Source: Paludisphaera mucosa (lineage in GTDB: Bacteria > Planctomycetota > Planctomycetia > Isosphaerales > Isosphaeraceae). From it: DNA of 64,000 nucleotides. The notes beneath the pieces are model-generated. The model saw only the letters and a list, made by a program, of their open reading frames with translations. It made no database searches and was not told the origin of the DNA. The stretch spans positions 1,044,808-1,108,807 of the forward strand of contig NZ_JARRAG010000001.1 of NCBI RefSeq assembly GCF_029589435.1, read 5' to 3'. Numbering within the stretch: position 1 is the first letter of the stretch; each line of letters begins with the position of its first letter. Shown in pieces: positions 1 through 64,000 of this stretch. The position numbers were made by a program, and so were the translations under genes.

Positions 1-480
1 GTGGCGATGTACTTCGCGCCCGACGCCGAGCAGCGGTGGGAGTGGATCACGCCCGGGAGCCTCCTTGGGTCGCTCCTGCTCGTCTTCGTGAGCTACCTCT
101 TCCGCTTCTACGTCCAGCGCTGGGGGGACTACGGCGCGACCTATGGTTCGCTCGCCGGGCTGGTCGTCCTGATGAGCTGGATCTGGCTCTGCAGCGTGGA
201 ACTGCTGGCGGCGGCCGAGTTCAACAAGGTGATCGAGGACGCGTCGCCATATGGCAAGGATTACGGCGAGCGCACCGAGAATCCCGCCACCCGGGCCCGC
301 GCGGCGGGCTATCTGGAAGCCTTCTTCAAGCAGGGCCCCCTGAAGGATCCTCGCGGCCGGATGCGCTCGCCGGTCTTCACGACCTACCCGACCGAACCCG
401 ATCCCGCCCCGCCCGGAACCGAAAAGCCGCCGGCTCCGACCGCGCCGGCGACGGAGGGCGAGGTCGACGCGGGTTCATGA
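1..480 (+). CDS. YihY/BrkB-type inner membrane protein, C-terminal part
   Basis: This is the end of a multi-pass membrane protein; the true start lies before the window and the GTG at position 1 is probably internal. The visible 159 residues hold two hydrophobic segments (about residues 18-35 and 46-72). They carry the family pattern of a Tyr/Gly-rich loop (YGATYGSLAG) followed by a helix with WIWLCSVELL and then AAEFNKV. YihY/BrkB proteins usually have about 280-330 residues and six helices; they were once annotated as ribonuclease BN and their function is unsettled. The hydrophilic tail after residue 85 is Pro/Ala/Glu-rich and low in complexity. The next gene is 334 bases away and probably has its own promoter. 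Confidence 0.8.
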   Translation: MAMYFAPDAEQRWEWITPGSLLGSLLLVFVSYLFRFYVQRWGDYGATYGSLAGLVVLMSWIWLCSVELLAAAEFNKVIEDASPYGKDYGERTENPATRARAAGYLEAFFKQGPLKDPRGRMRSPVFTTYPTEPDPAPPGTEKPPAPTAPATEGEVDAGS

Positions 481-814
481 GTGCTCGGCTTGGAGAAAGT
501 CGGCTTGAACTCGACGTGGCGAAGCCCTATTTTGACGCTGCCTCGATTCGGGATGCTGCGGCAATGGATTGCGACTTTGAGGTCTAGCAGGGCGGACGGC
601 TTCGCCATTCCCCACTCGCTCGGCATCGCTGCGCACCACGCCCACCTTCCCGCCTCCCGGCGGATCTCGCGTCGCTCAATCGACGCCGATCTCGATCTCC
701 TCTGACACACAACGCCCGTCCCGCACGGCGCCACGCGCGAACCCGGAAGGTTCCGCGTCGTGGACGAAGCCCGCGGCTCGGCCCGGATTCTTCGAGCTGA
801 AGGAGACTAGCCCG
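481..814. other. intergenic region upstream of the TPR gene
   Basis: These 334 bases have no convincing coding sequence; short open frames here lack a ribosome binding site and resemble no family I know. The region contains a promoter-like pair at 505-533. A clear Shine-Dalgarno (AAGGAGA) lies just before the TPR start at 815. Confidence 0.6.
505..533 (+). promoter_or_regulatory. candidate sigma-70-type promoter for the TPR gene
   Basis: TTGAAC (505-510) is followed after exactly 17 bases by TATTTT (528-533). Both hexamers are close to the housekeeping consensus and sit in a locally AT-richer patch. A transcript from here would have a leader of about 275 bases before 815. This is a pattern match only. 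Confidence 0.4.
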
Positions 815-3800
815 ATGACCGTCCGCTGGAAGCCCCTGCTGATCCTCTCCGGACTCTTCGTCGCGGTCGCCGTCGTCGGCGTGATCGCGATCTCGTCCAC
901 CCTGGCGCCCCCCACGGCCCAGAGCGTCCTCAAGCGGGCGCGATCGGCCCGCGACGCCGGGCGGCTGGCCGACGCCGAGATCTATTACAAGCAGGCCCTC
1001 CAGTCCGACGGCCGGAACGCCGCCGTCCACGAGGAGTTCGCCGGGCTGTACGACGACATGATCAAGGCCGCGCCCGCCGACCGCCGCGACGCCCTTCGCA
1101 CCGAGCGGGCCGACCACCTCATCAAGTCGGTCCGGTTCGACAAGAATCTCAAGGGGCCTCGGCTCCGGCTCCTCCAGGACGCCATGGCCGACGACGTCGC
1201 CCACGACGCCGTCTACTGGGCCCGCGAGCTGGCGACGCTCGATCCCGAGAACCTCGACGTCGCCTTCGTCCTGGCCTCGGAGGCGCTCGACTCCCGCACC
1301 CCGAACCTGGCCGAAGTTCGCAAGCTTTACGATCGCCTGGCGGCGGGACAGGCGCCCGAAGTCCGTCGGCTCCTGATCCAGGCTCGTCTCGCGGCCGCCA
1401 CCAACGACGACGCCGGGCGGGCCGCCGCGCTCGCCGCCGGACGCAAGCTGGCCGTGGCCGACGACGCCGGGCCGACCGAGCTGATGGCCAAGCTCCGCCT
1501 CGACGCCCTCGACGTCCAGAACGAGGCCGACCCGGCCGTGCAGGGCGAGATCGTCAAGGGGATGGTCGCCCTCTCCGACCGCGTTTTGGCCTCCGCCGAG
1601 CCCGGCTCGCAGCGGGTGACCCGGCTGAGCTACCTGCTGGAGCAGTCGCAGCGCTCGCTCGTCCAGCAGTCCCAGGCCAAGGGCGATTCCGCGATCGACG
1701 CCCTCATCGCGACCATCGAAAACCAGCTCGCCAGCCTGTTCGAGAAGAGCCGGCAGGCCGGCGACCACGTCGACTATCAGATCTATCTGACCTACGCCGA
1801 CCACCTCCGCTTCCGTCGCCAGCGCGACCGCTGCCTGCAGGTCGTCAACGAGGCCCTGGGCTCGCCGCTGGCCGCCCGGCCCAGCTCGTCGCTGATCGTC
1901 CTCGGCCTGCACACGGTCGGTGCCGAGATGGCCCTCATCCAGACCGACGACTCGGCTCGGCTGCCCAAGGCCGCCCCCCATATCCAGGCGTTGCTGGCCG
2001 CCACCGAGCCCCGCTACCAGGGCCTGGGGCACCTGTTCCAGGGAGCCGTGGAACTTGAGGAATCGGGCGTCGTCGCGTCGGCCACGAAGAAGCCCGATCA
2101 GGCCCCCGTCAAGGCCCAGCCTAAGCTCAGGGCGAGCGCCCTGACGCACCTGAAGGCCGCCGCGCAGCAACTCCCCGACGTCGCCGAGGCGCAGGCTCGA
2201 TACGGCGTGGCCCTGGTCCTGAACCAGGAGCAAGGCCTGGGACGGCAGTACCTGCAGAACGCCCTCAAGATGTCCGCTCTCGACCCCCAGTACGAGTTCT
2301 GGGCCGCCTGGACCATCCTGCAGGCGGGCTATCCTGAAGAGGCGATCCCGATCGTCGATTCGCTCACGAGGCAGCTCGCCCAGGGCTCCGTGCCGCCCGA
2401 GATGAAGGTCGTCGTGCACCAGCTCAGCGGCGAACTCTACCAGGCGCGACGAGGCCCCGGCGATCTCGACCGTGCGGCCGTGGAGTTCGAGAAGGTCGCC
2501 AAACTCGGCGACAAGTCCGACGGCGGCGCCACGCTTCGCCTGGCCCAGATCGACGTCCAGCGGAAACGGCTGGACGAGGCCATGGCCCGGATCGAAGGGT
2601 TGCGCAAGTCCGGCCAGGAGCCTCCCGCGGCCGAGAATCTGGCCGTCCTGATCCTGGAGGAGCAAGGGAAGAAGGACGAGGCCCGTAAGCGTCTGGAGGA
2701 AGCCCGGACCAAGTTCCCCAGGTCCTCCGAGATCGCCGGCCTCTACGCGGCGCTCAAGGCCAACGACCGCAAGCCTGAGGAGGCCGACAAGGCCCTCGCG
2801 GAGTTCCTCGTCCAGGATCCCGACAACCTCACCCTCACGATGATGCGGGCCCAGATCCTCAACGATTCGCTCAAGCGTCCCGACGACGCCCGCAAGCTCC
2901 TCTCGGAGATCGGCGAACGCTCCAGCACCTCGGCGCCGTGGCTCCAGCTCGCGCAAATGGAGATGGCCTGCGACAACCTCGACGCCGCCGCGGCCGTGAT
3001 CGCCAAGATCCGCTCCCGCTGGAAGGAAGGGGCCGCCGGCGACATCCTGGAAGGGCAGCTCGCGCTCAAGCGGAACGAGGTCCCGGCGGCGATCGCCCAC
3101 TTCGACGAGGCCCTCAAGAAGGACCCCGAGAACAAGATCGTCGCCTTCTGGAAGGCCCAGCTCGACGGCCGCTCCGGAGCCTACGCCGAGGCGACCAAGG
3201 CCCTCGAAGACATCGTCCGCGACCGACCCAGCAAGGAGGTCGAGACCGGGGTCACGCTCCTCTCGGCCGCCCAGTCGGCGCTGGCCAACCTCTCGCTCCA
3301 GAACGGCAACGTCGACGACGCCATCCGCCGTTTCGAGGAGTTGAAGCGGAACAACGAGGCCGGCGCGCTGACGCGGACCGACCGCTGGCAGCTCGTCACG
3401 GCCCACGTCGCCCGGAAGCAGTGGCCCGTCGCCAAGGCCGAGCTGGCCGCGATGCTCAACGACCCCAAGAACCCGCCGAACCCCGACGAGCGGGTCCGCG
3501 CCGCCAACCTCTACCGCGAGCACGGCGAGGAGCCCGCGGCGATCGCCCAGCTCGACGGCGTCCTCAAGGACAACCCGACCAACGCCTCGGCGGTCGTGAC
3601 CCGCGCCTACCTTTTCATGCGTCAGAAGCAACACGCCCAGGCGACGGCGCTGCTCTCCAAGGCCGTAGAGAAGCTGAATCAGGGGGGCGGGAAGGCGCCC
3701 GAGGTCTTCTTCCTCATGCTCGCCGCCGTCGAGAACGAGACGCCGCCCCTGGCGACCTCGCCCGAGAGGACGATCAAGGTCGTCGAGGAGGGGCTGGCCG

Positions 3801-5437
3801 CGCAGCCCGACTCGATCCCGCTCGTCCAGGCGAAGTACCTGATCCTGGCCAAGCAGGGCGACCCCGCCCGTGCCGTCGAGTTCGTGGCGTCGAAGGCCGA
3901 GCACGACTCCAAGGGCGTCTACCGCCGCATGCTGGTCGACGTCTACCGTCACCAGAAGAACTACGAGGGGGCCGAGAAGATCCTCCGCGGGCTGGTCGCC
4001 GAGACGCCCTCCGACGGCAACCTCGCGGCCGGCCTCGTCGAGGTCGTCTCGCTGGCTGCGGCCGACGCCCTCGCCGCCGGCGACGCCGACAAGCTCCGCA
4101 CGCTCGACGAGAAGGCGGCGGGCCTGATCCGCGAGTGTCGGGCGAAGTTCCCCACGAACCTCGCCATCCTCCAGGCCGAGTGCGACCAGGCGGCGCGTCG
4201 GGGCGATTTCACGCAGGCCGTGGGGATCACCGAGGAGATCGACAAGGTCGCCAAGAACTCGTCGGTCGGCCCGCTGCTGCGGGCCCGGCTCTTCGCCTCG
4301 CAGAACCGCCCGGCCGACGTCGCCAGGGCGTACGCCGAGGCCGTCGAGCGCGAGCCTCGGCGGCTCGACGTCCGGGTCGCGTTCGGCAAGGCGTCGCTCA
4401 AGCTCGGCAACGTCGACGACGCCCTCCAGCAGGCGAAATACGTCCTGGACGTCGAAAAGGCTGACCGCGAGGGTTTGCTGCTGCAGGCCAGGGCGCTCGA
4501 CGCCTCCGGGCTCAGCGACGCCCAGCGCGAGGCCGCCCGCTCGAGCGCCGTCACGCAGCTCGAAGCGGCCGTCGCGGCCGACCCCAAGTTCGTCGACGCC
4601 TTGCAGACCATCGCCGAAATCGAGCTGAAACGGCACCGCCGTCCGGCCGCGATCAACGCCCTGAAGCGGGCCCTGGCCGCCGACCCCGCCGACGGCACGG
4701 CCCTCGCGCAGTACGTCCAGCTCCTCTCCGAGCCCGACCCCGCCAGCCCGGCCGCCCGCCCCGCCGGCCTGGACGAGGCCAAGCGTCTCGCCGCCGAGAT
4801 CGCCAAGACCGATCAGAAGGGCGATCTGCTGCTCGCCGTCGCGGTCGGTTTCCACAAGGCCCGCCGCCTCGAGCTGGCGCTTCCCGCGTCCGAAAAGGCC
4901 GCCTCTCTGCTCGACTCTCCGGTCGCGCACCTGAACCTCGGCGACCTGTTGCTGTCGATGGCGGAGAGTCAGCCCGACCCGGCCAAGGGCCGTCCCTACT
5001 TCGAGCGGGCCGTCGAGGAGTACGACCGGGTCCTGAAGATCCAGCCCGGTTCGATCGAGGCCGTCAATAACAAGGCCTGGGTCCTGCACAGCTCGCTGGG
5101 CCGGAGCCAGGAGGCCCTGGAACTGGTCCAGGCCATCCTGCCTCGGGTCAATCCCGCCGCGCTCCCGGGCGAGTTCTTCGACACGGTGGGGGCGATCCAG
5201 GAGTCGGTGGGCCGGACCTCCGACGCCGAGCAGTCGTACCTGGAAGGCCTCAAACGGTCGCCCGACCTGGCGGTGCTCCACTACCATTACGGCAGGCTGA
5301 TCGCCTCGGACAAGGCCCGAGGCGACCGCGCCAAGGACCACCTGTCGAAGGCCATCGCCGCCAAGGACCAGCTCAGCCCGGTCATGGCCGAGGAGGCCGT
5401 CCGCCTCGTCAACCAGATCGACGTCGAAGGGCGTTGA
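815..5437 (+). CDS. large membrane-anchored tetratricopeptide-repeat protein
   Basis: This 1540-residue protein has one hydrophobic segment near its N-terminus (about residues 8-28, after the basic MTVRWK) and then an almost continuous run of TPR-like helix pairs to the C-terminus. Repeats with the usual small and aromatic positions begin at about residue 40 (AGRLADAEIYYKQAL) and recur throughout, for example AAIAHFDEAL and AEQSYLEGL near the end. The topology suggests an anchor with a large periplasmic scaffold. TPR arrays mediate protein contacts, so no enzyme activity is implied and the partner is unknown. The start has a good ribosome binding site (AAGGAGA, about 9 bases upstream). The gene ends in front of a perfect hairpin terminator. 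It stands alone, so context gives no functional clue. A long frame on the opposite strand is a codon-bias shadow. Confidence 0.85.
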   Translation: MTVRWKPLLILSGLFVAVAVVGVIAISSTLAPPTAQSVLKRARSARDAGRLADAEIYYKQALQSDGRNAAVHEEFAGLYDDMIKAAPADRRDALRTERADHLIKSVRFDKNLKGPRLRLLQDAMADDVAHDAVYWARELATLDPENLDVAFVLASEALDSRTPNLAEVRKLYDRLAAGQAPEVRRLLIQARLAAATNDDAGRAAALAAGRKLAVADDAGPTELMAKLRLDALDVQNEADPAVQGEIVKGMVALSDRVLASAEPGSQRVTRLSYLLEQSQRSLVQQSQAKGDSAIDALIATIENQLASLFEKSRQAGDHVDYQIYLTYADHLRFRRQRDRCLQVVNEALGSPLAARPSSSLIVLGLHTVGAEMALIQTDDSARLPKAAPHIQALLAATEPRYQGLGHLFQGAVELEESGVVASATKKPDQAPVKAQPKLRASALTHLKAAAQQLPDVAEAQARYGVALVLNQEQGLGRQYLQNALKMSALDPQYEFWAAWTILQAGYPEEAIPIVDSLTRQLAQGSVPPEMKVVVHQLSGELYQARRGPGDLDRAAVEFEKVAKLGDKSDGGATLRLAQIDVQRKRLDEAMARIEGLRKSGQEPPAAENLAVLILEEQGKKDEARKRLEEARTKFPRSSEIAGLYAALKANDRKPEEADKALAEFLVQDPDNLTLTMMRAQILNDSLKRPDDARKLLSEIGERSSTSAPWLQLAQMEMACDNLDAAAAVIAKIRSRWKEGAAGDILEGQLALKRNEVPAAIAHFDEALKKDPENKIVAFWKAQLDGRSGAYAEATKALEDIVRDRPSKEVETGVTLLSAAQSALANLSLQNGNVDDAIRRFEELKRNNEAGALTRTDRWQLVTAHVARKQWPVAKAELAAMLNDPKNPPNPDERVRAANLYREHGEEPAAIAQLDGVLKDNPTNASAVVTRAYLFMRQKQHAQATALLSKAVEKLNQGGGKAPEVFFLMLAAVENETPPLATSPERTIKVVEEGLAAQPDSIPLVQAKYLILAKQGDPARAVEFVASKAEHDSKGVYRRMLVDVYRHQKNYEGAEKILRGLVAETPSDGNLAAGLVEVVSLAAADALAAGDADKLRTLDEKAAGLIRECRAKFPTNLAILQAECDQAARRGDFTQAVGITEEIDKVAKNSSVGPLLRARLFASQNRPADVARAYAEAVEREPRRLDVRVAFGKASLKLGNVDDALQQAKYVLDVEKADREGLLLQARALDASGLSDAQREAARSSAVTQLEAAVAADPKFVDALQTIAEIELKRHRRPAAINALKRALAADPADGTALAQYVQLLSEPDPASPAARPAGLDEAKRLAAEIAKTDQKGDLLLAVAVGFHKARRLELALPASEKAASLLDSPVAHLNLGDLLLSMAESQPDPAKGRPYFERAVEEYDRVLKIQPGSIEAVNNKAWVLHSSLGRSQEALELVQAILPRVNPAALPGEFFDTVGAIQESVGRTSDAEQSYLEGLKRSPDLAVLHYHYGRLIASDKARGDRAKDHLSKAIAAKDQLSPVMAEEAVRLVNQIDVEGR

Positions 5438-5495
5438 GATCGGAATTCACGGTGCGACGTCCCGACCGATCCGACGGTCTAGACGTCTTTCCACG

Positions 5496-5535
5496 CCGAG
5501 CCTCCTTGCATGGTTTCTCATGCAAGGAGGCTCGG
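5496..5535. terminator. strong bidirectional terminator hairpin
   Basis: A perfect 16-base-pair stem (5496-5511 with 5520-5535, CCGAGCCTCCTTGCAT and its complement) encloses an 8-base loop. It lies between the converging TPR gene (plus) and the SGNH gene (minus). A pyrimidine-rich stretch (ACTCTTTC) follows on the plus side. Confidence 0.8.
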
Positions 5536-5552
5536 ACTCTTTCGAAGTCGTC

Positions 5553-6701
5553 TCACCTCGTGAAGGTCACGGCCCTGTCCGCGCGAAGTTTGGCGAACGT
5601 ATCGGTGATGACCTCGTACGGAGCGTTCCCGGTGCGGGGACCGAAGGGGCGAAGCGCGATCCATCGGGACGCGGTCTTCTGATCCCAGGTTTCTCGGATG
5701 GCCGCGCCGATGCGTTCGCTCAAGACGACGACCCCGTCGCGGTCGAGATGACACCAGTCGTAGAAGACGTCCGACTTGAACCCCATACGCCGAGCGTCCA
5801 GCACGACGACGTTGGGATAATGATCCTGGAGCCCGCGGACGAACTCGACGTAGGGCGGCTCCAGACCCCAATGGTCGTGGATCGACTGAGATCCCGGGCT
5901 GATCGGCGGGAGCAGCAGGTAGACGCGGGCCTCGATCTGGGCGGCGAGGCGGAGGAATTTCCTGACATAGACCGCGTTGACAGGGTCGCAGTTCCACTTG
6001 GCGGGCGTTTCTGCGAAACCCGAGAGGATGGGCGTATCCTGATACGCAGGGTTCTTGTCGAGGACGAACGCGCCCTCGTTCCGGTTGAAATTCCTCCAGT
6101 TCGCGTAGGTGATCTCTCGCTCCCGATCGACCTCTCCTCCCAGCGCGAACATGATGCTGTTGCGGATTTCGAGCCGGATCCGCGCCGAGCGCAGGGTTCG
6201 TTTCACGAGGATGTCCGCGAACAGGGCGGGGTCTCCGGCCTGCCAGGCGAGCTGGAACGCTTCGCTCGGGGTGAGAAGCTCCGACCAGGGGAAGGGCCTC
6301 GTCGGCGAGGCCGGGCCGATCTCCAGCATGGATTTTTCGAAGTCGACGAGCACCGACGAGGGCCGTACGCCGCTATCGACCATCCGGCGCAGGAGGTAGT
6401 AGCTCGACGGAGCCGAGCCGCTGTGGAGGGCCAGATTGTATCCGCTCTTACCCGACTGCTCCTCGACGATCTTGGGTAGGACCTCGTTCTTCACCAGGCT
6501 GTCGCCGAAGTAGACGACGTCGCGCCCCGCCGTCTTTCGCGCGATCCCGGTCGAGCTGTGGTTCCAGCTTCGCCCGCCGGGTTCCGGGTAAAGGGGGATG
6601 TCGCGAATCGCGAATCGTTCGATCGCGAAGACCATCGCGATCATCCCGAGGAAACCCCAGGGAAGCCTCCCGAAAAGCTCCTTGACGACTGACTCGTTCA
6701 T
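5553..6701 (-). CDS. SGNH/GDSL hydrolase-like membrane-anchored protein
   Basis: This 382-residue protein has one N-terminal hydrophobic segment (about residues 15-31) followed by an extracytoplasmic domain. It shows SGNH features: FGDSL with Ser68 and, near the C-terminus, D315-W-C-H318, the Asp-x-x-His pair that completes the triad. SGNH proteins of this arrangement (AlgX, AlgJ, PatB, DltD-like) act on O-acyl groups of exported polymers. It lies 145 bases downstream of, and on the same strand as, an MBOAT acyltransferase. That pairing fits a transmembrane relay in which MBOAT moves acyl groups out and the SGNH protein places them on a glycan. The acyl group and polymer cannot be read from sequence. 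GAGGGG, 6 bases before the ATG, supports the start. Confidence 0.75.
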   Translation of the reverse strand: MNESVVKELFGRLPWGFLGMIAMVFAIERFAIRDIPLYPEPGGRSWNHSSTGIARKTAGRDVVYFGDSLVKNEVLPKIVEEQSGKSGYNLALHSGSAPSSYYLLRRMVDSGVRPSSVLVDFEKSMLEIGPASPTRPFPWSELLTPSEAFQLAWQAGDPALFADILVKRTLRSARIRLEIRNSIMFALGGEVDREREITYANWRNFNRNEGAFVLDKNPAYQDTPILSGFAETPAKWNCDPVNAVYVRKFLRLAAQIEARVYLLLPPISPGSQSIHDHWGLEPPYVEFVRGLQDHYPNVVVLDARRMGFKSDVFYDWCHLDRDGVVVLSERIGAAIRETWDQKTASRWIALRPFGPRTGNAPYEVITDTFAKLRADRAVTFTR

Positions 6702-6846
6702 ACGCCACCCCTCGTCCTAAGGCATCTTCGAATCGGCCGTCCGCCGACTCCGCCACCGTCCGTCAAGCGGACCTTCGCGCGGCGATTTCATCCGCTGAAA
6801 TGCGATCGTCGATCGACCACGCTGACCGTGACGACCGGACCCGCGG

Positions 6847-8271
6847 CTAGAACTGGAAGTAGATGAACTGCTTGCCGCCGCCGAAGGCTCCCCCGAGCAC
6901 GAGAGCATAGAAGCACGCCGTGTAGAAACCGCTGCGGACATACCAGGGAGTCCGCGCGATGAATGCGAGTTCTTTCGAGAGATACTGGCACGATTGGACC
7001 AGCATCAGGGGGAGGACGATCACGAGGACGGGGACGAGCGAGGCCGCCGCGGGGATGGCCGGCCGAGACGCGACGGCCGAAAGCATGCCCAGGACCTGCT
7101 CCATCGAATCGGCGCGGAAGATCAGCCAGCCGACGCAGACCAGGTGGAAGGTGACGACGATCCGCAGGGCCTTCCAGCATCGAGCATCGACGGGATCGGT
7201 GGGCTGAATTCGCTCGAGCCACGGGGTCGCGATCCGGTGGCCGACGAGCAAGAGCCCCTGATAAACGCCCCAGAACACATAAGTCCAGGCCGCCCCGTGC
7301 CACAGGCCGCCGAGGATCATGGTGATCATCAGGTTGCGGTAGACCATGATCTTGGTCCCGCGACCCCCCCCCAGCGGGAAGTAGAGGTAGTCGCGGAGCC
7401 AGTGCGACAGGCTGATGTGCCAGCGGTTCCAGAAGTCTTTCGGGCTGGTGGCGAAGTAGGGGAGGTTGAAATTCAGGGCCAGCTCGAAGCCGAGGCACTT
7501 GGCCACGCCCCGGGCGATGTCCGTATAGCCTGAGAAGTCGCCGTAGATCTGGAAGGCGAACGCATAGACGGCGAGTAGGGTGGTTCCCCCGTCGAGGGTC
7601 TGCCAGCGGCCGAAGAGCGAGTCCACCAACACGGCCAGATTGTCGGCGACTACGATCTTCTTGACGAGGCCCCAGAAGATCAGGTACACGCCCTCGTAGA
7701 ACTGCGTGAGATGGAAGCGCCGGGGGGAAGCCACCTGCGGCAGGAGCGAGGTCGGACGCATGATCGGCCCGGCGACCAGGTGGGGGAAGAACGACACGAA
7801 CGTCGCGAACTGGATGAAGTCGCGCGTCGGCTTGAGGTCGCGGCGGTAGACGTCGATCACGTAGCTCATCGACTGGAACGTGTAGAACGAGATGCCGATC
7901 GGAAGCACCACGTTCAGCTGGGTCAACGAGACGGAGACGTCCAGCTTCGCCAGCGCCGCCTGCAGGCTCTCCGCGAAGAAGTTGTAATACTTGAAGTATC
8001 CGAGCAATCCGAGGTTCAGGGCCATGCTCAGCCCGACGACCACCTTGCGGCGTCTCGGATCCTCGGCGCGGTCGACCCAGATTCCGCAGGCGTAGTCCAT
8101 CACCGTGGACAGCAGCAGCAACGCCAGGAATTTCGGGTTCCAGCAGGCGTAAAAGTAATAACCGGCCGCGAGCAGGAGGCCGTTCTGAAGTCGAGGGAAT
8201 CGTCGAAGAGACCAGTAGGCGGGGAAGAGCAACAGAAAAAAATATGCAAATTGATAGGTATTGAAGAGCAT
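6847..8271 (-). CDS. MBOAT family O-acyltransferase (AlgI-like)
   Basis: This polytopic protein (474 residues from the preferred start) belongs to the membrane-bound O-acyltransferase family. Signature parts are the N-terminus MLFNTYQFAYFF, the GYFKYYNFF segment, the LPIGISFYTFQSMSY motif, FFPHLVAGPI and GGLWHGAAWTY. The last contains the catalytic His, here residue 325. AlgI-type members transfer acetyl groups across the inner membrane for polysaccharide O-acetylation. I chose the second ATG (8271) because AAGGA lies 9 bases upstream; the ATG at 8277 would have only 3 bases of spacing, and MLFN is the usual start of the family. The SGNH-like gene just downstream is the probable periplasmic partner. 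Confidence 0.88.
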   Translation of the reverse strand: MLFNTYQFAYFFLLLFPAYWSLRRFPRLQNGLLLAAGYYFYACWNPKFLALLLLSTVMDYACGIWVDRAEDPRRRKVVVGLSMALNLGLLGYFKYYNFFAESLQAALAKLDVSVSLTQLNVVLPIGISFYTFQSMSYVIDVYRRDLKPTRDFIQFATFVSFFPHLVAGPIMRPTSLLPQVASPRRFHLTQFYEGVYLIFWGLVKKIVVADNLAVLVDSLFGRWQTLDGGTTLLAVYAFAFQIYGDFSGYTDIARGVAKCLGFELALNFNLPYFATSPKDFWNRWHISLSHWLRDYLYFPLGGGRGTKIMVYRNLMITMILGGLWHGAAWTYVFWGVYQGLLLVGHRIATPWLERIQPTDPVDARCWKALRIVVTFHLVCVGWLIFRADSMEQVLGMLSAVASRPAIPAAASLVPVLVIVLPLMLVQSCQYLSKELAFIARTPWYVRSGFYTACFYALVLGGAFGGGKQFIYFQF

Positions 8272-8888
8272 GGTCATGAATCCTTCGCGACACTCTTCGA
8301 GCGAAATCCTACATGGCTCAATCGGCCGATCGACGCGCGGAAATCAGAATTTCCCTCCATAAATCGGGAGCAAAACACGACATTCACGTCGCGATGAACG
8401 ACCCGTTATCGACTTGAGTCGTCGGTTTTCCATTCCTTGATCGCCTCAGGTCGGGCGGTTCAGGTTGCGAAACAGCTCGTACGAGACACCCGCGCGGCCC
8501 GTGCGACGCTCGATTCCATCGGTTAAGCGCAATTCGATCGATTTCGCAGCGAGACAGCCTGATCAAGCCCACCAGGGTTTCCATCCGGCGGGGGACAGAG
8601 GCAGGGAAGTTCTCGATCTCCCGAGGTTCTGTGCCTAAATCGGCATTTCGATTGGCTTTCTGATACCGGAGGCCAAGGTCCGGTTTCTCACCTTGCGACG
8701 TCGAACGCGTCGAGCCGGCCTGAGTGAAGGACTCCCGCGCCGTCGCGCCTGTGGGGCGGGATTCCGTTCGCTCGACAGCGACGGGGAGCCGTGTTACGGT
8801 GTCGAGATGGAGTCTCTTTCGCCGCGGGAACGAGCCCTCGCCCGGCCGCCGGCGGCGCTTTGATCTACGCATCCAGGGAGAATGCGAC
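8272..8888. other. 617-base divergent intergenic region
   Basis: This region separates the MBOAT gene (minus) from the cyclophilin gene (plus). The MBOAT-proximal part (about 8280-8420) is AT-richer than the surroundings and probably holds its promoter; a short inverted repeat (GGAAAT and ATTTCC, 8338-8353) lies there. I find no supported coding sequence. The GC-rich half next to the cyclophilin gene contains open frames without a ribosome binding site or family likeness. Confidence 0.5.
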
Positions 8889-9497
8889 GTGACGACGTCA
8901 GGACGCAAGTTGACACCCGGGACCTTGCTTCGCGGCATCATCCTCGGACTTGGAGCCTGTCTGGCCCTCGGCTCTCCGGTCGCCGCTCAATCGGACGACG
9001 ACAAGCCCCAGGTGGAGCTGAACACCTCCGCGGGCAAGATCGTCGTGGAACTCGACGCCAAGAAGGCCCCGATCACGGTCGAGAACTTCCTCAAGTACGT
9101 CGACGCCGGCTTCTACGACAACCTGATCTTCCACCGGGTGATCTCGGGGTTCATGATCCAGGGCGGCGGCCACGACGACAAGCTGAAGGAGAAGACCGAC
9201 GGCGTCCGCGGGACCATCAAGAACGAGTCGAGCAACGGCCTGTCGAACAAGCGCGGGACGATCGCGATGGCCCGCAAGAACGACCCCAACTCGGCGTCTT
9301 GCCAGTTCTTCATCAACCACGCCGACAACCTGCCCCTCGACACCTACGGCGGCGGCTACACGGTCTTCGGCAAGGTGGTCGAGGGCCTCGACGTGGTCGA
9401 CGCCATCGCCAAGTCGCCGGTCACCGATCGCGGCGGGATGGAGAACGTCCCGGTCAAGCCGGTCTACATCACGAGCGCCAAGCGCGTGAAGAAGTGA
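8889..9497 (+). CDS. secreted cyclophilin-type peptidyl-prolyl cis-trans isomerase
   Basis: The 202-residue product has a signal peptide (basic MTTSGRK, hydrophobic core at about residues 13-30, likely cleavage after PVAAQ) and one cyclophilin domain. It catalyses cis-trans isomerisation of X-Pro bonds, probably in the periplasm. Conserved active-site parts are FHRVISGFMIQGG, the Gln/Phe segment in SCQFFI and the final substrate pocket around YTVFGKV. The start is a GTG with AGGGAG (8875-8880) 8 bases upstream. A longer frame reaching back to 8724 would add 55 residues with no signal-peptide character and is rejected. Cyclophilins of about 170-200 residues are normal for this class. The gene precedes an independently promoted ferredoxin. 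Confidence 0.9.
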   Translation: MTTSGRKLTPGTLLRGIILGLGACLALGSPVAAQSDDDKPQVELNTSAGKIVVELDAKKAPITVENFLKYVDAGFYDNLIFHRVISGFMIQGGGHDDKLKEKTDGVRGTIKNESSNGLSNKRGTIAMARKNDPNSASCQFFINHADNLPLDTYGGGYTVFGKVVEGLDVVDAIAKSPVTDRGGMENVPVKPVYITSAKRVKK

Positions 9498-9502
9498 CGA
9501 TC

Positions 9503-9524
9503 GCGCCGGAACGGTCCGGGGCGC
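9503..9524 (+). terminator. weak hairpin after the cyclophilin gene
   Basis: GCGCCGGA pairs with TCCGG(GG)CGC across a short ACGG loop, with a two-base bulge. It starts 6 bases after the stop codon, but no T-tract follows, so termination is uncertain. Confidence 0.3.
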
Positions 9525-9558
9525 GAGACGGCGACGATCGAGTCGACCGCGGCTTCCC

Positions 9559-9587
9559 TTGACCCTCGGCGCCCTCGACTTTAAGAT
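9559..9587 (+). promoter_or_regulatory. promoter of the ferredoxin gene
   Basis: TTGACC (9559-9564), a 17-base spacer and TAAGAT (9582-9587) form a good sigma-70-type promoter in an otherwise GC-rich stretch. The predicted start, near 9594, falls immediately before a perfect 9-bp hairpin (9598-9628). Confidence 0.6.
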
Positions 9588-9597
9588 TGCACTCTTC

Positions 9598-9628
9598 GGG
9601 GGTCGCGACCATCGTGTCGGCGACCCCC
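9598..9628 (+). promoter_or_regulatory. 5' leader hairpin of the ferredoxin mRNA
   Basis: GGGGGTCGC (9598-9606) pairs perfectly with GCGACCCCC (9620-9628). A 13-base spacer can add a small GAC/GTC inner stem. It begins a few bases after the predicted transcription start and 41 bases before the ATG. It could stabilise the mRNA 5' end or be a regulatory site; nothing identifies a ligand. Confidence 0.45.
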
Positions 9629-9668
9629 TCTCCGGTTCGAATCGGCCGCGTCTTGGAGGTGCCTGGTC

Positions 9669-9974
9669 ATGGCTCACGTCGTCGCAGAGCCCTGCTTCGA
9701 TTGCAAATATACGGACTGCGTCGTGGTCTGCCCCGTGGATTGCTTCTACGAGGGCGCCCAGATGCTCTATATCCAGCCCGACGAATGCATCGACTGCGAG
9801 GCCTGCGTACCCGAGTGTCCGGTCGAGGCCATCTTCCACGAGGACAACCTCCCGGAAGAGTGGAAAGAGTTCACCGCGCTCAACGCCGACATGTCGAAGC
9901 AGAGCCCCAACATCAACGAGAAGAAGGACGCCATGGAGGCCGAGACCTGCGACAAGAGCCGCAAGCGGACCTAA
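9669..9974 (+). CDS. fdxA: 7Fe ferredoxin (one 3Fe-4S and one 4Fe-4S cluster)
   Basis: This 101-residue electron carrier has Cys9-x2-Cys12-x4-Cys17-x3-Cys21-Pro and Cys40-x2-Cys43-x2-Cys46-x3-Cys50-Pro, the spacing of FdxA-type seven-iron ferredoxins. The first half binds one cluster through the MAHVVAEPC start typical of the family. The second half ([12 protein letters not shown]) is a standard 4Fe-4S motif. The acidic C-terminal extension after residue 60 is also normal. GGAGGT lies about 7-9 bases before the ATG. The gene is a single transcription unit bounded by its own promoter and terminator. Its redox partner is not encoded nearby. Confidence 0.9.
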
Positions 9975-10010
9975 CAGGCATCCCCCCTCGTCGCATCGCG
10001 ATCGTCCAGG

Positions 10011-10035
10011 AAACCCGGAGCCGCCCTCCGGGTTT
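10011..10035 (+). terminator. rho-independent terminator after fdxA
   Basis: AAACCCGGAG (10011-10020) and CTCCGGGTTT (10026-10035) form a perfect 10-bp stem with a 5-base CCGCC loop. A short T-rich run (CTTCAT) follows. It also lies before the end of the converging MFS gene. Confidence 0.75.
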
Positions 10036-10098
10036 CTTCATGCGCCGACCGTGAAAATCGACCAAGGCCTACGACCCGACGCGGACCGACGGCCCCGC

Positions 10099-11439
10099 TC
10101 ATCCGGATGCATCGGGAGCCGGCGCGACGACTGGCAAACCTGGGCTGCGACGGCTCAGGTCGCCTCGCCACCGCTGGACGACCAGCAGCCCGACCCCGGT
10201 CGCCAGGCAGACCAGTGCGGAGAACGTCATGACCGGGCAAATGCCCCAGAGGCTCGCGGCCCGGCCCGTCCAGAGCGCGCCCAACGGCACGGAGCCCGAG
10301 AAGACGACCATCCAGACGCCCATGATCCGCCCGCGTAAGGCGGCCGGGATTGCGAGCTGGATCAGAGTTTGGGTCGACGAGTAGAAGAAGGCCGCGCCGA
10401 ACCAGGCGCCGAACAGGCAGACGACCCCGCAGCCCAGACGAATCAGCGGCGGCCAGCCCCTTGGGGACCAGTAGGGCAGGAACGACGCCGCGAGCAGGAA
10501 GCTGGCGAAGCAGAGGATGCCGTAAGCCACCATGCGCTCCTTGCGGACGCCGTCCCCCATCCGGGCCACCGTCAACGCGCCGAGCGTCGCCCCGGCCCCG
10601 CCGCTGGCGAGCAGGACGGTATAACCCCCGATGTCGAAGCCGAGGATCGTCCGCGAGAAGACCGGCATCATCGCCTCGTAGCCCATGCCCGCCAGCCCGA
10701 AGAAACCCATCAGGGCGAGGTGTCCCGAGACCCGGGGCTCGCCGCGAAGGTACGCCAGGCCGGCGATCACGTCGCTCATCGCGGCGCCTCGGGCGACCCT
10801 CTCGCGGGGCGGTCGCGGGGCGATCCGGATCGCCAGCACCGACGCGATGGCCGCCAGGTAGCTCAGCGCGTTCAGGGTGAAGCAGCCCGCGGCCCCCAGG
10901 ATGGCGAAGCTCACCCCCGCGAGCGCGGGGCCGATCACGCGCGTGGCGTTGAAAAGACCCGCGTTCAGGGCGATGGCATTCGTGAGGCTCCTGGGACCGA
11001 CCAGGTCGTAGAGGAAGACGTGTCGACTCGGGAGTTCGAACGAGACGCAGATCCGCGCCGTCGCCAGGATCGCCGCCATCTGCCAGAAGGTGATGGTCCC
11101 CAGGCTCACCAGGCCGGCCAGCGTGAAGGCGCAGACCATCTGGCCCAGCTCCATCGCCAGGATCATCGCCCGGGGCGCGACGCGGTCGGAGATCGCGCCG
11201 GCGAACAGGCCCACGACGAGGCCGGGCAGCAGGTTGGCGGTCTCGATCACGCCCAGACGATCCGCCGAGCCCGTCTGCTCGTACACGAGCCAGCGCACCG
11301 CGGCGGCCTGCAACCACGTCCCGATCAGGCTCACCCCCTGGCCGACGAAGTAGAGGCGGTAATTCTTGATCGCCAGGGACTCGAACGTGCTGCGCCGGGG
11401 GGGAGCGGCGGAATCCGTCGGCGAGGTCTCGGCGCTCAT
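10099..11439 (-). CDS. MFS transporter, EntS-like exporter
   Basis: This 446-residue protein has about 12 hydrophobic segments and the layout of the EntS/DUF894 branch of the major facilitator superfamily. It starts with a cytoplasmic FESLAIKNYRLYFVGQ segment, then LIGTWLQ. The MFS loop 2-3 signature appears as GAISDRVAPR. EntS-like members export small molecules such as siderophores, but the substrate here is unknown. No siderophore biosynthesis genes are visible in the window. Its ATG overlaps the TGA of the upstream permease-like gene by four bases (ATGA), so the two are probably translationally coupled. AGGG lies about 7 bases before the start. Confidence 0.85.
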   Translation of the reverse strand: MSAETSPTDSAAPPRRSTFESLAIKNYRLYFVGQGVSLIGTWLQAAAVRWLVYEQTGSADRLGVIETANLLPGLVVGLFAGAISDRVAPRAMILAMELGQMVCAFTLAGLVSLGTITFWQMAAILATARICVSFELPSRHVFLYDLVGPRSLTNAIALNAGLFNATRVIGPALAGVSFAILGAAGCFTLNALSYLAAIASVLAIRIAPRPPRERVARGAAMSDVIAGLAYLRGEPRVSGHLALMGFFGLAGMGYEAMMPVFSRTILGFDIGGYTVLLASGGAGATLGALTVARMGDGVRKERMVAYGILCFASFLLAASFLPYWSPRGWPPLIRLGCGVVCLFGAWFGAAFFYSSTQTLIQLAIPAALRGRIMGVWMVVFSGSVPLGALWTGRAASLWGICPVMTFSALVCLATGVGLLVVQRWRGDLSRRSPGLPVVAPAPDASG

Positions 11440-12893
11440 GGCGAGCCCTCGGCCGCGGCGGTCGGGTCGACCGCGATCGCAGGAGTCGGCACCAACACCG
11501 CCAGGATGAGGTAGGCGGCGCCCGCCCCCAAATAGGCGAAAAGGGCCGCCGGCTGAAACGAGCGCAGCCAGGGCGTTTCAGCGATTTCGCCGACCACCGG
11601 GACGAGCCCGATCACGACTCCGAAGGCCCAAGCGGCGACTCCCGGCACCTGCCAGCCGGGCCGCATCCCGGCCCATCGTCCGCGAGTCCGCAGCAATTCC
11701 GCCGCCAGGACGCCCGCGAGCGGTGCGAAGAGGGCCCCGGCGAGCGAGGCGATCGTCTCAATCCGACCCGCCAGCAACGTGGCCCCAGGGACGAAGAACA
11801 GGGCGAAGCCCAGGAAGACCCCCTTCCACCGCCGGAGCGTCGGCCAGTGCCCCCGGCAGCGGCGGGTGAACAGGGCCGAGGCATAGCACGCCGGCGCGAG
11901 CGAGGCGAGTCCGAAGAGCAGGAGGAGGGCTCCGGAAACCCACGGGCCCATCGATCCGGGGCCTTCAAATCTAAGGGCCGACTGGATCGACCCGTCGGAC
12001 CCGCCCGCGGCCAGGACGAGGGCCGCGAGGAACGTCACGGCGCCCGCGGCCAGGATTCCCACCCATCCGCCCAGCCGGACATCCCGCCGCTCGCGGACCG
12101 CTCCCCCCCACTCGACGGCCATCAGGCCCGCGAAGGCGAACGCCCCGAAGACGAGCTGGAAGACCCTCGGTTCGGGTAAACCTCCCGACCAGGATGGTCG
12201 GGTCACGGCCTCGGCCGGGAACGTGAGAGCCTGGGCGCGGATCCAGCAGCTCCATGTCGCCGCCGCGACGAGCAGCAAGGCGGCGAACGGCGAATACACC
12301 CGCATCATCGCCGCGATGGCGCCCATCAGGCCCAGGCCGTTGGCCGAGGCGATGATGAACGTCCAGAAGGCTAGTGCCGTCAGGACGAGCGGGCTTTCGA
12401 GCCGAATACCGGCCACGACCCACGGGTCGAGGAACCCGGCGTCGAGGAGCTTCCACGAGACCAGCCCCGCGAGCGTCAGCCGGACGGAGTACCAGATCGC
12501 CGTCGAGCACCAGAGGGCCGCGAACAGCCCGTACAGCACGCCCGCGATCCACTCGGCGCCTTGCGTCCCGAAGGCGGACGCCGCCACGACGGGGAGGCGT
12601 CGCCGTACGCGCAGGCCCACCATGGCGAGGGGCAGGTAGACGAGCGCGTGAACGGCGACCAGGGCCAGGCTCGCGCTCAGGTAGCGGCCGGAGACGTCGG
12701 CGGCGTCGCCGCCCGCGGTGCCCAGGGCGTCGAGCAGGGGGAACCAGGCGAGGACGCCCAGGTAGGCCGGCGCGATCGTCGCCGCCCAGCCGTGGGGACG
12801 CGGCAGCGGCGCGTCGAGCATGTCGCGGACGACGGGCGGGAGTTCGAGGGCGGCGGCGTCGATCGGATGGGGAGAGGTCACGGTGATTCGCAA
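11436..12893 (-). CDS. divergent NCS1/cytosine-permease-like membrane protein
   Basis: This polytopic protein of about 485 residues has roughly 12 hydrophobic segments. By eye it aligns with the clear NCS1 permease at 14237-15604. Both share an N-terminal region ending in a Trp/Phe-rich helix after an AP-x-x-x-GV stretch, a PVVAASAFGTQG-like segment matching PLYVVGTSTFGAIGG, and a closing block (WAFGVVIGLVPVV against WAVGFFVGVMPAL). It lacks the conserved charged and polar residues that make a confident cytosine/purine permease, so it may transport something else or be a degenerate relative. The start is uncertain: TTG at 12893 or GTG at 12881, neither with a good ribosome binding site. It forms an overlapping pair with the MFS gene. 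Confidence 0.6.
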   Translation of the reverse strand: MRITVTSPHPIDAAALELPPVVRDMLDAPLPRPHGWAATIAPAYLGVLAWFPLLDALGTAGGDAADVSGRYLSASLALVAVHALVYLPLAMVGLRVRRRLPVVAASAFGTQGAEWIAGVLYGLFAALWCSTAIWYSVRLTLAGLVSWKLLDAGFLDPWVVAGIRLESPLVLTALAFWTFIIASANGLGLMGAIAAMMRVYSPFAALLLVAAATWSCWIRAQALTFPAEAVTRPSWSGGLPEPRVFQLVFGAFAFAGLMAVEWGGAVRERRDVRLGGWVGILAAGAVTFLAALVLAAGGSDGSIQSALRFEGPGSMGPWVSGALLLLFGLASLAPACYASALFTRRCRGHWPTLRRWKGVFLGFALFFVPGATLLAGRIETIASLAGALFAPLAGVLAAELLRTRGRWAGMRPGWQVPGVAAWAFGVVIGLVPVVGEIAETPWLRSFQPAALFAYLGAGAAYLILAVLVPTPAIAVDPTAAAEGSP

Positions 12894-12912
12894 TCCGTAG
12901 GCGTGCTCGGCC

Positions 12913-12941
12913 TTGAGGCGTCGCTGACGAAAGGGGATAGT
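12913..12941 (+). promoter_or_regulatory. candidate promoter of the VIT1-fusion gene
   Basis: TTGAGG (12913-12918), a 17-base spacer and GATAGT (12936-12941) lie in the 82-base gap between divergent genes, 35 bases before the ATG at 12976. Confidence 0.4.
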
Positions 12942-12975
12942 CTACCATGTTCGCGAACGCCTCCGGAGGATGGAG

Positions 12976-14127
12976 ATGAGTCGAAGCCGCAGCCTGTCAT
13001 CCCGGATCGCCGTCTACCTCTGGACGGCTCCGACGACGATGGTGGGCCTCGTCGCCGGGGCCCTCACGCTGGCGACGGGGGGCCGGGTGCGGGTCCGCGA
13101 GGGGGCCCTGGAATTCTACGGCGGCTTCGCGACCTGGATGGCCCGGGCCGTCGGTTTCGGGGCGATGACCCTCGGGCACGTCATCCTCGGCTACGACGCC
13201 TGGTGGCTCGACGAGCTTCGGCCCCACGAGCAGGTCCACGTGCGACAGGCCGAACGCTGGGGGATCGCGTTCCTGCCGGCGTACCTCGCCGCCAGCGTCC
13301 TCGCCATGAAGGGCGGGGGGCACTATTACCACGACAACTGGTTCGAGCGAGACGCCCGGATCCGGAGCGGCCAGGAGGAAGGCCCGGGGCTCGATCCGCC
13401 GACTTCCGTGGCCGCGCCGGTGCCGGCGTCGGCCGGCGAATCGGTCCACCCCGAGCGCCACTTCCGGGCGAGCGAGACGGTCCGGGACGTGGTGATCGGC
13501 ATGGCCGACGGCTTGACGGTCCCGTTCGCGCTGGCGGCCGGCCTGACGGGGGCCGCGACGGGGAACAGCCTCATCGTGACCGCCGGCCTCGCCGAGGTCG
13601 CCGCCGGGTCGATCGCCATGGGCCTGGGCGGCTACCTCGCGGCCCGCAGCGACGCCGAATCGTACGAGCTCGAACGTCGTCGCGAGGAACGCGAGGTCGA
13701 GGACTCGCCCGAGCTCGAGGAGGCGGAGATCGTCCAGATCTTCGAGGGCTACGGCCTGCATCCCGAACAGCTCGAGCCGATCCTCGCCGCCTTCCGGAAG
13801 GACCACGCCGCCTGGGTCGACTTCATGATGAAGTTCGAGCTGGGCCTGGAGGAGCCCGACCCTCGCCGCGCCTTCGCCAGCGCGGCGACGATCGCCGGGT
13901 CGTACATCGTCGGCGGCCTGATCCCGCTGGCCCCGTACATGGTCATCGCATCGACGAGCCGGGCGCTGGCGACGTCGGTGGTCGCGACGCTGCTGGCGCT
14001 GCTGGCGTTCGGGTACGTCAAGGGTCGCTTCACGGGGACGAAGCCCGTCCGGGGGGCCTTGCAGACGGCCCTGATCGGGGGTGCGGCGGCCGCCGCGGCC
14101 TTCCTGATCGCCCGGGTTTTTTCGTGA
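12976..14127 (+). CDS. VIT1/CCC1 metal transporter fused to an N-terminal HExxH-containing domain
   Basis: The C-terminal part (about residues 155-383) is a VIT1/CCC1-type transporter. It shows the GMADGLTVPFALAAGLTGA first helix, the AAGSIAMGLGGYLAARS second helix, and a Glu-rich cytoplasmic hairpin (EEAEIVQIFEGYG) with FMMKFELGLEEPDP, the usual metal-binding insert. Such proteins move Fe2+ or Mn2+. The N-terminal part (residues 1-150) is separate: one or two hydrophobic segments, then H84-E-Q-V-H88 followed by a His/Tyr-rich HYYHDNWFE at about 116-124. HExxH often marks zinc metallopeptidases, but I cannot assign this domain. The start is ATG 12976, because GGAGG (12965-12969) is then 6 bases away; the ATG at 12970 touches GGAGG directly. 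A linker at about 130-155 is Pro/Ala-rich. Confidence 0.8.
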   Translation: MSRSRSLSSRIAVYLWTAPTTMVGLVAGALTLATGGRVRVREGALEFYGGFATWMARAVGFGAMTLGHVILGYDAWWLDELRPHEQVHVRQAERWGIAFLPAYLAASVLAMKGGGHYYHDNWFERDARIRSGQEEGPGLDPPTSVAAPVPASAGESVHPERHFRASETVRDVVIGMADGLTVPFALAAGLTGAATGNSLIVTAGLAEVAAGSIAMGLGGYLAARSDAESYELERRREEREVEDSPELEEAEIVQIFEGYGLHPEQLEPILAAFRKDHAAWVDFMMKFELGLEEPDPRRAFASAATIAGSYIVGGLIPLAPYMVIASTSRALATSVVATLLALLAFGYVKGRFTGTKPVRGALQTALIGGAAAAAAFLIARVFS

Positions 14128-14236
14128 TCCGGCCGGGGTCGGGTAGTCCCTTGACAGCGCCCTGCGCGCGTCGTCTACTGCACCATCGTCTCAATTCGAC
14201 CCGCCTCCCCACGCCAAGACGATCCGAAATACCGAC

Positions 14237-15604
14237 ATGAGCACACAAACGATCCCGACATCGAGCCCGCTCCCCGACTATCTCGCCAGCGCGACGCCCA
14301 ACCCTCCGGCGAATCGGGCGCCCTGGTACACGAACACCGCGCCGACCTTCGCGGGGGTCTTCCTCTGGTTCGTGTTCTGGAACTCGATCTCGGGCAGCGG
14401 ACTGAGCGTGGGCGGCCTGCTGTCGAGCCTGGTCGGCGTCGTGATCGGGGCCCTGATCTGCCACTTCCTGTTCTACCTGGCCCCCGGCCTGCTGGGCATG
14501 AAGACCGGCCTGCCGCTCTACGTGGTGGGGACGTCCACCTTCGGCGCCATCGGCGGCCTCATCATGCCGGGGTTCCTGATGGGGGCCCTCCAGTTCGGCT
14601 GGCTCGGGGTGAACGCCTACGGCTCGGCCGACGCCCTCCGCCAGGGCTTCGGCGGCGACCAGAACATGTTCTACGCCCTGGCCGTGGTCTGGGCGGTGCT
14701 GGCGGCCTTCGTCGGGCTCAAGGGCATCCAGTACGTCGCCAAGGTGGCGACCTTCCTCCCCGTGATCCCGCTGGCGGTGCTGATCATCGGCCTGGCCCTG
14801 TACGGCGGCTCGGCCTTCGATTACAAGCCCGGGGTCGTGGTCGAGGGGGCGAACGGGTCGCTGACGTCGATCTTCACGATCATCGCCTTCATCGTCGGCT
14901 TCTTCGGGACCGCCGGGGCGGCGGGCGTCGACTTCGGCACGAACAGCCGCGACGCCCGCGACGTCAAGATGGGCGGCATCGTCGGCGTCATCATCGCCAT
15001 CGTCGTGACGGCCGGGATCTCGCTGATCGTGGTCGCCGGCGCCCGCGCCTCGGGCGCGATTCCCGAGACCGAAAACCTGATGACCGCGGCCTTGAAGGTC
15101 AAGCTCTCGGACAGCTTCTACAAGGTCGTGATGATCGGCCTGACCCTGGCCTCGTTCCCGGGCGCCTGCTTCTCGTCGTTCATCGCGGCCAACAGCTTCA
15201 AGACGGTCATGCCGAAGATCAACCCGATCGTCTCGGTGGGCGTGGGGACGCTCGTCAGCATCATCCTCGCCGTGACCGGGATCGCCGGCAACCTGGCCGG
15301 GGTCTTCGGGATCATCGGCGCCTCGTTCGGGCCGATCTGCGGGGCGATGACGGCCGACTACCTGCTCAACGGCAACCGCTGGAGCGGCCCCCGCGCCGGG
15401 TTCAACCCCGCCGGCTGGATCGCCTGGGCGGTCGGCTTCTTCGTGGGCGTCATGCCCGCGCTGCACGAGGTCGTCCCCGCGATCCCGTCCATCCCCGCCG
15501 CGCCCGTCGCCGCGTACGTCGTCGGCTTCGTCCTCTACGGCCTGCTCTACCAGCTGGGCCTCAAGACGGCCGTCCTCGACATGCCGCAGCGGATCGACGT
15601 CTGA
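14237..15604 (+). CDS. NCS1-family cytosine/purine permease-like transporter
   Basis: This 455-residue protein has about 12 transmembrane segments and the general pattern of nucleobase:cation symporters. It includes the NTAPTFAGVFLWFVFW first helix, the GTSTFGAIGGLIMP unwound-helix-like segment, TAGAAGVDFGTN-like motif at mid-protein, and GASFGPICGAMTADYLL, where permeases of this family keep the Asp/Tyr of helix 8-9. NCS1 transporters import cytosine, purines, hydantoins or thiamine precursors. No catabolic partner is adjacent, so the substrate is open. A weaker relative lies 1.3 kb upstream on the other strand. There is no strong Shine-Dalgarno before the ATG. The gene ends at a hairpin shared with the converging export gene. 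Confidence 0.8.
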   Translation: MSTQTIPTSSPLPDYLASATPNPPANRAPWYTNTAPTFAGVFLWFVFWNSISGSGLSVGGLLSSLVGVVIGALICHFLFYLAPGLLGMKTGLPLYVVGTSTFGAIGGLIMPGFLMGALQFGWLGVNAYGSADALRQGFGGDQNMFYALAVVWAVLAAFVGLKGIQYVAKVATFLPVIPLAVLIIGLALYGGSAFDYKPGVVVEGANGSLTSIFTIIAFIVGFFGTAGAAGVDFGTNSRDARDVKMGGIVGVIIAIVVTAGISLIVVAGARASGAIPETENLMTAALKVKLSDSFYKVVMIGLTLASFPGACFSSFIAANSFKTVMPKINPIVSVGVGTLVSIILAVTGIAGNLAGVFGIIGASFGPICGAMTADYLLNGNRWSGPRAGFNPAGWIAWAVGFFVGVMPALHEVVPAIPSIPAAPVAAYVVGFVLYGLLYQLGLKTAVLDMPQRIDV

Positions 15605-15628
15605 CCGCGAACGACCTGCCGAACCACG

Positions 15629-15657
15629 AAGGGCCGGGGCGATCCGCCTCGGCCCTT
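15629..15657. terminator. bidirectional terminator between permease and export genes
   Basis: AAGGGCCG (15629-15636) pairs with CGGCCCTT (15650-15657), and inner GGGC/GCCT pairs extend the stem around a GATCC loop. It sits between two converging genes; only a short T run follows on the plus strand. Confidence 0.6.
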
Positions 15658-15667
15658 TCGCATGCGC

Positions 15668-16414
15668 TCAGCGCCCGAGGAGGGTCGCGATGAGGCTCGG
15701 GGGCCGGGTGCCGGGGACGACGATGCGGTCGCCGGGGAAGATCTGGTAGTTGGTGATCGTGTCGCCTCGCTCCTTGATCGCCTCATAGTCGATCCGGAGG
15801 ACCTGGTCGCAGCCGCCGGCCGGGTGGGGCCGCACGAGGTACGCCTTCTCGGGGAGGCTGTTCGACTTGAGCCCCGCCTGCACGATCGCGTCGAGGGCCG
15901 TCTCGTTGCCGCGGATGGGGAACTTGCCCTCGGTGGCGACGGTCCCCAGGACGTAGAAGAACTTGCTCTGCGAGTTGCTGAGCCGGGCCGAGACGCGGTA
16001 GGGCTCGGTCGGCTTCTGGCCCCGCTTCAGGGCGTCGAGCGTGAGCTGCTGGGCGACCTTCTCCTCGACCTGGTCGAGGGTCAGGCCGACGACGTAGACG
16101 TCGCCGTAGAGGCCTAGGTCGATGACGCCGTCGGCCTGCACGACGGTCGATGAGGGCGACCAGTCGGGGGGCGTCGGCTTGACCGCGATGTCCAGCTCGT
16201 CGGGGGGCTCGACGACGTACTTGGGCATCGTCGTCTTGTCCAGCTCCCGGGCCTGGTCGACGTCGACGACGCCGCGGTAGGGGACCTGGTCGGCCTCCTT
16301 GCGGAGCCGCCGCCCCGCGCATCCGGGCGTGAACGTCAGGAGGGCCGACGCCAGCCCCGCGAGGATCAGCATCCTGCGCAAGCAGGAGAAGGCTGTCGGC
16401 GTCCTTGCAGTCAT
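15668..16414 (-). CDS. polysaccharide export lipoprotein, Wza-like
   Basis: This 248-residue protein has a lipoprotein signal: basic MTARTPTAFSCLRR, a hydrophobic core and a PGC lipobox with Cys32 as the predicted lipidated residue. The mature part has a Poly_export domain (about residues 64-150, YVVEPPDELDIAV through DGVIDLGLYGDVYV and a VEEKVAQQL helix). One SLBB-like domain follows (about 155-240, FYVLGTVATEGKFPI). Wza-type proteins form the outer-membrane channel for capsule or exopolysaccharide. This one is shorter than E. coli Wza (about 380), as is common for single-SLBB versions. No Wzc or glycosyltransferase genes are adjacent. The ATG at 16414 is chosen because the frame further upstream has no signal peptide. 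The promoter region is shared with the divergent phosphodiesterase gene. Confidence 0.88.
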   Translation of the reverse strand: MTARTPTAFSCLRRMLILAGLASALLTFTPGCAGRRLRKEADQVPYRGVVDVDQARELDKTTMPKYVVEPPDELDIAVKPTPPDWSPSSTVVQADGVIDLGLYGDVYVVGLTLDQVEEKVAQQLTLDALKRGQKPTEPYRVSARLSNSQSKFFYVLGTVATEGKFPIRGNETALDAIVQAGLKSNSLPEKAYLVRPHPAGGCDQVLRIDYEAIKERGDTITNYQIFPGDRIVVPGTRPPSLIATLLGR

Positions 16415-16490
16415 GAGCCTGACACCTCTGGGACTCGGAGAAGATCGGCCCTGCCCACCGGCGCAGGGGCGACGGTCCGTGCCGCCGAAC

Positions 16491-16576
16491 GACACTAGCT
16501 TTCGGAATCGGCAGAAAAGGACGCGGGCCTCGAAGGAAAGTCGAGATTGACCAAAGATTCCCCAAAAGCTAGTGTC
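16491..16576. promoter_or_regulatory. mirrored 12-bp element in a divergent promoter region
   Basis: GACACTAGCTTT (16491-16502) and AAAGCTAGTGTC (16565-16576) form a perfect 12-bp inverted repeat with a 62-base spacer. Each copy therefore reads AAAGCTAGTGTC toward one of the two divergent genes. In both copies GATTC lies just upstream, with 2-3 bases between it and the A-run. On the plus strand TTGACC (16547-16552), 17 bases and TAGTGT (16570-16575) resemble a promoter whose -10 lies inside the right arm. The site could be a shared operator or two copies of a sigma-factor recognition element. Confidence 0.55.
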
Positions 16577-16687
16577 CCGGCGCCTCGAAACTGGAATCCG
16601 GCCCGTCGAATCGGCAAGGACGGCGACTTCGGCGGATCCCGCGCGACCGAGCCGGCCGGGTCCTCGAGGGAGCAAAGGCGCCTGCCC

Positions 16688-18271
16688 ATGCCACCGAATC
16701 CATCGCGCGTGCTCTTCGTGGGACTCGACGGAGGCACACGCGCCATCCTCGATCCCGCCTTCGACCGCGGCTGGGCGCCGAACCTCGCCGGCCTGTGGAA
16801 ACGCTCCGCGGTGGGCCGGCTGCGGTCGACCGACCCCATGGTCACGCCCGTCGCCTGGACCTCGTTCTCCACGGGCTGCACGCCGCTGACCCACGGCGTC
16901 CACGACTTCAACTACCTCGACCACGCCGACCAGACCATCCGCGAGCACGACGCCGCGACCGTCCGCACGCCAACTCTCTGGGAGATCGTGAGCCGCCTGG
17001 GCGGGTCGGTCGTCAGCCTGGGGCTGCCTCTGACGTACCCCGCGCCGCCGGTCCGCGGCCTCTTCGTCGCCGGGGCCGACGCGCCGGACACGGAGCATGC
17101 GTTCGCCCAGTGCCCCGACTTCGGCCGGCTCCTCCGGGACGAGGTCCCCGACTACACGAACAAGCTCGTCTGGAAGCGCCGCCCCCGCACGCCCGAGGAG
17201 GCGCTCGATCAGGCCGACCGCTGCGCCGCGATCTTCCGGGCGCAGGCCGAAGCCGCCTGGAAGGCCGACGACCGGGTCGACTGGACCGCGATGATGGTCC
17301 ACTATCACAACCTGGACAGCCTCCAACATCGCATGTGGCCCTACTTCGACGTGGACGAGACCGGCGTCCGCGGGGCCGGCTTCACCGACGCCGTCGAGCG
17401 ATCGATCCGGGCGCTCGACGACTCCATCGGCCGCCTACTGGATCTGGCGGCCGACCGCGACGCGGCGGTCGTCGTGGTCTCGGACCACGGCTTCGGCCCC
17501 TGCCGATCGCTGGTCAACGTCAACGGCATGCTCCGGGCCGCGGGCCTCCAGCGGACCCGGGTCTACGGTACGCGTTTCCGTTACCGGGCCATTCGCCTGC
17601 TCGAGCGCTTCCGGCGCTGGCGGGCCCTCCGCGAGCCGGGCGCCGCGGCCCCGGCGAAGGCCCGGCCGATCGACGGCCAGATGTCGTGCGACTGGAGCCG
17701 GACGCTCGCCTTCGCGCCCTTCGGCCAGCTCTGCGGCAACGTCTTCCTCAACCGCGAGGCCGTCTCAGGCGCCGCGGCCGATCGGGCGCTCGACGAGATC
17801 GTGGCGATGCTGAAGGACGCCCGCGACCCGGACCGCGGGGACCGGCTCTTCGCCGACGTCTACGCGACGGCCCGCCGCTTCGGCGTCGATCCAGCGAAGG
17901 AAGGGATGCCCGACGTCTTCGCCCTCTCCGCCGACGGCTACCAGGCCCAGGCCAAATGGTCCGAACGCCACCGCAACGCGATCCTCCGGCCCGACCCCGG
18001 ACTGCCGGCTACCCACTGGGTCGACGGCGTCGTCGCGATCGATGGGCCTGGCGTCCGGCCCGGCCACCGCCTCGACGCGCGGCTGCAAGACCTGGCCCCG
18101 ACGTCGCTGGCCTTGCTGGGCCTCGACGTCCCTCCTTTCATGGAGGGCCGGGTCCTCCACGAGGCGTTCGACGAGCCCCTGGACGTCCACCGATCCGAGC
18201 CGCCGGCCTCCGCCGCCATACCGACCCGAAGTTACGACGAAGTCGTCGCGGCGGCCGTCGACGGCCCCTGA
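16688..18271 (+). CDS. alkaline phosphatase-superfamily phosphodiesterase
   Basis: The 527-residue protein belongs to the type I phosphodiesterase/nucleotide pyrophosphatase branch of the alkaline phosphatase superfamily. It begins with LFVGLDGG, supplying the first metal-binding Asp14. The nucleophile is probably the Thr/Ser of PVAWTSFSTG, and further metal ligands are in the VVVVSDHGFGP segment. Substrates range from nucleotides to phospholipid head groups and other phosphodiesters. There is no clear signal peptide, so it may be cytoplasmic. The start ATG at 16688 follows AAAGG; a frame open further upstream has no domain. It is followed 55 bases later by an acyl carrier protein on the same strand, suggesting a role on acyl or lipid intermediates. 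That link is inference. Confidence 0.82.
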   Translation: MPPNPSRVLFVGLDGGTRAILDPAFDRGWAPNLAGLWKRSAVGRLRSTDPMVTPVAWTSFSTGCTPLTHGVHDFNYLDHADQTIREHDAATVRTPTLWEIVSRLGGSVVSLGLPLTYPAPPVRGLFVAGADAPDTEHAFAQCPDFGRLLRDEVPDYTNKLVWKRRPRTPEEALDQADRCAAIFRAQAEAAWKADDRVDWTAMMVHYHNLDSLQHRMWPYFDVDETGVRGAGFTDAVERSIRALDDSIGRLLDLAADRDAAVVVVSDHGFGPCRSLVNVNGMLRAAGLQRTRVYGTRFRYRAIRLLERFRRWRALREPGAAAPAKARPIDGQMSCDWSRTLAFAPFGQLCGNVFLNREAVSGAAADRALDEIVAMLKDARDPDRGDRLFADVYATARRFGVDPAKEGMPDVFALSADGYQAQAKWSERHRNAILRPDPGLPATHWVDGVVAIDGPGVRPGHRLDARLQDLAPTSLALLGLDVPPFMEGRVLHEAFDEPLDVHRSEPPASAAIPTRSYDEVVAAAVDGP

Positions 18272-18326
18272 CGACGACCCATGGCCTTTCCGTCCCCTGA
18301 TCCTCACGACTCAAGACGAGGTTGAT

Positions 18327-18581
18327 ATGGAAGACATCCAGAAGGACGTCCACTCGTTCATCCTGAACGAGTTCCTGCCCGGCGAAGACCCCTCCGAGCT
18401 GACCGAGTCGACGCCGCTGATCACCGGCGGCATCCTCGACTCGATCACGACGCTCAAGCTGGTCGTCTATCTGGAAGAGCGGTTCGACATCGTCGTCGAG
18501 GCCCACGAGGCGGGCGTCGAGCACCTCGACTCCATCAAGCAGATCGCCGAGCTGATCTCCGAGAAGAAGCACGCCGCCTGA
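18327..18581 (+). CDS. acyl carrier protein
   Basis: This 84-residue acidic protein has the four-helix carrier-protein pattern. Ser39 in GGILDSITTLKLV is the predicted 4'-phosphopantetheine attachment site; the usual DSL is DSI here. It would carry an acyl or aminoacyl group as a thioester. It is not the housekeeping fatty-acid AcpP by context: no fab genes are near, and it resembles the stand-alone carrier proteins of non-ribosomal or lipid-modification pathways. GAGG lies about 5 bases before the ATG. The GH3 gene converges on it with only 12 bases between stops, so the two are not one transcript although they may work together. Confidence 0.85.
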   Translation: MEDIQKDVHSFILNEFLPGEDPSELTESTPLITGGILDSITTLKLVVYLEERFDIVVEAHEAGVEHLDSIKQIAELISEKKHAA

Positions 18582-18593
18582 GCCGGACGACGA

Positions 18594-20189
18594 TCAGGGG
18601 GGATCGCCCGGGCCCAGCTCCGACTCGACCAGGTCCGCGCCCCGGACGTGGTCGACGAGGTCGCGGGTCAAGGCTCCCCCCCCGTCCATGCGCGGGACCT
18701 TGTTTTGGCCGCCGAGCTTGCCGCGACTCCGCATCCAGGATTCGAAGGCCCCCGGTCGGGTCGCGATCAGCGCCGGGGCGGGGATGCCCGAGCCCGGCGC
18801 GCGATGGGCGCGATAGTCGTCGTTGCGGCGGCGAAGCTCCTCGTCGAGACTTGCGCGAAACGCATCGATTCGGCGGGGCGTCTCGCCGAACTCGATCACA
18901 TATTGATGGAATCCGGACGCGTCGGCGAAGACCGGACCGACGTGCCATTCGTGGACCATCGTCCCCGTCGCGGCCGAGGTTTCGCCGAGCGCGGCCTCGA
19001 CCTCCTCGTGGTCCAGGTGCTCCCCGAACGCCGAGAGCGTGTACCGGGTCCGGCCGGTGAATCGGAGCAGGGGAGGGTCGAGCGACTCGAACCGGATCGT
19101 GTCGCCGATCACGTGCGCCCACATCCCCGCGCAGGTCGAGACGACGAGGACGTAGTCCACGCCCGTTACGACGTCCCCCAGCCAGAGCCGCGTCCCCGGA
19201 ACGCGCCCCTCGCGGTACTCGTCGACGGGGATGAACTCATAAAAGATCCCGTGATCGACGAGCAGCCGCAGCAGCCCCGTCGCCGGATCCCCGAAGGCGA
19301 TGAACCCCTCGGAACAGGGGTAGGTCTCCTGCAATCGAACGGCGTCGGAGCCGACGATCGTCCGGATGGCCCGTTCGTAAGGGTCGAATTTCACCCCGCC
19401 GTGCACGACCATCTCGAGGTTCGGCCAGACCTCGGCGATCGTCGACCGGCCGCTCCGCGCGAGGACCTGATGGAAGAGCATCAGGAGCCAGCTCGGCACG
19501 CCGCTCACGAGCGTGATCCGCTCGCCCAGGCTGTGCTCCGCGAGCCGGGTGAGCTTCCGGTCCCAGTCGGACTCCAGGGCGAGGTCGATCGGCGGGAACG
19601 TGAAGGGGCGGAGCGCCGGGGCCACTTCCAGGGCCGCCACGCCGCTGAGGTCCCCCTGCCGGACCCCCGGGGCGGGCTCCTCCAGCCGGGTCGTCCCGCC
19701 CAGGAAGAAGATGCGGCCCTCGAACAGCCGCGAATCGGGGCGCGCCGTCATGTGCGCGGCCGTCACCGTCTGCGCGGCCTTGCGGTTCGAGCGCACCATC
19801 TGGCGCGAGACGGGGATGTACTTCGTCGCCCCCTGCGTCGTCCCGCTCGTCAGGGCCAGGTAGGGGATGCGGCCCGGCCAGGTCAGGTCCTCGAGGAGGG
19901 GATAGTTCTCGCAGAGGTAGTCTTTCCACAGATCTTCATAAGTCCGGATCGGCACCCGCCGCTGATACGCCTCGATGGAGCGGATCTCGGCGAAGCCGTG
20001 GTCGCGGCCGAAGCGGGTGCCCCGCGCGTAGGCGAGGAGCCGGCGCAGCGTGCGCCGCTGTTCCGCGAACGGGTCGATGGCGGCGAGTCGCCGCATCCGG
20101 GCCCTCGCATGCACATGGAAGGCTTCGTTGACGATCCGCCGCACCGCGCGGGATCCTGACAGGGCGGCCAGGGCCGCGGAGGCGTTCAT
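18594..20189 (-). CDS. GH3-family acyl-adenylating enzyme
   Basis: The 531-residue protein matches the GH3 family (ANL-like adenylate-forming fold), best known from plant auxin and jasmonate amido-synthetases. Visible motifs are the phosphate-binding LTSGTTQGATKYIP, GVPSWLLM, the ETYPCSEGFIAFGD region that contacts the adenylate, and GDTIRFESLDPPLLRFTGR before the mobile C-terminal domain. GH3 enzymes activate a carboxylate with ATP and join it to an amine. Bacterial members are common but mostly uncharacterised. Its ATG overlaps the TGA of the upstream methyltransferase (ATGA, 20186-20189), so it is translationally coupled in a three-gene minus-strand operon. A nearby carrier protein could be substrate or acceptor, but this is not shown by sequence. 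Confidence 0.85.
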   Translation of the reverse strand: MNASAALAALSGSRAVRRIVNEAFHVHARARMRRLAAIDPFAEQRRTLRRLLAYARGTRFGRDHGFAEIRSIEAYQRRVPIRTYEDLWKDYLCENYPLLEDLTWPGRIPYLALTSGTTQGATKYIPVSRQMVRSNRKAAQTVTAAHMTARPDSRLFEGRIFFLGGTTRLEEPAPGVRQGDLSGVAALEVAPALRPFTFPPIDLALESDWDRKLTRLAEHSLGERITLVSGVPSWLLMLFHQVLARSGRSTIAEVWPNLEMVVHGGVKFDPYERAIRTIVGSDAVRLQETYPCSEGFIAFGDPATGLLRLLVDHGIFYEFIPVDEYREGRVPGTRLWLGDVVTGVDYVLVVSTCAGMWAHVIGDTIRFESLDPPLLRFTGRTRYTLSAFGEHLDHEEVEAALGETSAATGTMVHEWHVGPVFADASGFHQYVIEFGETPRRIDAFRASLDEELRRRNDDYRAHRAPGSGIPAPALIATRPGAFESWMRSRGKLGGQNKVPRMDGGGALTRDLVDHVRGADLVESELGPGDPP

Positions 20190-20773
20190 GAGGAGGCGAC
20201 CGGGAGCTTCACGCCTCGACAGAAATAGACCCCGCCGGGAGGGAGGTTTCGAGGTTCGAAGTGGAAGCGGACGTCGTCGAAGAGCCGCCGGTAGAGTCCG
20301 CGATAGACCCAGGGCATCTCCGTGATCTGGTTGAAGGTCCCCTCGGGCTTGAGGACCTCGCCGACGGTCCGGATCATGTCGCGGCGGACGTCCCGGGGCA
20401 GGGAAGGGGTGGGCAACCCGGAGATCACGTGGTCCACCCGGGCGATCCCCCGATCGCGGAGCATGGCGGACAGGTCGCGAGCGTCGCCTTCGATCAGCTC
20501 CAGGGCTGGTTGGTCGCGAAAGCGGTCGCGGAGGATCGCGGCGAAATCGGGGTCGCGCTCGACGACCAGGACTCGCGAGTGAGGTCCGGCCCGCTCCGCC
20601 AGGATCCTCGTGATCGGGCCCGTGCCGGCGCCCAGCTCGACGACGACGTTGGGGCGGTTCCAGTCGATGTTGGAGACGGTCGCGCGGGCCAGCCAGCGGC
20701 TGCTGGGGGCGAGGCTCGCGATGGCCGTCCCGTGCCGCAAGAACTTGCCGAGGAAGAGGGTGAGGTCGCTCAC
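20186..20773 (-). CDS. PmtA-like SAM-dependent methyltransferase
   Basis: This protein of about 195 residues is a class I methyltransferase. Motif I is VVELGAGTGPITRIL, the acidic ribose-binding end of strand 2 is VVERDPDFAAILRDRF, and GDARDL follows. The later ISGLPTPSLP segment, then VLKPEGTFNQIT, resembles phospholipid N-methyltransferases of the PmtA type, which methylate phosphatidylethanolamine. An N-terminal FLGKFLRHG helix also fits membrane-surface binding. The frame is open far upstream; I chose GTG 20773 because it lies 11 bases after the stop of the preceding hydrolase gene and gives the usual family length. GTG at 20782 is an alternative. It overlaps the downstream GH3 gene by four bases. 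Confidence 0.75.
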   Translation of the reverse strand: MSDLTLFLGKFLRHGTAIASLAPSSRWLARATVSNIDWNRPNVVVELGAGTGPITRILAERAGPHSRVLVVERDPDFAAILRDRFRDQPALELIEGDARDLSAMLRDRGIARVDHVISGLPTPSLPRDVRRDMIRTVGEVLKPEGTFNQITEMPWVYRGLYRRLFDDVRFHFEPRNLPPGGVYFCRGVKLPVASS

Positions 20774-20784
20774 GGCCGCCACGG

Positions 20785-21738
20785 TCAGGACGAGGGGGAC
20801 AAGAGGGGAGTCGACGACGAGTGTCGAGAGGTCGCGTCGCGGCGAGCTGCGGACTCCAGGAACCGGGCCGGGTCCATCGACTTCGGGGTCCGCCCGAGAC
20901 GATCCTTGAGGAAGCGGTCGATCAGCCGATTCACGAGCCGCGATTTCTCGATCTGAGGTGCATGCCCGCAGCGGGGGACGACGACCTGGCGCACGCCGGG
21001 GATCCGCGACGCGGCGCGGATCGAGCCGGGGACGTCGGAGAGGATCTGGTCGTCCGCACCCCAGATCACGAGCGTGGGGCGATCGACCCGATCGAGGAGG
21101 TGGCCCACGGAATGCCCGACCGTGCCCCGCAGGGTCTTCAAGACGCCTTTCTTCCAACGGCGATTCTGGAACTTGCGCTCGAACGCCCCGACGAGCCGTC
21201 CGTGGGCGGACCCCGATTCGTGGAAGACCGACGCGACGAGGTCGTCGTAGCGGCTGCGGCGGACGCCGTCGATCATCGGCAGGTTCTCTCCGCCGTGGAG
21301 GCCCGAAGGGCAGATCAGGACGAGTCGGTCGACCTTCGCGGGATTCGCCGCCGCGTAGGTGAGCGCGACCTGACACCCCAGGCTCGACGCCGCCAGGTGA
21401 CAGGGGGGGCGCTGGACGCTCTCGTCGAGGTAGGCTTCCAGCCGGCGGGCGAGGAAGTCGATGGTGACGTCGTGGCCGGCGTCGATCCAGCGGTGGAGCG
21501 CCTCGCCGTCGTAATCGAGGACCTCGGGCAGCCGCAGGTCGAACCGTCGCGCGAGGTGGCGTTCGTTGGCGAACCAGCTTTCCGACTGCTCCGCCAGCCC
21601 GTTCACCAGGATCAGGGGCGTGCGAAGCATTCGCCGGGAGAGCGTGCGGGGCAGGTCGATCCAGTCGAGAACGCGGGAGGGCATGGCGGGGTCGGGCTCC
21701 ACGAAGTCCGTCGGCGTTTCCTGCGTCGAACCTATCAT
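20785..21738 (-). CDS. alpha/beta hydrolase
   Basis: The product (317 residues from ATG 21738) is an alpha/beta-fold hydrolase. The nucleophile elbow is ASSLG in HLAASSLGCQVALTYA (a variant of GxSxG), the acid is in IWGADDQILSD and the catalytic His is in CGHAPQIEK. The oxyanion region is LILVNGLAEQSESWF. It could be an esterase, thioesterase or acyltransferase-like enzyme. It heads the minus-strand operon with the methyltransferase and GH3 genes, spaced by 11 bases and a 4-base overlap. The start is uncertain: ATG 21684 is an alternative, and the frame continues upstream to 21912, which would reach to within 2 bases of the divergent gene. Neither candidate has a strong ribosome binding site. 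Confidence 0.78.
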   Translation of the reverse strand: MIGSTQETPTDFVEPDPAMPSRVLDWIDLPRTLSRRMLRTPLILVNGLAEQSESWFANERHLARRFDLRLPEVLDYDGEALHRWIDAGHDVTIDFLARRLEAYLDESVQRPPCHLAASSLGCQVALTYAAANPAKVDRLVLICPSGLHGGENLPMIDGVRRSRYDDLVASVFHESGSAHGRLVGAFERKFQNRRWKKGVLKTLRGTVGHSVGHLLDRVDRPTLVIWGADDQILSDVPGSIRAASRIPGVRQVVVPRCGHAPQIEKSRLVNRLIDRFLKDRLGRTPKSMDPARFLESAARRDATSRHSSSTPLLSPSS

Positions 21739-21914
21739 GAACGCCGGGCCGGGCCAACACGGACAGGGCGCGGCTCGCGGCGATTTCGCACGATCCTCAT
21801 CGATCCAAATCCCCGGGCGTCGTTCGGGCTGCTTGACGGGGCGGTCGGCCCCCCCGGACGATGGACGGTTCGCCGGGGCGATCGATCGCGAGCCAGTCAT
21901 TTCGAGATCCATCT

Positions 21915-22925
21915 ATGCGAGTCTTGGTCACGGGGGGTTCGGGCCTCATCGGCCGTCGGCTGGTTCGGCGGATCCTGGAGGAGGGGGGACGCCCCGTCGT
22001 CGTCTCTCGACGCGCCGACGTCCTGCGGCGTGAGCGTGAGACGCGGGACTACGAGGTCGTGCAGGGCGACCCCACGGAAGCGGGACGCTGGCAGGACGCG
22101 GTCGACGGCTGCGACGCCGTGGTCAACCTCGTCGGCCACAACCTCTTCGCCGAGCGCTGGACTTCCGAGATGAAGCGGAAGATCCGCGACAGCCGCGTGT
22201 ACGGGACGGAGAACGTCGTGGCCGCGATCTCGGCGGCTAAGGCTCGTCCCCGGGTGCTGGTGCAAGGATCGGCCGTCGGCTATTACGGCCCTCGCGATGA
22301 CGAGGAACTGGATGAATCGGCCCCCTCCGGCTCGGACTTCCTGGCCGTCGTCTGCCGCGAGTGGGAGGACGCGTCGGCGGGCGTCGAGGCCCTCGGCGTG
22401 CGCCGGGCCGTGGTCCGGATCGGCGTCGTCCTGGCTCCCGGCGAGGGGGCCTTGAAGATCATGACGCCCCTCTTCAAGCTCGGTCCGGGCGTGCCCGTCG
22501 GAGGAAGCGGCGGACTCGCCCCGGCGCGAGGCCGCCAGTGGATGAGCTGGATCCACATCGACGACATCGTCGGGATCCTGCTGCTGGCCCTCCAGAATCC
22601 CGAGGCGACGGGCCCGATCAACGGCGTCGGGCCTCACCCCGTGCGGAACGCCGAGTTCGCCCGCACCCTTTCAGGGATCCTCTGGAAGCCGTACGCACCC
22701 TGGCGGGTCTTCCTGCCCTTCGGCCCGCCCGATCTCGTCCTCCGCCTGATCCTGGGCGAGGTCGCCGATGCGATCACCAGGGGACAGAAAGTCCTGCCTC
22801 GCAAGGCCATGAACCTGGGATACGTCTTTCGACACCCCGACCTGGCCGAGGCGCTCGCGGACGTTTTTGGGCCCGCGACGACGGCGGTTCGCGACCACGA
22901 TGCCACCGCGATCGGCTCACGCTGA
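21915..22925 (+). CDS. TIGR01777-family NAD(P)-dependent epimerase-like protein
   Basis: This 336-residue protein is an atypical short-chain dehydrogenase of the YfcH/SulA type. It starts with the Rossmann motif MRVLVTGGSGLIG. The family-specific block VVNLVGHNLFAERW and the YYG motif (GSAVGYYGPRDDEELDE) follow. The C-terminal segment TGPINGVGPHPVRNAEF with a basic LPRKAMNLGYVFRHPDL is also characteristic. Length is slightly above the usual 300. The biochemical role of the family is poorly known. I chose ATG 21915 because the motif begins immediately; no strong Shine-Dalgarno is visible. It is divergent from the hydrolase operon and converges on the kinase at 23198. Confidence 0.88.
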   Translation: MRVLVTGGSGLIGRRLVRRILEEGGRPVVVSRRADVLRRERETRDYEVVQGDPTEAGRWQDAVDGCDAVVNLVGHNLFAERWTSEMKRKIRDSRVYGTENVVAAISAAKARPRVLVQGSAVGYYGPRDDEELDESAPSGSDFLAVVCREWEDASAGVEALGVRRAVVRIGVVLAPGEGALKIMTPLFKLGPGVPVGGSGGLAPARGRQWMSWIHIDDIVGILLLALQNPEATGPINGVGPHPVRNAEFARTLSGILWKPYAPWRVFLPFGPPDLVLRLILGEVADAITRGQKVLPRKAMNLGYVFRHPDLAEALADVFGPATTAVRDHDATAIGSR

Positions 22926-23197
22926 ATGACGACCGGGCGTCGGCTTCGACTTGGCTTCTTTCGGCTTCGTTGGCTAAATCAAGATTTCCATAAATTGAAT
23001 CAAAGCAAGATTTTATGTCAAACTTTTTGGCTTCGTTAGGCCCGGCGTGCGATGCAAATTTCGACCTCATGGCAACGCGCTGCCCACCCACTGACCGTCC
23101 ACTCCCAGCTCGCTTTTTCCGAACGAGCCTCATCGAGAATGTACAACCGAATCGCGGGTTGCGAACGCGAAAACGTGGGTGTGGCGCTCGCAGCCGG

Positions 23198-24490
23198 TCA
23201 CTTCAACAGATAGCCGACGAAGACACCCGCCGCGAACGTCAGTGCGAGTGCCGCGATTCCGAGCGTCAGGAGGACGTTAGGCCTGGAGGCGGCAGCCCTG
23301 GCGAGCGGGGAAAACCAGGATGGGTATAGGGGCTGGGGCGGCGGGGACGCCTTGAGCGACCGAGGGGCGACGTCGACGGCGGCCGCTTCGGGGGCCTTGA
23401 CGTTGGGGGTGGGGGCGGGGATCGGGGCGGGGGCAGGCTTTCGGTTCCTGGGGCGGATGAGGGCCTGGAGCGCCTCGGCGGCCTCGGTGGCGTTCTCGTA
23501 GCGGTCCTGGGGCTTGAAGGCCATGAGCTTGTCGATGACCCGCTGGGCGCTGGCGGGAAGGTCCGGCAGGTGTTCGGAGATGGGGACGTGGCGGTTGTTG
23601 ATCCGCCGTCCCAGGCGGTCGATCGGCGACTCGCCGGGGAAGGCGAGCTTGCCGGTCATGAGGTGGTACATCGCGCAGCCCAGGCTGAACAGGTCGCTGC
23701 GGCCGTCGACGTCCTTGCCGAGCGCCTGCTCCGGCGACATGTAGTCGACGGTACCGACGGCGATCCCGTCGGCGGTGGCGAACGTCGCCCCGTCGTCGGC
23801 TTCCATCAGGACGCCCAGGCCCAGGTCCAGGATTTTGACCTTCTTGTCCTCGCTCAGGAGGATGTTCGACGGCTTGATGTCGCGGTGGACCATGCCCTGG
23901 GAATGCGCGTGGGCCAGGCCGAGGGCGGCCTGGGCGGCGTAGTCGATCATCTCCGGGGCGGGGATCGGCCCGCGGCGGAGGCGGTCGCCGAGGCTCTCGC
24001 CGTTGACGTACTCCATGACGATGTAGAGCACGCGGTTGGCGCGATCGGCGTCGAATGCGCGGACGACGTTGGGGTGGTCGAGGCGGCCGACCAGCTTCAT
24101 TTCGCGCTGGAATCGGGCGACCACGCGCTCGTTGGCGGCGATCTCGGGGGCGATGATCTTGAGGGCGACCACCCGGTCCATCATCTGATGGTGGGCCTTG
24201 TACACCCGCCCCATCGACCCCGAGCCGATCCGGTCGAGGATGACGTACCGGCCGACGAGCAGGCCGTACGCCTTGTTGGCGAGCAGCCGGCGGGCCTGGT
24301 ACGGGGTGACGAGCTGGTCGCGCATCAGCCGTTCGGCCAGCGTCGTCGGGTCGGACGGATACTCGCCGTGCTCGACGCGGCTGCGGATCTCGTCGAACAT
24401 CCGCTCGCTGAGGATGCCCGAGCTTTGGAGCACCGGCAGCAGGTCCGCCGGCGTCCGCTCGTCCGATCTCGACTTGTCGGGGCTCGCCAT
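23198..24490 (-). CDS. membrane-anchored Ser/Thr protein kinase
   Basis: From ATG 24490 the protein has 430 residues. An N-terminal helical region (about 1-75) includes a TLAERLMRDQLVTPYQARRLL segment common before planctomycete kinase domains. The kinase domain runs from about 82 to 345: glycine loop GSGSMG (89-94), Lys111 in VALKII, H202-R-D204 with KPSN, and the activation-segment start is DLG (222-224) in place of DFG. A Pro/Ala-rich linker follows, and one transmembrane segment lies near the C-terminus (about 408-428). The topology is a cytoplasmic kinase with almost nothing outside. The start is uncertain; ATG 24517 would add nine residues. No partner phosphatase is adjacent. Confidence 0.85.
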   Translation of the reverse strand: MASPDKSRSDERTPADLLPVLQSSGILSERMFDEIRSRVEHGEYPSDPTTLAERLMRDQLVTPYQARRLLANKAYGLLVGRYVILDRIGSGSMGRVYKAHHQMMDRVVALKIIAPEIAANERVVARFQREMKLVGRLDHPNVVRAFDADRANRVLYIVMEYVNGESLGDRLRRGPIPAPEMIDYAAQAALGLAHAHSQGMVHRDIKPSNILLSEDKKVKILDLGLGVLMEADDGATFATADGIAVGTVDYMSPEQALGKDVDGRSDLFSLGCAMYHLMTGKLAFPGESPIDRLGRRINNRHVPISEHLPDLPASAQRVIDKLMAFKPQDRYENATEAAEALQALIRPRNRKPAPAPIPAPTPNVKAPEAAAVDVAPRSLKASPPPQPLYPSWFSPLARAAASRPNVLLTLGIAALALTFAAGVFVGYLLK

Positions 24491-24869
24491 CGCCAACGTC
24501 CGCTCCCCGTGGATCATCCCGCCCGGAGTCCGACTCGATGGGCCGACGCACGCGAGCCAGGAGGCGCGTGCGCGGGACGCCGCTAACAAGGTATCAAAAG
24601 TGCACCAGTCGCTCAATCGCCGGACGACCCCGGAGCGACCGCCTGCGGGCGGCGTCGCGAAAGCCCGGGCGAGCCGGCGTGCTCCCCTGGACGGTCGTTC
24701 CCGCAGGGGCTACCATCCCTAGAAGGCCATAAGTGGCTCGGTGAGGACAGCTTCGCTCGCTCTTGCGCTGGGCGAGAAGCCGGAATGAGTGGGATTTGAT
24801 CCTGGGCCTTCGGGCCCGACGCGAGACCTGGGCGATTCAGTGACACCAGCGACGGAAGGATTTGCGGAC
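24491..24869. other. divergent intergenic region between kinase and HAD phosphatase
   Basis: These 379 bases (352 if the kinase starts at 24517) hold the start regions of both genes. A short hairpin with a TTCG tetraloop (GGGCC-TTCG-GGCCC, 24804-24817) lies 52 bases before the HAD gene and would be in its leader. AT-richer sequence at about 24590-24605 may belong to the kinase promoter. No coding sequence is supported. Confidence 0.45.
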
Positions 24870-25769
24870 ATGGCGGCGCCGAGCGACCCCCAGCTTGCCT
24901 TGCGCCAGTTTCCCAGGCGGCACGACTTCTTCGTCGGGATCGACAGCGACGGCTGCGCCTTCGACACGATGGAGGTGAAGCACAAGGAGTGCTTCATCCC
25001 CAACATCATCAACTCCTACGACCTCGCGGCGGTCTCGAAGTACGTACGCGAGGCCGCCGAATTCGTGAACCTGTATTCCCACTGGCGGGGCATCAACCGC
25101 TTTCCGGCCCTGGTCATGGCGTTCGACCTCGTCATGAACCGTCCCGAGATCGTCGCCCGGCGGTTCCGGCTCCCCGCCCTCGACGGCGTCCGCGCCTGGG
25201 TCAAGCGTGAGACCAAGCTCTCGAACCCGACGCTCAAGGTGGAAGTCGAGGCGACGCAGGACGCCGACCTGGCCCTGGCGTACGAATGGAGCGAGGCGGT
25301 CAATCGGACGATCGGCGAGATGGTGCACGACGTCCCCCCCTTCCCGTACGTCCGCGAGTCGCTCGAATGCCTGGGCGACAAGGCCGACGTCATGGTCGTC
25401 TCGGCCACCCCCGGCGAGGCCCTCGATCGCGAGTGGGAGGAGAACGGGATCAAGCGGCACGTCGGCCTGATCGCCGGCCAGGAGCTGGGGAGCAAGAAGG
25501 AGCACCTGGCGCTCGCGGCCGTCGGCAAGTATGACGCCGACAAGATCCTCATGATCGGCGACGCCCCCGGCGACATGAAAGCCGCCCTCGACAACGGCGT
25601 GCTCTTCTACCCCATCGACCCCGGCCATGAGGACGAGTCGTGGCAGCGCTTCTTCGAGGAATCGCTCCCCAAATTCCTCAACGGCGAATTCGCCGGCCCC
25701 TACATGCAGGCTCAGATCGCGCGGTTCCAGGCCCTCCTGCCGAGCACGCCGCCCTGGAAGACGTCCTGA
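24870..25769 (+). CDS. HAD-superfamily hydrolase
   Basis: This 299-residue protein carries the four HAD motifs. Motif I is D25-S-D27-G-C-A-F-D-T, motif II is VVSATP, the motif III Lys is in LGSKKEHL, and motif IV is IGDAPGD. HAD phosphatases of this pattern remove phosphate from sugars or other small metabolites. The large cap between motifs I and II (about 160 residues, with LYSHWRGINRFPAL) is not one I recognise, so the substrate is open. GGAAGGA lies 9 bases before the ATG at 24870. It is followed in the same direction by phosphofructokinase and 6-phosphogluconate dehydrogenase, which suggests a sugar-phosphate substrate; this is inference from context. Confidence 0.8.
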   Translation: MAAPSDPQLALRQFPRRHDFFVGIDSDGCAFDTMEVKHKECFIPNIINSYDLAAVSKYVREAAEFVNLYSHWRGINRFPALVMAFDLVMNRPEIVARRFRLPALDGVRAWVKRETKLSNPTLKVEVEATQDADLALAYEWSEAVNRTIGEMVHDVPPFPYVRESLECLGDKADVMVVSATPGEALDREWEENGIKRHVGLIAGQELGSKKEHLALAAVGKYDADKILMIGDAPGDMKAALDNGVLFYPIDPGHEDESWQRFFEESLPKFLNGEFAGPYMQAQIARFQALLPSTPPWKTS

Positions 25770-25963
25770 GTCGACGCAGCGCGGGCGCATCCTGGGTTCG
25801 TTCGTAAGAAATCAGGGGAGGCCCTCACGATCCTGCGACGGGCCGCCACGCCGGGCCCTTGTCGACGGCGGGGCCGCGTGTTGCAATCGAGGGGAAATCG
25901 GCCGGCGGGCGGGTCGGGGCAGGGGCCCGGAGGCCGTCGTCGGGAGAGAGGATCGAACGCGTC

Positions 25964-27256
25964 ATGCCTCCCCGCAACGTCGTCGTGGCCCAGTCCGGCG
26001 GGCCGACCTGCGTCATCAACAACTCGCTGCGAGGGATCGTCGAGACCTGCCGGCGTCACCCCGGGGCCTTCGGCAAGGTCTACGGCGGCCGATTCGGGAT
26101 CGAGGGGGTGCTCAAGGAGGAGTTGATCGACCTGTCGGCGACTTCGGCCGAGGAGATCGCCCTGTTGCGGACCTCGCCGGCCGCCGGCTCGATCGGCACC
26201 TGCCGCTACAAGCTCAAGAAGGGGCTCGACGAGGACTTCGCCCGCGTCGTCGAGGTCTTCAAGGCGCACGACGTCGGCACCTTCTTCTACATCGGCGGCA
26301 ACGACTCGCAGGACACGGCCCATAAAATCAGCGTCCTCGCCCGCGACGCCGGCCTGGACCTCGTCGCGGTGGGGGTCCCCAAGACGATCGACAACGACCT
26401 GGGCGACGCCGGTTTCGAGCTTCTCGACCACTCGCCGGGCTACGGCTCGGTGGCGCGTTACTACGCGCACTACGTCAGTCAGGCCAACGAGGAGAACGCC
26501 GGGTCGTCGCCGGCCGACCCGGTGCTGGTGATCCAGGCGATGGGCCGGAAGATCGGCTTCATCCCCGCCGCCGCAAGGCTGGCCGACCCCGAGCGCAAGC
26601 TGCCGATCCAGATCTACCTGACCGAGTCGGGCCTGACGCTCCAACAACTCGGCGAGAACGTCGTCCGCCAGCTCGAATCGGACGGTCGGTGCATCGTCGT
26701 GGTCAGCGAGGGCTTCGACGTCGGCGAGGTGGGGTCGATCCGCGACAACTTCGGGCATGTGCAGTTCAGCTCCAGCCAGCAGACCGTGGCGCAGGTCGTG
26801 GTCAATTACCTGAACACGCTCAAATTCCCGGTCCCCGGCAAGGCCCGCGGGCAGGTCCCGGGGACCGACCAGCGCAACGCGATCGCCTACGCCAGCGTGG
26901 TCGATCTCGACGAGGCCTACGGCGTCGGCTGCCACGCCGTCGAGATCGCGCTCAAGGAGGGGAACGGCTGGATGGCCACGATCCTCCGCGACCGATCGGG
27001 CTCGGCCTACAACGTCCATTACGACAAGGCCCCGCTGGAGCAGGTCGCCAACTCCGAGCGGTTCTTCCCCAAGGAGTGGATCGCCCCCAACCGGATCGAC
27101 GTGACCGACGACTTCGTCGAGTACGCGCGTCCGCTGATCGGCGAGGACTGGGTGAGCGTGCCCACGGTGGGCGGCCTGCCGCGGTTCGCCCGGATCGCCC
27201 CGGTCTTCGCCCCCAAGAAGCTCGCGTCGTACACGCCGCAGACGTATCGCAAGTGA
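25964..27256 (+). CDS. 6-phosphofructokinase, PPi-dependent type
   Basis: This 430-residue enzyme phosphorylates fructose 6-phosphate at C1. The phosphoryl-donor region reads G111-G-N-D114-S, and the catalytic loop reads P139-K140-T-I-D-N-D. ATP-dependent enzymes have Gly at the positions of Asp114 and Lys140 (GGDGS and PGTIDND). The Asp plus Lys combination is the recognised signature of pyrophosphate-linked enzymes, which work reversibly in glycolysis and gluconeogenesis. Further substrate motifs are IQAMGRKIGF and VVSEGFD. The length is greater than E. coli PfkA (320) and normal for this class. The start at ATG 25964 has GGGAGAGAGG about 12 bases upstream; a longer frame adds no domain. 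6-Phosphogluconate dehydrogenase follows 140 bases downstream. Confidence 0.88.
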   Translation: MPPRNVVVAQSGGPTCVINNSLRGIVETCRRHPGAFGKVYGGRFGIEGVLKEELIDLSATSAEEIALLRTSPAAGSIGTCRYKLKKGLDEDFARVVEVFKAHDVGTFFYIGGNDSQDTAHKISVLARDAGLDLVAVGVPKTIDNDLGDAGFELLDHSPGYGSVARYYAHYVSQANEENAGSSPADPVLVIQAMGRKIGFIPAAARLADPERKLPIQIYLTESGLTLQQLGENVVRQLESDGRCIVVVSEGFDVGEVGSIRDNFGHVQFSSSQQTVAQVVVNYLNTLKFPVPGKARGQVPGTDQRNAIAYASVVDLDEAYGVGCHAVEIALKEGNGWMATILRDRSGSAYNVHYDKAPLEQVANSERFFPKEWIAPNRIDVTDDFVEYARPLIGEDWVSVPTVGGLPRFARIAPVFAPKKLASYTPQTYRK

Positions 27257-27316
27257 TCGCCGAGGCGTCGCGAGGCCGGCGGCCGGGCCGTCGGATGGAT
27301 TCGCCCGCGCCTCGGG

Positions 27317-27324
27317 TATAGAAT
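27317..27324 (+). promoter_or_regulatory. candidate -10 element before gnd
   Basis: TATAGAAT lies 73 bases before the gnd start in GC-rich surroundings. The same octamer occurs at 29018-29025 before the second kinase, and TAGAAT occurs on the minus strand at 61514-61519. No good -35 hexamer is visible at the right distance. Confidence 0.35.
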
Positions 27325-27396
27325 CACGTCCGTGACCCGTGAGACCGAACGCCCGGCCGGAAGGCCGCACGCCTGACTTTTTGGGAATCGACGCAC

Positions 27397-28863
<1,467 letters not shown>

Positions 28864-28934
28864 GACGCGGGATCACGAGCGACGATCGGTCGAGTCCGGG
28901 CGTTCTGAAAGATGAGAGATCAAGGGAAACCCGG

Positions 28935-28963
28935 TCGCCGGCGAGGATCGATCCTGCCGGCGA
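28935..28963 (+). terminator. possible terminator stem-loop after gnd
   Basis: TCGCCGGC (28935-28942) pairs with GCCGGCGA (28956-28963). The intervening AGGATC/GATCCT is itself complementary, so nearly the whole element can fold as a 14-bp stem with one bulged G. There is no T-tract, so it is at best a weak intrinsic terminator. Confidence 0.4.
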
Positions 28964-29017
28964 TCGCGGGAATTCCGCGCGTTTCCTCATGCGGCCTGGA
29001 ATAAACGCCGATTCGCC

Positions 29018-29025
29018 TATAGAAT
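29018..29025 (+). promoter_or_regulatory. candidate -10 element before the second kinase
   Basis: TATAGAAT, identical to the element before gnd, lies 217 bases upstream of the kinase start. If used, it would give a long leader. No clear -35 is seen. Confidence 0.25.
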
Positions 29026-29241
29026 GGCGATGTGCCCATGGAACGCGATAAGCGACACAACTCCATGCGGCGAACGTAGAACGCATCATCAGGATGCGGC
29101 CGCGTCAAGCACGGCCCCCGCTGTCGGACGATCCCGTCGGTCCCCGATGGGAAAACGCGACTATCTTTACATCAGGCCGTTCCGCCCTGTCCGCCCGTCG
29201 ACGCAGGGCCCTCGAATCGATTACATAGGTTGATTGGTTTT

Positions 29242-30720
29242 ATGAAACAAGGTCCCCAAGCGGTGACCTCCGTCCCGGTCATGGACGACCGCCTGCACGC
29301 CGCGTCGGCCGTCGCCGACGCCGCGGTCCAGGGCGCTTCGTCGTCGAACGCACCATCCGCCCCCCCCTCGAACCGGCCCCCACTCGACCTGGAGGCCACA
29401 CGCCTGCACGTCGCCCGCCAATCGCCCAGAACTCGCACGCAGCCCCCCGGTCCCCCCGCCGAGACCCCGGCCGAACCGGTCTGGAACGACGACCTCATCG
29501 GCCGCAAGCTGTCCCAGTACCGGATCCTCGAGGACCTGGGACGGGGGTCGATGGCCCGGGTCTTCAAGGCCTGGCACCTGGGGCTCGAACGAACCTGCGC
29601 CCTCAAGATCATCGACCCGACCCTGGTGGCCCGCCGCCCCATCCTCCGCGACCAGTTCTGGGCGGAGGCCCGTGCGGCGGCCAACCTGGTGCACCCGCAG
29701 GTCGTCACGATCCACAACCTGGGCTCCGACTCGGGCTACAACTTCATCGAGATGGAGTATGTCCCGGGCAGCGTCAGCCTGCGCGACTCGCTCGTCAAGG
29801 ACGGCCCCTTCGAGGCCCAGCGGGCCGCGCGGCTGGTCCGGCAGGTCTTGCTCGCGCTCGGCGCGGCTCACGAGTCGGGGATCATCCATCGCGACGTGAA
29901 GCCGGCCAACGTGCTCCTCACGGCCGACGGCAACGCCAAGCTCGCCGACTTCGGGCTGGCCCAGACGCGGGCGAAGCTCACGGGGGCCAACCTCCCCCTG
30001 GCCGGCACGCCGACCTTCATGGCGCCCGAGCTGTTCACCGGCACCCCGGCAAGCCCCCAGTCCGACATCTACTCCGTCGGCGTGATGTTCTACTACCTGC
30101 TGACGGGTCGGCTGCCGTTCACCTCCGATCGGATCGCCAGCCTGATCAACCTCCACCAGAGCGAGGCCGTCCCCGACCTGAGGAAGATCCTGCCGGGCGT
30201 CCACCCGCGTCTGGTCGAGCTGATCGAGCGCTGCCTGGCGAAGTCGCCCGGCGACCGATTCGCCACGGCCGAGGAGCTGAGCGACCAGCTCCAGATGCTG
30301 ATGCATCAGCTTCGCGACACCGAGGGCATCCTGCGCGAGAGCCTGCAAGGCGTCGACTCGTTCATCCAGGGCACGCGCGACACGTTCCGCGTCCTGCTCC
30401 CGCAGCCGGGCGACCGGCTCCAGGAGGTCATGATCGAGGTCAACGACGGCGAGGAAGGGAAGGACGAGCGTTACCTCTCGGTCTTCTCGGTATGCGGGCC
30501 GGCGGAGCCTTCCTATTATGGATACGCCCTGGCCCTGAACAGCCGGCTGACCTTCGGCGGCCTCTCGATCCGCTACGTACTGGGCTCGCCGATGCTCGTG
30601 ATGTCGCGGACGTTCGTCCGCGATCGGATGCGGGTGAGCGACCTCCGCGACGCGATCCTGGAGATCGCCCACAACGCCGACCGGATCGAGGCCCGGATGA
30701 CCCGGCTCGACCTCTACTGA
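29242..30720 (+). CDS. Ser/Thr protein kinase with a C-terminal YbjN/chaperone-like domain
   Basis: The 492-residue protein has a low-complexity Pro/Ser N-terminus (1-85) and a full kinase domain (about 93-350): glycine loop GRGSMARV, Lys122 in ALKII, H216-R-D218 with KPAN, DFG at 236-238 and GTPTFMAPE. After the kinase comes a separate alpha/beta domain (about 370-492). It starts near SFIQGTRDTFRVLLP, and has FSVCGPAEP and LNSRLTFGGLSIR strands and a final long helix. This resembles the YbjN or type III chaperone-like fold, which binds peptides; the assignment is by eye. No transmembrane segment is seen, so it should be cytoplasmic. ATG 29242 is chosen; the frame opens four codons earlier at a TTG (29230). 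No strong Shine-Dalgarno is visible. Confidence 0.82.
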   Translation: MKQGPQAVTSVPVMDDRLHAASAVADAAVQGASSSNAPSAPPSNRPPLDLEATRLHVARQSPRTRTQPPGPPAETPAEPVWNDDLIGRKLSQYRILEDLGRGSMARVFKAWHLGLERTCALKIIDPTLVARRPILRDQFWAEARAAANLVHPQVVTIHNLGSDSGYNFIEMEYVPGSVSLRDSLVKDGPFEAQRAARLVRQVLLALGAAHESGIIHRDVKPANVLLTADGNAKLADFGLAQTRAKLTGANLPLAGTPTFMAPELFTGTPASPQSDIYSVGVMFYYLLTGRLPFTSDRIASLINLHQSEAVPDLRKILPGVHPRLVELIERCLAKSPGDRFATAEELSDQLQMLMHQLRDTEGILRESLQGVDSFIQGTRDTFRVLLPQPGDRLQEVMIEVNDGEEGKDERYLSVFSVCGPAEPSYYGYALALNSRLTFGGLSIRYVLGSPMLVMSRTFVRDRMRVSDLRDAILEIAHNADRIEARMTRLDLY

Positions 30721-30793
30721 CGACGCGACGGGCCGACCTCGATCCCTCTTCCTCGATCCCGCACCGAGCCCCTCAGCACCAGGAGCCCGCGCC

Positions 30794-31267
30794 ATGGCCG
30801 TCGCGACCGACTTGCAGTCGGCGAGTCAGGGGCTCGCCATCGGCGTCTCGTTGATCTCCCTCTTCCTCGGGCTCCGGCAATGGTACGAGCACCGGGCGCG
30901 GTGGGACCTGTCGGAACTCGACGGCGCGTTTTACCGCCGCCAGGACGTCCGCCGCTGGTTGGGCGTTTTCGTGCTGGCGAGCGTGGCGGTCGTGGTCTAC
31001 GCCGGGTCGTGGATCGAGCCGAAGGTTGAAGGGAAGGGGAACGTCGCCTTCGTCGTCCTCTGGCTGGTCGTGCTGGTGCTGATCGTCGTCACACTCCTGG
31101 TAGCGCTTTGGGACTGGGTCGCCACCTGGCTGTACGCTCGCGAGAAGCGTCGCGCGATGGTCCGCGACCATGTCGACGACCTTCGCCGCCAGCTCCGGGT
31201 CGTCGCCGAGGCGGCCCGAAGCGAGCGAGAGGCGGAGCCGAAGGACAACCCCTCGACCGAGGCCTGA
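30794..31267 (+). CDS. small membrane protein of unknown function
   Basis: I do not recognise this 157-residue protein. It has three hydrophobic segments (about residues 13-28, 56-73 and 82-108), separated by a short basic/acidic loop (RQWYEHRARWDLSELDGAFY), and a charged C-terminal helix rich in Arg and Glu (about 112-150). Codon choice matches the surrounding genes. It starts 73 bases after the kinase stop on the same strand, so co-transcription is possible. Its stop codon is separated by one base from the stop of the converging DUF1501 gene, within a small inverted repeat. Confidence 0.65.
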   Translation: MAVATDLQSASQGLAIGVSLISLFLGLRQWYEHRARWDLSELDGAFYRRQDVRRWLGVFVLASVAVVVYAGSWIEPKVEGKGNVAFVVLWLVVLVLIVVTLLVALWDWVATWLYAREKRRAMVRDHVDDLRRQLRVVAEAARSEREAEPKDNPSTEA

Positions 31268-31275
31268 ATCAGGCC
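31261..31275. repeat. inverted repeat containing two converging stop codons
   Basis: GGCCTGA and TCAGGCC flank a single A. The TGA of the plus-strand gene and the TGA of the minus-strand gene each form the inner part of one arm. It is too short to be a convincing terminator. Confidence 0.5.
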
Positions 31276-32648
31276 CGGCCGGTCGACCCCGACAGCTCGG
31301 GGATGATCATCCCGGTCGACCCGACGGTGATCGGTCGGCCGGTGCGGTCCTGGAACGTCGTCTCGGGATCGACGCCGAGGCGGTCGTAGAGCGTGACGAT
31401 GATGTCTTGCGGCCGGACGGGACGATCGGCCGGCGAGCCCCCGCGCGGGTCGGATGCGCCGATGGTCTGGCCGCCCGCGAAGCCGCCGCCGGCGACGAGC
31501 ACGCTCATGACCCGGCCGTTGTGGTCGCGGCCCGGGATCGGATCCTGCGGCAGGCCGTTGTTGAGCCGGGGCGACCGGCCGAACTCGCCCATCACGAGGA
31601 CGATCGTCGACTCCAGCAGCCCGCGCTGGTTGAGGTCTTCGATCAGGCCGGCCACCGCGGCGTCGAGCACGGGGAGCACGTTGTGCATCCCCTTCTCGAT
31701 GCTCGCGTGCCAGTCCCAGCCGCCGAAGGTCAGGGTCACGAACCGGACCCCGGCCTCGACCAGGCGGCGGGCGAGCAGGGCGCTCTGGCCCCAGGTGTGG
31801 CGGCCGTAGCGGTCGCGGAGGTGGGCGGGTTCGCGGCCAAGGTCGAACGCCGCGCGGGCCTCCGGGCCGCTGATCATCGCCAACGCCGCGTCCTGGAAGC
31901 GGTCGACGTCCGAAGCCCCGGCGAAGCGGTCGATCCGCTCGCGGGCGGCGTCGAAGCGGGAAAGCAACTCGCGACGCGACCCGAGGCGACCGACGTCCAC
32001 CCCCGCCGGCAGATCGAGGCTGGTGGCGTGATACGCGTCGGTGTTGGGGTCGCCGTCGGCGTTGAACGGGTCGAAACTGCGTCCCAGGTAGGCCGCGCCG
32101 TGGTATCCGATCGGCAGCCCCACGGTGTGGGTGTTCGGGAGGCCCACGTAGGCCGGGATGCCGGCCTTCTTGCCCCCCTTGACGCGCGAGAGGACCGAGC
32201 CGAACGACGGGTTGACGGGCGTCTGGTTGATGCCGTTGGGGCCCGAGTAGCCGGTCAGCATCCAGTGGGCGGCCGTGAAATGGTCGTCGTTGTCGTGGTG
32301 CACCGAGCGGAGCAGCGAGACCTTGTCCATCATCGCCGCGTGCCGCGGGAGCAGTTCCGAGATCCGGATCCCGGGGACCGCCGTCGCGATCGAGCCGATC
32401 GGGCCGCGCACCTCGGCGGCGGCGTCGGGCTTGGGATCGTAGGTCTCATGCTGGGGCGGCCCGCCGTCCAACCAGATGAGGATGACGGAAGGGTCGTCGG
32501 CCCCTCGCTTCGCCACCCCGCCGGCGGCCCTCGCCCGAAGCAGGTCGGCGAGGGTCATCCCCGACAGGCCGAGCGTGCCGGCGCGAATGAGCGTTCGCCG
32601 GGTCATGCCCGCGTCACGTCCGCCAGTCGTTCCCGAGAGGTTCAACAT
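31269..32648 (-). CDS. DUF1501 (sulfatase-like fold) secreted protein
   Basis: The 459-residue protein belongs to DUF1501, a large planctomycete family of the alkaline phosphatase/sulfatase superfamily. It has a Tat-like N-terminus (MTRRTLIRAGTLGLSGMTLADLL). Family motifs are LIWLDGGPPQHETYDPKPD with the first metal Asp, LLRSVHHDNDDHFTAAHWMLTG, TLTFGGWDWHASI, and MGEFGRSPRLN followed by GRDHNGR, supplying further metal-binding residues. DUF1501 genes often sit beside DUF1549/DUF1553 cytochrome-like genes, but here the gene stands alone. ATG 32648 has AGGGAG about 6 bases upstream; a longer frame adds 27 residues before the Tat signal. Substrate is unknown. Confidence 0.85.
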   Translation of the reverse strand: MLNLSGTTGGRDAGMTRRTLIRAGTLGLSGMTLADLLRARAAGGVAKRGADDPSVILIWLDGGPPQHETYDPKPDAAAEVRGPIGSIATAVPGIRISELLPRHAAMMDKVSLLRSVHHDNDDHFTAAHWMLTGYSGPNGINQTPVNPSFGSVLSRVKGGKKAGIPAYVGLPNTHTVGLPIGYHGAAYLGRSFDPFNADGDPNTDAYHATSLDLPAGVDVGRLGSRRELLSRFDAARERIDRFAGASDVDRFQDAALAMISGPEARAAFDLGREPAHLRDRYGRHTWGQSALLARRLVEAGVRFVTLTFGGWDWHASIEKGMHNVLPVLDAAVAGLIEDLNQRGLLESTIVLVMGEFGRSPRLNNGLPQDPIPGRDHNGRVMSVLVAGGGFAGGQTIGASDPRGGSPADRPVRPQDIIVTLYDRLGVDPETTFQDRTGRPITVGSTGMIIPELSGSTGRA

Positions 32649-33109
32649 GGGTGGCTCCCTGGCTGTCGCAATGGTCGCAACGCGGACCTTCGATCTCCGG
32701 GAGTTTAACCTTGTTTCAACATTATGCAATCCCCTGGTCGTCCGGCGACGATGAGGATCGCGCCTTCGGATCGACCGACGTTGCCCTGCGACATCAGATG
32801 GCTATGAAGTGGATGATCGGAAAATCCGATGATAGGAAACGCGAAGTATTCGTTGACGCGATGATGAGGGAGTTGTAAAGTTCAGATGAGAGCATCCAGG
32901 ATGGAGCAATTCTGCGGACTTGCACACCGGTGAGCGTCGTGCCTCCCGACGTCGATCGTCGGGCTGCGGCAATGGGTCGATCCGGCCCTCGCCGCAACGA
33001 CGTCCGCAACGCGCCAGGACGCGCCGGGGTTCGAGTCCTCCCCTCTCCTTGCTCGATCCCGTGACCATGTGACCCTTCGGCCGCCCCTGTTCCAGGGAGA
33101 TCCCGTGCC
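32649..33109. other. divergent intergenic region with an AT-rich patch
   Basis: This 461-base region separates the DUF1501 gene (minus) from the S55 peptidase gene (plus). The stretch 32700-32920 is clearly lower in GC than its neighbours and probably holds promoters. It includes a small hairpin (ATCGGA-AAA-TCCGAT) near 32815-32830. A 26-codon open frame (32798-32878) has no ribosome binding site and is not called. The part next to the peptidase gene is ordinary GC-rich leader ending in AGGGAGA. Confidence 0.5.
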
Positions 33110-35008
33110 ATGCGATCCATGACGGTCCGGCGAGGTGGAGTCGTGCTGGGGATGGGTTGGGCCCTGGCCCTGCTGGGGGCGTCGACCGCGGCGCTCGCCG
33201 GCGAGCCCGACGCCAAGACGTACTGGGACGTGAAGGACCTGCGACCGGGGATGAAGGGCGTCGGCCAGACCGTGATGGTGGGGACGAAGCTCGAGGAGTT
33301 CGGGGCCGAGGTCCTGGGCGTCATGAGGGACGTCTCCCCCGGCCGCGACATGGTCCTCTGCCGCCTGACCGGCTGCAACCTGGAGCACGCCGGCATCATC
33401 CAGGGGATGAGCGGCAGCCCGATCTACATCGACGGCAAGCTCGTCGGGGCCGTGGCCTTCGCCTGGGAGTTCGCGAAGGACCCGATCGCCGGCGTGACCC
33501 CCTTCCAGCAGATGGTGCAATACGTCCGCGCCAGCGACCGCAAGGTCGCCGCCGAGGCGCGCGACAAGGACGTGAACACGCCGATCCAGGCCTCCGTGTC
33601 GTACCTGATGGACGTCGACGGGCCGATCGGGGACGAACCGGCCGCGAATCGGTCGGCCATGCCGCTGCGGGTCTCGGGCGGCGGCGCGGGGATGATCCCG
33701 ATCGCCACGCCGCTGGCGGCCTCGGGGTTCAGCCCGCGGGCGTTGGCGATGCTCGACGACAAGCTGCGGCCCCTGGGCATGGCGCCGATGTCGGGCGGTC
33801 GCGCGGGCGACGAGATCGTCCGCGGAGAGGGGGACAAGCCGCTCGCGCCCGGCTCGCCGCTCAGCATCGCCATGGTGATGGGCGACTTCGACCTCTCGGG
33901 CATCGGCACGGTGACGCACGTCGAGGGCGACCGGGTCTACGGCTTCGGCCACCCGATGTTCAGCCTGGGGAACTGCGAGTTCCCGATGATGACCGGCTAC
34001 ATCCATACCGTGTACCCCCGCGCCAGCGTGAGCATGAAGATGGGCTCGCCGCTCAAGGTGGTGGGCGTGGTCGACGCCGACGTCAGCACGGGCGTCGCGG
34101 GACGGGTCGGGGCGAAGCCCGACATGCTGCCGATGACCGTGCGGGTCAAGACCGGCAAGTACGCCGACGCCCACACGTACAAGGTCCAGATGGTCCGCGA
34201 GCCGTCGCTGACCTCGTCGCTGATGATGTCGGTCCTCACCAGCGCGATCGACACCGAGGGCAACCTGCCCGAGGAACTCACCGCCCGCCTCAAGGCCGAG
34301 GTCCACCTCCACGACCGCGAGACGATCGTGATGCAGGACACGTTCAGCGGCCCCCGCTACACCGGCCAGATGGGGGCCTCGGCCCTGTTCGGGCCGCTCT
34401 CGTCGATCGTGAACATCCTCGTCAAGAACCCGATGGCCCCGGTCCGGATCGAGTCGATCGACTGCGACGTCGAGATCGAGGACGGCCGCAGGGTGGCGAC
34501 GATCGAGTCCGTCCGGCTCCAGTCGGTGACCGTCGAGCCCGGCCAGACCTTGCGGGCGTTCGTCACGCTGAAGCCCTACAAGGGCGAGCGCGAGGTCGTC
34601 GAGGCGGCGGTGAAGATCCCCGGCGACTTCCCCGAGGGCAATCACGAGGCCGTCGTCTGCGACCTGTCCGGCAGCGCCCGGCGGCGGTTCCGCAACGATC
34701 CGGTCCTGAACGAGCCCCGCGACCTGCAGGCGATCCTGGCCTCGCTCAAGATGCAGACCGAGCCCAAGCGGACCGAGGTCTACCTGCACGTCCAGACGCC
34801 CGACCGCGGGCTGGCCGTGAACGGCGAGTCGCTGCCCAACCTACCCGCCAGCGCCCGGGCGGCGTTCGGCTCGAAACGGCAGGCGCCTGCGTCGGCCATC
34901 CGCTCGGACCTGATCCAGGCCGCGGCCACCCCCTGGGTCGTCGAAGGCAACCAGACGCTGCAGTTCACGGTGGCCAAGGACGCCGGGCTCTCGTTATCGT
35001 TGAAGTGA
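33110..35008 (+). CDS. SpoIVB-type (S55) serine peptidase family protein
   Basis: This 632-residue protein has a signal peptide (MRSMTVRRGG, hydrophobic core, ALAG cleavage region near residue 31) and a SpoIVB peptidase S55 domain in the N-terminal half. It opens with WDVKDLRPGMKGVGQTV. The serine motif is GIIQGMSGSPIY, where Ser101 aligns with the Ser of GDSGGP, and VYGFGHPMFSLGNCEFPM supplies the conserved His/Gly block. In Bacillus, SpoIVB cleaves a sporulation protein; planctomycetes do not sporulate, so the role here must differ. The C-terminal half (about 400-632) is beta-rich, without a recognised enzyme motif. AGGGAGA lies 9 bases before the ATG. A beta-propeller protein follows after 40 bases, in an apparent operon of exported proteins. 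Confidence 0.82.
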   Translation: MRSMTVRRGGVVLGMGWALALLGASTAALAGEPDAKTYWDVKDLRPGMKGVGQTVMVGTKLEEFGAEVLGVMRDVSPGRDMVLCRLTGCNLEHAGIIQGMSGSPIYIDGKLVGAVAFAWEFAKDPIAGVTPFQQMVQYVRASDRKVAAEARDKDVNTPIQASVSYLMDVDGPIGDEPAANRSAMPLRVSGGGAGMIPIATPLAASGFSPRALAMLDDKLRPLGMAPMSGGRAGDEIVRGEGDKPLAPGSPLSIAMVMGDFDLSGIGTVTHVEGDRVYGFGHPMFSLGNCEFPMMTGYIHTVYPRASVSMKMGSPLKVVGVVDADVSTGVAGRVGAKPDMLPMTVRVKTGKYADAHTYKVQMVREPSLTSSLMMSVLTSAIDTEGNLPEELTARLKAEVHLHDRETIVMQDTFSGPRYTGQMGASALFGPLSSIVNILVKNPMAPVRIESIDCDVEIEDGRRVATIESVRLQSVTVEPGQTLRAFVTLKPYKGEREVVEAAVKIPGDFPEGNHEAVVCDLSGSARRRFRNDPVLNEPRDLQAILASLKMQTEPKRTEVYLHVQTPDRGLAVNGESLPNLPASARAAFGSKRQAPASAIRSDLIQAAATPWVVEGNQTLQFTVAKDAGLSLSLK

Positions 35009-35048
35009 TCGGGCCGGACGCCCGACTTCACGAACGACGAGGATCGAC

Positions 35049-37217
35049 ATGACGGATCTCCAGTTTCGGCGTCGGCGTCCTTTATCTCGGTGCCTGATGA
35101 TCGCGTCGATCGCGACGACCCTCGTCGCGGCCGGCGCGATCCGGCTTTACGCCAAGCTGGAAACCTGGCGGCAGGAATCGGCCTCGGCCTTCGCCAGGCA
35201 CCACCGCGAGGGCGTGGTCGTCTCGGACCAGGGCCGCGTCCGCCTGGGCCGAGCCCTCGTGCCGACGGCCCCTCTGGCCGCCGATCGCGTGTGGGACCTC
35301 GCCCGCGCGGCCGACGGCGCGGTCTACGCCGCGACGGGCGATTCGGGCCGCGTCTTCCGCCTCGCCCCCAAGGAGCCGGCGGCCTGGGAGCAGGTCCTCG
35401 ACGACCCCGACGGCCAGGCTCTCAGCCTCGCGGCCACCGCCGACGGCAAGGTGTTCGTCGGCACGGGGCCCTCGGGCAAGGTCGTCGAGCTGACCGACCC
35501 GAAGCATCCGTCGTCGCGCCCCGATCCCGCCGTGCTCTACATCTGGGACATCGCCGCCGATGCGAAGGGAAACCTTTACGCCGCGACCGGGCCCAACGGC
35601 CAGCTCTGGAAGCGCAGCGGGGACGGGGCCTGGACGCTGGCCTACGACGCCAAGTCCGCCCACCTGCTCTCCGTCGCGACGGGTCCCGACGGTTCAATTT
35701 ACGCGGGCGGTGACGGCGAAGGGCTGATCTACCGCGTCGCGCCCGACGGCAAGGCGTCGGTCCTGTACGACGCCCCCCAATCCGAGGTCCGCACGCTCCT
35801 CGTCGGCCCCGACGGCGCGCTTTACGCCGGTACGGCGGCCGAGGCCGGCGGCGGCCAGAAGACGGCCGGCCTGGGCCTCTTCTCGATGCAGGAGCCGGAG
35901 AAGGGCGGCGAGGCGGCGGGGGCGAGGTCGCAGGCCGTGGCCGTCGCCCAGGTCCCGCCGGTCGACGCCGCCGCGGCACCCTCGGCGAAGGCAGCCCCCG
36001 CGGGGGGCTCGGCCGCGCCCAAGCCGGCCCTTCCCGGCGAGAACGCGGTCTACCGGATCGACCAGGAGGGCGTCGTGCGCGAGGTCTTCCGCGCCAAGGC
36101 GTTGATCTTCGCGCTCGCCCGGATCGACGATCGCCTGCTCGTCGGCACGGGCCCCGACGGCGTGCTGTACGAGGTCCGCGAGGGCGATTCCGAGAATACG
36201 CCCCTGGCCAAGCTGGACAACGGCCAGATCCTCGCCCTGTTGGCCGAACCCGGCGGGAAATTGCTGATCGGCGCGGGGGATCCCGGGGCGGTCGTCCGGC
36301 TGGCCGCGAACGTCACGGACCACGGCGAGCTGGTTTCCGATGTGTTCGACGCCAAGTTGCCGAGCCGCTTCGGCTCGTTGAGCTGGCAGGGCGAGACGCC
36401 CCCAGGGACGTCGATCGCGCTGCAAGTTCGGACCGGGAACGTCGGCGAGCCCGACCCCACCTGGTCGGCCTGGTCGGCGGAGCAGTCCGACTCGAAGAAC
36501 GCCCAGGCGCAGGCCCCGGTCGGCCGCTTCGTCCAGTATCGCGTCAAGCTTGCGACCCGCGACCCCAAGCGGTCGCCGGAGCTTCGTTCGGTGGCCGTCG
36601 CCTACCGCTCGATGAACCTCCACCCCGAGATCAACAAGCTGGAGACGCCCGACGTCTCCGTCGCCGACGGTGCGGCCAAGCAGGCCAAGCTGAACATCCG
36701 CTGGGAGGTGACGGACCCCAACGACGACGACCTGAACTACCTGGTCCAGGCCCGCAAGGAGGGCTGGCCCACCTGGATCAACCTGACCGACGCCCCGATC
36801 GCCGAGAAGTCCTACTCGTGGGACACCTCGGCCTTCCCGTCGGGCCGCTACCAGGTCCGGCTGGTGGCGAGCGACCGGCCTTCGAACAGCCCCGAGGACG
36901 CCCTCAAGCGCGAACGCGAGAGCGCGGCGTTCCTCGTCGACCATGACGCGCCCAAGGTGGCGATCGCGCCCGACGGTCGCAAGGCGGCCGTCACCCTGAG
37001 CGACGACCTCACTCGACTGGTGAAGGCCGAGTACGCCGTCGACGGCGGCTCCTGGGCCTCGACCTTTCCCGACGACGGCCTCTTCGACGGACTTGCCGAG
37101 AAAGCCTCGCTTACGCTCCCCGACCTGAAGCCGGGCGTCCACCTGCTCATGATCCGCGCGACCGACGCCGCCGGCAACGTGGGCTCGGGCGACGCCCTTT
37201 TGACCGTGAAGGATTGA
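35049..37217 (+). CDS. secreted or anchored beta-propeller protein
   Basis: The 722-residue protein has an N-terminal basic stretch (MTDLQFRRRRPLSRC) and one hydrophobic segment, so it is exported or anchored. Residues about 80-410 consist of repeated short blocks with Asp-Gly/Asn turns (DGAVYAATGDSGRVFRL, DGKVFVGTGPSGKVVEL, GSIYAGGDGEGLIYRV), typical of NHL/WD40-like blades. A Pro/Ala-rich insert interrupts the propeller at about 280-330. The C-terminal part (about 430-720) looks like two beta-sandwich modules, the second with VDHDAPKVAIAPDG and LMIRATDAAGN, as in Ig-like or fibronectin-like domains. No catalytic motif is visible; binding is the likely role. GAGGA is 6 bases before the ATG. 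The next gene starts 4 bases after its stop. Confidence 0.72.
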   Translation: MTDLQFRRRRPLSRCLMIASIATTLVAAGAIRLYAKLETWRQESASAFARHHREGVVVSDQGRVRLGRALVPTAPLAADRVWDLARAADGAVYAATGDSGRVFRLAPKEPAAWEQVLDDPDGQALSLAATADGKVFVGTGPSGKVVELTDPKHPSSRPDPAVLYIWDIAADAKGNLYAATGPNGQLWKRSGDGAWTLAYDAKSAHLLSVATGPDGSIYAGGDGEGLIYRVAPDGKASVLYDAPQSEVRTLLVGPDGALYAGTAAEAGGGQKTAGLGLFSMQEPEKGGEAAGARSQAVAVAQVPPVDAAAAPSAKAAPAGGSAAPKPALPGENAVYRIDQEGVVREVFRAKALIFALARIDDRLLVGTGPDGVLYEVREGDSENTPLAKLDNGQILALLAEPGGKLLIGAGDPGAVVRLAANVTDHGELVSDVFDAKLPSRFGSLSWQGETPPGTSIALQVRTGNVGEPDPTWSAWSAEQSDSKNAQAQAPVGRFVQYRVKLATRDPKRSPELRSVAVAYRSMNLHPEINKLETPDVSVADGAAKQAKLNIRWEVTDPNDDDLNYLVQARKEGWPTWINLTDAPIAEKSYSWDTSAFPSGRYQVRLVASDRPSNSPEDALKRERESAAFLVDHDAPKVAIAPDGRKAAVTLSDDLTRLVKAEYAVDGGSWASTFPDDGLFDGLAEKASLTLPDLKPGVHLLMIRATDAAGNVGSGDALLTVKD

Positions 37218-37221
37218 CGAC

Positions 37222-38193
37222 GTGTCGCGGTCACCCACGTTTCGCGCCGGTCGGGGCGGTTCAGCCGCCCCCGCCGGACTCTCCGTGGCCGACGTCGTGG
37301 TCGGCCTCTTCGTACTCGGGGTCGTCTTCCTCTTCATCCTGATGGGGCTGACGCGGGCCCGCGAATCGGCCCGGTTGTCCATGTGCCAGCGCAACCTGGC
37401 CCAGGTCGGCCAGGCGCTCGCCTATTACGACGGAGCCTCCCGCTCCTTGCCCCCCGTTGCAGTCCCTCTCCGCATCGACGAGTCGATGGACAAGGCCCCG
37501 CCGGGACCGCTCGCGACGATGCTCGAGGCCCTGGGGGTGCCGAGCCTGCTCGGCGTCGACCGCGAGGGGAGCAACCTCCCCGGCCTCCGCGGCCCGACGC
37601 CCCAGGGGATTCCGGTGGCCGGCTTCCTTTGCCCCAGCGACTCCGAGGTCATGTCCGGCCGTTTCCCATCGCCGGTCAGTTATCGCGCAAACGTCGGCTC
37701 GGACCTGGGCGGTAGCGACGGCCCATTCGCCGTCGGCCGGTCGTATCGCCTGGCCGAGGTCGAACGCCGAGACGGCCTGAGCTTCACCGCCGCCTTCTGC
37801 GAGCGACTCGTCGGAAACGGCCGCGACGAACGGGCGCCGGCGAACTACCAGGTCGTCGACCTCACCAACTCCGCCGCGGGGGATGGGGCCCAGGTCTGGA
37901 CGGACGGTCCCTGGAAAGGCGACGCCGGTTCCACATGGAAGCCCGCGGATTTCCGCTACACCCTGTACAACCACGTCTCGCCGCCCTGGCTCCCCGTTTC
38001 GCGGGTAGCGCGGGACGGCCGCTCGGCCGACGTCACGGCGTCGAGCGCGCACGTCCAGGGCCTGAATCTCTTGATGCTCGATGGCTCGGCCCGCGTCGTC
38101 ACGCCGTCGGTCGCCCCCGAGGTCTGGCGGGCCTACGGTTCCGTCGGTCCCGAGCCCGCCCAACCGCCAGCCTCGTCCCCACTCAGGAACTGA
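37222..38193 (+). CDS. DUF1559 prepilin-like protein
   Basis: The 323-residue protein belongs to DUF1559, a family greatly expanded in planctomycetes. It has a type IV prepilin-like N-terminal helix (AGLSVADVVVGLFVLGVVFLFILM) followed by TRARESARLSMCQRNLAQVGQAL. The C-terminal H-X9-DG motif is AHVQGLNLLMLDGSARVV. The usual Phe-Thr-Leu-Ile-Glu methylation/cleavage site is replaced by LSVAD, so normal prepilin processing is doubtful. Members are thought to be pseudopilin-like surface proteins, with no proven function. It starts with GTG 4 bases after the previous stop; AAGGA lies about 10 bases upstream. It sits third in the apparent operon. Confidence 0.85.
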   Translation: MSRSPTFRAGRGGSAAPAGLSVADVVVGLFVLGVVFLFILMGLTRARESARLSMCQRNLAQVGQALAYYDGASRSLPPVAVPLRIDESMDKAPPGPLATMLEALGVPSLLGVDREGSNLPGLRGPTPQGIPVAGFLCPSDSEVMSGRFPSPVSYRANVGSDLGGSDGPFAVGRSYRLAEVERRDGLSFTAAFCERLVGNGRDERAPANYQVVDLTNSAAGDGAQVWTDGPWKGDAGSTWKPADFRYTLYNHVSPPWLPVSRVARDGRSADVTASSAHVQGLNLLMLDGSARVVTPSVAPEVWRAYGSVGPEPAQPPASSPLRN

Positions 38194-38196
38194 TCC

Positions 38197-38838
38197 ATGC
38201 GCCTGCCGGCCCTGATGTTCGACTTCGGGAACGTCCTCGCCTTCTTCGACTACGGCATCATCTACCGCAAGTTCGGCGCGCGGCTGGGCCTCTCGGCCGG
38301 GGCGTTCCAGGAGATGGTCGAGGCGCGCGGCGTGAAGGCGCTGCTGGCGGAGTTCGAGGCCGGTCGGCTGACGCCGGAGGAATTCTCGGCCCGCGTCCAG
38401 GAGGCCGTCGGGCTCGACATCCCGTTCGAGGAATTCGTCGCCGACTGGGAGGACATCTTCGAGTTGAACCAGCCGGTCGCCGCGCTGGTCGCCGAATTGA
38501 AGGCCGCAGGCTACACCCTGTTGCTGGGATCCAACACCAACGCGATCCAGTCGGCCTTCTACCGCCGTCGATTCCGCGAGACCATCGACCACTTCGACCA
38601 CGTCGTGCTGTCGCACGAGGCCCTCGCCATGAAGCCCGGCCGGGCCTTCTTCGACGCCTGCGTCGCCGCGGTCGGCGCGCCGGCCGGATCCTGCGTCTTC
38701 ATCGACGACGTCGAGGAGAACGTGCAGGGTGCGCGCGACGCGGGGCTCCTGGGCCTCGTCTATCGCGACCCGGCCGGGCTCGTGCGCGATCTACTCGCCC
38801 TCGACGTCGCGATCTCGACCGAAGGCCTCGGGAACTGA
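38197..38838 (+). CDS. HAD-IA hydrolase, YihX-like
   Basis: This 213-residue protein resembles E. coli YihX (alpha-D-glucose-1-phosphatase) across its length. Motif I is FD9FGNVLAFFD, motif II is LLGSNTNAIQ, the motif III Lys is in ALAMKPGRAFFDA, and motif IV is FIDDVEENVQGARDAGL. As in YihX, the second Asp of the DxD motif is replaced by Gly, so the usual acid/base residue is missing at that position. The protein is probably cytoplasmic and acts on a sugar phosphate. It starts 3 bases after the DUF1559 stop, with AGGA 8 bases upstream. That spacing implies co-transcription with three exported proteins, an odd pairing for a cytoplasmic phosphatase. Confidence 0.85.
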   Translation: MRLPALMFDFGNVLAFFDYGIIYRKFGARLGLSAGAFQEMVEARGVKALLAEFEAGRLTPEEFSARVQEAVGLDIPFEEFVADWEDIFELNQPVAALVAELKAAGYTLLLGSNTNAIQSAFYRRRFRETIDHFDHVVLSHEALAMKPGRAFFDACVAAVGAPAGSCVFIDDVEENVQGARDAGLLGLVYRDPAGLVRDLLALDVAISTEGLGN

Positions 38839-39567
38839 AGTCGGGATCCCCGAAAACGGCGGCCCGCGGCGCAGGAAACCGTCGCGACCGCCGCGTCCCG
38901 TGCGGCTCGGAATCGCCGCTCCACCCCCCCCTTCCCGGCGACCGCTGAAGGCTCCACCCCCGCCGCCACTTCGATCCCCCGCTCGTTTTGACAACCGGAT
39001 TCCATGGGCCAGACTGTCGTATGAGTCGCCATCCCCAAAATGGCGCCGGCCCCGAATCGCCTGATGACGCCCCCGTCGATCCACATCCCACCGAATTTTC
39101 CGACCCGGGGCTTGACGAACGGAATCCTTAAGATCATCATTGACTGCGTGCATGGAGCCAATCACTAGAGAGCCAGCCGTCTCGCTCGACTTCTCCGTGC
39201 CGTCCGGCCGGGTCGTGGGGCGGGCGGGCGAGGGATCGAGGGCCTGACGCGGCGATCTCGCGGCGACGTCCCCGTAGCGGGGCGGAGCGGCGGGGCGGCG
39301 GGTCCGGGTCGTGGACGTGACAGTCGGGAGGGCCGCTTCGCGGCCTTCGAAGAACATGCCGGGGCGGGAGCGGGCGGCCTCGCGAGGGCCGGTCGCGGAG
39401 TGCCGCGCGGCCGGCGGGCGGGGTGCGAGGGTTTCCTCGCCGACGCCGGGATCGCGAGTTCGGTCGGGGTCACCTTGACGGCAGAGGGTCCGACCCGGGC
39501 GCGTCGCGACGGTACGCGACGTTCGCCTTGTGGTGGGGCTTTCAACGCAAACCGGGGGAGTCTGTCG
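38839..39567. other. long upstream region and structured leader of the giant surface protein gene
   Basis: No gene is firmly supported in these 729 bases. There are two -35-like hexamers: TTGACA at 38988-38993 (no good -10) and TTGACG at 39112-39117, with CATCAT 17 bases later. A 36-codon open frame (39021-39131) is discussed in the findings. The last 300 bases are extremely GC-rich and carry hairpins at 39270-39282 (CCCCG-TAG-CGGGG) and 39331-39345 (GGCCGC-TTC-GCGGCC). Together they suggest a long structured 5' leader. Confidence 0.45.
39112..39140 (+). promoter_or_regulatory. weak candidate promoter of the giant surface protein gene
   Basis: TTGACG (39112-39117), 17 bases and CATCAT (39135-39140), in a short AT-richer patch. 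It would give a leader of about 420 bases. Confidence 0.25.
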
Positions 39568-42500
39568 ATGGGGAGCTTCAAGGCGGGTGGGAGTGACAAG
39601 GGGCCCGATCGGCGTCGCGGCCGGCATCACGCAAAGCGTCAGGGCTCCCCTCGGCTCGAATTTCTGGAGGGGCGCGTCCTGCTGGCGACCGACGCCCTCT
39701 TGGGCGGCAATCCGGTCTGGCACGCCACGTCGGCCGACATCGGCGACATCCAGGACGGCCCGATGGCCCCCCTGGGCGGCCAGCTGATCACGCTGTACCA
39801 AAAGCAGCAGAGCGGCGTGAGCGACTCGAACGCCCTCGCGGCCGCGTTCCCGCTGCTGCAGATCAAGAACGGCTCGGTGCTGATCAGCCTCACCACCTGG
39901 GGCGACTTCGACACGTTCCGTACGACGGTCACGAACCTGGGCATGCAGGTGACCTCGTCGAGCCCGCTCTACGGCATGGTCAACGGCTGGATGCCCATCA
40001 ACCAGCTCTACACGACGGCGCAGATCCCCAGCCTCGTCGCGGGCTCGCCCGAACTCAAGCCGTTCGTGCATTACCAGGGCATCGCCAACAACCAGGCCCA
40101 GACGGCCCTGCTCGCGGACGCGGCCTCGACCCGGTTCAACGTCACCGGCGCCGGCACCACCGTCGGCGTGCTCAGCGACAGTTTCAACGCCCTCGGCGGC
40201 TACGCGACCGACGTCTCCACCGGCGACCTCCCCGGCAACGTCAACATCCTCCAGGACCTGGCGGGCGAGGCCGACGAAGGCCGCGCGATGGCGCAGAACA
40301 TCTACGACATCGCCCCCGGCGCGTCGCTCCAGTTCGCCACCGCCTTCATCGACCAGCTCAGCTTCGCGAACAACATCAGGGCCCTGGCCGCCGCCGGCTC
40401 GGACATCATCGTCGACGACGTCGGCTACTCCACCGAGCCGTTCTTCCAGGACGGCGTCATCTCCCAGGCCGTCAACGCGGTCACCGCCCAGAACATCCCT
40501 TACTTCAGTGCGGCCGGCAACTCGCAGGACAGCGGCTATCTGTCGAGCTTCCGCGGCGCCCAGGGGACCGTGGGCTCCATCGGGGCCGGCCGGTTCATGA
40601 ACTTCAACCCCGGCTCGGGCGCGGCGGTCTTCCAGCTGCCGATCACGACCACGACGGCCAACTCGACCCTCATCTTCCAGTTCGACCAGCCGTACGCCAC
40701 GCAGCAGCCCGCGGGCTCGACGAACACGGTGACGTCGCAGCTCAACTTCTACGTCCTCGACGCGAACGGCGCGATCGTGAACCCGGCGGGGCAGGGGGTC
40801 GACGACAACACGGCCACCCAGGCCCCCATCCAGGGCGTGGTGATCGCCAACCCCGGCACGTACACCATCGCGATCCAGGTCGTGAAGGGAGCCGACCCGG
40901 GCCACGTCCAGTTCGTCGCCGGCGGCAACCAGACGATCGTGGTCTCGCAGCAGTTCGGCTCCGCCGGGGGGACGTACTACCCCACGACCTTCGGCCACAG
41001 CTCGACGATCAACACGATCGGCGTCGGTGCCGTGCCCTGGTGGGCGACGGCCCCGTACCTGAACCAGCAGCCGCTGGCCAGCGAGCCCTTCAGCTCGTTC
41101 GGGCCCACGATCATCGCCCGCGACGTGAACGGCAATCTGCTCTCGTCGCCGACGACCGTGTTGAACCCGGTGATCTCGGCCCCCGACGGCGGCAACACCA
41201 CGTTCTTCGGGCAGATCTTCCAGACGAACAACCCGCCGTTCCCGGGCCAGCCGGCGACGACGACGAACCTGTCGCAGAACCTGCCGAGCTTCTTCGGGAC
41301 GTCGTCCGCGGCCCCCAACGCCGCGGCCGTCGCCGCCTTGATGCTCCAGAAGGCGCCCAACTCGACCGTCGCCGAGATCAAGGCCGCACTGATTTCGTCC
41401 ACCCAGTCCCTGAACGGGGCCGGCCAGGGCAACTGGAACGCCCAGGGCGGCTACGGCATGATCAACGCCGTCGCGGCCGTCTCCGCGGTCGACGTCCTGA
41501 CCGTCGCGGCCACCACCCCGGCGAACAGCACCGTCGTCACGACGACCCCGAGCTACATCGAGGTCGTCTTCAGCAAGCCGGTGCTGGTCTCCAGCCTGTC
41601 GGCCGGCGACATCCAGTTCATCACGACGCCGGCGGGCGTCACGGTCTCGGTCGGGGCCCCGATCCCGGTCGACGACCCCAACACGCCTACGGTCGTCCGC
41701 TTCCCCTACACCTTCACGTTCAACAGCGGCGTGACCGCGACGGCGAACGGCGTCTACACCTACGTCGTCACGGGCCCCGTCACGTCGACCGACGGCAAGC
41801 AGCTCGAGCAGTCGGGCCTGATCTCGTTCCTGCTCCAGGACGTGACGGCCCCCACGGTCGCCGCCACCAGCACCCTGGGACGCCAGGTGTCGGTCCAGTT
41901 CTCGAAGCCGATGAACCCGGCGACGATCACCAAGAACAACATCATCGTCGCCCGGCGCAACGGCGCCGGCGCCTGGAACGCGCCCGGCGTCGTCAACCTG
42001 TCGCTCGACCCCCGCGTCACGATCAACTACAACGCCGCCAACAACACGGCGACGCTCGACTTCTCGGCGCTCCCGCAGACCGCCCTGCCTTCGGACCAGT
42101 ACGCCATCATCGTGATCAGCGGGCCGGGCGGCGTGACCGACGCGGTCGGCAACCAGCTGGACGGCAACTTCAACGGGTCGTTCCCGTCGGGCGACGGCGT
42201 CGCCGGCGGCAACTTCCTCCAGGACCTGGGCTTCCTGCTCGTGCAGGCCCCGGTCATCACGTCGTTCGCGCTCGACCCCGCCTCGACCAACGACACCGGG
42301 ATCGCCGGCGACTCCGACACGCGGGCGACCCAGCCCCAGTTCATCGGCCAGGTCTTCAATACCTTCCCGGGGACGGTCGCCAACCTCAACTACTACGTCC
42401 AGTTCAACTCGCTGAACGGCGGGAACTTCGACCTGAGCGTGGGCGCCGGCGGCCGCGGCGTCGCGGGCAACCCCAACTTCCAGGGCGTGACCGACGCCAA

Positions 42501-45500
42501 CGGCGCCTTCCGATTCACGGCCCCGACCATCCTGCCCGAGGGCTTCCAGCGGGCCCGCGTGGTGGTCGTCGGCCAGGCCGACCAGCCGCCGCTGCCCGGC
42601 GCCGCCTCGCAGCTCGACCGCGCCTTCCGGGTCGACCTGACGTCGCCGACGATCACCGGCGCGGCCCAGCTCGATCAGTCTCCCTTCCCGTTCTACGTCT
42701 CCGACCTGCCCGGCCTCTCGCTCTACGTGATCGACCCCTCCCAGCAGGCCGCGGCCTACCTGGCGACGCCCAACAACGTCGTGTTCCCGGCCCTCGACCC
42801 GAGCACGGCGGTCAACCTGAGCAACTACCAGCTCCAGGTCGTCATGGCGAACGGGACGGTCCTCGACGTCTCGCAGTTCATCACCCGGGCGAACTACGTC
42901 CCCCTGCCGCCGACGTTCGACGCCTCCGGCAACTTCATCGGCACCTACCAGGGCCGGGTCGACCTGACCCTCGCGCCCGGGCTCCCCGCCGGCCTCTACC
43001 GCCTGCGGGCCTTCAGCCAGGGGACGGTCGACGGCGTCTCCCACTCGGGGTTGCTCGACGCGGCCGGCAACCCGCTGCTCAATTCGGGCGACAGCACGCC
43101 GAGCTACTCGCTGGTCTTCCAGCTCCAGCGGTCGCCGGCGTACATCACCAACATGGTGATGACCGACACGGCCAACCAGTTCAATTACAACGCCCTCGGC
43201 GGGCCTGGCTCCTACTACGACCTGAACGGCGTGCGGGCCCAGGTGCCCCCGACGTCCTGGATGTTCGACTTCTCGAACCCCCTGCCCCTGAACGACGCCA
43301 ACGGGCTGGCCATCGACTACTCCAACCTGATCCGCCTCGTGCGGTCGGCCGACGCGGTCGGCTCGCCCGCCGACGGCAACTTCGGGGACCTCGGGCAGGA
43401 CGGCCTGGCCGACTCGGGCACCGGCTTCACGCGGGTCGGCGGCACGCTCGTCGCGCTCTACTGGCAGAATCCGGCCAACGGCACCTGGGTCATGGCCGAC
43501 GCCAGCCATCCCCACGGCACCCGCCTGGTGATGGTCGACCCGGCGGGCCTCACGACGGCCGACTACTACCGCACCTACATCCCCAACCAGATCGACGCGG
43601 CCGGCGAAGACACGCGGATCTTCGACATCTACGGCAACCAGCTCGACGGCGAGTTCCTCGGCAACCCGACGAGCACCGTCAGCAACCAGTTCCACCCCTT
43701 CACGTCCGACCCCACGAAGATCTTCCCCGGCGACCGCGCGATCTACAACTACGAAGACCTGCTCACGACGGGCTACCCGACGCCCGCCCCGGTCAGCCGC
43801 ATGACCGGCGACGGCGTCGGCGGCGGCGCCTTCATGGCCGGCTTCGTGGTCGCCACGACCGACCACATCCTCTACACCCGGCCCGACTACCAGGAAGATC
43901 CGTTCGACCCGTCGACCACGCCCGACGGCAGCCTGGCCCGGCCCTATGCGACGATCGCTCCCGAAGGCGACCCGAACACCTCGCCGGCGAACCCCTTCCG
44001 GAACCCCAACGGCGGGCTCAACGCCTCGTCGAACTTCCTGTCGGGCTTCAACCCCAACTACGACCGCAACGGCAACGGCCGGTTCGACCGCTCGGTGCTG
44101 TACGCGGCCCAGCAGCTCGCCTACACCGGCCCGGTCGTGGCCGTCGCGATCCCGGGGACGCCCCAGCGCAACCCGATCACCGGGGTCGTCACGCAGCAGC
44201 CGTTCGTGCTCCAGGCGCCCGCCGGGCCGAACTCGTACAACGACGCCAGCACCTCGGTGCCGTTCAACACGACCCTGGTCTTCACGCCCGGGACGACGTT
44301 GAAGGCGCTGAATGCTTCGCTGTTCGTGCAGAACCAGGGCTCGGCCCTCCAGATCCAGGGCAACTCGATCACCTCTCAGCAGGTGAACTTCACGTCGTAT
44401 AACGACGCGTCGATCGGCGGGGCCACGAACGGGAACCCCAACACCTCGCCCCGGGCGGGCGACTGGGGCGGCATCGTCTTCCGGAACTACAACCAGAGGG
44501 CCTTCACCCGCGCCTCCGACGTCCTCTTCCCGGTCGACGGGACGCTGCTCGGGGTGGGCACCACCACGACGTCCGCCGCCCTCCCGGCCCTCGCCGGGGC
44601 CGACGAGCTGATGTCGCGGCTGAACTTCGGCAACGTCCGCTACGGCGGCGGCGCCGTGCCCCGGAGCTCCGGCACGACCTACAGCGGCATCACGCTGTAC
44701 AACACCCGGCCCGTCGTCTCCAACTTCCGCGTGACCGACACCGGGACCTCCGGCGGCACCCAGGGCGCCATCGGCGCGGACATGGACTCGTTCCTGTCCG
44801 ACGACGTGGCCGCCCGCGGCCCGGTCATCCGCAGGGTGACGGTCCAGAACAACAGCCTCAACGGCATCTGGCTGCTCTCCCAGAGCAACGGCTTCATCGA
44901 GCCGACCGACGCCACCCGGCTGGCCGACTCCAACGACGCCGTCGAGCCGGCCCATTACTCGCTGTTCCAGCCGCTGCCGATCGTCATCCTCGCCCAGCTC
45001 ATCGTCGGCCAGCAGTACGCGGTCAACACGGGCGGGAGCACGCGGTGGGTCGCCAACCGGCTCTACATCGACTCCGGCTCCATGCTCCGGTTCGGCACGA
45101 ACTCCTCGCTGAGCGTCCTCAACCCCGAGGCCGGCCTCAACGTCGGATCGCGCGACTACATCAGCAAGTTCGACCTCGACAACAACTACAGCCCCGAGAG
45201 CGCCAACTTCCAGGCCCTCCGCGCCGACGATCCGCAGGTGCTGTTCACCTCGCTCTTCGACAATCTGGCGACGACCACCCTGGTCCCGACCCCGATCAAC
45301 GTGACCGGCAACGCCTCGCCCGTCTCGCTCGGACCCGCGTTGTGGGGGAGCGTCGGCATCCAGAGCGGCGCCCAGGCGGTGATCAACGCGGCGACCTTCC
45401 GCTACGGCGGCGGCGCGGTGAACACGGCCGACATCACCCTCCCGACCCAGTCGGTCCTCTCGTTCATCACCCGGCAGACCACCTTCGAAAACACGCCTTT

Positions 45501-48500
45501 CGAGTTCGGCGCCGGCACGCGTGTCTACGTCACCAACAACAACTTCTTCAACAACTTCGACGCGGCCATGCAGGTCGAGCCCGACGGCCTGCTGGCCGGC
45601 GACCCGCTCCGTCCGCTCCTCTCAGGCCACCCGTTCCTCCGCGGCAACGTGATGCAGGGCAACGGCATCGACGGCCTCGCGGTGCTCGCGACCCGGGCCT
45701 ATCTCACCAACGCCTCGTCCAATTTCGCGGTCATCGGGCCCATCGAGGTGAACGACCCCGCCGGGACCTTCACCTCCGGCAACCAGTTCGTCGACTCGTT
45801 GTGGGACCTGACGGACATCACGTACGTCCTCCGCGGGACGATCATCCTCAGCGGATTCAGCCGGCCCCTCCCGGCGGCGTCCTACACGACGCCGCCGCCG
45901 CCCAACATCTCGCTGACCATCCAGGCCGCGCTGCCCAACACGCTGCTGGCCGACGGCACGCGGATCGCCAGCCCGGGCGCTTCGGTCGTGGTCAAGCTGC
46001 TCAGCGAGAACTCGACCCAGGGGTCGGGCAGCCTGGCGGGAGCGGGGTCCACGGGCGGTGGTGCCACGACGAACGGCGGGGCCGGGTTCATCGCCGGCGT
46101 CGACGACAACGTCGACCCGACGGGCGGCAACAACCCCGACGCGGGCGTCTGGAGCCAGATCCGAATCCTCGGCGTCCCGGGCAACCAGAGCACCGGGCAG
46201 AAGCGGGTGCCGGTGATCATCACCTCGCTCCGCGACACCACCGTCGGCACGACGGCGCGGGGCGTGGCCAACAACACCATCCTGAACAGCTACCCGGTCG
46301 GGCCGTTCACGCCGTACGCCAATCAGAGCCTGACGACCCCGGCGGCCGGCGACGGCGGCTACATCTACATCGGGGCCAATTCCGCGACGACGTTCGACCT
46401 GAACGACCCGCGGCAGGGGAGCCTGATCGACAACGCCGACATCAGGTACATGCGGCGGATCGAGATTCAGGGCGGCGGCATGGTCGACGCCCCGTCCGAC
46501 ATCACGGCCTTCCCCTTCCGGGATTTCAAGACCGGCTACGAAGGCCCCTCGACCCAGCTCAACGCCCGGATGGCCGTGCGGATCTCCGACACGCACATCG
46601 ACTCGTTCTCCGACGCCGGCGTCTTCGTCCACAACTCGGCCGGCAACGCGATCCAGCGGGACGGCACCCGATTCGGCTTCCCGGGCCAGGGCGTCACGTT
46701 GTACATGTACAACTCGACGATCTCCAACACGCCGGTCGGCATCCAGGCCAACTCGCAGACCGGCAACAACGACGGCGGCCAGTCGCCGCAGATGCTGATC
46801 CTGCTGAACAACACGTTCTACAACGACGCGACGGCCGTCTCGACGGCCGCGGAGACGTTCAACGGGCAGAACAGCAACTCGCAGGTCTACGTGATGGCGA
46901 TGAACAACATCTTCGCCAATTCCTCGAACGCCGCCCTCTCGTTGACGGGCAACATGTGGGGGACCAACCTCCAGAGCAACCTGTTCTTCGGAAACGGCCA
47001 GAACGTCGTCCTCACCAACAACGCCGGGTTCTCCGGCAACATCAGCCCGAAGTTCGGCGATCCCAAGTTCGTCGACCCCGCCAACCTGAACTTCGCGCTG
47101 CAGGCCGGGTCCGCGGCCATCGATTCGGGCCGGAGCGAAATCGGCCCCAACCCGGCCGGCAACGCGATCTATCCGACGGTCACCCAGCCGGCCAGCGGCC
47201 AGTTCTACGGGCCGCGGACCGATCCGGCCACGCTGACCGGGACGCAGCTCCCCGGTGCCTCGGGGACCTTCGGCGGAAATTCCTTCGCCAGCGATCCTCG
47301 GCAGATCTTGACGCTGCCGGGTTCGGGGATCTTCAGCTTCAACGACCTCTGGATCCCGTCGCTGACGGCCGCTCCCGGCGCGACCGACGGCCCTTCGTAC
47401 GTCGACGGGTCGTTCCACTACATCCCGCTTCGCGGGCAGTTCCTAGGCCGTCGCGACTTCGCGGGCTTCATCCGGGCCGACGACCCGACGACGCCCGACG
47501 CCGGCACGGGTTCCGACCCGTTCACCGACATCGGCGCCTACGAGTTCGTCGACCTGCACCCGCCCGCCGTCACCGCCGTCACGGCGATCTACGCGGGGGC
47601 CGCGGGGGTGTTCACCACGCGGAACTTCTACTCGGTGGGCGGAACCGCCGGCTCGAACCAGACGCCCGACTACGTGCAGTTCAGCTTCAGCAGCCCGATC
47701 GACCCCAACACGGTCAACGCCGACACCATCCGGCTGCAGGCCCTGGGCGTGACCGGCAACAACGTCCCCGGCACGTTCATCAGCCTCGCCGGCCTGCTGA
47801 CCTACGACGTCGAAGGCCGGTTCGCCCGCGTCAGCCTGGGCGCGAGCGGCATCAGCCTGAAGTCCGACGCCTACCGGTTCGTCCTGGTCGGCGACGGCGC
47901 CAACGTCCTCGCCAACCCCCAGGGCATCGCCCTGGACGGCGAGAACCTCAGCAACAACAACAACCCGCAGACGGGCGTCCAGCAGCCGCTCCCCTCGGGC
48001 AACGGCTTCCCGGGCGGCGACTTCTTCAGCAGCTTCATCATCAACACGGTCCCCTCGACCATCGTCACGGGGAGCTTCGGCCTGGCCGCCGCCAGCGACA
48101 GCAACGTCGTGGGCGACAGCGTGACCAACGTCACCAACCCGACGTTCGTCGGCCAGATCGCCAACACCAACACCGCGCTCGTGCCGCTCGGGGGCCAGAC
48201 GGCGATCATCGACATCGGCGTCGTCTCGATGACCGGCAACGGCGACGTGACGACCTACTGGGATACGGCCTCGGCGCCGGCCAACCTGGCCGCGTTCGTC
48301 CGGCCCAACGCCGGGACCGCCCTGACCAACGCCACCGGCGCCTTCGCGGTGACGGTCGGCCAGGACCAGGCCGGGACCGGATTCGTGCCGACGACGGCCG
48401 GCCTGCTCAGCTCGCCGTACAACGTCGGGTCGAGCGGCAACCTGATCCCGATCCCGGGCACCGTGGGCGGCTACTACATCGCCCGCGTCCGGATCGTCGA

Positions 48501-50532
48501 CCAGAGCGGCAACATCTCCAACAACCTGCTGCCCAACGCCCAGGACTCGTTCGTGGTCGACACCGGGACGGCGACCACCGCCGGCACCCCGCTGGCGGTC
48601 ACGATCGACAGCCCGGCGTCCGGCTCGGTGATCTCGAACCCGACGTCCAGCTTCGGGTTCCAGCTCTCGACCAACAAGAACCTCGACCTGACGCACCTGA
48701 CGACGTCGCAGATCCAGCTCGTGAGGGCCGGCGCCGACGGCACGTTCGCCAGCGGCACGACGATCACGATCGACCCGGCGAGCATCCAGGTGCTCTTCCT
48801 CGACTCGACGGCCCAGGGCGGCGGCGGCGGCAAGGGCCGCGAGCGGGTCACCTTCAAGCCGTCCGTCGTGCTGGGGAACGGCCTGTATCAGCTGACGGTC
48901 TTGGGGACGGGCGCCAACGGCATCCGCGACATCGCCGGCAACCTGCCGGGGGCCGACCTCACCGTCACCTTCGCGGTGTTCAGCCCGTCGACCGCCCACT
49001 TGGTCTTCGTCGGCGCCAACTTCGCCACCGACACCACGCAGACGCTCGGGTCGCGGGCGAATCCGTACGCCACCATCACCGACGCGGTCAACGCCGCCGG
49101 CTTCGGCGACAAGGTCGCGGTCCTGCCCGGCATCTACGCCGAGACGGTGGTGATGCGGAACCAGATCAGCGTCGTCTCGGCCGGCGCCGGCAGCACCGAC
49201 ACCGCCCTGTCGGCGGGGAACGCCCTGTCGACGATCATCCGGCCGATCTCGGCCGCCACCGCGGCGAGCGTCGTCGCCACCGGGCTGACGGCCTTCTTCG
49301 ACCCCACCACCGGGGCGGCCCTGCAGACGGAGCTGGCCGGCTTCACCATCGCCTCGTCGCTCATCGGCGACCCGGCCCTGGGGGCGACCAACGCCAACTC
49401 GGTCGGCCTGTCGCTGGTCAACTCGACGATGCTGGTCGACCGCAACTACTTCATCAACTCGGGCGTGGGCGTCTCGGCCGCCACGTCGTCCTCGGGGTAC
49501 GGCACCTCGTCGTTCGTGAACAACGGCTTCATCGGCAACATCATCGGCGCCTACGTCAACGACGCCGGCGGCACGCCGACGAACGCCACCTCGTACTGGG
49601 TGAACAACACGTTCGCCTACAACACCTACGGGTTCTGGGCTCAGAACTCCGGCTCGACCGGGTCCAACCAGGCCTACCTCGCCAACAACATCTTCTGGCA
49701 GAACCACGACCAGACGGCCAGCCGGACCGGGCTGGGGATCTTCTCGGCGACCCCGAGCCACCTGATCCTCAACAACAACATGTTCTCGGGCAACGGCCTC
49801 AGCGACACGCTCCCCTGGTGGGCCGCGTACAACGTCGGCAACGGCTTCGACCTGACCAAGCTCGGGCCCAACGCCACGAACGCCCAGGCCAACCTCGGCA
49901 ACTTCACCGGGTTCCCGTCGTTCGTCTCGCCGATCGACCCCCGGCCCGGCTCGGACGGACCGGCGGCCTTCTACCTGAGCGCCAACTTCGGCCTCCAGGC
50001 GAACTCGGCGGCCATCAACAACGCCCTGGCCTCGATCGCGTCGCAGACCGACTTCGTGGGGAACTTCCAGAACGTCAACCCCACGACCCGCGGCCTCAAG
50101 CTCCCGGGCTTCGGCCCCCGCGACGTCGGCGCCTTCGAGTACGTCCCCACCGGGACGACCACCACGACGACCACCACGACCTCCCCCACCGTCGCCCCCG
50201 CGACGACGTCCGACACCACGACCGACCCGTCGATCGGGGTGACCGGAGGGTCGACCACGACCACCACGACGACCGTCACGCCGACGATCACCGACCCGGC
50301 TCCGACGCCGGCTCCCGCACCGGCCCCGGCCCCGGCTCCTGCACCCGCCCCGGCTCCGGCTCCGGCCCCGACCTCGCCCACGAAGGTCACCGTCAACAAG
50401 CAGGCCGCGGCCCGCGCCGCCGCCGCGGCCCGGATGGCCGCACAGCGAGCCGCCCGTGCGGCCGCCCACGCCCCCGCCGGGAGGACGGCCACGGTCAAGC
50501 GGACTCCGCCCCGCTTCGCCGGCAACCGCTGA
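39568..50532 (+). CDS. giant secreted subtilase/sedolisin-like and beta-helix surface protein
   Basis: This 3654-residue protein is the largest in the window. The N-terminus has a basic stretch and LEFLEGRVLLA (residues 30-40), a motif typical of planctomycete exported proteins. Residues about 80-610 form a subtilase-like domain: Asp204 in GVLSDSFN, D236-E237-G-R-A-M where classical subtilases have the His-Gly motif, Asn318 in SAAGNS, and Ser579 in FGTSSAAP. A beta-sandwich insert lies at about 340-450. The acidic D-E pair recalls the Ser-Glu-Asp chemistry of sedolisins. Ig-like SbsA/Big_5-type modules follow (about 640-900), then more beta-rich repeats. A long parallel beta-helix comes next (about 1570-2560), ending in DIGAYEF; a second, shorter one ends in DVGAFEYV. 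The C-terminus has a Thr-rich run, a Pro-Ala repeat and an Arg/Ala-rich basic tail. ATG 39568 is chosen because GGGGGAG lies about 8 bases upstream. Confidence 0.85.
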   Translation: MGSFKAGGSDKGPDRRRGRHHAKRQGSPRLEFLEGRVLLATDALLGGNPVWHATSADIGDIQDGPMAPLGGQLITLYQKQQSGVSDSNALAAAFPLLQIKNGSVLISLTTWGDFDTFRTTVTNLGMQVTSSSPLYGMVNGWMPINQLYTTAQIPSLVAGSPELKPFVHYQGIANNQAQTALLADAASTRFNVTGAGTTVGVLSDSFNALGGYATDVSTGDLPGNVNILQDLAGEADEGRAMAQNIYDIAPGASLQFATAFIDQLSFANNIRALAAAGSDIIVDDVGYSTEPFFQDGVISQAVNAVTAQNIPYFSAAGNSQDSGYLSSFRGAQGTVGSIGAGRFMNFNPGSGAAVFQLPITTTTANSTLIFQFDQPYATQQPAGSTNTVTSQLNFYVLDANGAIVNPAGQGVDDNTATQAPIQGVVIANPGTYTIAIQVVKGADPGHVQFVAGGNQTIVVSQQFGSAGGTYYPTTFGHSSTINTIGVGAVPWWATAPYLNQQPLASEPFSSFGPTIIARDVNGNLLSSPTTVLNPVISAPDGGNTTFFGQIFQTNNPPFPGQPATTTNLSQNLPSFFGTSSAAPNAAAVAALMLQKAPNSTVAEIKAALISSTQSLNGAGQGNWNAQGGYGMINAVAAVSAVDVLTVAATTPANSTVVTTTPSYIEVVFSKPVLVSSLSAGDIQFITTPAGVTVSVGAPIPVDDPNTPTVVRFPYTFTFNSGVTATANGVYTYVVTGPVTSTDGKQLEQSGLISFLLQDVTAPTVAATSTLGRQVSVQFSKPMNPATITKNNIIVARRNGAGAWNAPGVVNLSLDPRVTINYNAANNTATLDFSALPQTALPSDQYAIIVISGPGGVTDAVGNQLDGNFNGSFPSGDGVAGGNFLQDLGFLLVQAPVITSFALDPASTNDTGIAGDSDTRATQPQFIGQVFNTFPGTVANLNYYVQFNSLNGGNFDLSVGAGGRGVAGNPNFQGVTDANGAFRFTAPTILPEGFQRARVVVVGQADQPPLPGAASQLDRAFRVDLTSPTITGAAQLDQSPFPFYVSDLPGLSLYVIDPSQQAAAYLATPNNVVFPALDPSTAVNLSNYQLQVVMANGTVLDVSQFITRANYVPLPPTFDASGNFIGTYQGRVDLTLAPGLPAGLYRLRAFSQGTVDGVSHSGLLDAAGNPLLNSGDSTPSYSLVFQLQRSPAYITNMVMTDTANQFNYNALGGPGSYYDLNGVRAQVPPTSWMFDFSNPLPLNDANGLAIDYSNLIRLVRSADAVGSPADGNFGDLGQDGLADSGTGFTRVGGTLVALYWQNPANGTWVMADASHPHGTRLVMVDPAGLTTADYYRTYIPNQIDAAGEDTRIFDIYGNQLDGEFLGNPTSTVSNQFHPFTSDPTKIFPGDRAIYNYEDLLTTGYPTPAPVSRMTGDGVGGGAFMAGFVVATTDHILYTRPDYQEDPFDPSTTPDGSLARPYATIAPEGDPNTSPANPFRNPNGGLNASSNFLSGFNPNYDRNGNGRFDRSVLYAAQQLAYTGPVVAVAIPGTPQRNPITGVVTQQPFVLQAPAGPNSYNDASTSVPFNTTLVFTPGTTLKALNASLFVQNQGSALQIQGNSITSQQVNFTSYNDASIGGATNGNPNTSPRAGDWGGIVFRNYNQRAFTRASDVLFPVDGTLLGVGTTTTSAALPALAGADELMSRLNFGNVRYGGGAVPRSSGTTYSGITLYNTRPVVSNFRVTDTGTSGGTQGAIGADMDSFLSDDVAARGPVIRRVTVQNNSLNGIWLLSQSNGFIEPTDATRLADSNDAVEPAHYSLFQPLPIVILAQLIVGQQYAVNTGGSTRWVANRLYIDSGSMLRFGTNSSLSVLNPEAGLNVGSRDYISKFDLDNNYSPESANFQALRADDPQVLFTSLFDNLATTTLVPTPINVTGNASPVSLGPALWGSVGIQSGAQAVINAATFRYGGGAVNTADITLPTQSVLSFITRQTTFENTPFEFGAGTRVYVTNNNFFNNFDAAMQVEPDGLLAGDPLRPLLSGHPFLRGNVMQGNGIDGLAVLATRAYLTNASSNFAVIGPIEVNDPAGTFTSGNQFVDSLWDLTDITYVLRGTIILSGFSRPLPAASYTTPPPPNISLTIQAALPNTLLADGTRIASPGASVVVKLLSENSTQGSGSLAGAGSTGGGATTNGGAGFIAGVDDNVDPTGGNNPDAGVWSQIRILGVPGNQSTGQKRVPVIITSLRDTTVGTTARGVANNTILNSYPVGPFTPYANQSLTTPAAGDGGYIYIGANSATTFDLNDPRQGSLIDNADIRYMRRIEIQGGGMVDAPSDITAFPFRDFKTGYEGPSTQLNARMAVRISDTHIDSFSDAGVFVHNSAGNAIQRDGTRFGFPGQGVTLYMYNSTISNTPVGIQANSQTGNNDGGQSPQMLILLNNTFYNDATAVSTAAETFNGQNSNSQVYVMAMNNIFANSSNAALSLTGNMWGTNLQSNLFFGNGQNVVLTNNAGFSGNISPKFGDPKFVDPANLNFALQAGSAAIDSGRSEIGPNPAGNAIYPTVTQPASGQFYGPRTDPATLTGTQLPGASGTFGGNSFASDPRQILTLPGSGIFSFNDLWIPSLTAAPGATDGPSYVDGSFHYIPLRGQFLGRRDFAGFIRADDPTTPDAGTGSDPFTDIGAYEFVDLHPPAVTAVTAIYAGAAGVFTTRNFYSVGGTAGSNQTPDYVQFSFSSPIDPNTVNADTIRLQALGVTGNNVPGTFISLAGLLTYDVEGRFARVSLGASGISLKSDAYRFVLVGDGANVLANPQGIALDGENLSNNNNPQTGVQQPLPSGNGFPGGDFFSSFIINTVPSTIVTGSFGLAAASDSNVVGDSVTNVTNPTFVGQIANTNTALVPLGGQTAIIDIGVVSMTGNGDVTTYWDTASAPANLAAFVRPNAGTALTNATGAFAVTVGQDQAGTGFVPTTAGLLSSPYNVGSSGNLIPIPGTVGGYYIARVRIVDQSGNISNNLLPNAQDSFVVDTGTATTAGTPLAVTIDSPASGSVISNPTSSFGFQLSTNKNLDLTHLTTSQIQLVRAGADGTFASGTTITIDPASIQVLFLDSTAQGGGGGKGRERVTFKPSVVLGNGLYQLTVLGTGANGIRDIAGNLPGADLTVTFAVFSPSTAHLVFVGANFATDTTQTLGSRANPYATITDAVNAAGFGDKVAVLPGIYAETVVMRNQISVVSAGAGSTDTALSAGNALSTIIRPISAATAASVVATGLTAFFDPTTGAALQTELAGFTIASSLIGDPALGATNANSVGLSLVNSTMLVDRNYFINSGVGVSAATSSSGYGTSSFVNNGFIGNIIGAYVNDAGGTPTNATSYWVNNTFAYNTYGFWAQNSGSTGSNQAYLANNIFWQNHDQTASRTGLGIFSATPSHLILNNNMFSGNGLSDTLPWWAAYNVGNGFDLTKLGPNATNAQANLGNFTGFPSFVSPIDPRPGSDGPAAFYLSANFGLQANSAAINNALASIASQTDFVGNFQNVNPTTRGLKLPGFGPRDVGAFEYVPTGTTTTTTTTTSPTVAPATTSDTTTDPSIGVTGGSTTTTTTTVTPTITDPAPTPAPAPAPAPAPAPAPAPAPAPTSPTKVTVNKQAAARAAAAARMAAQRAARAAAHAPAGRTATVKRTPPRFAGNR
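50293..50374 (+). repeat. Pro-Ala coding repeat
   Basis: A tandem run of CCG/GCT/CCC/GCC codons encodes about a dozen Pro-Ala pairs near the end of the giant surface protein. The codons vary, so the repeat is held at protein level more than at DNA level. It likely forms an extended rod or wall-spanning spacer. Confidence 0.75.
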
Positions 50533-50570
50533 AGCCCAGCGACCCAGCTCGCCGATCGTTGAGCGCAGGA

Positions 50571-50600
50571 AAGAGGCCGGACCGAAAGGTCCGGCCTCTT
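50571..50600. terminator. strong bidirectional terminator with GAAA tetraloop
   Basis: AAGAGGCCGGACC (50571-50583) and GGTCCGGCCTCTT (50588-50600) form a perfect 13-bp stem closed by GAAA. TCTCATTTC follows on the plus strand and the A-rich AGGAA side serves the minus strand. It separates the converging giant gene and the T2SF gene. Confidence 0.85.
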
Positions 50601-50619
50601 CTCATTTCGAAGCGTCGGC

Positions 50620-51924
50620 TCAGCCGCCCGCCAGCGAGGTGATCACCTGGATGTAGGGCAGGAAGACGGCAAGGATGATGAACAGGACGAACCCGGCGAG
50701 GATCAGCACCAGCAGAGGCTGGATCAGCTGGCCGAGGTTCTTGACCATGTAGGTCACCTGCTCCTCGTACTCGTCGGCCAGGTGGGCCAGGCTCTCGGGG
50801 AGCTTCCCGGTCTCCTCGCCCGACTCGAGGATCGCGATGACGTCGGGCCCGAACTGCCGGCTCGGCGCCAGGGCGACGCTCAGCTCGCGGCCCTGCATCA
50901 CGAGCGGTTTCGCGGCCTCCACGGCCTGTCGCATCGGGGTCATCGAGAGGGCCTGGGCCGTCAGGTCCATCGACCCGCCCACGTCGACGCCGGCGTCCAG
51001 CAGGCTGCCCAGGGTCCGGGCGAAGCGGCTCACGTCGAGCTTGCGGAAGATGGAGCCCAGCACCGGGATCCGCAGCAGGACGCGGTCCAGGATGTTCTTG
51101 CCGGAAGACGTCCCGTACCACTTCAGGAGAGCGAACGGGACGCCGACGATGAGCACGGGGAGGAGCCACCAGCCGCCGGCTCCAAGGAACTTGCTGAAGC
51201 CGATGAGGATTCGGCTGACCGCGGGTAGCTGGGCCTTCTTGCTGATGTCCGAAAGCAGCGACGCGAACATCGGCAGGATGTAGACCGCCATCAGGCAGGC
51301 GATGGTCGTCGCCATGGCCAGGACGATCAGGGGGTAGATCATGGCCGACCGCGCCTGGCGGATCAGGCGCTGGCGGGCCTCGAACGTCTGGCTCAGGAGC
51401 TTCAGGGTCTCGGGGACGCCGCCGCGGGCCTCGGCGACCCGGATCATGCTCTGGAACATGGGGCCGAACGCGGCGCGTTCGGGGGCCGTCGCGTCGTCGA
51501 GCGTCGCCCCGGCGCGGATCCGGGTCCGCATCCGCTCGACGACGGGGCCCAGTGCGGTCCCCTGATACTGGCGTCCCAGGCTTGAGAGGGCCCGGTCGTA
51601 ATCGACGCCGGCGTTGAGGTACGAGCCGAACTGACGGCAGAACTGCGAGAGCTGCCCCGAGCTGACGCGGCCGAACAGGATCCGCTCGTACCACTTCGGG
51701 CCCGGCTCGACGACCTCCATCTTCAGAGGATCATCGCCCTGCCTGCGGGTCGGCCGGGCCTTCGGGGCCCTGGGAGGCCCGGGCGTCGGCTGGAAGACCG
51801 AGTCGCCCGCGCCGGCCCGGGGAGGGTTGCGGGGAGGCCGCCCGGCGGGGTCGGCGTCCGGTTTGGGCTTGGGTCGCGGTCGCCTGGGTTCGATCGGATC
51901 GACGTCTTCCGGGTCGTGACTCAT
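50620..51924 (-). CDS. type II secretion/type IV pilus inner membrane protein, GspF/PilC family
   Basis: The 434-residue protein has two T2SF domains. The first (about 110-230) begins with LSQFCRQFGSYLNAGVDYDRAL and ends with MIRVAEARGGVPETLKLLS; the second (about 305-425) begins with FARTLGSLLDAGVDVGGSM and has ILESGEETGKLPESLAHLADEYEE. Three hydrophobic helices lie between and after them. GspF/PilC proteins are platform components for pseudopilus or pilus assembly. An N-terminal Pro/Arg-rich extension of about 80 residues is unusual. ATG 51924 has a GCGGAG about 8 bases upstream. The gene lies 43 bases after gcvPB on the same strand, so it may be read from the gcv promoter. No GspE or GspD is present in the window. 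Confidence 0.87.
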   Translation of the reverse strand: MSHDPEDVDPIEPRRPRPKPKPDADPAGRPPRNPPRAGAGDSVFQPTPGPPRAPKARPTRRQGDDPLKMEVVEPGPKWYERILFGRVSSGQLSQFCRQFGSYLNAGVDYDRALSSLGRQYQGTALGPVVERMRTRIRAGATLDDATAPERAAFGPMFQSMIRVAEARGGVPETLKLLSQTFEARQRLIRQARSAMIYPLIVLAMATTIACLMAVYILPMFASLLSDISKKAQLPAVSRILIGFSKFLGAGGWWLLPVLIVGVPFALLKWYGTSSGKNILDRVLLRIPVLGSIFRKLDVSRFARTLGSLLDAGVDVGGSMDLTAQALSMTPMRQAVEAAKPLVMQGRELSVALAPSRQFGPDVIAILESGEETGKLPESLAHLADEYEEQVTYMVKNLGQLIQPLLVLILAGFVLFIILAVFLPYIQVITSLAGG

Positions 51925-51967
51925 GGAGAGGCTCCGCGATCCGAGGCTCGGGGTGACTGCCGACGGG

Positions 51968-53428
51968 TCAAGGAGTCCAGCGAAGGACGGGCGTCTTGGC
52001 GGCCTTGACTTCGTCAAGCCGGCTGACCGGCGTGGAGACGGGGGCGTCGTGCAGCGACTCGGGGTCTTCCAGGGCGATCGCCTTGAGCGCGGCGGCGAAG
52101 GCTTCGAGCGTGTCGCGGCTCTCGGTCTCGGTCGGCTCGATCATCAGGGCTTCCGAGACGATGAGCGGGAAGTACACCGTCGGCGCGTGGAAGTTGTAGT
52201 CGATGAGCCGCTTGCCGACGTCCATCGCGCGGATGCCGCGATCCTTGGCGAGCGACCGGCAGGACGCGACGAACTCGTGCATGCAGCGCGTCCCGCAGGG
52301 CACCGGGTAGACGTCGCGGACGAGGCCGAGCAGGTAGTTGGCGTTGAGGACCGCGTGCTGTGCGACCCGCTTGAGGCCGTCGGGACCCTGGCTGCGGATG
52401 TAGCAGTAGGCCCGGAAGAGCACGCCGGTGTTGCCGAAGAACGCCCGCACCCGGCCGATCGACTTGGGGCGGTCCTCGTCGAGGAAATAGGTGCCGTCGT
52501 CCTTGCGACCGACGATCGGAGCGGGCAGATACGGGGCGAGCTTACTGCGGACGGCGATGGGGCCAGCGCCGGGGCCGCCGCCGCCGTGGGGGCCCGAGAA
52601 CGTCTTGTGCGGGTTGTAGTGCATCAGGTCGACGCCCATGTCGCCGGGCCGGACGACGCCGAGGATGGCGTTCATGTTGGCCCCGTCGAGGTAGAGCAGC
52701 GCCCCGCGTTCGTGCAGCAGCTTGGCGATCTCGCCGATCTGGGGGTCGAAGAGCCCGACCGTGTTCGGGTTCGTGATCATGAACACGGCGACGTCGTCGG
52801 AGAGCTTCGACTTGAAGTCCTCCAGGTCGACGAGGCCCCGGCCGTCGCTCTTGACGGTGACGGTCTCGAAGCCCGCGAGATGGGCCGAGGCCGGGTTGGT
52901 GCCGTGGGCGCTGTCGGGGATGAGGACCTGGGTCCGTTTCCGGCCCGGCTCCTGGTCGCGGAAATAGGCGGCGGCCACGAACAGCGCGGCCAGCTCGCCC
53001 TGCGCGCCGGCGGCGGGTTGGAGGCTCACGGCGTCGAGCCCGGCGACCTCGGCCAGGTCGTCCTGGAGCCCGTAGAGGATGGCGAGCAGGCCCTGGAGCG
53101 TCGAGTCGTCCTGGTAGGGATGCTGGGCGCCGAGCCCCGGCAGGCCGGCCAGACGCTCGTTGCGCTTGGGGTTGTACTTCATCGTGCACGAGCCGAGCGG
53201 GTAGAAATTCCCGTCGATCGACATGTTGAGCGCCGAGAGGTTCGTGTAATGGCGCACGACGTCGAGCTCGCTCAGCTCGGGCAGGGGGGGGGCCGACTTC
53301 TGGAGGTGGGCGGGCGGGATGAGGTCGTCGAGCGAGGCGGCCGGGACGTCGGAGGTGGGGAGGACCGCGGTGAACCGTCCGGGACGGCTCGATTCGAAGA
53401 GCAGGGGCTGCAGGTCGAGCTTGTACAT
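51968..53428 (-). CDS. gcvPB: glycine dehydrogenase (decarboxylating) subunit 2
   Basis: This 486-residue protein is the C-terminal-type half of the P protein of the glycine cleavage system, which decarboxylates glycine with pyridoxal phosphate and passes aminomethyl to the H protein. The PLP Lys is in HYNPHKTFSGPHGGGGPG, and IPDSAHGTNPASA and ITNPNTVGLFD are typical cofactor-site blocks. Also seen is the N-terminal LGSCTMKYNP motif. It pairs with the separate subunit 1 encoded just upstream (51 bases). The two-subunit form is common in bacteria outside the Enterobacteria. The ATG has no strong Shine-Dalgarno. Confidence 0.95.
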   Translation of the reverse strand: MYKLDLQPLLFESSRPGRFTAVLPTSDVPAASLDDLIPPAHLQKSAPPLPELSELDVVRHYTNLSALNMSIDGNFYPLGSCTMKYNPKRNERLAGLPGLGAQHPYQDDSTLQGLLAILYGLQDDLAEVAGLDAVSLQPAAGAQGELAALFVAAAYFRDQEPGRKRTQVLIPDSAHGTNPASAHLAGFETVTVKSDGRGLVDLEDFKSKLSDDVAVFMITNPNTVGLFDPQIGEIAKLLHERGALLYLDGANMNAILGVVRPGDMGVDLMHYNPHKTFSGPHGGGGPGAGPIAVRSKLAPYLPAPIVGRKDDGTYFLDEDRPKSIGRVRAFFGNTGVLFRAYCYIRSQGPDGLKRVAQHAVLNANYLLGLVRDVYPVPCGTRCMHEFVASCRSLAKDRGIRAMDVGKRLIDYNFHAPTVYFPLIVSEALMIEPTETESRDTLEAFAAALKAIALEDPESLHDAPVSTPVSRLDEVKAAKTPVLRWTP

Positions 53429-53479
53429 GATCGCCGTGGGAATGAGGTTCGAAGTGGGGCCAGGTCCGCGGTCGCGATC

Positions 53480-54832
53480 TCAGAGGGAGGAGAGGGCGTT
53501 GCGATAGGCCTCGGCCAGGCCGTCGATCTCGTCCTTGGTGCGCTTCTCGGTCACGGCCACGAGGATGTGGTCGGCCAGGTCGGGATACCACCGGCCCAGC
53601 CGGACGCCGCCGTGATAGCCGGCCTCGCCGACCTTCCTCAGCACGGCCTCCGGATCCTTGGAGCAGCGGACGACGAACTCCTTGAAGAAGGGCCCCGGGA
53701 ACGCCAGGGAGAGGCCGTCGACCTTCGCCAGGGCCTCGGCGGCGTAGTGGGCCTTCCGCGTGCTCAGCTCGGCGGCGTCGCGGAGGCCGCGGGGTCCCAT
53801 CGCGGCCAGGTAGATGCTCGACCGCAGCGCCAGCAGGCCCTGGTTCGTGCAGATGTTGGACGTGGCCTTCTCGCGCCGGATGTGCTGCTCGCGGGTCTGG
53901 AGCGTGAGCACCCAGCAGCGCTTGCCGTTGCGGTCGGTGGTCTGGCCCACGATCCGGCCCGGCAGCTTGCGGAGATACTCCTGCTTGCAGGCGAGGATCC
54001 CCAGGTAGGGCCCGCCGAACGTCATCGGGTTCCCCAGGCCCTGGCCCTCGGCGACCACGACGTCGGCCCCGTAGGCGTCGGGGCGGCGCAGCAGGCCGAG
54101 CGAGATCGGGTCGACGCTGACGATCGCCGTCGCGCCGTGCGCGTGGGCGGCCTCGACGAGCGCCTCGACGTCTTCCAGCCGGCCGAAGAAGTTCGGGTAC
54201 TGGATCACCACCGCCGCCGTCTCGGGGGTGATCGCCGCGGCGAACGCCCTGGGATCGACGCCCCCGCCGACGGCCGGCACGGTGACGACCTGGGGGTCGA
54301 GGTGTTCGAGATAGGTCTGGAGGATGCGGCGGTATTCGGGATGGACGGAGCCCGCGACGACGACCGGGCCGGTCCGGCGGTTCGTCGCCAACGCCATCAT
54401 CACGGCCTCGGTGACGGCGGATCCGCCGTCGTAGAGGCTCGCGTTCGAGACGTCCATGCCCGTCAGCTGGGTGATGAGCGTCTGGTACTCGAAGGTCGCC
54501 TGGAGCGTGCCCTGGCTGGCCTCGGGCTGATACGGCGTGTAAGCCGTGTAGAACTCGCCGCGCGACGACAGGTTGTCGACGACGGCCGGGATGAAGTGGT
54601 CGTAGCTGCCCGCCCCGAGGAAGCAGACGCGACGGTCGGCCCCCTGGTTGCGGCCGAGCAGGGCCCCGACCTCGCGGGTCAGTTCGAGCTCGGTGAGTGC
54701 GGGAGGGATGCAGAGAGGACGCTTGAGCCGATACTCGGCCGGGACCATGTCGAAGAGTTCATCGAGCGAGTCGAGCCCGATGGCGTCCAGCATCACGCGG
54801 ACGTCCTCGGGCGTATTAGCGATATAAGCCAT
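53480..54832 (-). CDS. gcvPA: glycine dehydrogenase (decarboxylating) subunit 1
   Basis: This 450-residue protein is the N-terminal-type half of the glycine cleavage P protein. Family features are the start MAYIANTPEDVRVMLDAIG, FLGAGSYDHFIPAVV, the TAYTPYQPEASQGTLQ segment, MDVSNASLYDGGSA and TSNICTNQGLLAL. It forms a heterotetramer with subunit 2. GGGAG is 4-5 bases before the ATG. It follows gcvH by 57 bases. Confidence 0.95.
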   Translation of the reverse strand: MAYIANTPEDVRVMLDAIGLDSLDELFDMVPAEYRLKRPLCIPPALTELELTREVGALLGRNQGADRRVCFLGAGSYDHFIPAVVDNLSSRGEFYTAYTPYQPEASQGTLQATFEYQTLITQLTGMDVSNASLYDGGSAVTEAVMMALATNRRTGPVVVAGSVHPEYRRILQTYLEHLDPQVVTVPAVGGGVDPRAFAAAITPETAAVVIQYPNFFGRLEDVEALVEAAHAHGATAIVSVDPISLGLLRRPDAYGADVVVAEGQGLGNPMTFGGPYLGILACKQEYLRKLPGRIVGQTTDRNGKRCWVLTLQTREQHIRREKATSNICTNQGLLALRSSIYLAAMGPRGLRDAAELSTRKAHYAAEALAKVDGLSLAFPGPFFKEFVVRCSKDPEAVLRKVGEAGYHGGVRLGRWYPDLADHILVAVTEKRTKDEIDGLAEAYRNALSSL

Positions 54833-54889
54833 GTTGCTCCCAGATTGAATAACGCGTCGCGACCTTCTCGTTTCCCCGGCCGGTCGCGA

Positions 54890-55276
54890 TCAATGCTCGT
54901 CTTCGGCGATCTTGATCTCGTAGGCGGAGTGGTCGAGCAGCTTGCCGGCCTCGGCCGGGTCGTCGACCTTGATCTTGACGAGCCATCCCTTGACGTAGGG
55001 ATCCTCCGAGAGGACCTGGACGTCGTCGAGGAGGGCCTGGTTGACCTCGACGACCTCGCCGCTGATCGGGGCGTACAGGTCGTTGACCGACTTGACGCTC
55101 TCGACCTCGCCGAAGCTCTTGCCGGCGGTGAGCCGGGCGCCCACCTTGGGCAACTCGATCGTGAGCAGGTCGGTGAGCTGGTCGACGGCGAATTTCGACA
55201 GGCCCACGACGGCGGTGTCGCCCTCGACGTCCACCCATTCGTGGGTCGGGCTGTAGCGGAACTTCTTGGGGTCCAT
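54890..55276 (-). CDS. gcvH: glycine cleavage system H protein
   Basis: The 128-residue lipoyl carrier shuttles the aminomethyl group between the P and T proteins. The lipoylation site is Lys62 in EVESVKSVNDLYAP. THEWV near the N-terminus and the PISGEVVEVN block are standard. AAGGA lies 9 bases before the ATG. The position between gcvT and gcvPA is the common T-H-P order. Confidence 0.95.
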   Translation of the reverse strand: MDPKKFRYSPTHEWVDVEGDTAVVGLSKFAVDQLTDLLTIELPKVGARLTAGKSFGEVESVKSVNDLYAPISGEVVEVNQALLDDVQVLSEDPYVKGWLVKIKVDDPAEAGKLLDHSAYEIKIAEDEH

Positions 55277-55349
55277 GTGTCCGGGTCCTTGATCCTACGA
55301 GGGAACGCACGCGAGCGAACGTCGGCGAGGCGGCGGGAGACGCGCCCGG

Positions 55350-56453
55350 TCAGGGCTTGGGCCGTTTGTAGAAGGGCAGGGGAACGACCTCGGCCGGCTC
55401 GGGCTTGCCGCGGACGTCGACGACGACCTTGGTCCCCGGGGCCGAGGATCCGGGGTCGATCAGGGCCATCGCCAGGCTGGCCTGCAACGTCGGCGCGAAG
55501 GTGCCCGAGGTCACGGAGCCCAGCGTTCGGTCGTCGGCCGTCACCATCGAGCCCTGGCGGGCGATCCGCTTGCCGTCGAGCTTGAGCCCGACCCGGGTCG
55601 ATCCCGGGCTCTGCTTGTGCTGCTTGAGCGCGTCGGAGCCGACGAAGTCCCCCTTGTCGATCTTGACCGCCCAGCCGACGCCGGCCGCGAACGGGTTGAT
55701 CGTGTCGGAGAGCTCGTGGCCGTAGAGCGGCATCGCCGCTTCGAAGCGGAGGGTGTCCCGCGCCCCCAGGCCGATCGGAGCGACGCCGAAACCGGACCCC
55801 GATTCCATCAGAGCGATCCAGACCCGCGACGCGCTGGGGCCCGGGACGATCAGCTCGAAGCCGTCCTCGCCCGTGTAGCCGGTCCGGCTGACCAGGGCCT
55901 CGACCTCGCCCATCAGCTTTCCCGTCGCGACGTGGTAGTACTTCAGGCCGTCGAGCGGCCTGTCGACGAGCGGCTGGAGCGTCGCCGCGGCCGCCGGGCC
56001 CTGCACGGCGATCATGGCCGTCTCGACGGTCTTGTCCGTGAGCGTGGCCTTGAAGCCCTCCTGATGCTCGCCGAACTGGGCGACGACCCGGTCGCGGTTG
56101 GAGGCGTTGCAGACGACGTAGTACGACTTGTCGAGGCGGTAGACGAGGATGTCGTCGATCAGGCCGCCGAGGTCGTTGGCGAGCAGGCTGTACTGGATGC
56201 GGCCGGGTTCCAGCTTGGTCGCGTCGTTGGTCGCGACGAGGTTGATCCAGGACAGGGCCTTGGGGCCGTCGAAGGCGAGCCGGCCCATGTGGCTCACGTC
56301 GAACAGGCCGACGCCGCTGCGGACCGCCTGATGCTCCTCGACGATGCTCGTGTACTGGACGGGCATCGACCAGCCCGCGAAGTCCACCATCCGGCCGCCG
56401 TTGGTCTGGTGCCAGTCGAACAGGGGCGTGTGCAACGGGGTCGGGTCGGTCAT
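55350..56453 (-). CDS. gcvT: aminomethyltransferase (glycine cleavage T protein)
   Basis: From ATG 56453 the protein has 367 residues, the usual GcvT length. It transfers the C1 unit from the aminomethylated H protein to tetrahydrofolate. Motifs are MVDFAGWSMPVQY, the catalytic Asp in GLFDVSHMG, ILVYRLDKSYYVVCNASNRD, SRTGYTGEDGFEL for folate binding and GLGARDTLRFEAAMPLYGHE. ATG 56453 is preferred because GGAG lies 8 bases upstream. ATG 56486 would add 11 residues and also lies downstream of the predicted promoter; the frame extends to 56537, which would be upstream of the transcription start. This is the first gene of a gcvT-gcvH-gcvPA-gcvPB-GspF series. Confidence 0.94.
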   Translation of the reverse strand: MTDPTPLHTPLFDWHQTNGGRMVDFAGWSMPVQYTSIVEEHQAVRSGVGLFDVSHMGRLAFDGPKALSWINLVATNDATKLEPGRIQYSLLANDLGGLIDDILVYRLDKSYYVVCNASNRDRVVAQFGEHQEGFKATLTDKTVETAMIAVQGPAAAATLQPLVDRPLDGLKYYHVATGKLMGEVEALVSRTGYTGEDGFELIVPGPSASRVWIALMESGSGFGVAPIGLGARDTLRFEAAMPLYGHELSDTINPFAAGVGWAVKIDKGDFVGSDALKQHKQSPGSTRVGLKLDGKRIARQGSMVTADDRTLGSVTSGTFAPTLQASLAMALIDPGSSAPGTKVVVDVRGKPEPAEVVPLPFYKRPKP

Positions 56454-56508
56454 CAACGACGCTCCGAGCGTATCCGTAAGGCTCATGACTTCACCACAGG
56501 AACCGTGG

Positions 56509-56537
56509 ATTGTATCCGCCGCGCCTCGGGAGGACAA
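56509..56537 (-). promoter_or_regulatory. promoter of the gcv operon
   Basis: On the minus strand TTGTCC (56537-56532), 17 bases and TACAAT (56514-56509) form a good sigma-70-type promoter. Transcription should start near 56502, about 50 bases before the preferred gcvT start. The -10 lies within a small palindrome (GGAT-TGT-ATCC). The leader is too short for a glycine riboswitch. Confidence 0.55.
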
Positions 56538-56579
56538 CCAAACCCACGTTGGCGTCAGAACCTGCGTTGCGACCGCGAT

Positions 56580-59500
56580 TCATCGTCTCCGCGCGTGCAG
56601 GCGGTCGTGGATGCGGGCCAGGAGGGCGGCGTCGAAGGGCCGGTAAGGCCGGAACTTCTCGATCCGATTGTGCTCTTCGCTGTAGGCGAGCGCGCGATTG
56701 GCCCCGAGCTTGGCGGCGGCGGGATTGTCGAGGAGGTGGCCGGAGTCGGTGGGGCTCATCTGGAAGAGGATTCTCATCCCGAACTCGCGGAGCTGCTGGA
56801 GCGAGACGCAGCGATTGAGGTTGTTCACGGTGTCGCACCAGGCGATCAGGTGCACCCCGAAGCCGGGCCCTTCGCGGAGGATCTGGTCGATCAGGTCGGC
56901 CGGCGTCTGCTCCTCGCGCTCGCCGAAGTGGAAATCGTCCTCGCGGCGACGGAGGTCGCGGAACCGGGGGAAGTCGTGGATGAAGAGGAACAGCTCGGGG
57001 CCGTCGCCAGCGTCAGGCTCGCGTCGGCGCCTCAGCTCGTCGGCGACCTCGGCCGCGAACGCCGAGGCCTCGCGCCAGCCGCCGACCTTGACGCCGTGAG
57101 GCAGCGCATCGGCCGTTTTCCGCAGGGTTTCGGCGTGCTCGGAATCCTCGGGCGTGCCGTCGAGCAGCCAGAACCGGGCGCCCTCGCGCGTGCCGTCGTC
57201 GCGGGCCGGCGGATACTGGACCGCGAGGCTCGCCAGCGCCGAGGCGGCGACGCCGATCGCGGCCTCCTCGTTCTGGCCGACGATGAGCAGGTGGTTCCCC
57301 CCCTGGCGGCGGAAGAGGGCCGAGGTCGGCTCCTTGATCGCGACCGGGTCGCCGAGCCAGGCCTGCGCCGAGCGCGGGGATTCGGGCCAGGCGTCGGCTT
57401 CCAGCCGCGCGACGAACAGGGGGTTGCCGGCGAAATCGGCCTGGGCGTCGCCCTCGAAGACGATCGGCGTGCGCGCCGACGCGGGGGGCCGGCGGTCGAG
57501 AAGCTCGTGGATCTTATCGAGATATTCCTCCCTCCGCTCCTCGCCCAGCCAGACGACCTGGAAGACGTGGTTGCCCTCGGGCGAGCCGTTGGCGTCGTTG
57601 TAGATCGCCTCGCCGGGGCGCGAGAGGGCCTTCGCCGCCGGGTTGTTCTCCGCGAGGATCAGGTGCGAGTCGATGTCGCTGCACTGGAGCGCGATGCGCA
57701 CGGCCATCTGGCCGAGGGTGCTGCGGGCGAGGGTGAACGCGCCCCCCAGGCTCTGCGAGCCCAGGATGATGTGGATGCCGAACGCGCGACCCTGGCGGAC
57801 CAGCCGGTCGAGCAGGCCGGCGGCCTCCTGGGCCAGCTTGTCCTCCTCGACGAAGAACTCCTGAAACTCGTCGACGACCAGCAGGATGCGGGGCAGGGGG
57901 GGCGTCCCGGGCGCGTTGCGGAAGCCCTGGACGTCCTGCACGCCGGCGGCCCGAAACCGGTCGGCGCGGATCTTCAGCTCGGCGTCGAGCCGGCTCAGCA
58001 CGCTCACGCCGAACTCGCGCTCGCTCTCGATGGCCACGACGCTCGCGTGCGGCAGCCCGTGCGCCGCATAGACCTTGAACTCGACGCCCTTCTTGAAGTC
58101 GATCAGGTACAGGTCGATCTCGTCGGGGCTGTACGCCAGCGACAGGTTGACGATCAGGGCGTGCATCAAGGTCGACTTGCCCGAGCCCGTCCGGCCGGCG
58201 ATCAGGACGTGCTGCGACGTCCCCTTGCCGAGCGCCAGGTGTTGGCGCTTGGAGGCGGCGGCCTTCCCCAGCGGGACGTCGAGGCCGGCGCGACTGTCGC
58301 ACGTCCACCACGACTCGGGGGCGGGGGCGATGAACTCGAACGGAACCTCGACCCGCTTCGCCGCGCGGGCGGCCTCGCCGATCCGCTGGATCAGCCGCGT
58401 GGCCGTCTCGCCGACCGGAGGCGCGTCGGCCGTGAAGGGATAGCCGCCCAACTCGGGGTCGTCCCAGGCCAGCGAGTCGCCCTTCCAGATGAGCCGTGTG
58501 CAATAGGGGCGAAGGTCGGCGAGCCGGCAGCCGGTAGGGAACTCGCGGCCCTCGTCGACCGCGATCAACGTCAGGACGCCGCAGGGGGGACCGCCGGCGA
58601 CGATCGACGCCAGCCGCGAGGCGGCCTTCTCGTCGAACTTGGTCGGGTAGTCGACGACCACGAGCACGCGGTAGGGCTCGGCGACCTCGCCGGCCGCGGC
58701 GTTGTAGGCCTCGATCGACGGGTACTCGTTCCGCAGGTATTTCTGCGTCACGAGTTCCATGTGGGCTTCCAGCTCGGCCAGCCGCTCCTCGATCTGACGC
58801 GCGTCGGTCCAGACCTGGTTGTTGACCAGGGCCTCGTCGAAATCGGCCAGGTGCATGAAGGCGCCGAAGCCGCGTCCCAGGCCGATCGGGTCGACGATCG
58901 TGAAACGGACCATGCCCGGCGGCAGGCCGGCGAGGAGCCGGAGCATCGCCGCCTGGATCGCCGTCGACGCCGCGGCGCGGCCCTCGGCGGGGGTTTCGAC
59001 GAGCAGGTTGGCCGAGGCCGGGAAGGGCCGGAGCGCGGGCAGGCGGAGTGAATCGGGCAGGCCCTCTCGCAGCTCCGGCTCGCTCGGCAGCCCGCCCGGG
59101 AGCGACGCGAGGTCCACGGCCAGCGTCCCGAAACGGAGCGCCGGGGGGATCGCCCTCGGCAAGGGCCGATCCGACCAGTCTGGGGAGGCCCATTCCAGCC
59201 CGAAGCCTTCGGCCCGGCGGGAGACGTCGTCAAGCAGGCCGCAGGCGGTGGCCGCGGTCTCTCGCCAGCGCGAGGCCATCGCCCGACGGTCGCTCTCGTA
59301 GACGGCGCGGGCCTGCTCCTGGAGGGCCTTGTAACCTTCCTCGAGTTTGACCATCCCCGACTCGCCCTTCGTCCGGAGATCGGCGATCTTGCGCCTGTGG
59401 GTATCCTCGGCTTCCTTCGAGCGCCGCTCCTGCTCCTCGCGGTTCTCGCGTAGCTTCCGCCCATAGACCTCGTTGATTTGGCGGAGCCGCTCGTCGCGGT

Positions 59501-60563
59501 CGTCCTCGCCCTGGGCGATCGTCCGGGTGTGGGTCTCTTTCGCCTGCTCCAGGTCCTTCTCGCGGCGGGCGACGAGGGCTTTGAGCGACTCCTGGAAACG
59601 GCCGTCGATCTGGGTCTTGCAGTAGTCGCCCAGCGCGCCGTCGTCGGACGCCGACTGCATCAAGGGCTTGTAGAGCCGTTCCAACTGCTCCTTGGCGAGC
59701 GATACCAGCTTCATGCGCAGCGCGAGCCCGAGCGCGAGGCCGACGCCGGCTAAAACCCCCGTGGAGGTGGCGTCGAATCCGAGGGCGATCCCGACGAATC
59801 CGAACACAAAGGTCGTCGAGATGTAGACCCAGGCCTCGTTCATCCCCTTCAGGGACCGAGGGATGATCAGGAGTTCCAGAAGCTTGAGCGGCGGCCCCAT
59901 CCGCGAGAGCCGCTCGAACAGCTCGTCGCCCGGCTCGGCGAATTTGGAGTAGGATTCGCGCGAGGGGGTCGGCGGCTCCGGGTCGAGCCCGAATTTGCGG
60001 TAATCGGCGGCGAGCGCGGCCAGGCGTCTGCGGTACGATTCCAAAATCTCCAGCGCGTCCTGGATCGGCTTGTTGGCGACCGCGTGTTCCTTGACGGCGA
60101 CCTTCTGGCCCGAGTCGTGACCGCCCATCGCATCAGACTTGTCGCGGGCCAGTTTGGACTTGGCCGACTGGCGGAGCGCGTCGAACTCGGCGGCGATGCG
60201 GCGGCTGCCCATCGCGAAATCGTTCTTGGCCTGGGCCTCGGCCGAGGAGGCCGCTTCGGCGAGATCGCGGCGCCGTTTCTCGTCGGCGGCGATCGCCTCG
60301 CGATCGAGTTGCGCGACGCGCTGGGCCAGGGCGGCCTTCTTGGCCCGGTAGTCCTGTTCGGCCTCCTGCTCCTTGGATCGCCTCGCCCGCTTGATGGACG
60401 CCTCGACCTCGGCGCGCTCGGCGACGGCGGCGACGAGGGCCTTGAGCGCGTCGCGTTGCACCCGGAGCGGATCGGGCTCGATGCTCGATCCGGCCGGCTT
60501 CGCCTCCGGCTCGGCGGCGAGGGCGGGGGCGCCGGGGAGGCTCGGCGAGGTCGAGGGGCTCAC
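56580..60563 (-). CDS. EssC/EccC-like FtsK/SpoIIIE membrane ATPase with long coiled coils
   Basis: This 1327-residue protein has, in order: a charged coiled coil (about 30-200), two closely spaced transmembrane segments (about 245-290), a second coiled coil (about 295-430), and the FtsK/SpoIIIE-type ATPase region. The main ATPase has Walker A GRTGSGKST (790-798, Lys796) and Walker B LLVVDE (Asp898-Glu899), with VRIALQCSDIDSHLIL, as in translocation motors of type VII secretion. A third module (about 1085-1320) has a degenerate P-loop (VGQNEEAAIG, no GKS) but keeps LFLFIHDF, resembling the inactive C-terminal ATPase domains of EssC/EccC. Unlike EssC there is no FHA domain. It starts with GTG; GGGAG is 9 bases upstream, and the start overlaps the preceding stop (GTGA). 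It is the last gene of the operon. The cargo is unknown. Confidence 0.85.
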   Translation of the reverse strand: MSPSTSPSLPGAPALAAEPEAKPAGSSIEPDPLRVQRDALKALVAAVAERAEVEASIKRARRSKEQEAEQDYRAKKAALAQRVAQLDREAIAADEKRRRDLAEAASSAEAQAKNDFAMGSRRIAAEFDALRQSAKSKLARDKSDAMGGHDSGQKVAVKEHAVANKPIQDALEILESYRRRLAALAADYRKFGLDPEPPTPSRESYSKFAEPGDELFERLSRMGPPLKLLELLIIPRSLKGMNEAWVYISTTFVFGFVGIALGFDATSTGVLAGVGLALGLALRMKLVSLAKEQLERLYKPLMQSASDDGALGDYCKTQIDGRFQESLKALVARREKDLEQAKETHTRTIAQGEDDRDERLRQINEVYGRKLRENREEQERRSKEAEDTHRRKIADLRTKGESGMVKLEEGYKALQEQARAVYESDRRAMASRWRETAATACGLLDDVSRRAEGFGLEWASPDWSDRPLPRAIPPALRFGTLAVDLASLPGGLPSEPELREGLPDSLRLPALRPFPASANLLVETPAEGRAAASTAIQAAMLRLLAGLPPGMVRFTIVDPIGLGRGFGAFMHLADFDEALVNNQVWTDARQIEERLAELEAHMELVTQKYLRNEYPSIEAYNAAAGEVAEPYRVLVVVDYPTKFDEKAASRLASIVAGGPPCGVLTLIAVDEGREFPTGCRLADLRPYCTRLIWKGDSLAWDDPELGGYPFTADAPPVGETATRLIQRIGEAARAAKRVEVPFEFIAPAPESWWTCDSRAGLDVPLGKAAASKRQHLALGKGTSQHVLIAGRTGSGKSTLMHALIVNLSLAYSPDEIDLYLIDFKKGVEFKVYAAHGLPHASVVAIESEREFGVSVLSRLDAELKIRADRFRAAGVQDVQGFRNAPGTPPLPRILLVVDEFQEFFVEEDKLAQEAAGLLDRLVRQGRAFGIHIILGSQSLGGAFTLARSTLGQMAVRIALQCSDIDSHLILAENNPAAKALSRPGEAIYNDANGSPEGNHVFQVVWLGEERREEYLDKIHELLDRRPPASARTPIVFEGDAQADFAGNPLFVARLEADAWPESPRSAQAWLGDPVAIKEPTSALFRRQGGNHLLIVGQNEEAAIGVAASALASLAVQYPPARDDGTREGARFWLLDGTPEDSEHAETLRKTADALPHGVKVGGWREASAFAAEVADELRRRREPDAGDGPELFLFIHDFPRFRDLRRREDDFHFGEREEQTPADLIDQILREGPGFGVHLIAWCDTVNNLNRCVSLQQLREFGMRILFQMSPTDSGHLLDNPAAAKLGANRALAYSEEHNRIEKFRPYRPFDAALLARIHDRLHARRR

Positions 60564-60799
60564 GAATATTCACTCCCATCGGAGCAGTCGCGGCGGACCT
60601 GGTCGAGGACGTCTGCGAGCTTCTGGAGGCCGATGACCGCGGAGTCGACCGCCGGAGTCAGCGGGGCGAGGTGCCGTTCTTCGAAGCTGCGACGGACGGA
60701 GTCGCCCCAGGTGGCCTCGGTCAGGAGCCAGTGGTCGTTGAGGATCCGGATCGTCTGCTTCAGCCGCGTCGATCCGGCGAGGACTTTCGCGTTCGCCAC
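60560..60799 (-). CDS. 79-residue helical WXG100-like small protein
   Basis: I do not recognise a named family for this 79-residue protein. It is predicted to be two helices: a first amphipathic one (LKQTIRILNDHWLLTEATW), then a Trp-Gly-Asp turn (WGDSVRRSFEERHL) and a second helix (PAVDSAVIGLQKLADVLDQV) ending in RRDC. The size, the helix-W-G-helix layout and the place next to an EssC-like ATPase recall WXG100 substrates, although the classical W-x-G is W-G-D here. It starts with GTG one base after the upstream stop (TGACGTG), with GAGGAGG 9 bases before it inside the upstream gene. Its stop overlaps the ATPase start. These couplings make it a real gene. Confidence 0.75.
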   Translation of the reverse strand: MANAKVLAGSTRLKQTIRILNDHWLLTEATWGDSVRRSFEERHLAPLTPAVDSAVIGLQKLADVLDQVRRDCSDGSEYS

Positions 60800-60800
60800 G

Positions 60801-61433
60801 TCAGGGGGCCTCCTCGGGGGCTGGAGAAACGGCCGGAAAGGCGACGTCGGGCTCGTCGCGCCCCAGGATCTCGGCGGCGACGGCCTCCATCGCCGGGGTC
60901 GCGCGAGCCATGCTCGATGCGGCCCCGGCGCCGTCCAGCCCGCCTGCCGGGGCCGTGACGTCCAGATAGGCTTCGAGCGCCTCGACGATCCGCGTCAGGA
61001 GGCCGATGGCGCGGGGGACGTCGGAGGCCGCCAGGTCTTTGAGGCGCTGGACGCTGCCGTGGTACTCCATGGCGGCCTGCTGCAGCGCGGGCTGCCATTT
61101 CCGGACGAGCGTCAGCCGTCGCTCGGCGTCCTGGAGGCTCGCCTCGGCCTGCCGCAGGCGTTCCTTGGGCTCCGACAGCGAGGGGTGATGCTCGGGGGTC
61201 TTCTGGAGCTTCAGCTTGAAGAGGTCGGCGCGGGCGGACGCCACCCGCTCGCGACGCCGCTTGATCTGCTCCTGCCAGTAGAAAGGCCGGTCCTGCTGGA
61301 GCCACTGGACCGTGCGGCGGAGTTCGGCGTCGGCCGCGCCCAGGGCCGCGAGCGCGTCCTCGCCGTAGAGGGCGAGGGCGACGCGGAAATCCCGCAGGGC
61401 CTCGACGGAATGGACTTCGGCCTGGCTGCTCAT
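60801..61433 (-). CDS. coiled-coil helical protein of the EssC-like operon
   Basis: This protein of about 210 residues has no family I can name. It is almost entirely helical: VHSVEALRDFRVALALYGEDAL at the start, then a long charged coiled coil (about 40-150) rich in Arg, Glu, Leu and Gln, and a Pro/Ala-rich tail. The N-terminal helix with a following long helical hairpin is the general design of LXG/WXG-type secreted or adaptor proteins, but there is no signature motif. It is the first gene of the three-gene operon, and the ribosome binding site of the next gene lies inside its 3' end. ATG 61433 is preferred on length; ATG 61454 (seven residues longer) is possible. Neither has a strong Shine-Dalgarno. 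Confidence 0.7.
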   Translation of the reverse strand: MSSQAEVHSVEALRDFRVALALYGEDALAALGAADAELRRTVQWLQQDRPFYWQEQIKRRRERVASARADLFKLKLQKTPEHHPSLSEPKERLRQAEASLQDAERRLTLVRKWQPALQQAAMEYHGSVQRLKDLAASDVPRAIGLLTRIVEALEAYLDVTAPAGGLDGAGAASSMARATPAMEAVAAEILGRDEPDVAFPAVSPAPEEAP

Positions 61434-61513
61434 GGCGGAACTCGCACGATCCATCGCCCGATTGCCCGCGAGGCGGTCGAGTCCGAACCGGATTCGCCGA
61501 CGGGACGTCCCTC

Positions 61514-61519
61514 ATTCTA
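61514..61519 (-). promoter_or_regulatory. candidate -10 element of the EssC-like operon
   Basis: TAGAAT on the minus strand, about 80 bases before the first gene, preceded upstream by a small hairpin (ATCCCC and GGGGAT, 61524-61543). No good -35 is visible. Confidence 0.3.
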
Positions 61520-61589
61520 AGCGATCCCCGGCCGATTGGGGATGTCCCACCCGGGCGAAACGGCGGCGGCCCGCCGCGTCGGCGACGCC

Positions 61590-61618
61590 TTGAGGCTTCG
61601 GGGTCGATCGGCTACGGT
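61590..61618 (+). promoter_or_regulatory. candidate promoter of the MutS-like gene
   Basis: TTGAGG (61590-61595), 17 bases and TACGGT (61613-61618) lie 35 bases before the ATG. TTGAGG with a 17-base spacer is also used in the candidate promoter at 12913-12941. Confidence 0.35.
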
Positions 61619-61652
61619 TGGACCTTCGACCGACCCCCCACCCGCCGCGACG

Positions 61653-63482
61653 ATGGCCATCATGACCGCACCTCGAGCCGCCGCACCCCCCCCGCCCGAT
61701 CTGCACGCCGAGTACTCGCGCCGGCTGGCGCTCCACGAGCACGCTCGGAAGCGATGGGACCAGGTCGACGCCCGTCTCGCCGACCTGCGTCTGGTCGTGT
61801 TCGTGCTCGCGGCGGCGCTCGCCGGCTACACCTACGCATATGGTCAGCCGTCCTGGTGGTGGCTCTCCGTCCCCGCGGGGGCTTTCGTCGGCCTGCTGCT
61901 CGCCCACGAGCCGATCCATCGCCGCGCGGTCCGCTCCGTGCGGACGATCGAGTTCTACAAGCGGGGCCTCGCACGGATGGAGGATCGCTGGGCGGGGACG
62001 GGAGTGGCCGGTTCGAACTTCCTCAACCTCGATCATCCCTATGCCGCCGACCTCGACCTCTTCGGCTCCGGCTCCCTCTTCGAGCGCCTGTGTACGGCCC
62101 GCACGAAGGCGGGGGAGGAGGCGTTGGCTTCATGGCTGCTCGCTCCCTCGACGCCTGACGTCCTCTCGCGCCGACACGCGGCGGTCGTCGAGCTTCGCCC
62201 CCGGCTCGACCTCCGCGAGGATCTCGAATTGCTCGGCGCCGACGTCCGGGCCGGGATCGACCCGGCTGCGCTCGCTTCGTGGGGGACGACGCCCCGCGTC
62301 TTCCCGAATCGACCGATCCGGATCGTCGCGGCGCTCCTGGCGACCTTCGGCGCTTCGGCGCTCGCGTATCTGATCTACAAGCAAGATCCGCCAGCGAGTC
62401 TTCTCTTCGTCCTCATGCTGCTCATCGAGGGCGTCTTCGCGCTCTGGCTCGCGAAACGCGTCGACCGCGTCCTGGCCGGGGTCGACGAGCGCGCCCACGA
62501 CTTGACGCTGCTCTCGGGGCTGCTCGACCGCCTGGAGCGCGAGCCGCTGGACGCCCCGTTGCTGCGGTCGCTCCGCGAGGCGCTGGTGACGGGGGGCAGC
62601 CCGGCCTCGCGGCGGATCCGATCGCTGGGGAATCTGCTCCACCTGCTGGACAGTCGCGACAACCAGTTCTTCATGCCGTTCGCCCTGGTCCTGCTCTGGA
62701 AGACGCAGCTGGCGATGAAGATCGACGCCTGGCGAGCGGCGAACGGGCCGCAGGTCGCGGGCTGGCTCGCGGCGACGGGCGACTTCGAGGCCCTGTCGGC
62801 CCTCGCCGCCTATGCTGCCGAGAACCCCTCCGACGTCTTCCCCGAGATCGTCCCCGGCCCGGCCCTGTTCGACGCGGCAGGGTTGGGGCACCCGCTCATC
62901 GCCCGCGCCGAGTGCGTGACGAACGACGTGACGCTCGGCCTTGAGACGACCGCCCTGGTCGTGAGCGGATCGAACATGTCGGGCAAGAGCACGCTGCTGC
63001 GCGCGATCGGAGTGGCGACGGTCATGAGCCTGGCGGGAGGCCCGGTCCGGGCGTCGCGTCTACGGCTCTCGCCGCTGGCCGTCGGCGCGACCCTGCGCGT
63101 GCAGGACTCGCTCCAGGCCGGCCGCTCGCGGTTCTACGCCGAGATCACCCGCGTGCGGCAGATCGTCGACGTCTCGTGCGGGCGGCTGCCGCTCCTCTTC
63201 CTGCTCGACGAGCTGTTCAGCGGCACCAACTCCCACGACCGCCGCGTCGGGGCCGAGGCGGTGATCCGCGGCCTGCTCGACCGCCATGCGATCGGCCTCG
63301 TCACCACCCACGACCTGGCCCTGGCCGAGATCGTCGCCGGCCTGGGGCCGCGGACGCTCAACGTGCACTTCGAGGACCACTTCGAGGACGGCGTCATGCG
63401 GTTCGACTACCGCATCCACCCCGGCGTCGTGCAGCACTCGAACGCCCTGGCGCTCATGCGCGCGGTCGGGCTGGACGTCTGA
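61653..63482 (+). CDS. membrane-anchored MutS-like ATPase
   Basis: This 609-residue protein ends in a MutS-type ABC ATPase domain. Walker A is VVSGSNMSGKSTLLRAI (Lys445), the Q-loop-like VQDSLQAGRSRFYAEI follows, Walker B and signature are LLFLLDELFSGTNSHDR, and the H-loop is GLVTTHDLALAE. It lacks the MutS mismatch-recognition domain. Instead it has a pair of hydrophobic segments at about 43-80 and another pair at about 220-265. Related membrane-linked MutS-type proteins are widespread in Bacteroidetes and planctomycetes, without a known role; repair of mismatches is unlikely. ATG 61653 is chosen; ATG 61662 is possible. Neither has a strong ribosome binding site. It is divergent from the EssC-like operon, with a 219-base shared region. 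Confidence 0.85.
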   Translation: MAIMTAPRAAAPPPPDLHAEYSRRLALHEHARKRWDQVDARLADLRLVVFVLAAALAGYTYAYGQPSWWWLSVPAGAFVGLLLAHEPIHRRAVRSVRTIEFYKRGLARMEDRWAGTGVAGSNFLNLDHPYAADLDLFGSGSLFERLCTARTKAGEEALASWLLAPSTPDVLSRRHAAVVELRPRLDLREDLELLGADVRAGIDPAALASWGTTPRVFPNRPIRIVAALLATFGASALAYLIYKQDPPASLLFVLMLLIEGVFALWLAKRVDRVLAGVDERAHDLTLLSGLLDRLEREPLDAPLLRSLREALVTGGSPASRRIRSLGNLLHLLDSRDNQFFMPFALVLLWKTQLAMKIDAWRAANGPQVAGWLAATGDFEALSALAAYAAENPSDVFPEIVPGPALFDAAGLGHPLIARAECVTNDVTLGLETTALVVSGSNMSGKSTLLRAIGVATVMSLAGGPVRASRLRLSPLAVGATLRVQDSLQAGRSRFYAEITRVRQIVDVSCGRLPLLFLLDELFSGTNSHDRRVGAEAVIRGLLDRHAIGLVTTHDLALAEIVAGLGPRTLNVHFEDHFEDGVMRFDYRIHPGVVQHSNALALMRAVGLDV

Positions 63483-63513
63483 GCGCCCGCCCGCGGCGGC
63501 GAGCCCGCCCGCT

Positions 63514-64000
63514 TCAGGACAGCTTTTCGAGCCTTCCCGTGCTGTCGCCGAGGCGTTCGCAGGGGACGTCCATCCGGTCGAGCATCGAGAGGTAGAGGTT
63601 GTTGAGCGGCTGCGGCGAATAGACGACGTGCCGGCCGGTGTCGAGGCTTCCACCGCCCTTGCCGACCAGCAGGACGGGCAAGTCGTCGTGGTTGTGGCGG
63701 TCGCCGTCGGAGATGCCGCTGCCGTAAACGATCATCGAGTTGTCGAGGACCGACCGTTCGCCCTCGCGGCTCTCCTTGAGGCGAACGAGCATCCTCGCGA
63801 ACTCTTCCATGTGGAAGCGGTTGATCTTGCGGATCTTGGCCAGCTTCTTGGGGTCCTTGCCGTGGTGCGAGAGGTCGTGGTGGCCTTCGGGAACCTCCAG
63901 GAACGGGTAGGGGCGGGTGCTCCCCTCGTTGCCGAACATGAAGGTGCAGATCCGCGTCGTGTCGGTCTGGAAGGCCAGGACGATCAGGTCGAACATCAGC
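63514..64000 (-). CDS. DUF1552 protein, C-terminal part
   Basis: This gene runs off the right edge; only its last 162 codons are seen. It matches DUF1552, a planctomycete family of the sulfatase/alkaline phosphatase type related to DUF1501. Visible family motifs are LMFDLIVLAFQTDTTRI, HHDLSHHGKDPKKLAKI, SMIVYGSGISDGDRHNHDDLP and the final NNLYLSMLDRM. DUF1552 genes usually follow DUF1587/DUF1592/DUF1595 cytochrome-like genes on the same strand, so such a gene may lie beyond the window. It converges on the MutS-like gene with 31 bases between stops. Confidence 0.88.
   Translation of the reverse strand, partial: LMFDLIVLAFQTDTTRICTFMFGNEGSTRPYPFLEVPEGHHDLSHHGKDPKKLAKIRKINRFHMEEFARMLVRLKESREGERSVLDNSMIVYGSGISDGDRHNHDDLPVLLVGKGGGSLDTGRHVVYSPQPLNNLYLSMLDRMDVPCERLGDSTGRLEKLS

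What the first reader, a model, noticed from the sequence alone, without database searches (positions are those of the whole stretch)
56580..61454. Three-gene EssC/FtsK-like operon: possible undescribed type VII-like secretion module
Seen: three minus-strand genes are joined by a one-base gap (TGACGTG) and a GTGA overlap, and encode a coiled-coil helical protein, a 79-residue two-helix protein with a Trp-Gly turn, and a membrane ATPase with one intact and one degenerate FtsK module. Known: type VII systems combine small WXG100 helical hairpins with an EssC/EccC ATPase having two N-terminal membrane helices and tandem FtsK domains, the last ones often degenerate. Inference: this is a planctomycete export or assembly machine of that kind, with the 79-residue protein as substrate or gate and the larger helical protein as adaptor. 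None of the other usual type VII genes is present.
Basis: partly seen in the sequence, partly recalled or inferred. Interest (0 to 1): 0.82.

Follow-up and report, generated by a model that had tools for sequence, protein, structure and literature searches.

The report
Planctomycete relative of type VII secretion
Three neighbouring genes in this planctomycete encode a protein pump and two small helical partners that resemble, but form a separate branch from, the type VII secretion machines known from Gram-positive bacteria and mycobacteria; the same kind of gene set occurs across Planctomycetota and, in some other phyla, carries a toxin gene.

Summary
In detail: three minus-strand genes (217 aa, 79 aa, 1327 aa) with the stated 1-base gap and 4-base overlap. 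The trio is real and conserved: 59 of 62 planctomycete loci with enough upstream sequence keep the two small genes before the ATPase. The usual locus has a fourth, first gene, a 90-aa protein that passes Pfam's WXG100 cut-off. The window copy belongs to an Isosphaeraceae paralogue clade that lacks this gene in place; its genome holds one WXG100 gene, in a second, four-gene operon on another contig. The 79-aa protein is predicted to be an Esx-type hairpin with its invariant Trp at the turn (W-x-D). The ATPase has one intact FtsK domain between two degenerate ones and forms a clade sister to EccC/EssC (100/99), with homologues in Caballeronia, Helicobacter, Rhodococcus and Deinococcus. In the Helicobacter homologue the slot of the 217-aa gene holds a helical protein with a C-terminal nuclease domain, followed by an immunity-type gene. 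Best reading: a type VII-like export module, sister to known T7SS, with the 217-aa protein in the substrate slot. Secretion is inferred. The WXG motif, the YxxxD/E signal and other T7SS parts tested are absent. New variant of a known kind.

The parts
60801..61454 (-). 217-aa helical protein (CC217): two ~70-residue antiparallel helices plus variable Pro/Ala-rich tail; substrate-slot protein
   Evidence: AF2 model pLDDT 87.1, helices 15-83 and 94-165; 60-sequence family; conserved directly upstream of the 79-aa gene
61206..61412 (-). first long helix of CC217 (residues 15-83)
60960..61175 (-). second long helix of CC217 (residues 94-165)
60560..60799 (-). 79-aa Esx/WXG100-like helical hairpin (WGD79)
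   Evidence: AF2 model pLDDT 89.5, helices 2-28, 33-44, 47-78; top Foldseek and VIA matches are Esx proteins; profile best PDB hit S. aureus EsxA E=0.009
60701..60709 (-). W31-G32-D33 at the hairpin turn; W and D invariant in 51 of 51 homologues (W-x-D instead of W-x-G)
56580..60563 (-). 1327-aa membrane FtsK/SpoIIIE-family ATPase, sister to EccC/EssC
   Evidence: PF01580 E=2e-32; TIGR03924 EccCa 109 bits, below cut-off 509; 4nh0 EccC E=1.8e-34; tree
59703..59831 (-). two predicted transmembrane helices (about residues 245-263 and 269-287) after an N-terminal coiled coil
   Evidence: hydropathy scan
58329..59201 (-). D0: degenerate N-terminal FtsK-like module (residues 455-745), no Walker A; invariant DP-x-G-x-G and HM..V.Q.YLR..Y..YN motifs
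57504..58316 (-). D1: intact FtsK ATPase domain (residues 750-1020)
   Evidence: mean column identity 78% in 40 homologues; PDB 4nh0 EccC E=6e-43
58170..58196 (-). Walker A GRTGSGKST (790-798); G790, T792, G793, S794, G795, K796, S797 invariant in 82 of 82
57867..57872 (-). Walker B acidic pair D898-E899, invariant in 82 of 82
56583..57491 (-). D2: degenerate FtsK domain (residues 1025-1327), homologous to D1
   Evidence: hhalign D2 vs D1 96.7% probability, E=4e-10; no Walker A in any homologue shown

Best explanation
The genes encode a type VII-like protein-export module of a lineage that is sister to the known EccC/EssC systems and occurs in Planctomycetota and some other phyla. The complete version is a four-gene operon: WXG90 (WXG100 family, W-R-D turn), CC217, WGD79 (second Esx-type hairpin, W-x-D turn) and a membrane FtsK ATPase. 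Most likely the two Esx-type hairpins bind the long helical hairpin CC217, much as Esx/Lap proteins bind LXG or PPE substrates, and dock the complex on the ATPase; the only ATPase-competent domain, D1, drives it through the inner membrane while D0 and D2 recognise cargo or regulate. CC217 sits where Helicobacter has a helical protein with a nuclease domain, so CC217 is probably the exported or targeting component; in planctomycetes it usually carries only a disordered tail. The window copy is an Isosphaeraceae duplicate that lost the WXG90 gene and probably shares the single WXG90 made by the second operon. Shown: gene order, co-occurrence, predicted folds of the two small proteins, ATPase phylogeny, one intact active site. 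Inferred: physical complex, export, direction, WXG90 sharing.
For: WXG90: all 22 members scanned match Pfam WXG100, the first at 32.8 bits against a 27.3 cut-off; profile hits H. pylori HP0062 and B. anthracis EsxB structures. WGD79: Esx fold. Gene order 59/62 loci and in 27-29 of 30 independently drawn WXG90 loci. Co-occurrence of WXG90 and ATPase in 392 genomes: both 64, WXG90 only 1, ATPase only 2, neither 325, Fisher p=4e-70 without correction for kinship; it holds in at least 6 genomes where the two genes are over 100 kb apart on one contig. Isosphaeraceae: ATPase 45/45, WXG90 41/45; 25 of the 26 genomes with two ATPase matches have exactly one WXG90. ATPase clade sister to EccC/EssC. Relatives: Helicobacter plasmid WXG - helical protein with WHH/colicin-DNase domain - SMI1/KNR4 - 77 aa - ATPase; Caballeronia equivalent. 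Some planctomycete CC217 proteins end in an Imm33-like domain.
Against: No experiment and no complex prediction. No W-x-G and no YxxxD/E signal in any WXG90 or WGD79. No YukC/EssB, EccB or LXG gene in the genome; the one YukD gene lies in an unrelated E1-E2 locus. ATPases of the Caballeronia and Deinococcus relatives have no predicted membrane helix, and those of the Helicobacter and Rhodococcus relatives only one weak one. Homology of CC217 to the toxin-bearing proteins is weak (Rhodococcus p314 69.6%) or not detected (Helicobacter, Caballeronia), so equivalence rests mainly on position.
Confidence: 0.6

Rival explanations
1. An intracellular conflict (toxin-immunity) device powered by an FtsK-family ATPase, in which WXG-like proteins keep a toxin-bearing helical protein in check or deliver it inside the cell, with no export.
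For: Some relatives lack convincing membrane helices in the ATPase; Helicobacter and Caballeronia copies are on plasmids with nuclease or immunity-type genes and VWA, PP2C and kinase neighbours; PADLOC's SspH and mad8 models match D1; Imm33-like domains occur on some CC217.
Against: The planctomycete ATPase has two predicted membrane helices; it is universal in Isosphaeraceae (45/45), unlike patchy defence genes; the planctomycete operon has no toxin domain; SspH and mad8 matches are confined to the generic FtsK core.
Confidence: 0.2
2. A DNA-translocating FtsK-like pump (chromosome handling or conjugation) with helical accessory proteins.
For: The domain is FtsK/SpoIIIE; ESX systems are linked to DNA transfer in some mycobacteria (general knowledge).
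Against: The genome has a canonical FtsK of its own (L001); no FtsK gamma domain in the Pfam scan; the D1 tree joins the ATPase with EccC/EssC against FtsK; near-perfect co-occurrence with a WXG100 gene.
Confidence: 0.08
3. The window copy is a decaying duplicate of the four-gene operon with no function of its own.
For: It lacks WXG90 in place while the genome holds a complete copy on another contig.
Against: A whole clade of 21 ATPases, none with WXG90 in place in the 12 that could be checked, is kept with intact Walker motifs, purifying selection on all three genes and two WGD79 genes per genome.
Confidence: 0.04
4. A canonical type VII system (T7SSa-j) whose remaining parts are merely diverged.
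For: WXG100 protein plus FtsK ATPase with membrane helices; some T7SS parts evolve fast.
Against: The ATPase clade lies outside EccC/EssC and shares D0 and D2 modules not detected in the EccC rows tested; no YukC or EccB; no additional gene is conserved at about 80 loci.
Confidence: 0.06

Closest known systems
Type VII secretion systems T7SSa-T7SSj (EccC/EssC plus WXG100; PMC11217815, PMC10765036)
   Same: FtsK-family ATPase with membrane helices, WXG100-family protein encoded beside it, Esx-type hairpin partners, helical substrate-like protein
   Different: Separate ATPase clade with one active domain between two degenerate ones and no D3, W-x-D instead of W-x-G, no YxxxD/E, no EssB or EccB, no linked EsaB; the described subtypes a-j are reported only from Actinomycetota and Bacillota
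H. pylori HP0062 and its FtsK/SpoIIIE-containing gene cluster (PMC3397514)
   Same: HP0062 is the best PDB sequence match of the WXG90 profile (E=8e-11) and has the same W-R-D turn; a gene for an FtsK/SpoIIIE protein lies in its cluster
   Different: The H. pylori cluster itself was not read here; the Helicobacter plasmid relative has a nuclease-bearing protein and an immunity-type gene and no convincing membrane helix pair in its ATPase
LXG toxins with Lap/Esx partners (T7SSb)
   Same: Long helical targeting domain flanked by genes for small WXG-like partners, with a toxin domain and immunity gene in some relatives of this system
   Different: CC217 does not match Pfam LXG and planctomycete members carry no toxin domain
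FtsK/SpoIIIE DNA translocases
   Same: FtsK ATPase fold
   Different: No gamma domain, tandem degenerate modules, Esx-type partners; branches apart in the D1 tree

Membership tests
Type VII secretion system | EccC/EssC-type FtsK ATPase: membrane helices plus tandem ATPase modules | tested here: met
   Two predicted helices, D0-D1-D2 modules, D1 matches EccC structures at E=6e-43; but NCBIfam EccC/EssC cut-offs are not reached
Type VII secretion system | ATPase falls inside the EccC/EssC clade | tested here: not met
   Sister clade, 100/99 support, with long branches among the other rows
Type VII secretion system | WXG100-family protein encoded with the ATPase | tested here: met
   WXG90 in the complete operons, above Pfam's cut-off; in the window copy only elsewhere in the genome
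Type VII secretion system | W-x-G motif at the turn | tested here: not met
   W-R-D in 49/49 WXG90, W-x-D in 51/51 WGD79
Type VII secretion system | C-terminal YxxxD/E secretion signal | tested here: not met
   0 of 49 and 0 of 51
Type VII secretion system | Subtype membrane components (EssB/YukC, EccB) | tested here: not met
   No match in the genome; EccD, EccE, EsaA, EssA and mycosin not tested
Type VII secretion system | EsaB/YukD ubiquitin-like protein with the system | tested here: not met
   The one YukD gene lies in a YukD-E2-E1 locus, megabases away
Type VII secretion system | ATPase-dependent export of WXG100 proteins or substrates | not testable with these tools
   Needs a secretome experiment
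WXG100 superfamily (79-aa protein) | Helix-turn-helix hairpin with Trp at the turn | tested here: met
   AF2 pLDDT 89.5; the top 11 VIA matches are all Esx-type hairpins including HP0062, Z 8.7-9.6, rmsd 1.0-1.9, 71-78 residues. Helical hairpins reach Z 7-8 by chance, but the Esx rows lead the list
WXG100 superfamily (79-aa protein) | Sequence match to Pfam WXG100 | tested here: inconclusive
   Window protein 0 families; 13 of 51 homologues match weakly, best E=1e-4
LXG substrates (217-aa protein) | Match to Pfam LXG | tested here: not met
   No LXG in Pfam scan; no LXG match in the genome
FtsK DNA translocase | Gamma (KOPS-reading) domain and orthology to FtsK | tested here: not met
   Absent in Pfam scan; separate FtsK present in the genome

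The most novel reading that the evidence does not exclude
A whole second branch of type VII-like secretion exists, sister to EccC/EssC, marked by W-x-D hairpins and a D0-D1-D2 ATPase, spread over Planctomycetota, Campylobacterota, Pseudomonadota, Deinococcota and some Actinomycetota. It carries toxin-immunity cargo on plasmids and a toxin-free helical cargo as a chromosomal core system in Isosphaeraceae, and there two ATPase operons share a single WXG100 protein.
Probability: 0.4. Interest if true: 0.85.

Novelty: new variant of a known kind. Interest (0 to 1): 0.76.

Why it matters
Type VII secretion is taught as a Gram-positive and mycobacterial system; a 2023 review says only that a few Gram-negative WXG100 plus FtsK pairs exist and have not been confirmed functionally (PMC10765036), and a 2024 survey names subtypes a-j only in Actinomycetota and Bacillota (PMC11217815). 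A conserved four-gene unit, whose ATPase is present in every one of 45 Isosphaeraceae genomes searched and is linked by phylogeny to operons in Helicobacter and Caballeronia, gives a defined gene set with which to ask whether bacteria with a Gram-negative-type envelope have type VII-like export, and what the orphan HP0062-like proteins do.

Tried and rejected
Pfam, NCBIfam and PADLOC scans of the two small window proteins gave nothing usable. The second WXG100 hit in the genome (C2:985808) is a coiled-coil stretch in a 509-aa ORF that looks like an ExbB/MotA-type membrane protein, judged chance. YukD (C2:3605560) was followed and belongs to a YukD-E2-E1 locus. Foldseek on the 217-aa model gives only generic long hairpins such as CT398 and HP0958 with TM 0.44-0.49, so no family is claimed. 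Direct profile comparison of WGD79 with WXG90 is weak (36%), although an iterated HMM of WGD79 recruits WXG90. Neighbours of the ATPase where it is separate from the small genes share no further component. D0 has only a marginal match to EccC (E=0.36) and none to D1. Organism labels L043 (Nealsonbacteria) and L080 (Bacteroidales) sit among planctomycetes in the tree and are probably mis-binned.
Full report
Observation. The 217- and 79-aa proteins match nothing useful in Pfam, NCBIfam or PADLOC; the ATPase matches FtsK_SpoIIIE (2e-32) and, far below their cut-offs, the EccC/EssC models.

Conservation. A scan of 84,980 species genomes with the ATPase kept 80 best loci, nearly all labelled Planctomycetota. 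Translated searches and iterated HMMs found homologues of both small proteins upstream of the ATPase in 59 of the 62 loci with at least 2.6 kb upstream. All three genes evolve under purifying selection: dN/dS 0.13-0.24 against L006 and 0.25-0.42 against L018.

A fourth gene. Clustering of neighbouring ORFs showed a 90-aa protein, WXG90, as first gene of most loci (47 of the 62). It is very conserved (mean column identity 70%), all 22 members scanned match Pfam WXG100, the first at 32.8 bits against a cut-off of 27.3, and its best PDB matches are H. pylori HP0062 and Bacillus anthracis EsxB. It has W-R-D at the turn in 49 of 49 sequences. In 30 WXG90 loci from an independent draw of genomes the 217-aa homologue follows in 29 and a 79-aa homologue in 27.

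Where the window copy stands. The genome of the window holds two ATPases of this family and one WXG90 gene. The WXG90 gene starts a complete four-gene operon on contig C2; the window trio has none. In a tree of 82 ATPases the window lies in a 21-member clade (100 support) in which none of the 12 loci with enough flank has WXG90, nested among WXG90-bearing loci. In 45 Isosphaeraceae genomes the ATPase is present in 45 and WXG90 in 41; of the 26 genomes with two ATPase matches, 25 have exactly one WXG90, and the other is a 77% complete assembly with two partial frames. One otherwise complete genome (G329, 320 contigs) shows an ATPase and no WXG90. So the window trio is a conserved duplicate that probably uses the WXG90 of the other operon, or none.

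Co-occurrence. Of 392 genomes drawn across the phylum 64 have both WXG90 and the ATPase, 1 has WXG90 only, 2 the ATPase only (Fisher p=4e-70, not corrected for kinship). In six genomes the two genes lie on the same contig far apart (G022, G097, G142, G229, G270, G308), so the link is not only a result of shared location.

Folds. The 79-aa protein is predicted as a helical hairpin with W31 at the turn (pLDDT 89.5). Foldseek's 21 best PDB matches are all Esx/WXG100-type proteins, HP0062 included, though with weak E-values as expected for a short helical protein; VIA gives Z 8.7-9.6 to Esx-type proteins over 71-78 residues, ahead of unrelated hairpins. W31 and D33 are invariant in 51 sequences. 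The profile's best sequence hit in the PDB is S. aureus EsxA, E=0.009. The 217-aa protein is predicted as two antiparallel helices of about 70 residues each plus a flexible tail (pLDDT 87).

ATPase anatomy. N-terminal coiled coil, two predicted membrane helices (245-263, 269-287), a degenerate module D0, an intact module D1 with G-R-T-G-S-G-K-S-T and D-E (core residues invariant in 82 of 82), and a degenerate module D2 that is homologous to D1 (96.7%). EccC has a further domain, D3; here the protein ends after D2.

Relatives in other phyla. Searching plasmids with WXG90 gave only two hits, both beside homologues of the ATPase: Caballeronia sp. SBC2 and Helicobacter sp. NHP19-012. In Helicobacter the order is WXG-like, a 340-aa helical protein with a C-terminal WHH/colicin-DNase domain, an SMI1/KNR4 protein, a 77-aa protein, ATPase; Caballeronia has WXG100, 436 aa, 113 aa, 76 aa, ATPase, then CARF, VWA, PP2C and kinase genes. 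A Rhodococcus plasmid has ATPase, a 314-aa protein (CC217-like N-terminus, hhalign 69.6%), a 73-aa W-R-D protein and an 87-aa WXG90-like protein. These ATPases match the planctomycete ones over D0-D1-D2 (E 1e-52 to 1e-108) but have no convincing pair of membrane helices. A D1 tree joins them with the planctomycete proteins (100/99) as sister to EccC and EssC-like proteins; D0 matches only this clade, and the matches to D2 elsewhere are marginal. Many branches are long, so the exact order inside the clade is unsure. Four planctomycete CC217 homologues end in an Imm33-like domain, another sign of a toxin-immunity context.

Interpretation. The simplest account is a type VII-like export module: Esx-type hairpins (WXG90, WGD79) bind the long hairpin CC217, whose slot holds a toxin-bearing protein in other phyla, and the ATPase drives export. 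What speaks for caution: no W-x-G, no YxxxD/E, no other T7SS component found among those tested, soluble ATPases in some relatives, weak sequence homology between CC217 and the toxin-bearing proteins, and no experiment. It works like a T7SS in its parts list; it is not filed as a member of T7SSa-j because several defining features were tested and not met.

Literature. Reviews report WXG100 proteins almost only in Actinomycetota, Bacillota and Chloroflexota, with a limited number in Gram-negatives beside FtsK proteins, not confirmed functionally (PMC10765036); subtypes c-j are from Actinomycetota and Bacillota only (PMC11217815); a survey of secretion systems in diderm-LPS bacteria excluded ESX as absent from them (PMC4793230). 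HP0062 was noted as ESAT-6-like with WRD and an FtsK/SpoIIIE gene in its cluster (PMC3397514). Searches combining planctomycetes with type VII or WXG100 terms gave no paper whose title or abstract describes such a system; subscription papers such as Sutcliffe 2011 could not be read.

Noticed in passing
L123:9528-11883 (own genome C2:3605527-3607882): YukD-like protein followed by an E2-like and a ThiF/E1-like gene: a bacterial ubiquitin-like conjugation locus, not linked to the type VII-like operons.
   Followed up: partly
L092, L096, L100, L101 (CC217 homologues): In four loci the 217-aa-type protein carries a C-terminal Imm33-like domain above Pfam's cut-off.
   Followed up: partly
window:51968-56537: Glycine cleavage genes (gcvT, gcvH, gcvPA, gcvPB by inspection of the translations) follow the ATPase on the same strand, starting about 40 bases downstream.
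   Followed up: no
window:61536-63482: Divergent MutS-like ATPase gene immediately upstream of the trio.
   Followed up: no
window:39400-50532: Very large (3710 aa) surface-type protein with a subtilase-like N-terminal part and right-handed beta-helix-like repeats.
   Followed up: no
L139 and L140 (Deinococcus and Rhodococcus plasmids): Homologous ATPases lack a convincing internal membrane helix pair but sit next to small proteins with a single strong C-terminal membrane helix (142 aa and 203 aa), perhaps separate anchors.
   Followed up: no
L043 and L080: Contigs labelled Nealsonbacteria and Bacteroidales place among planctomycete sequences and are probably mis-binned.
   Followed up: partly
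L136:1-4316 (Caballeronia plasmid): The type VII-like operon runs on into CARF (DUF1887), VWA, PP2C and serine/threonine kinase genes.
   Followed up: no
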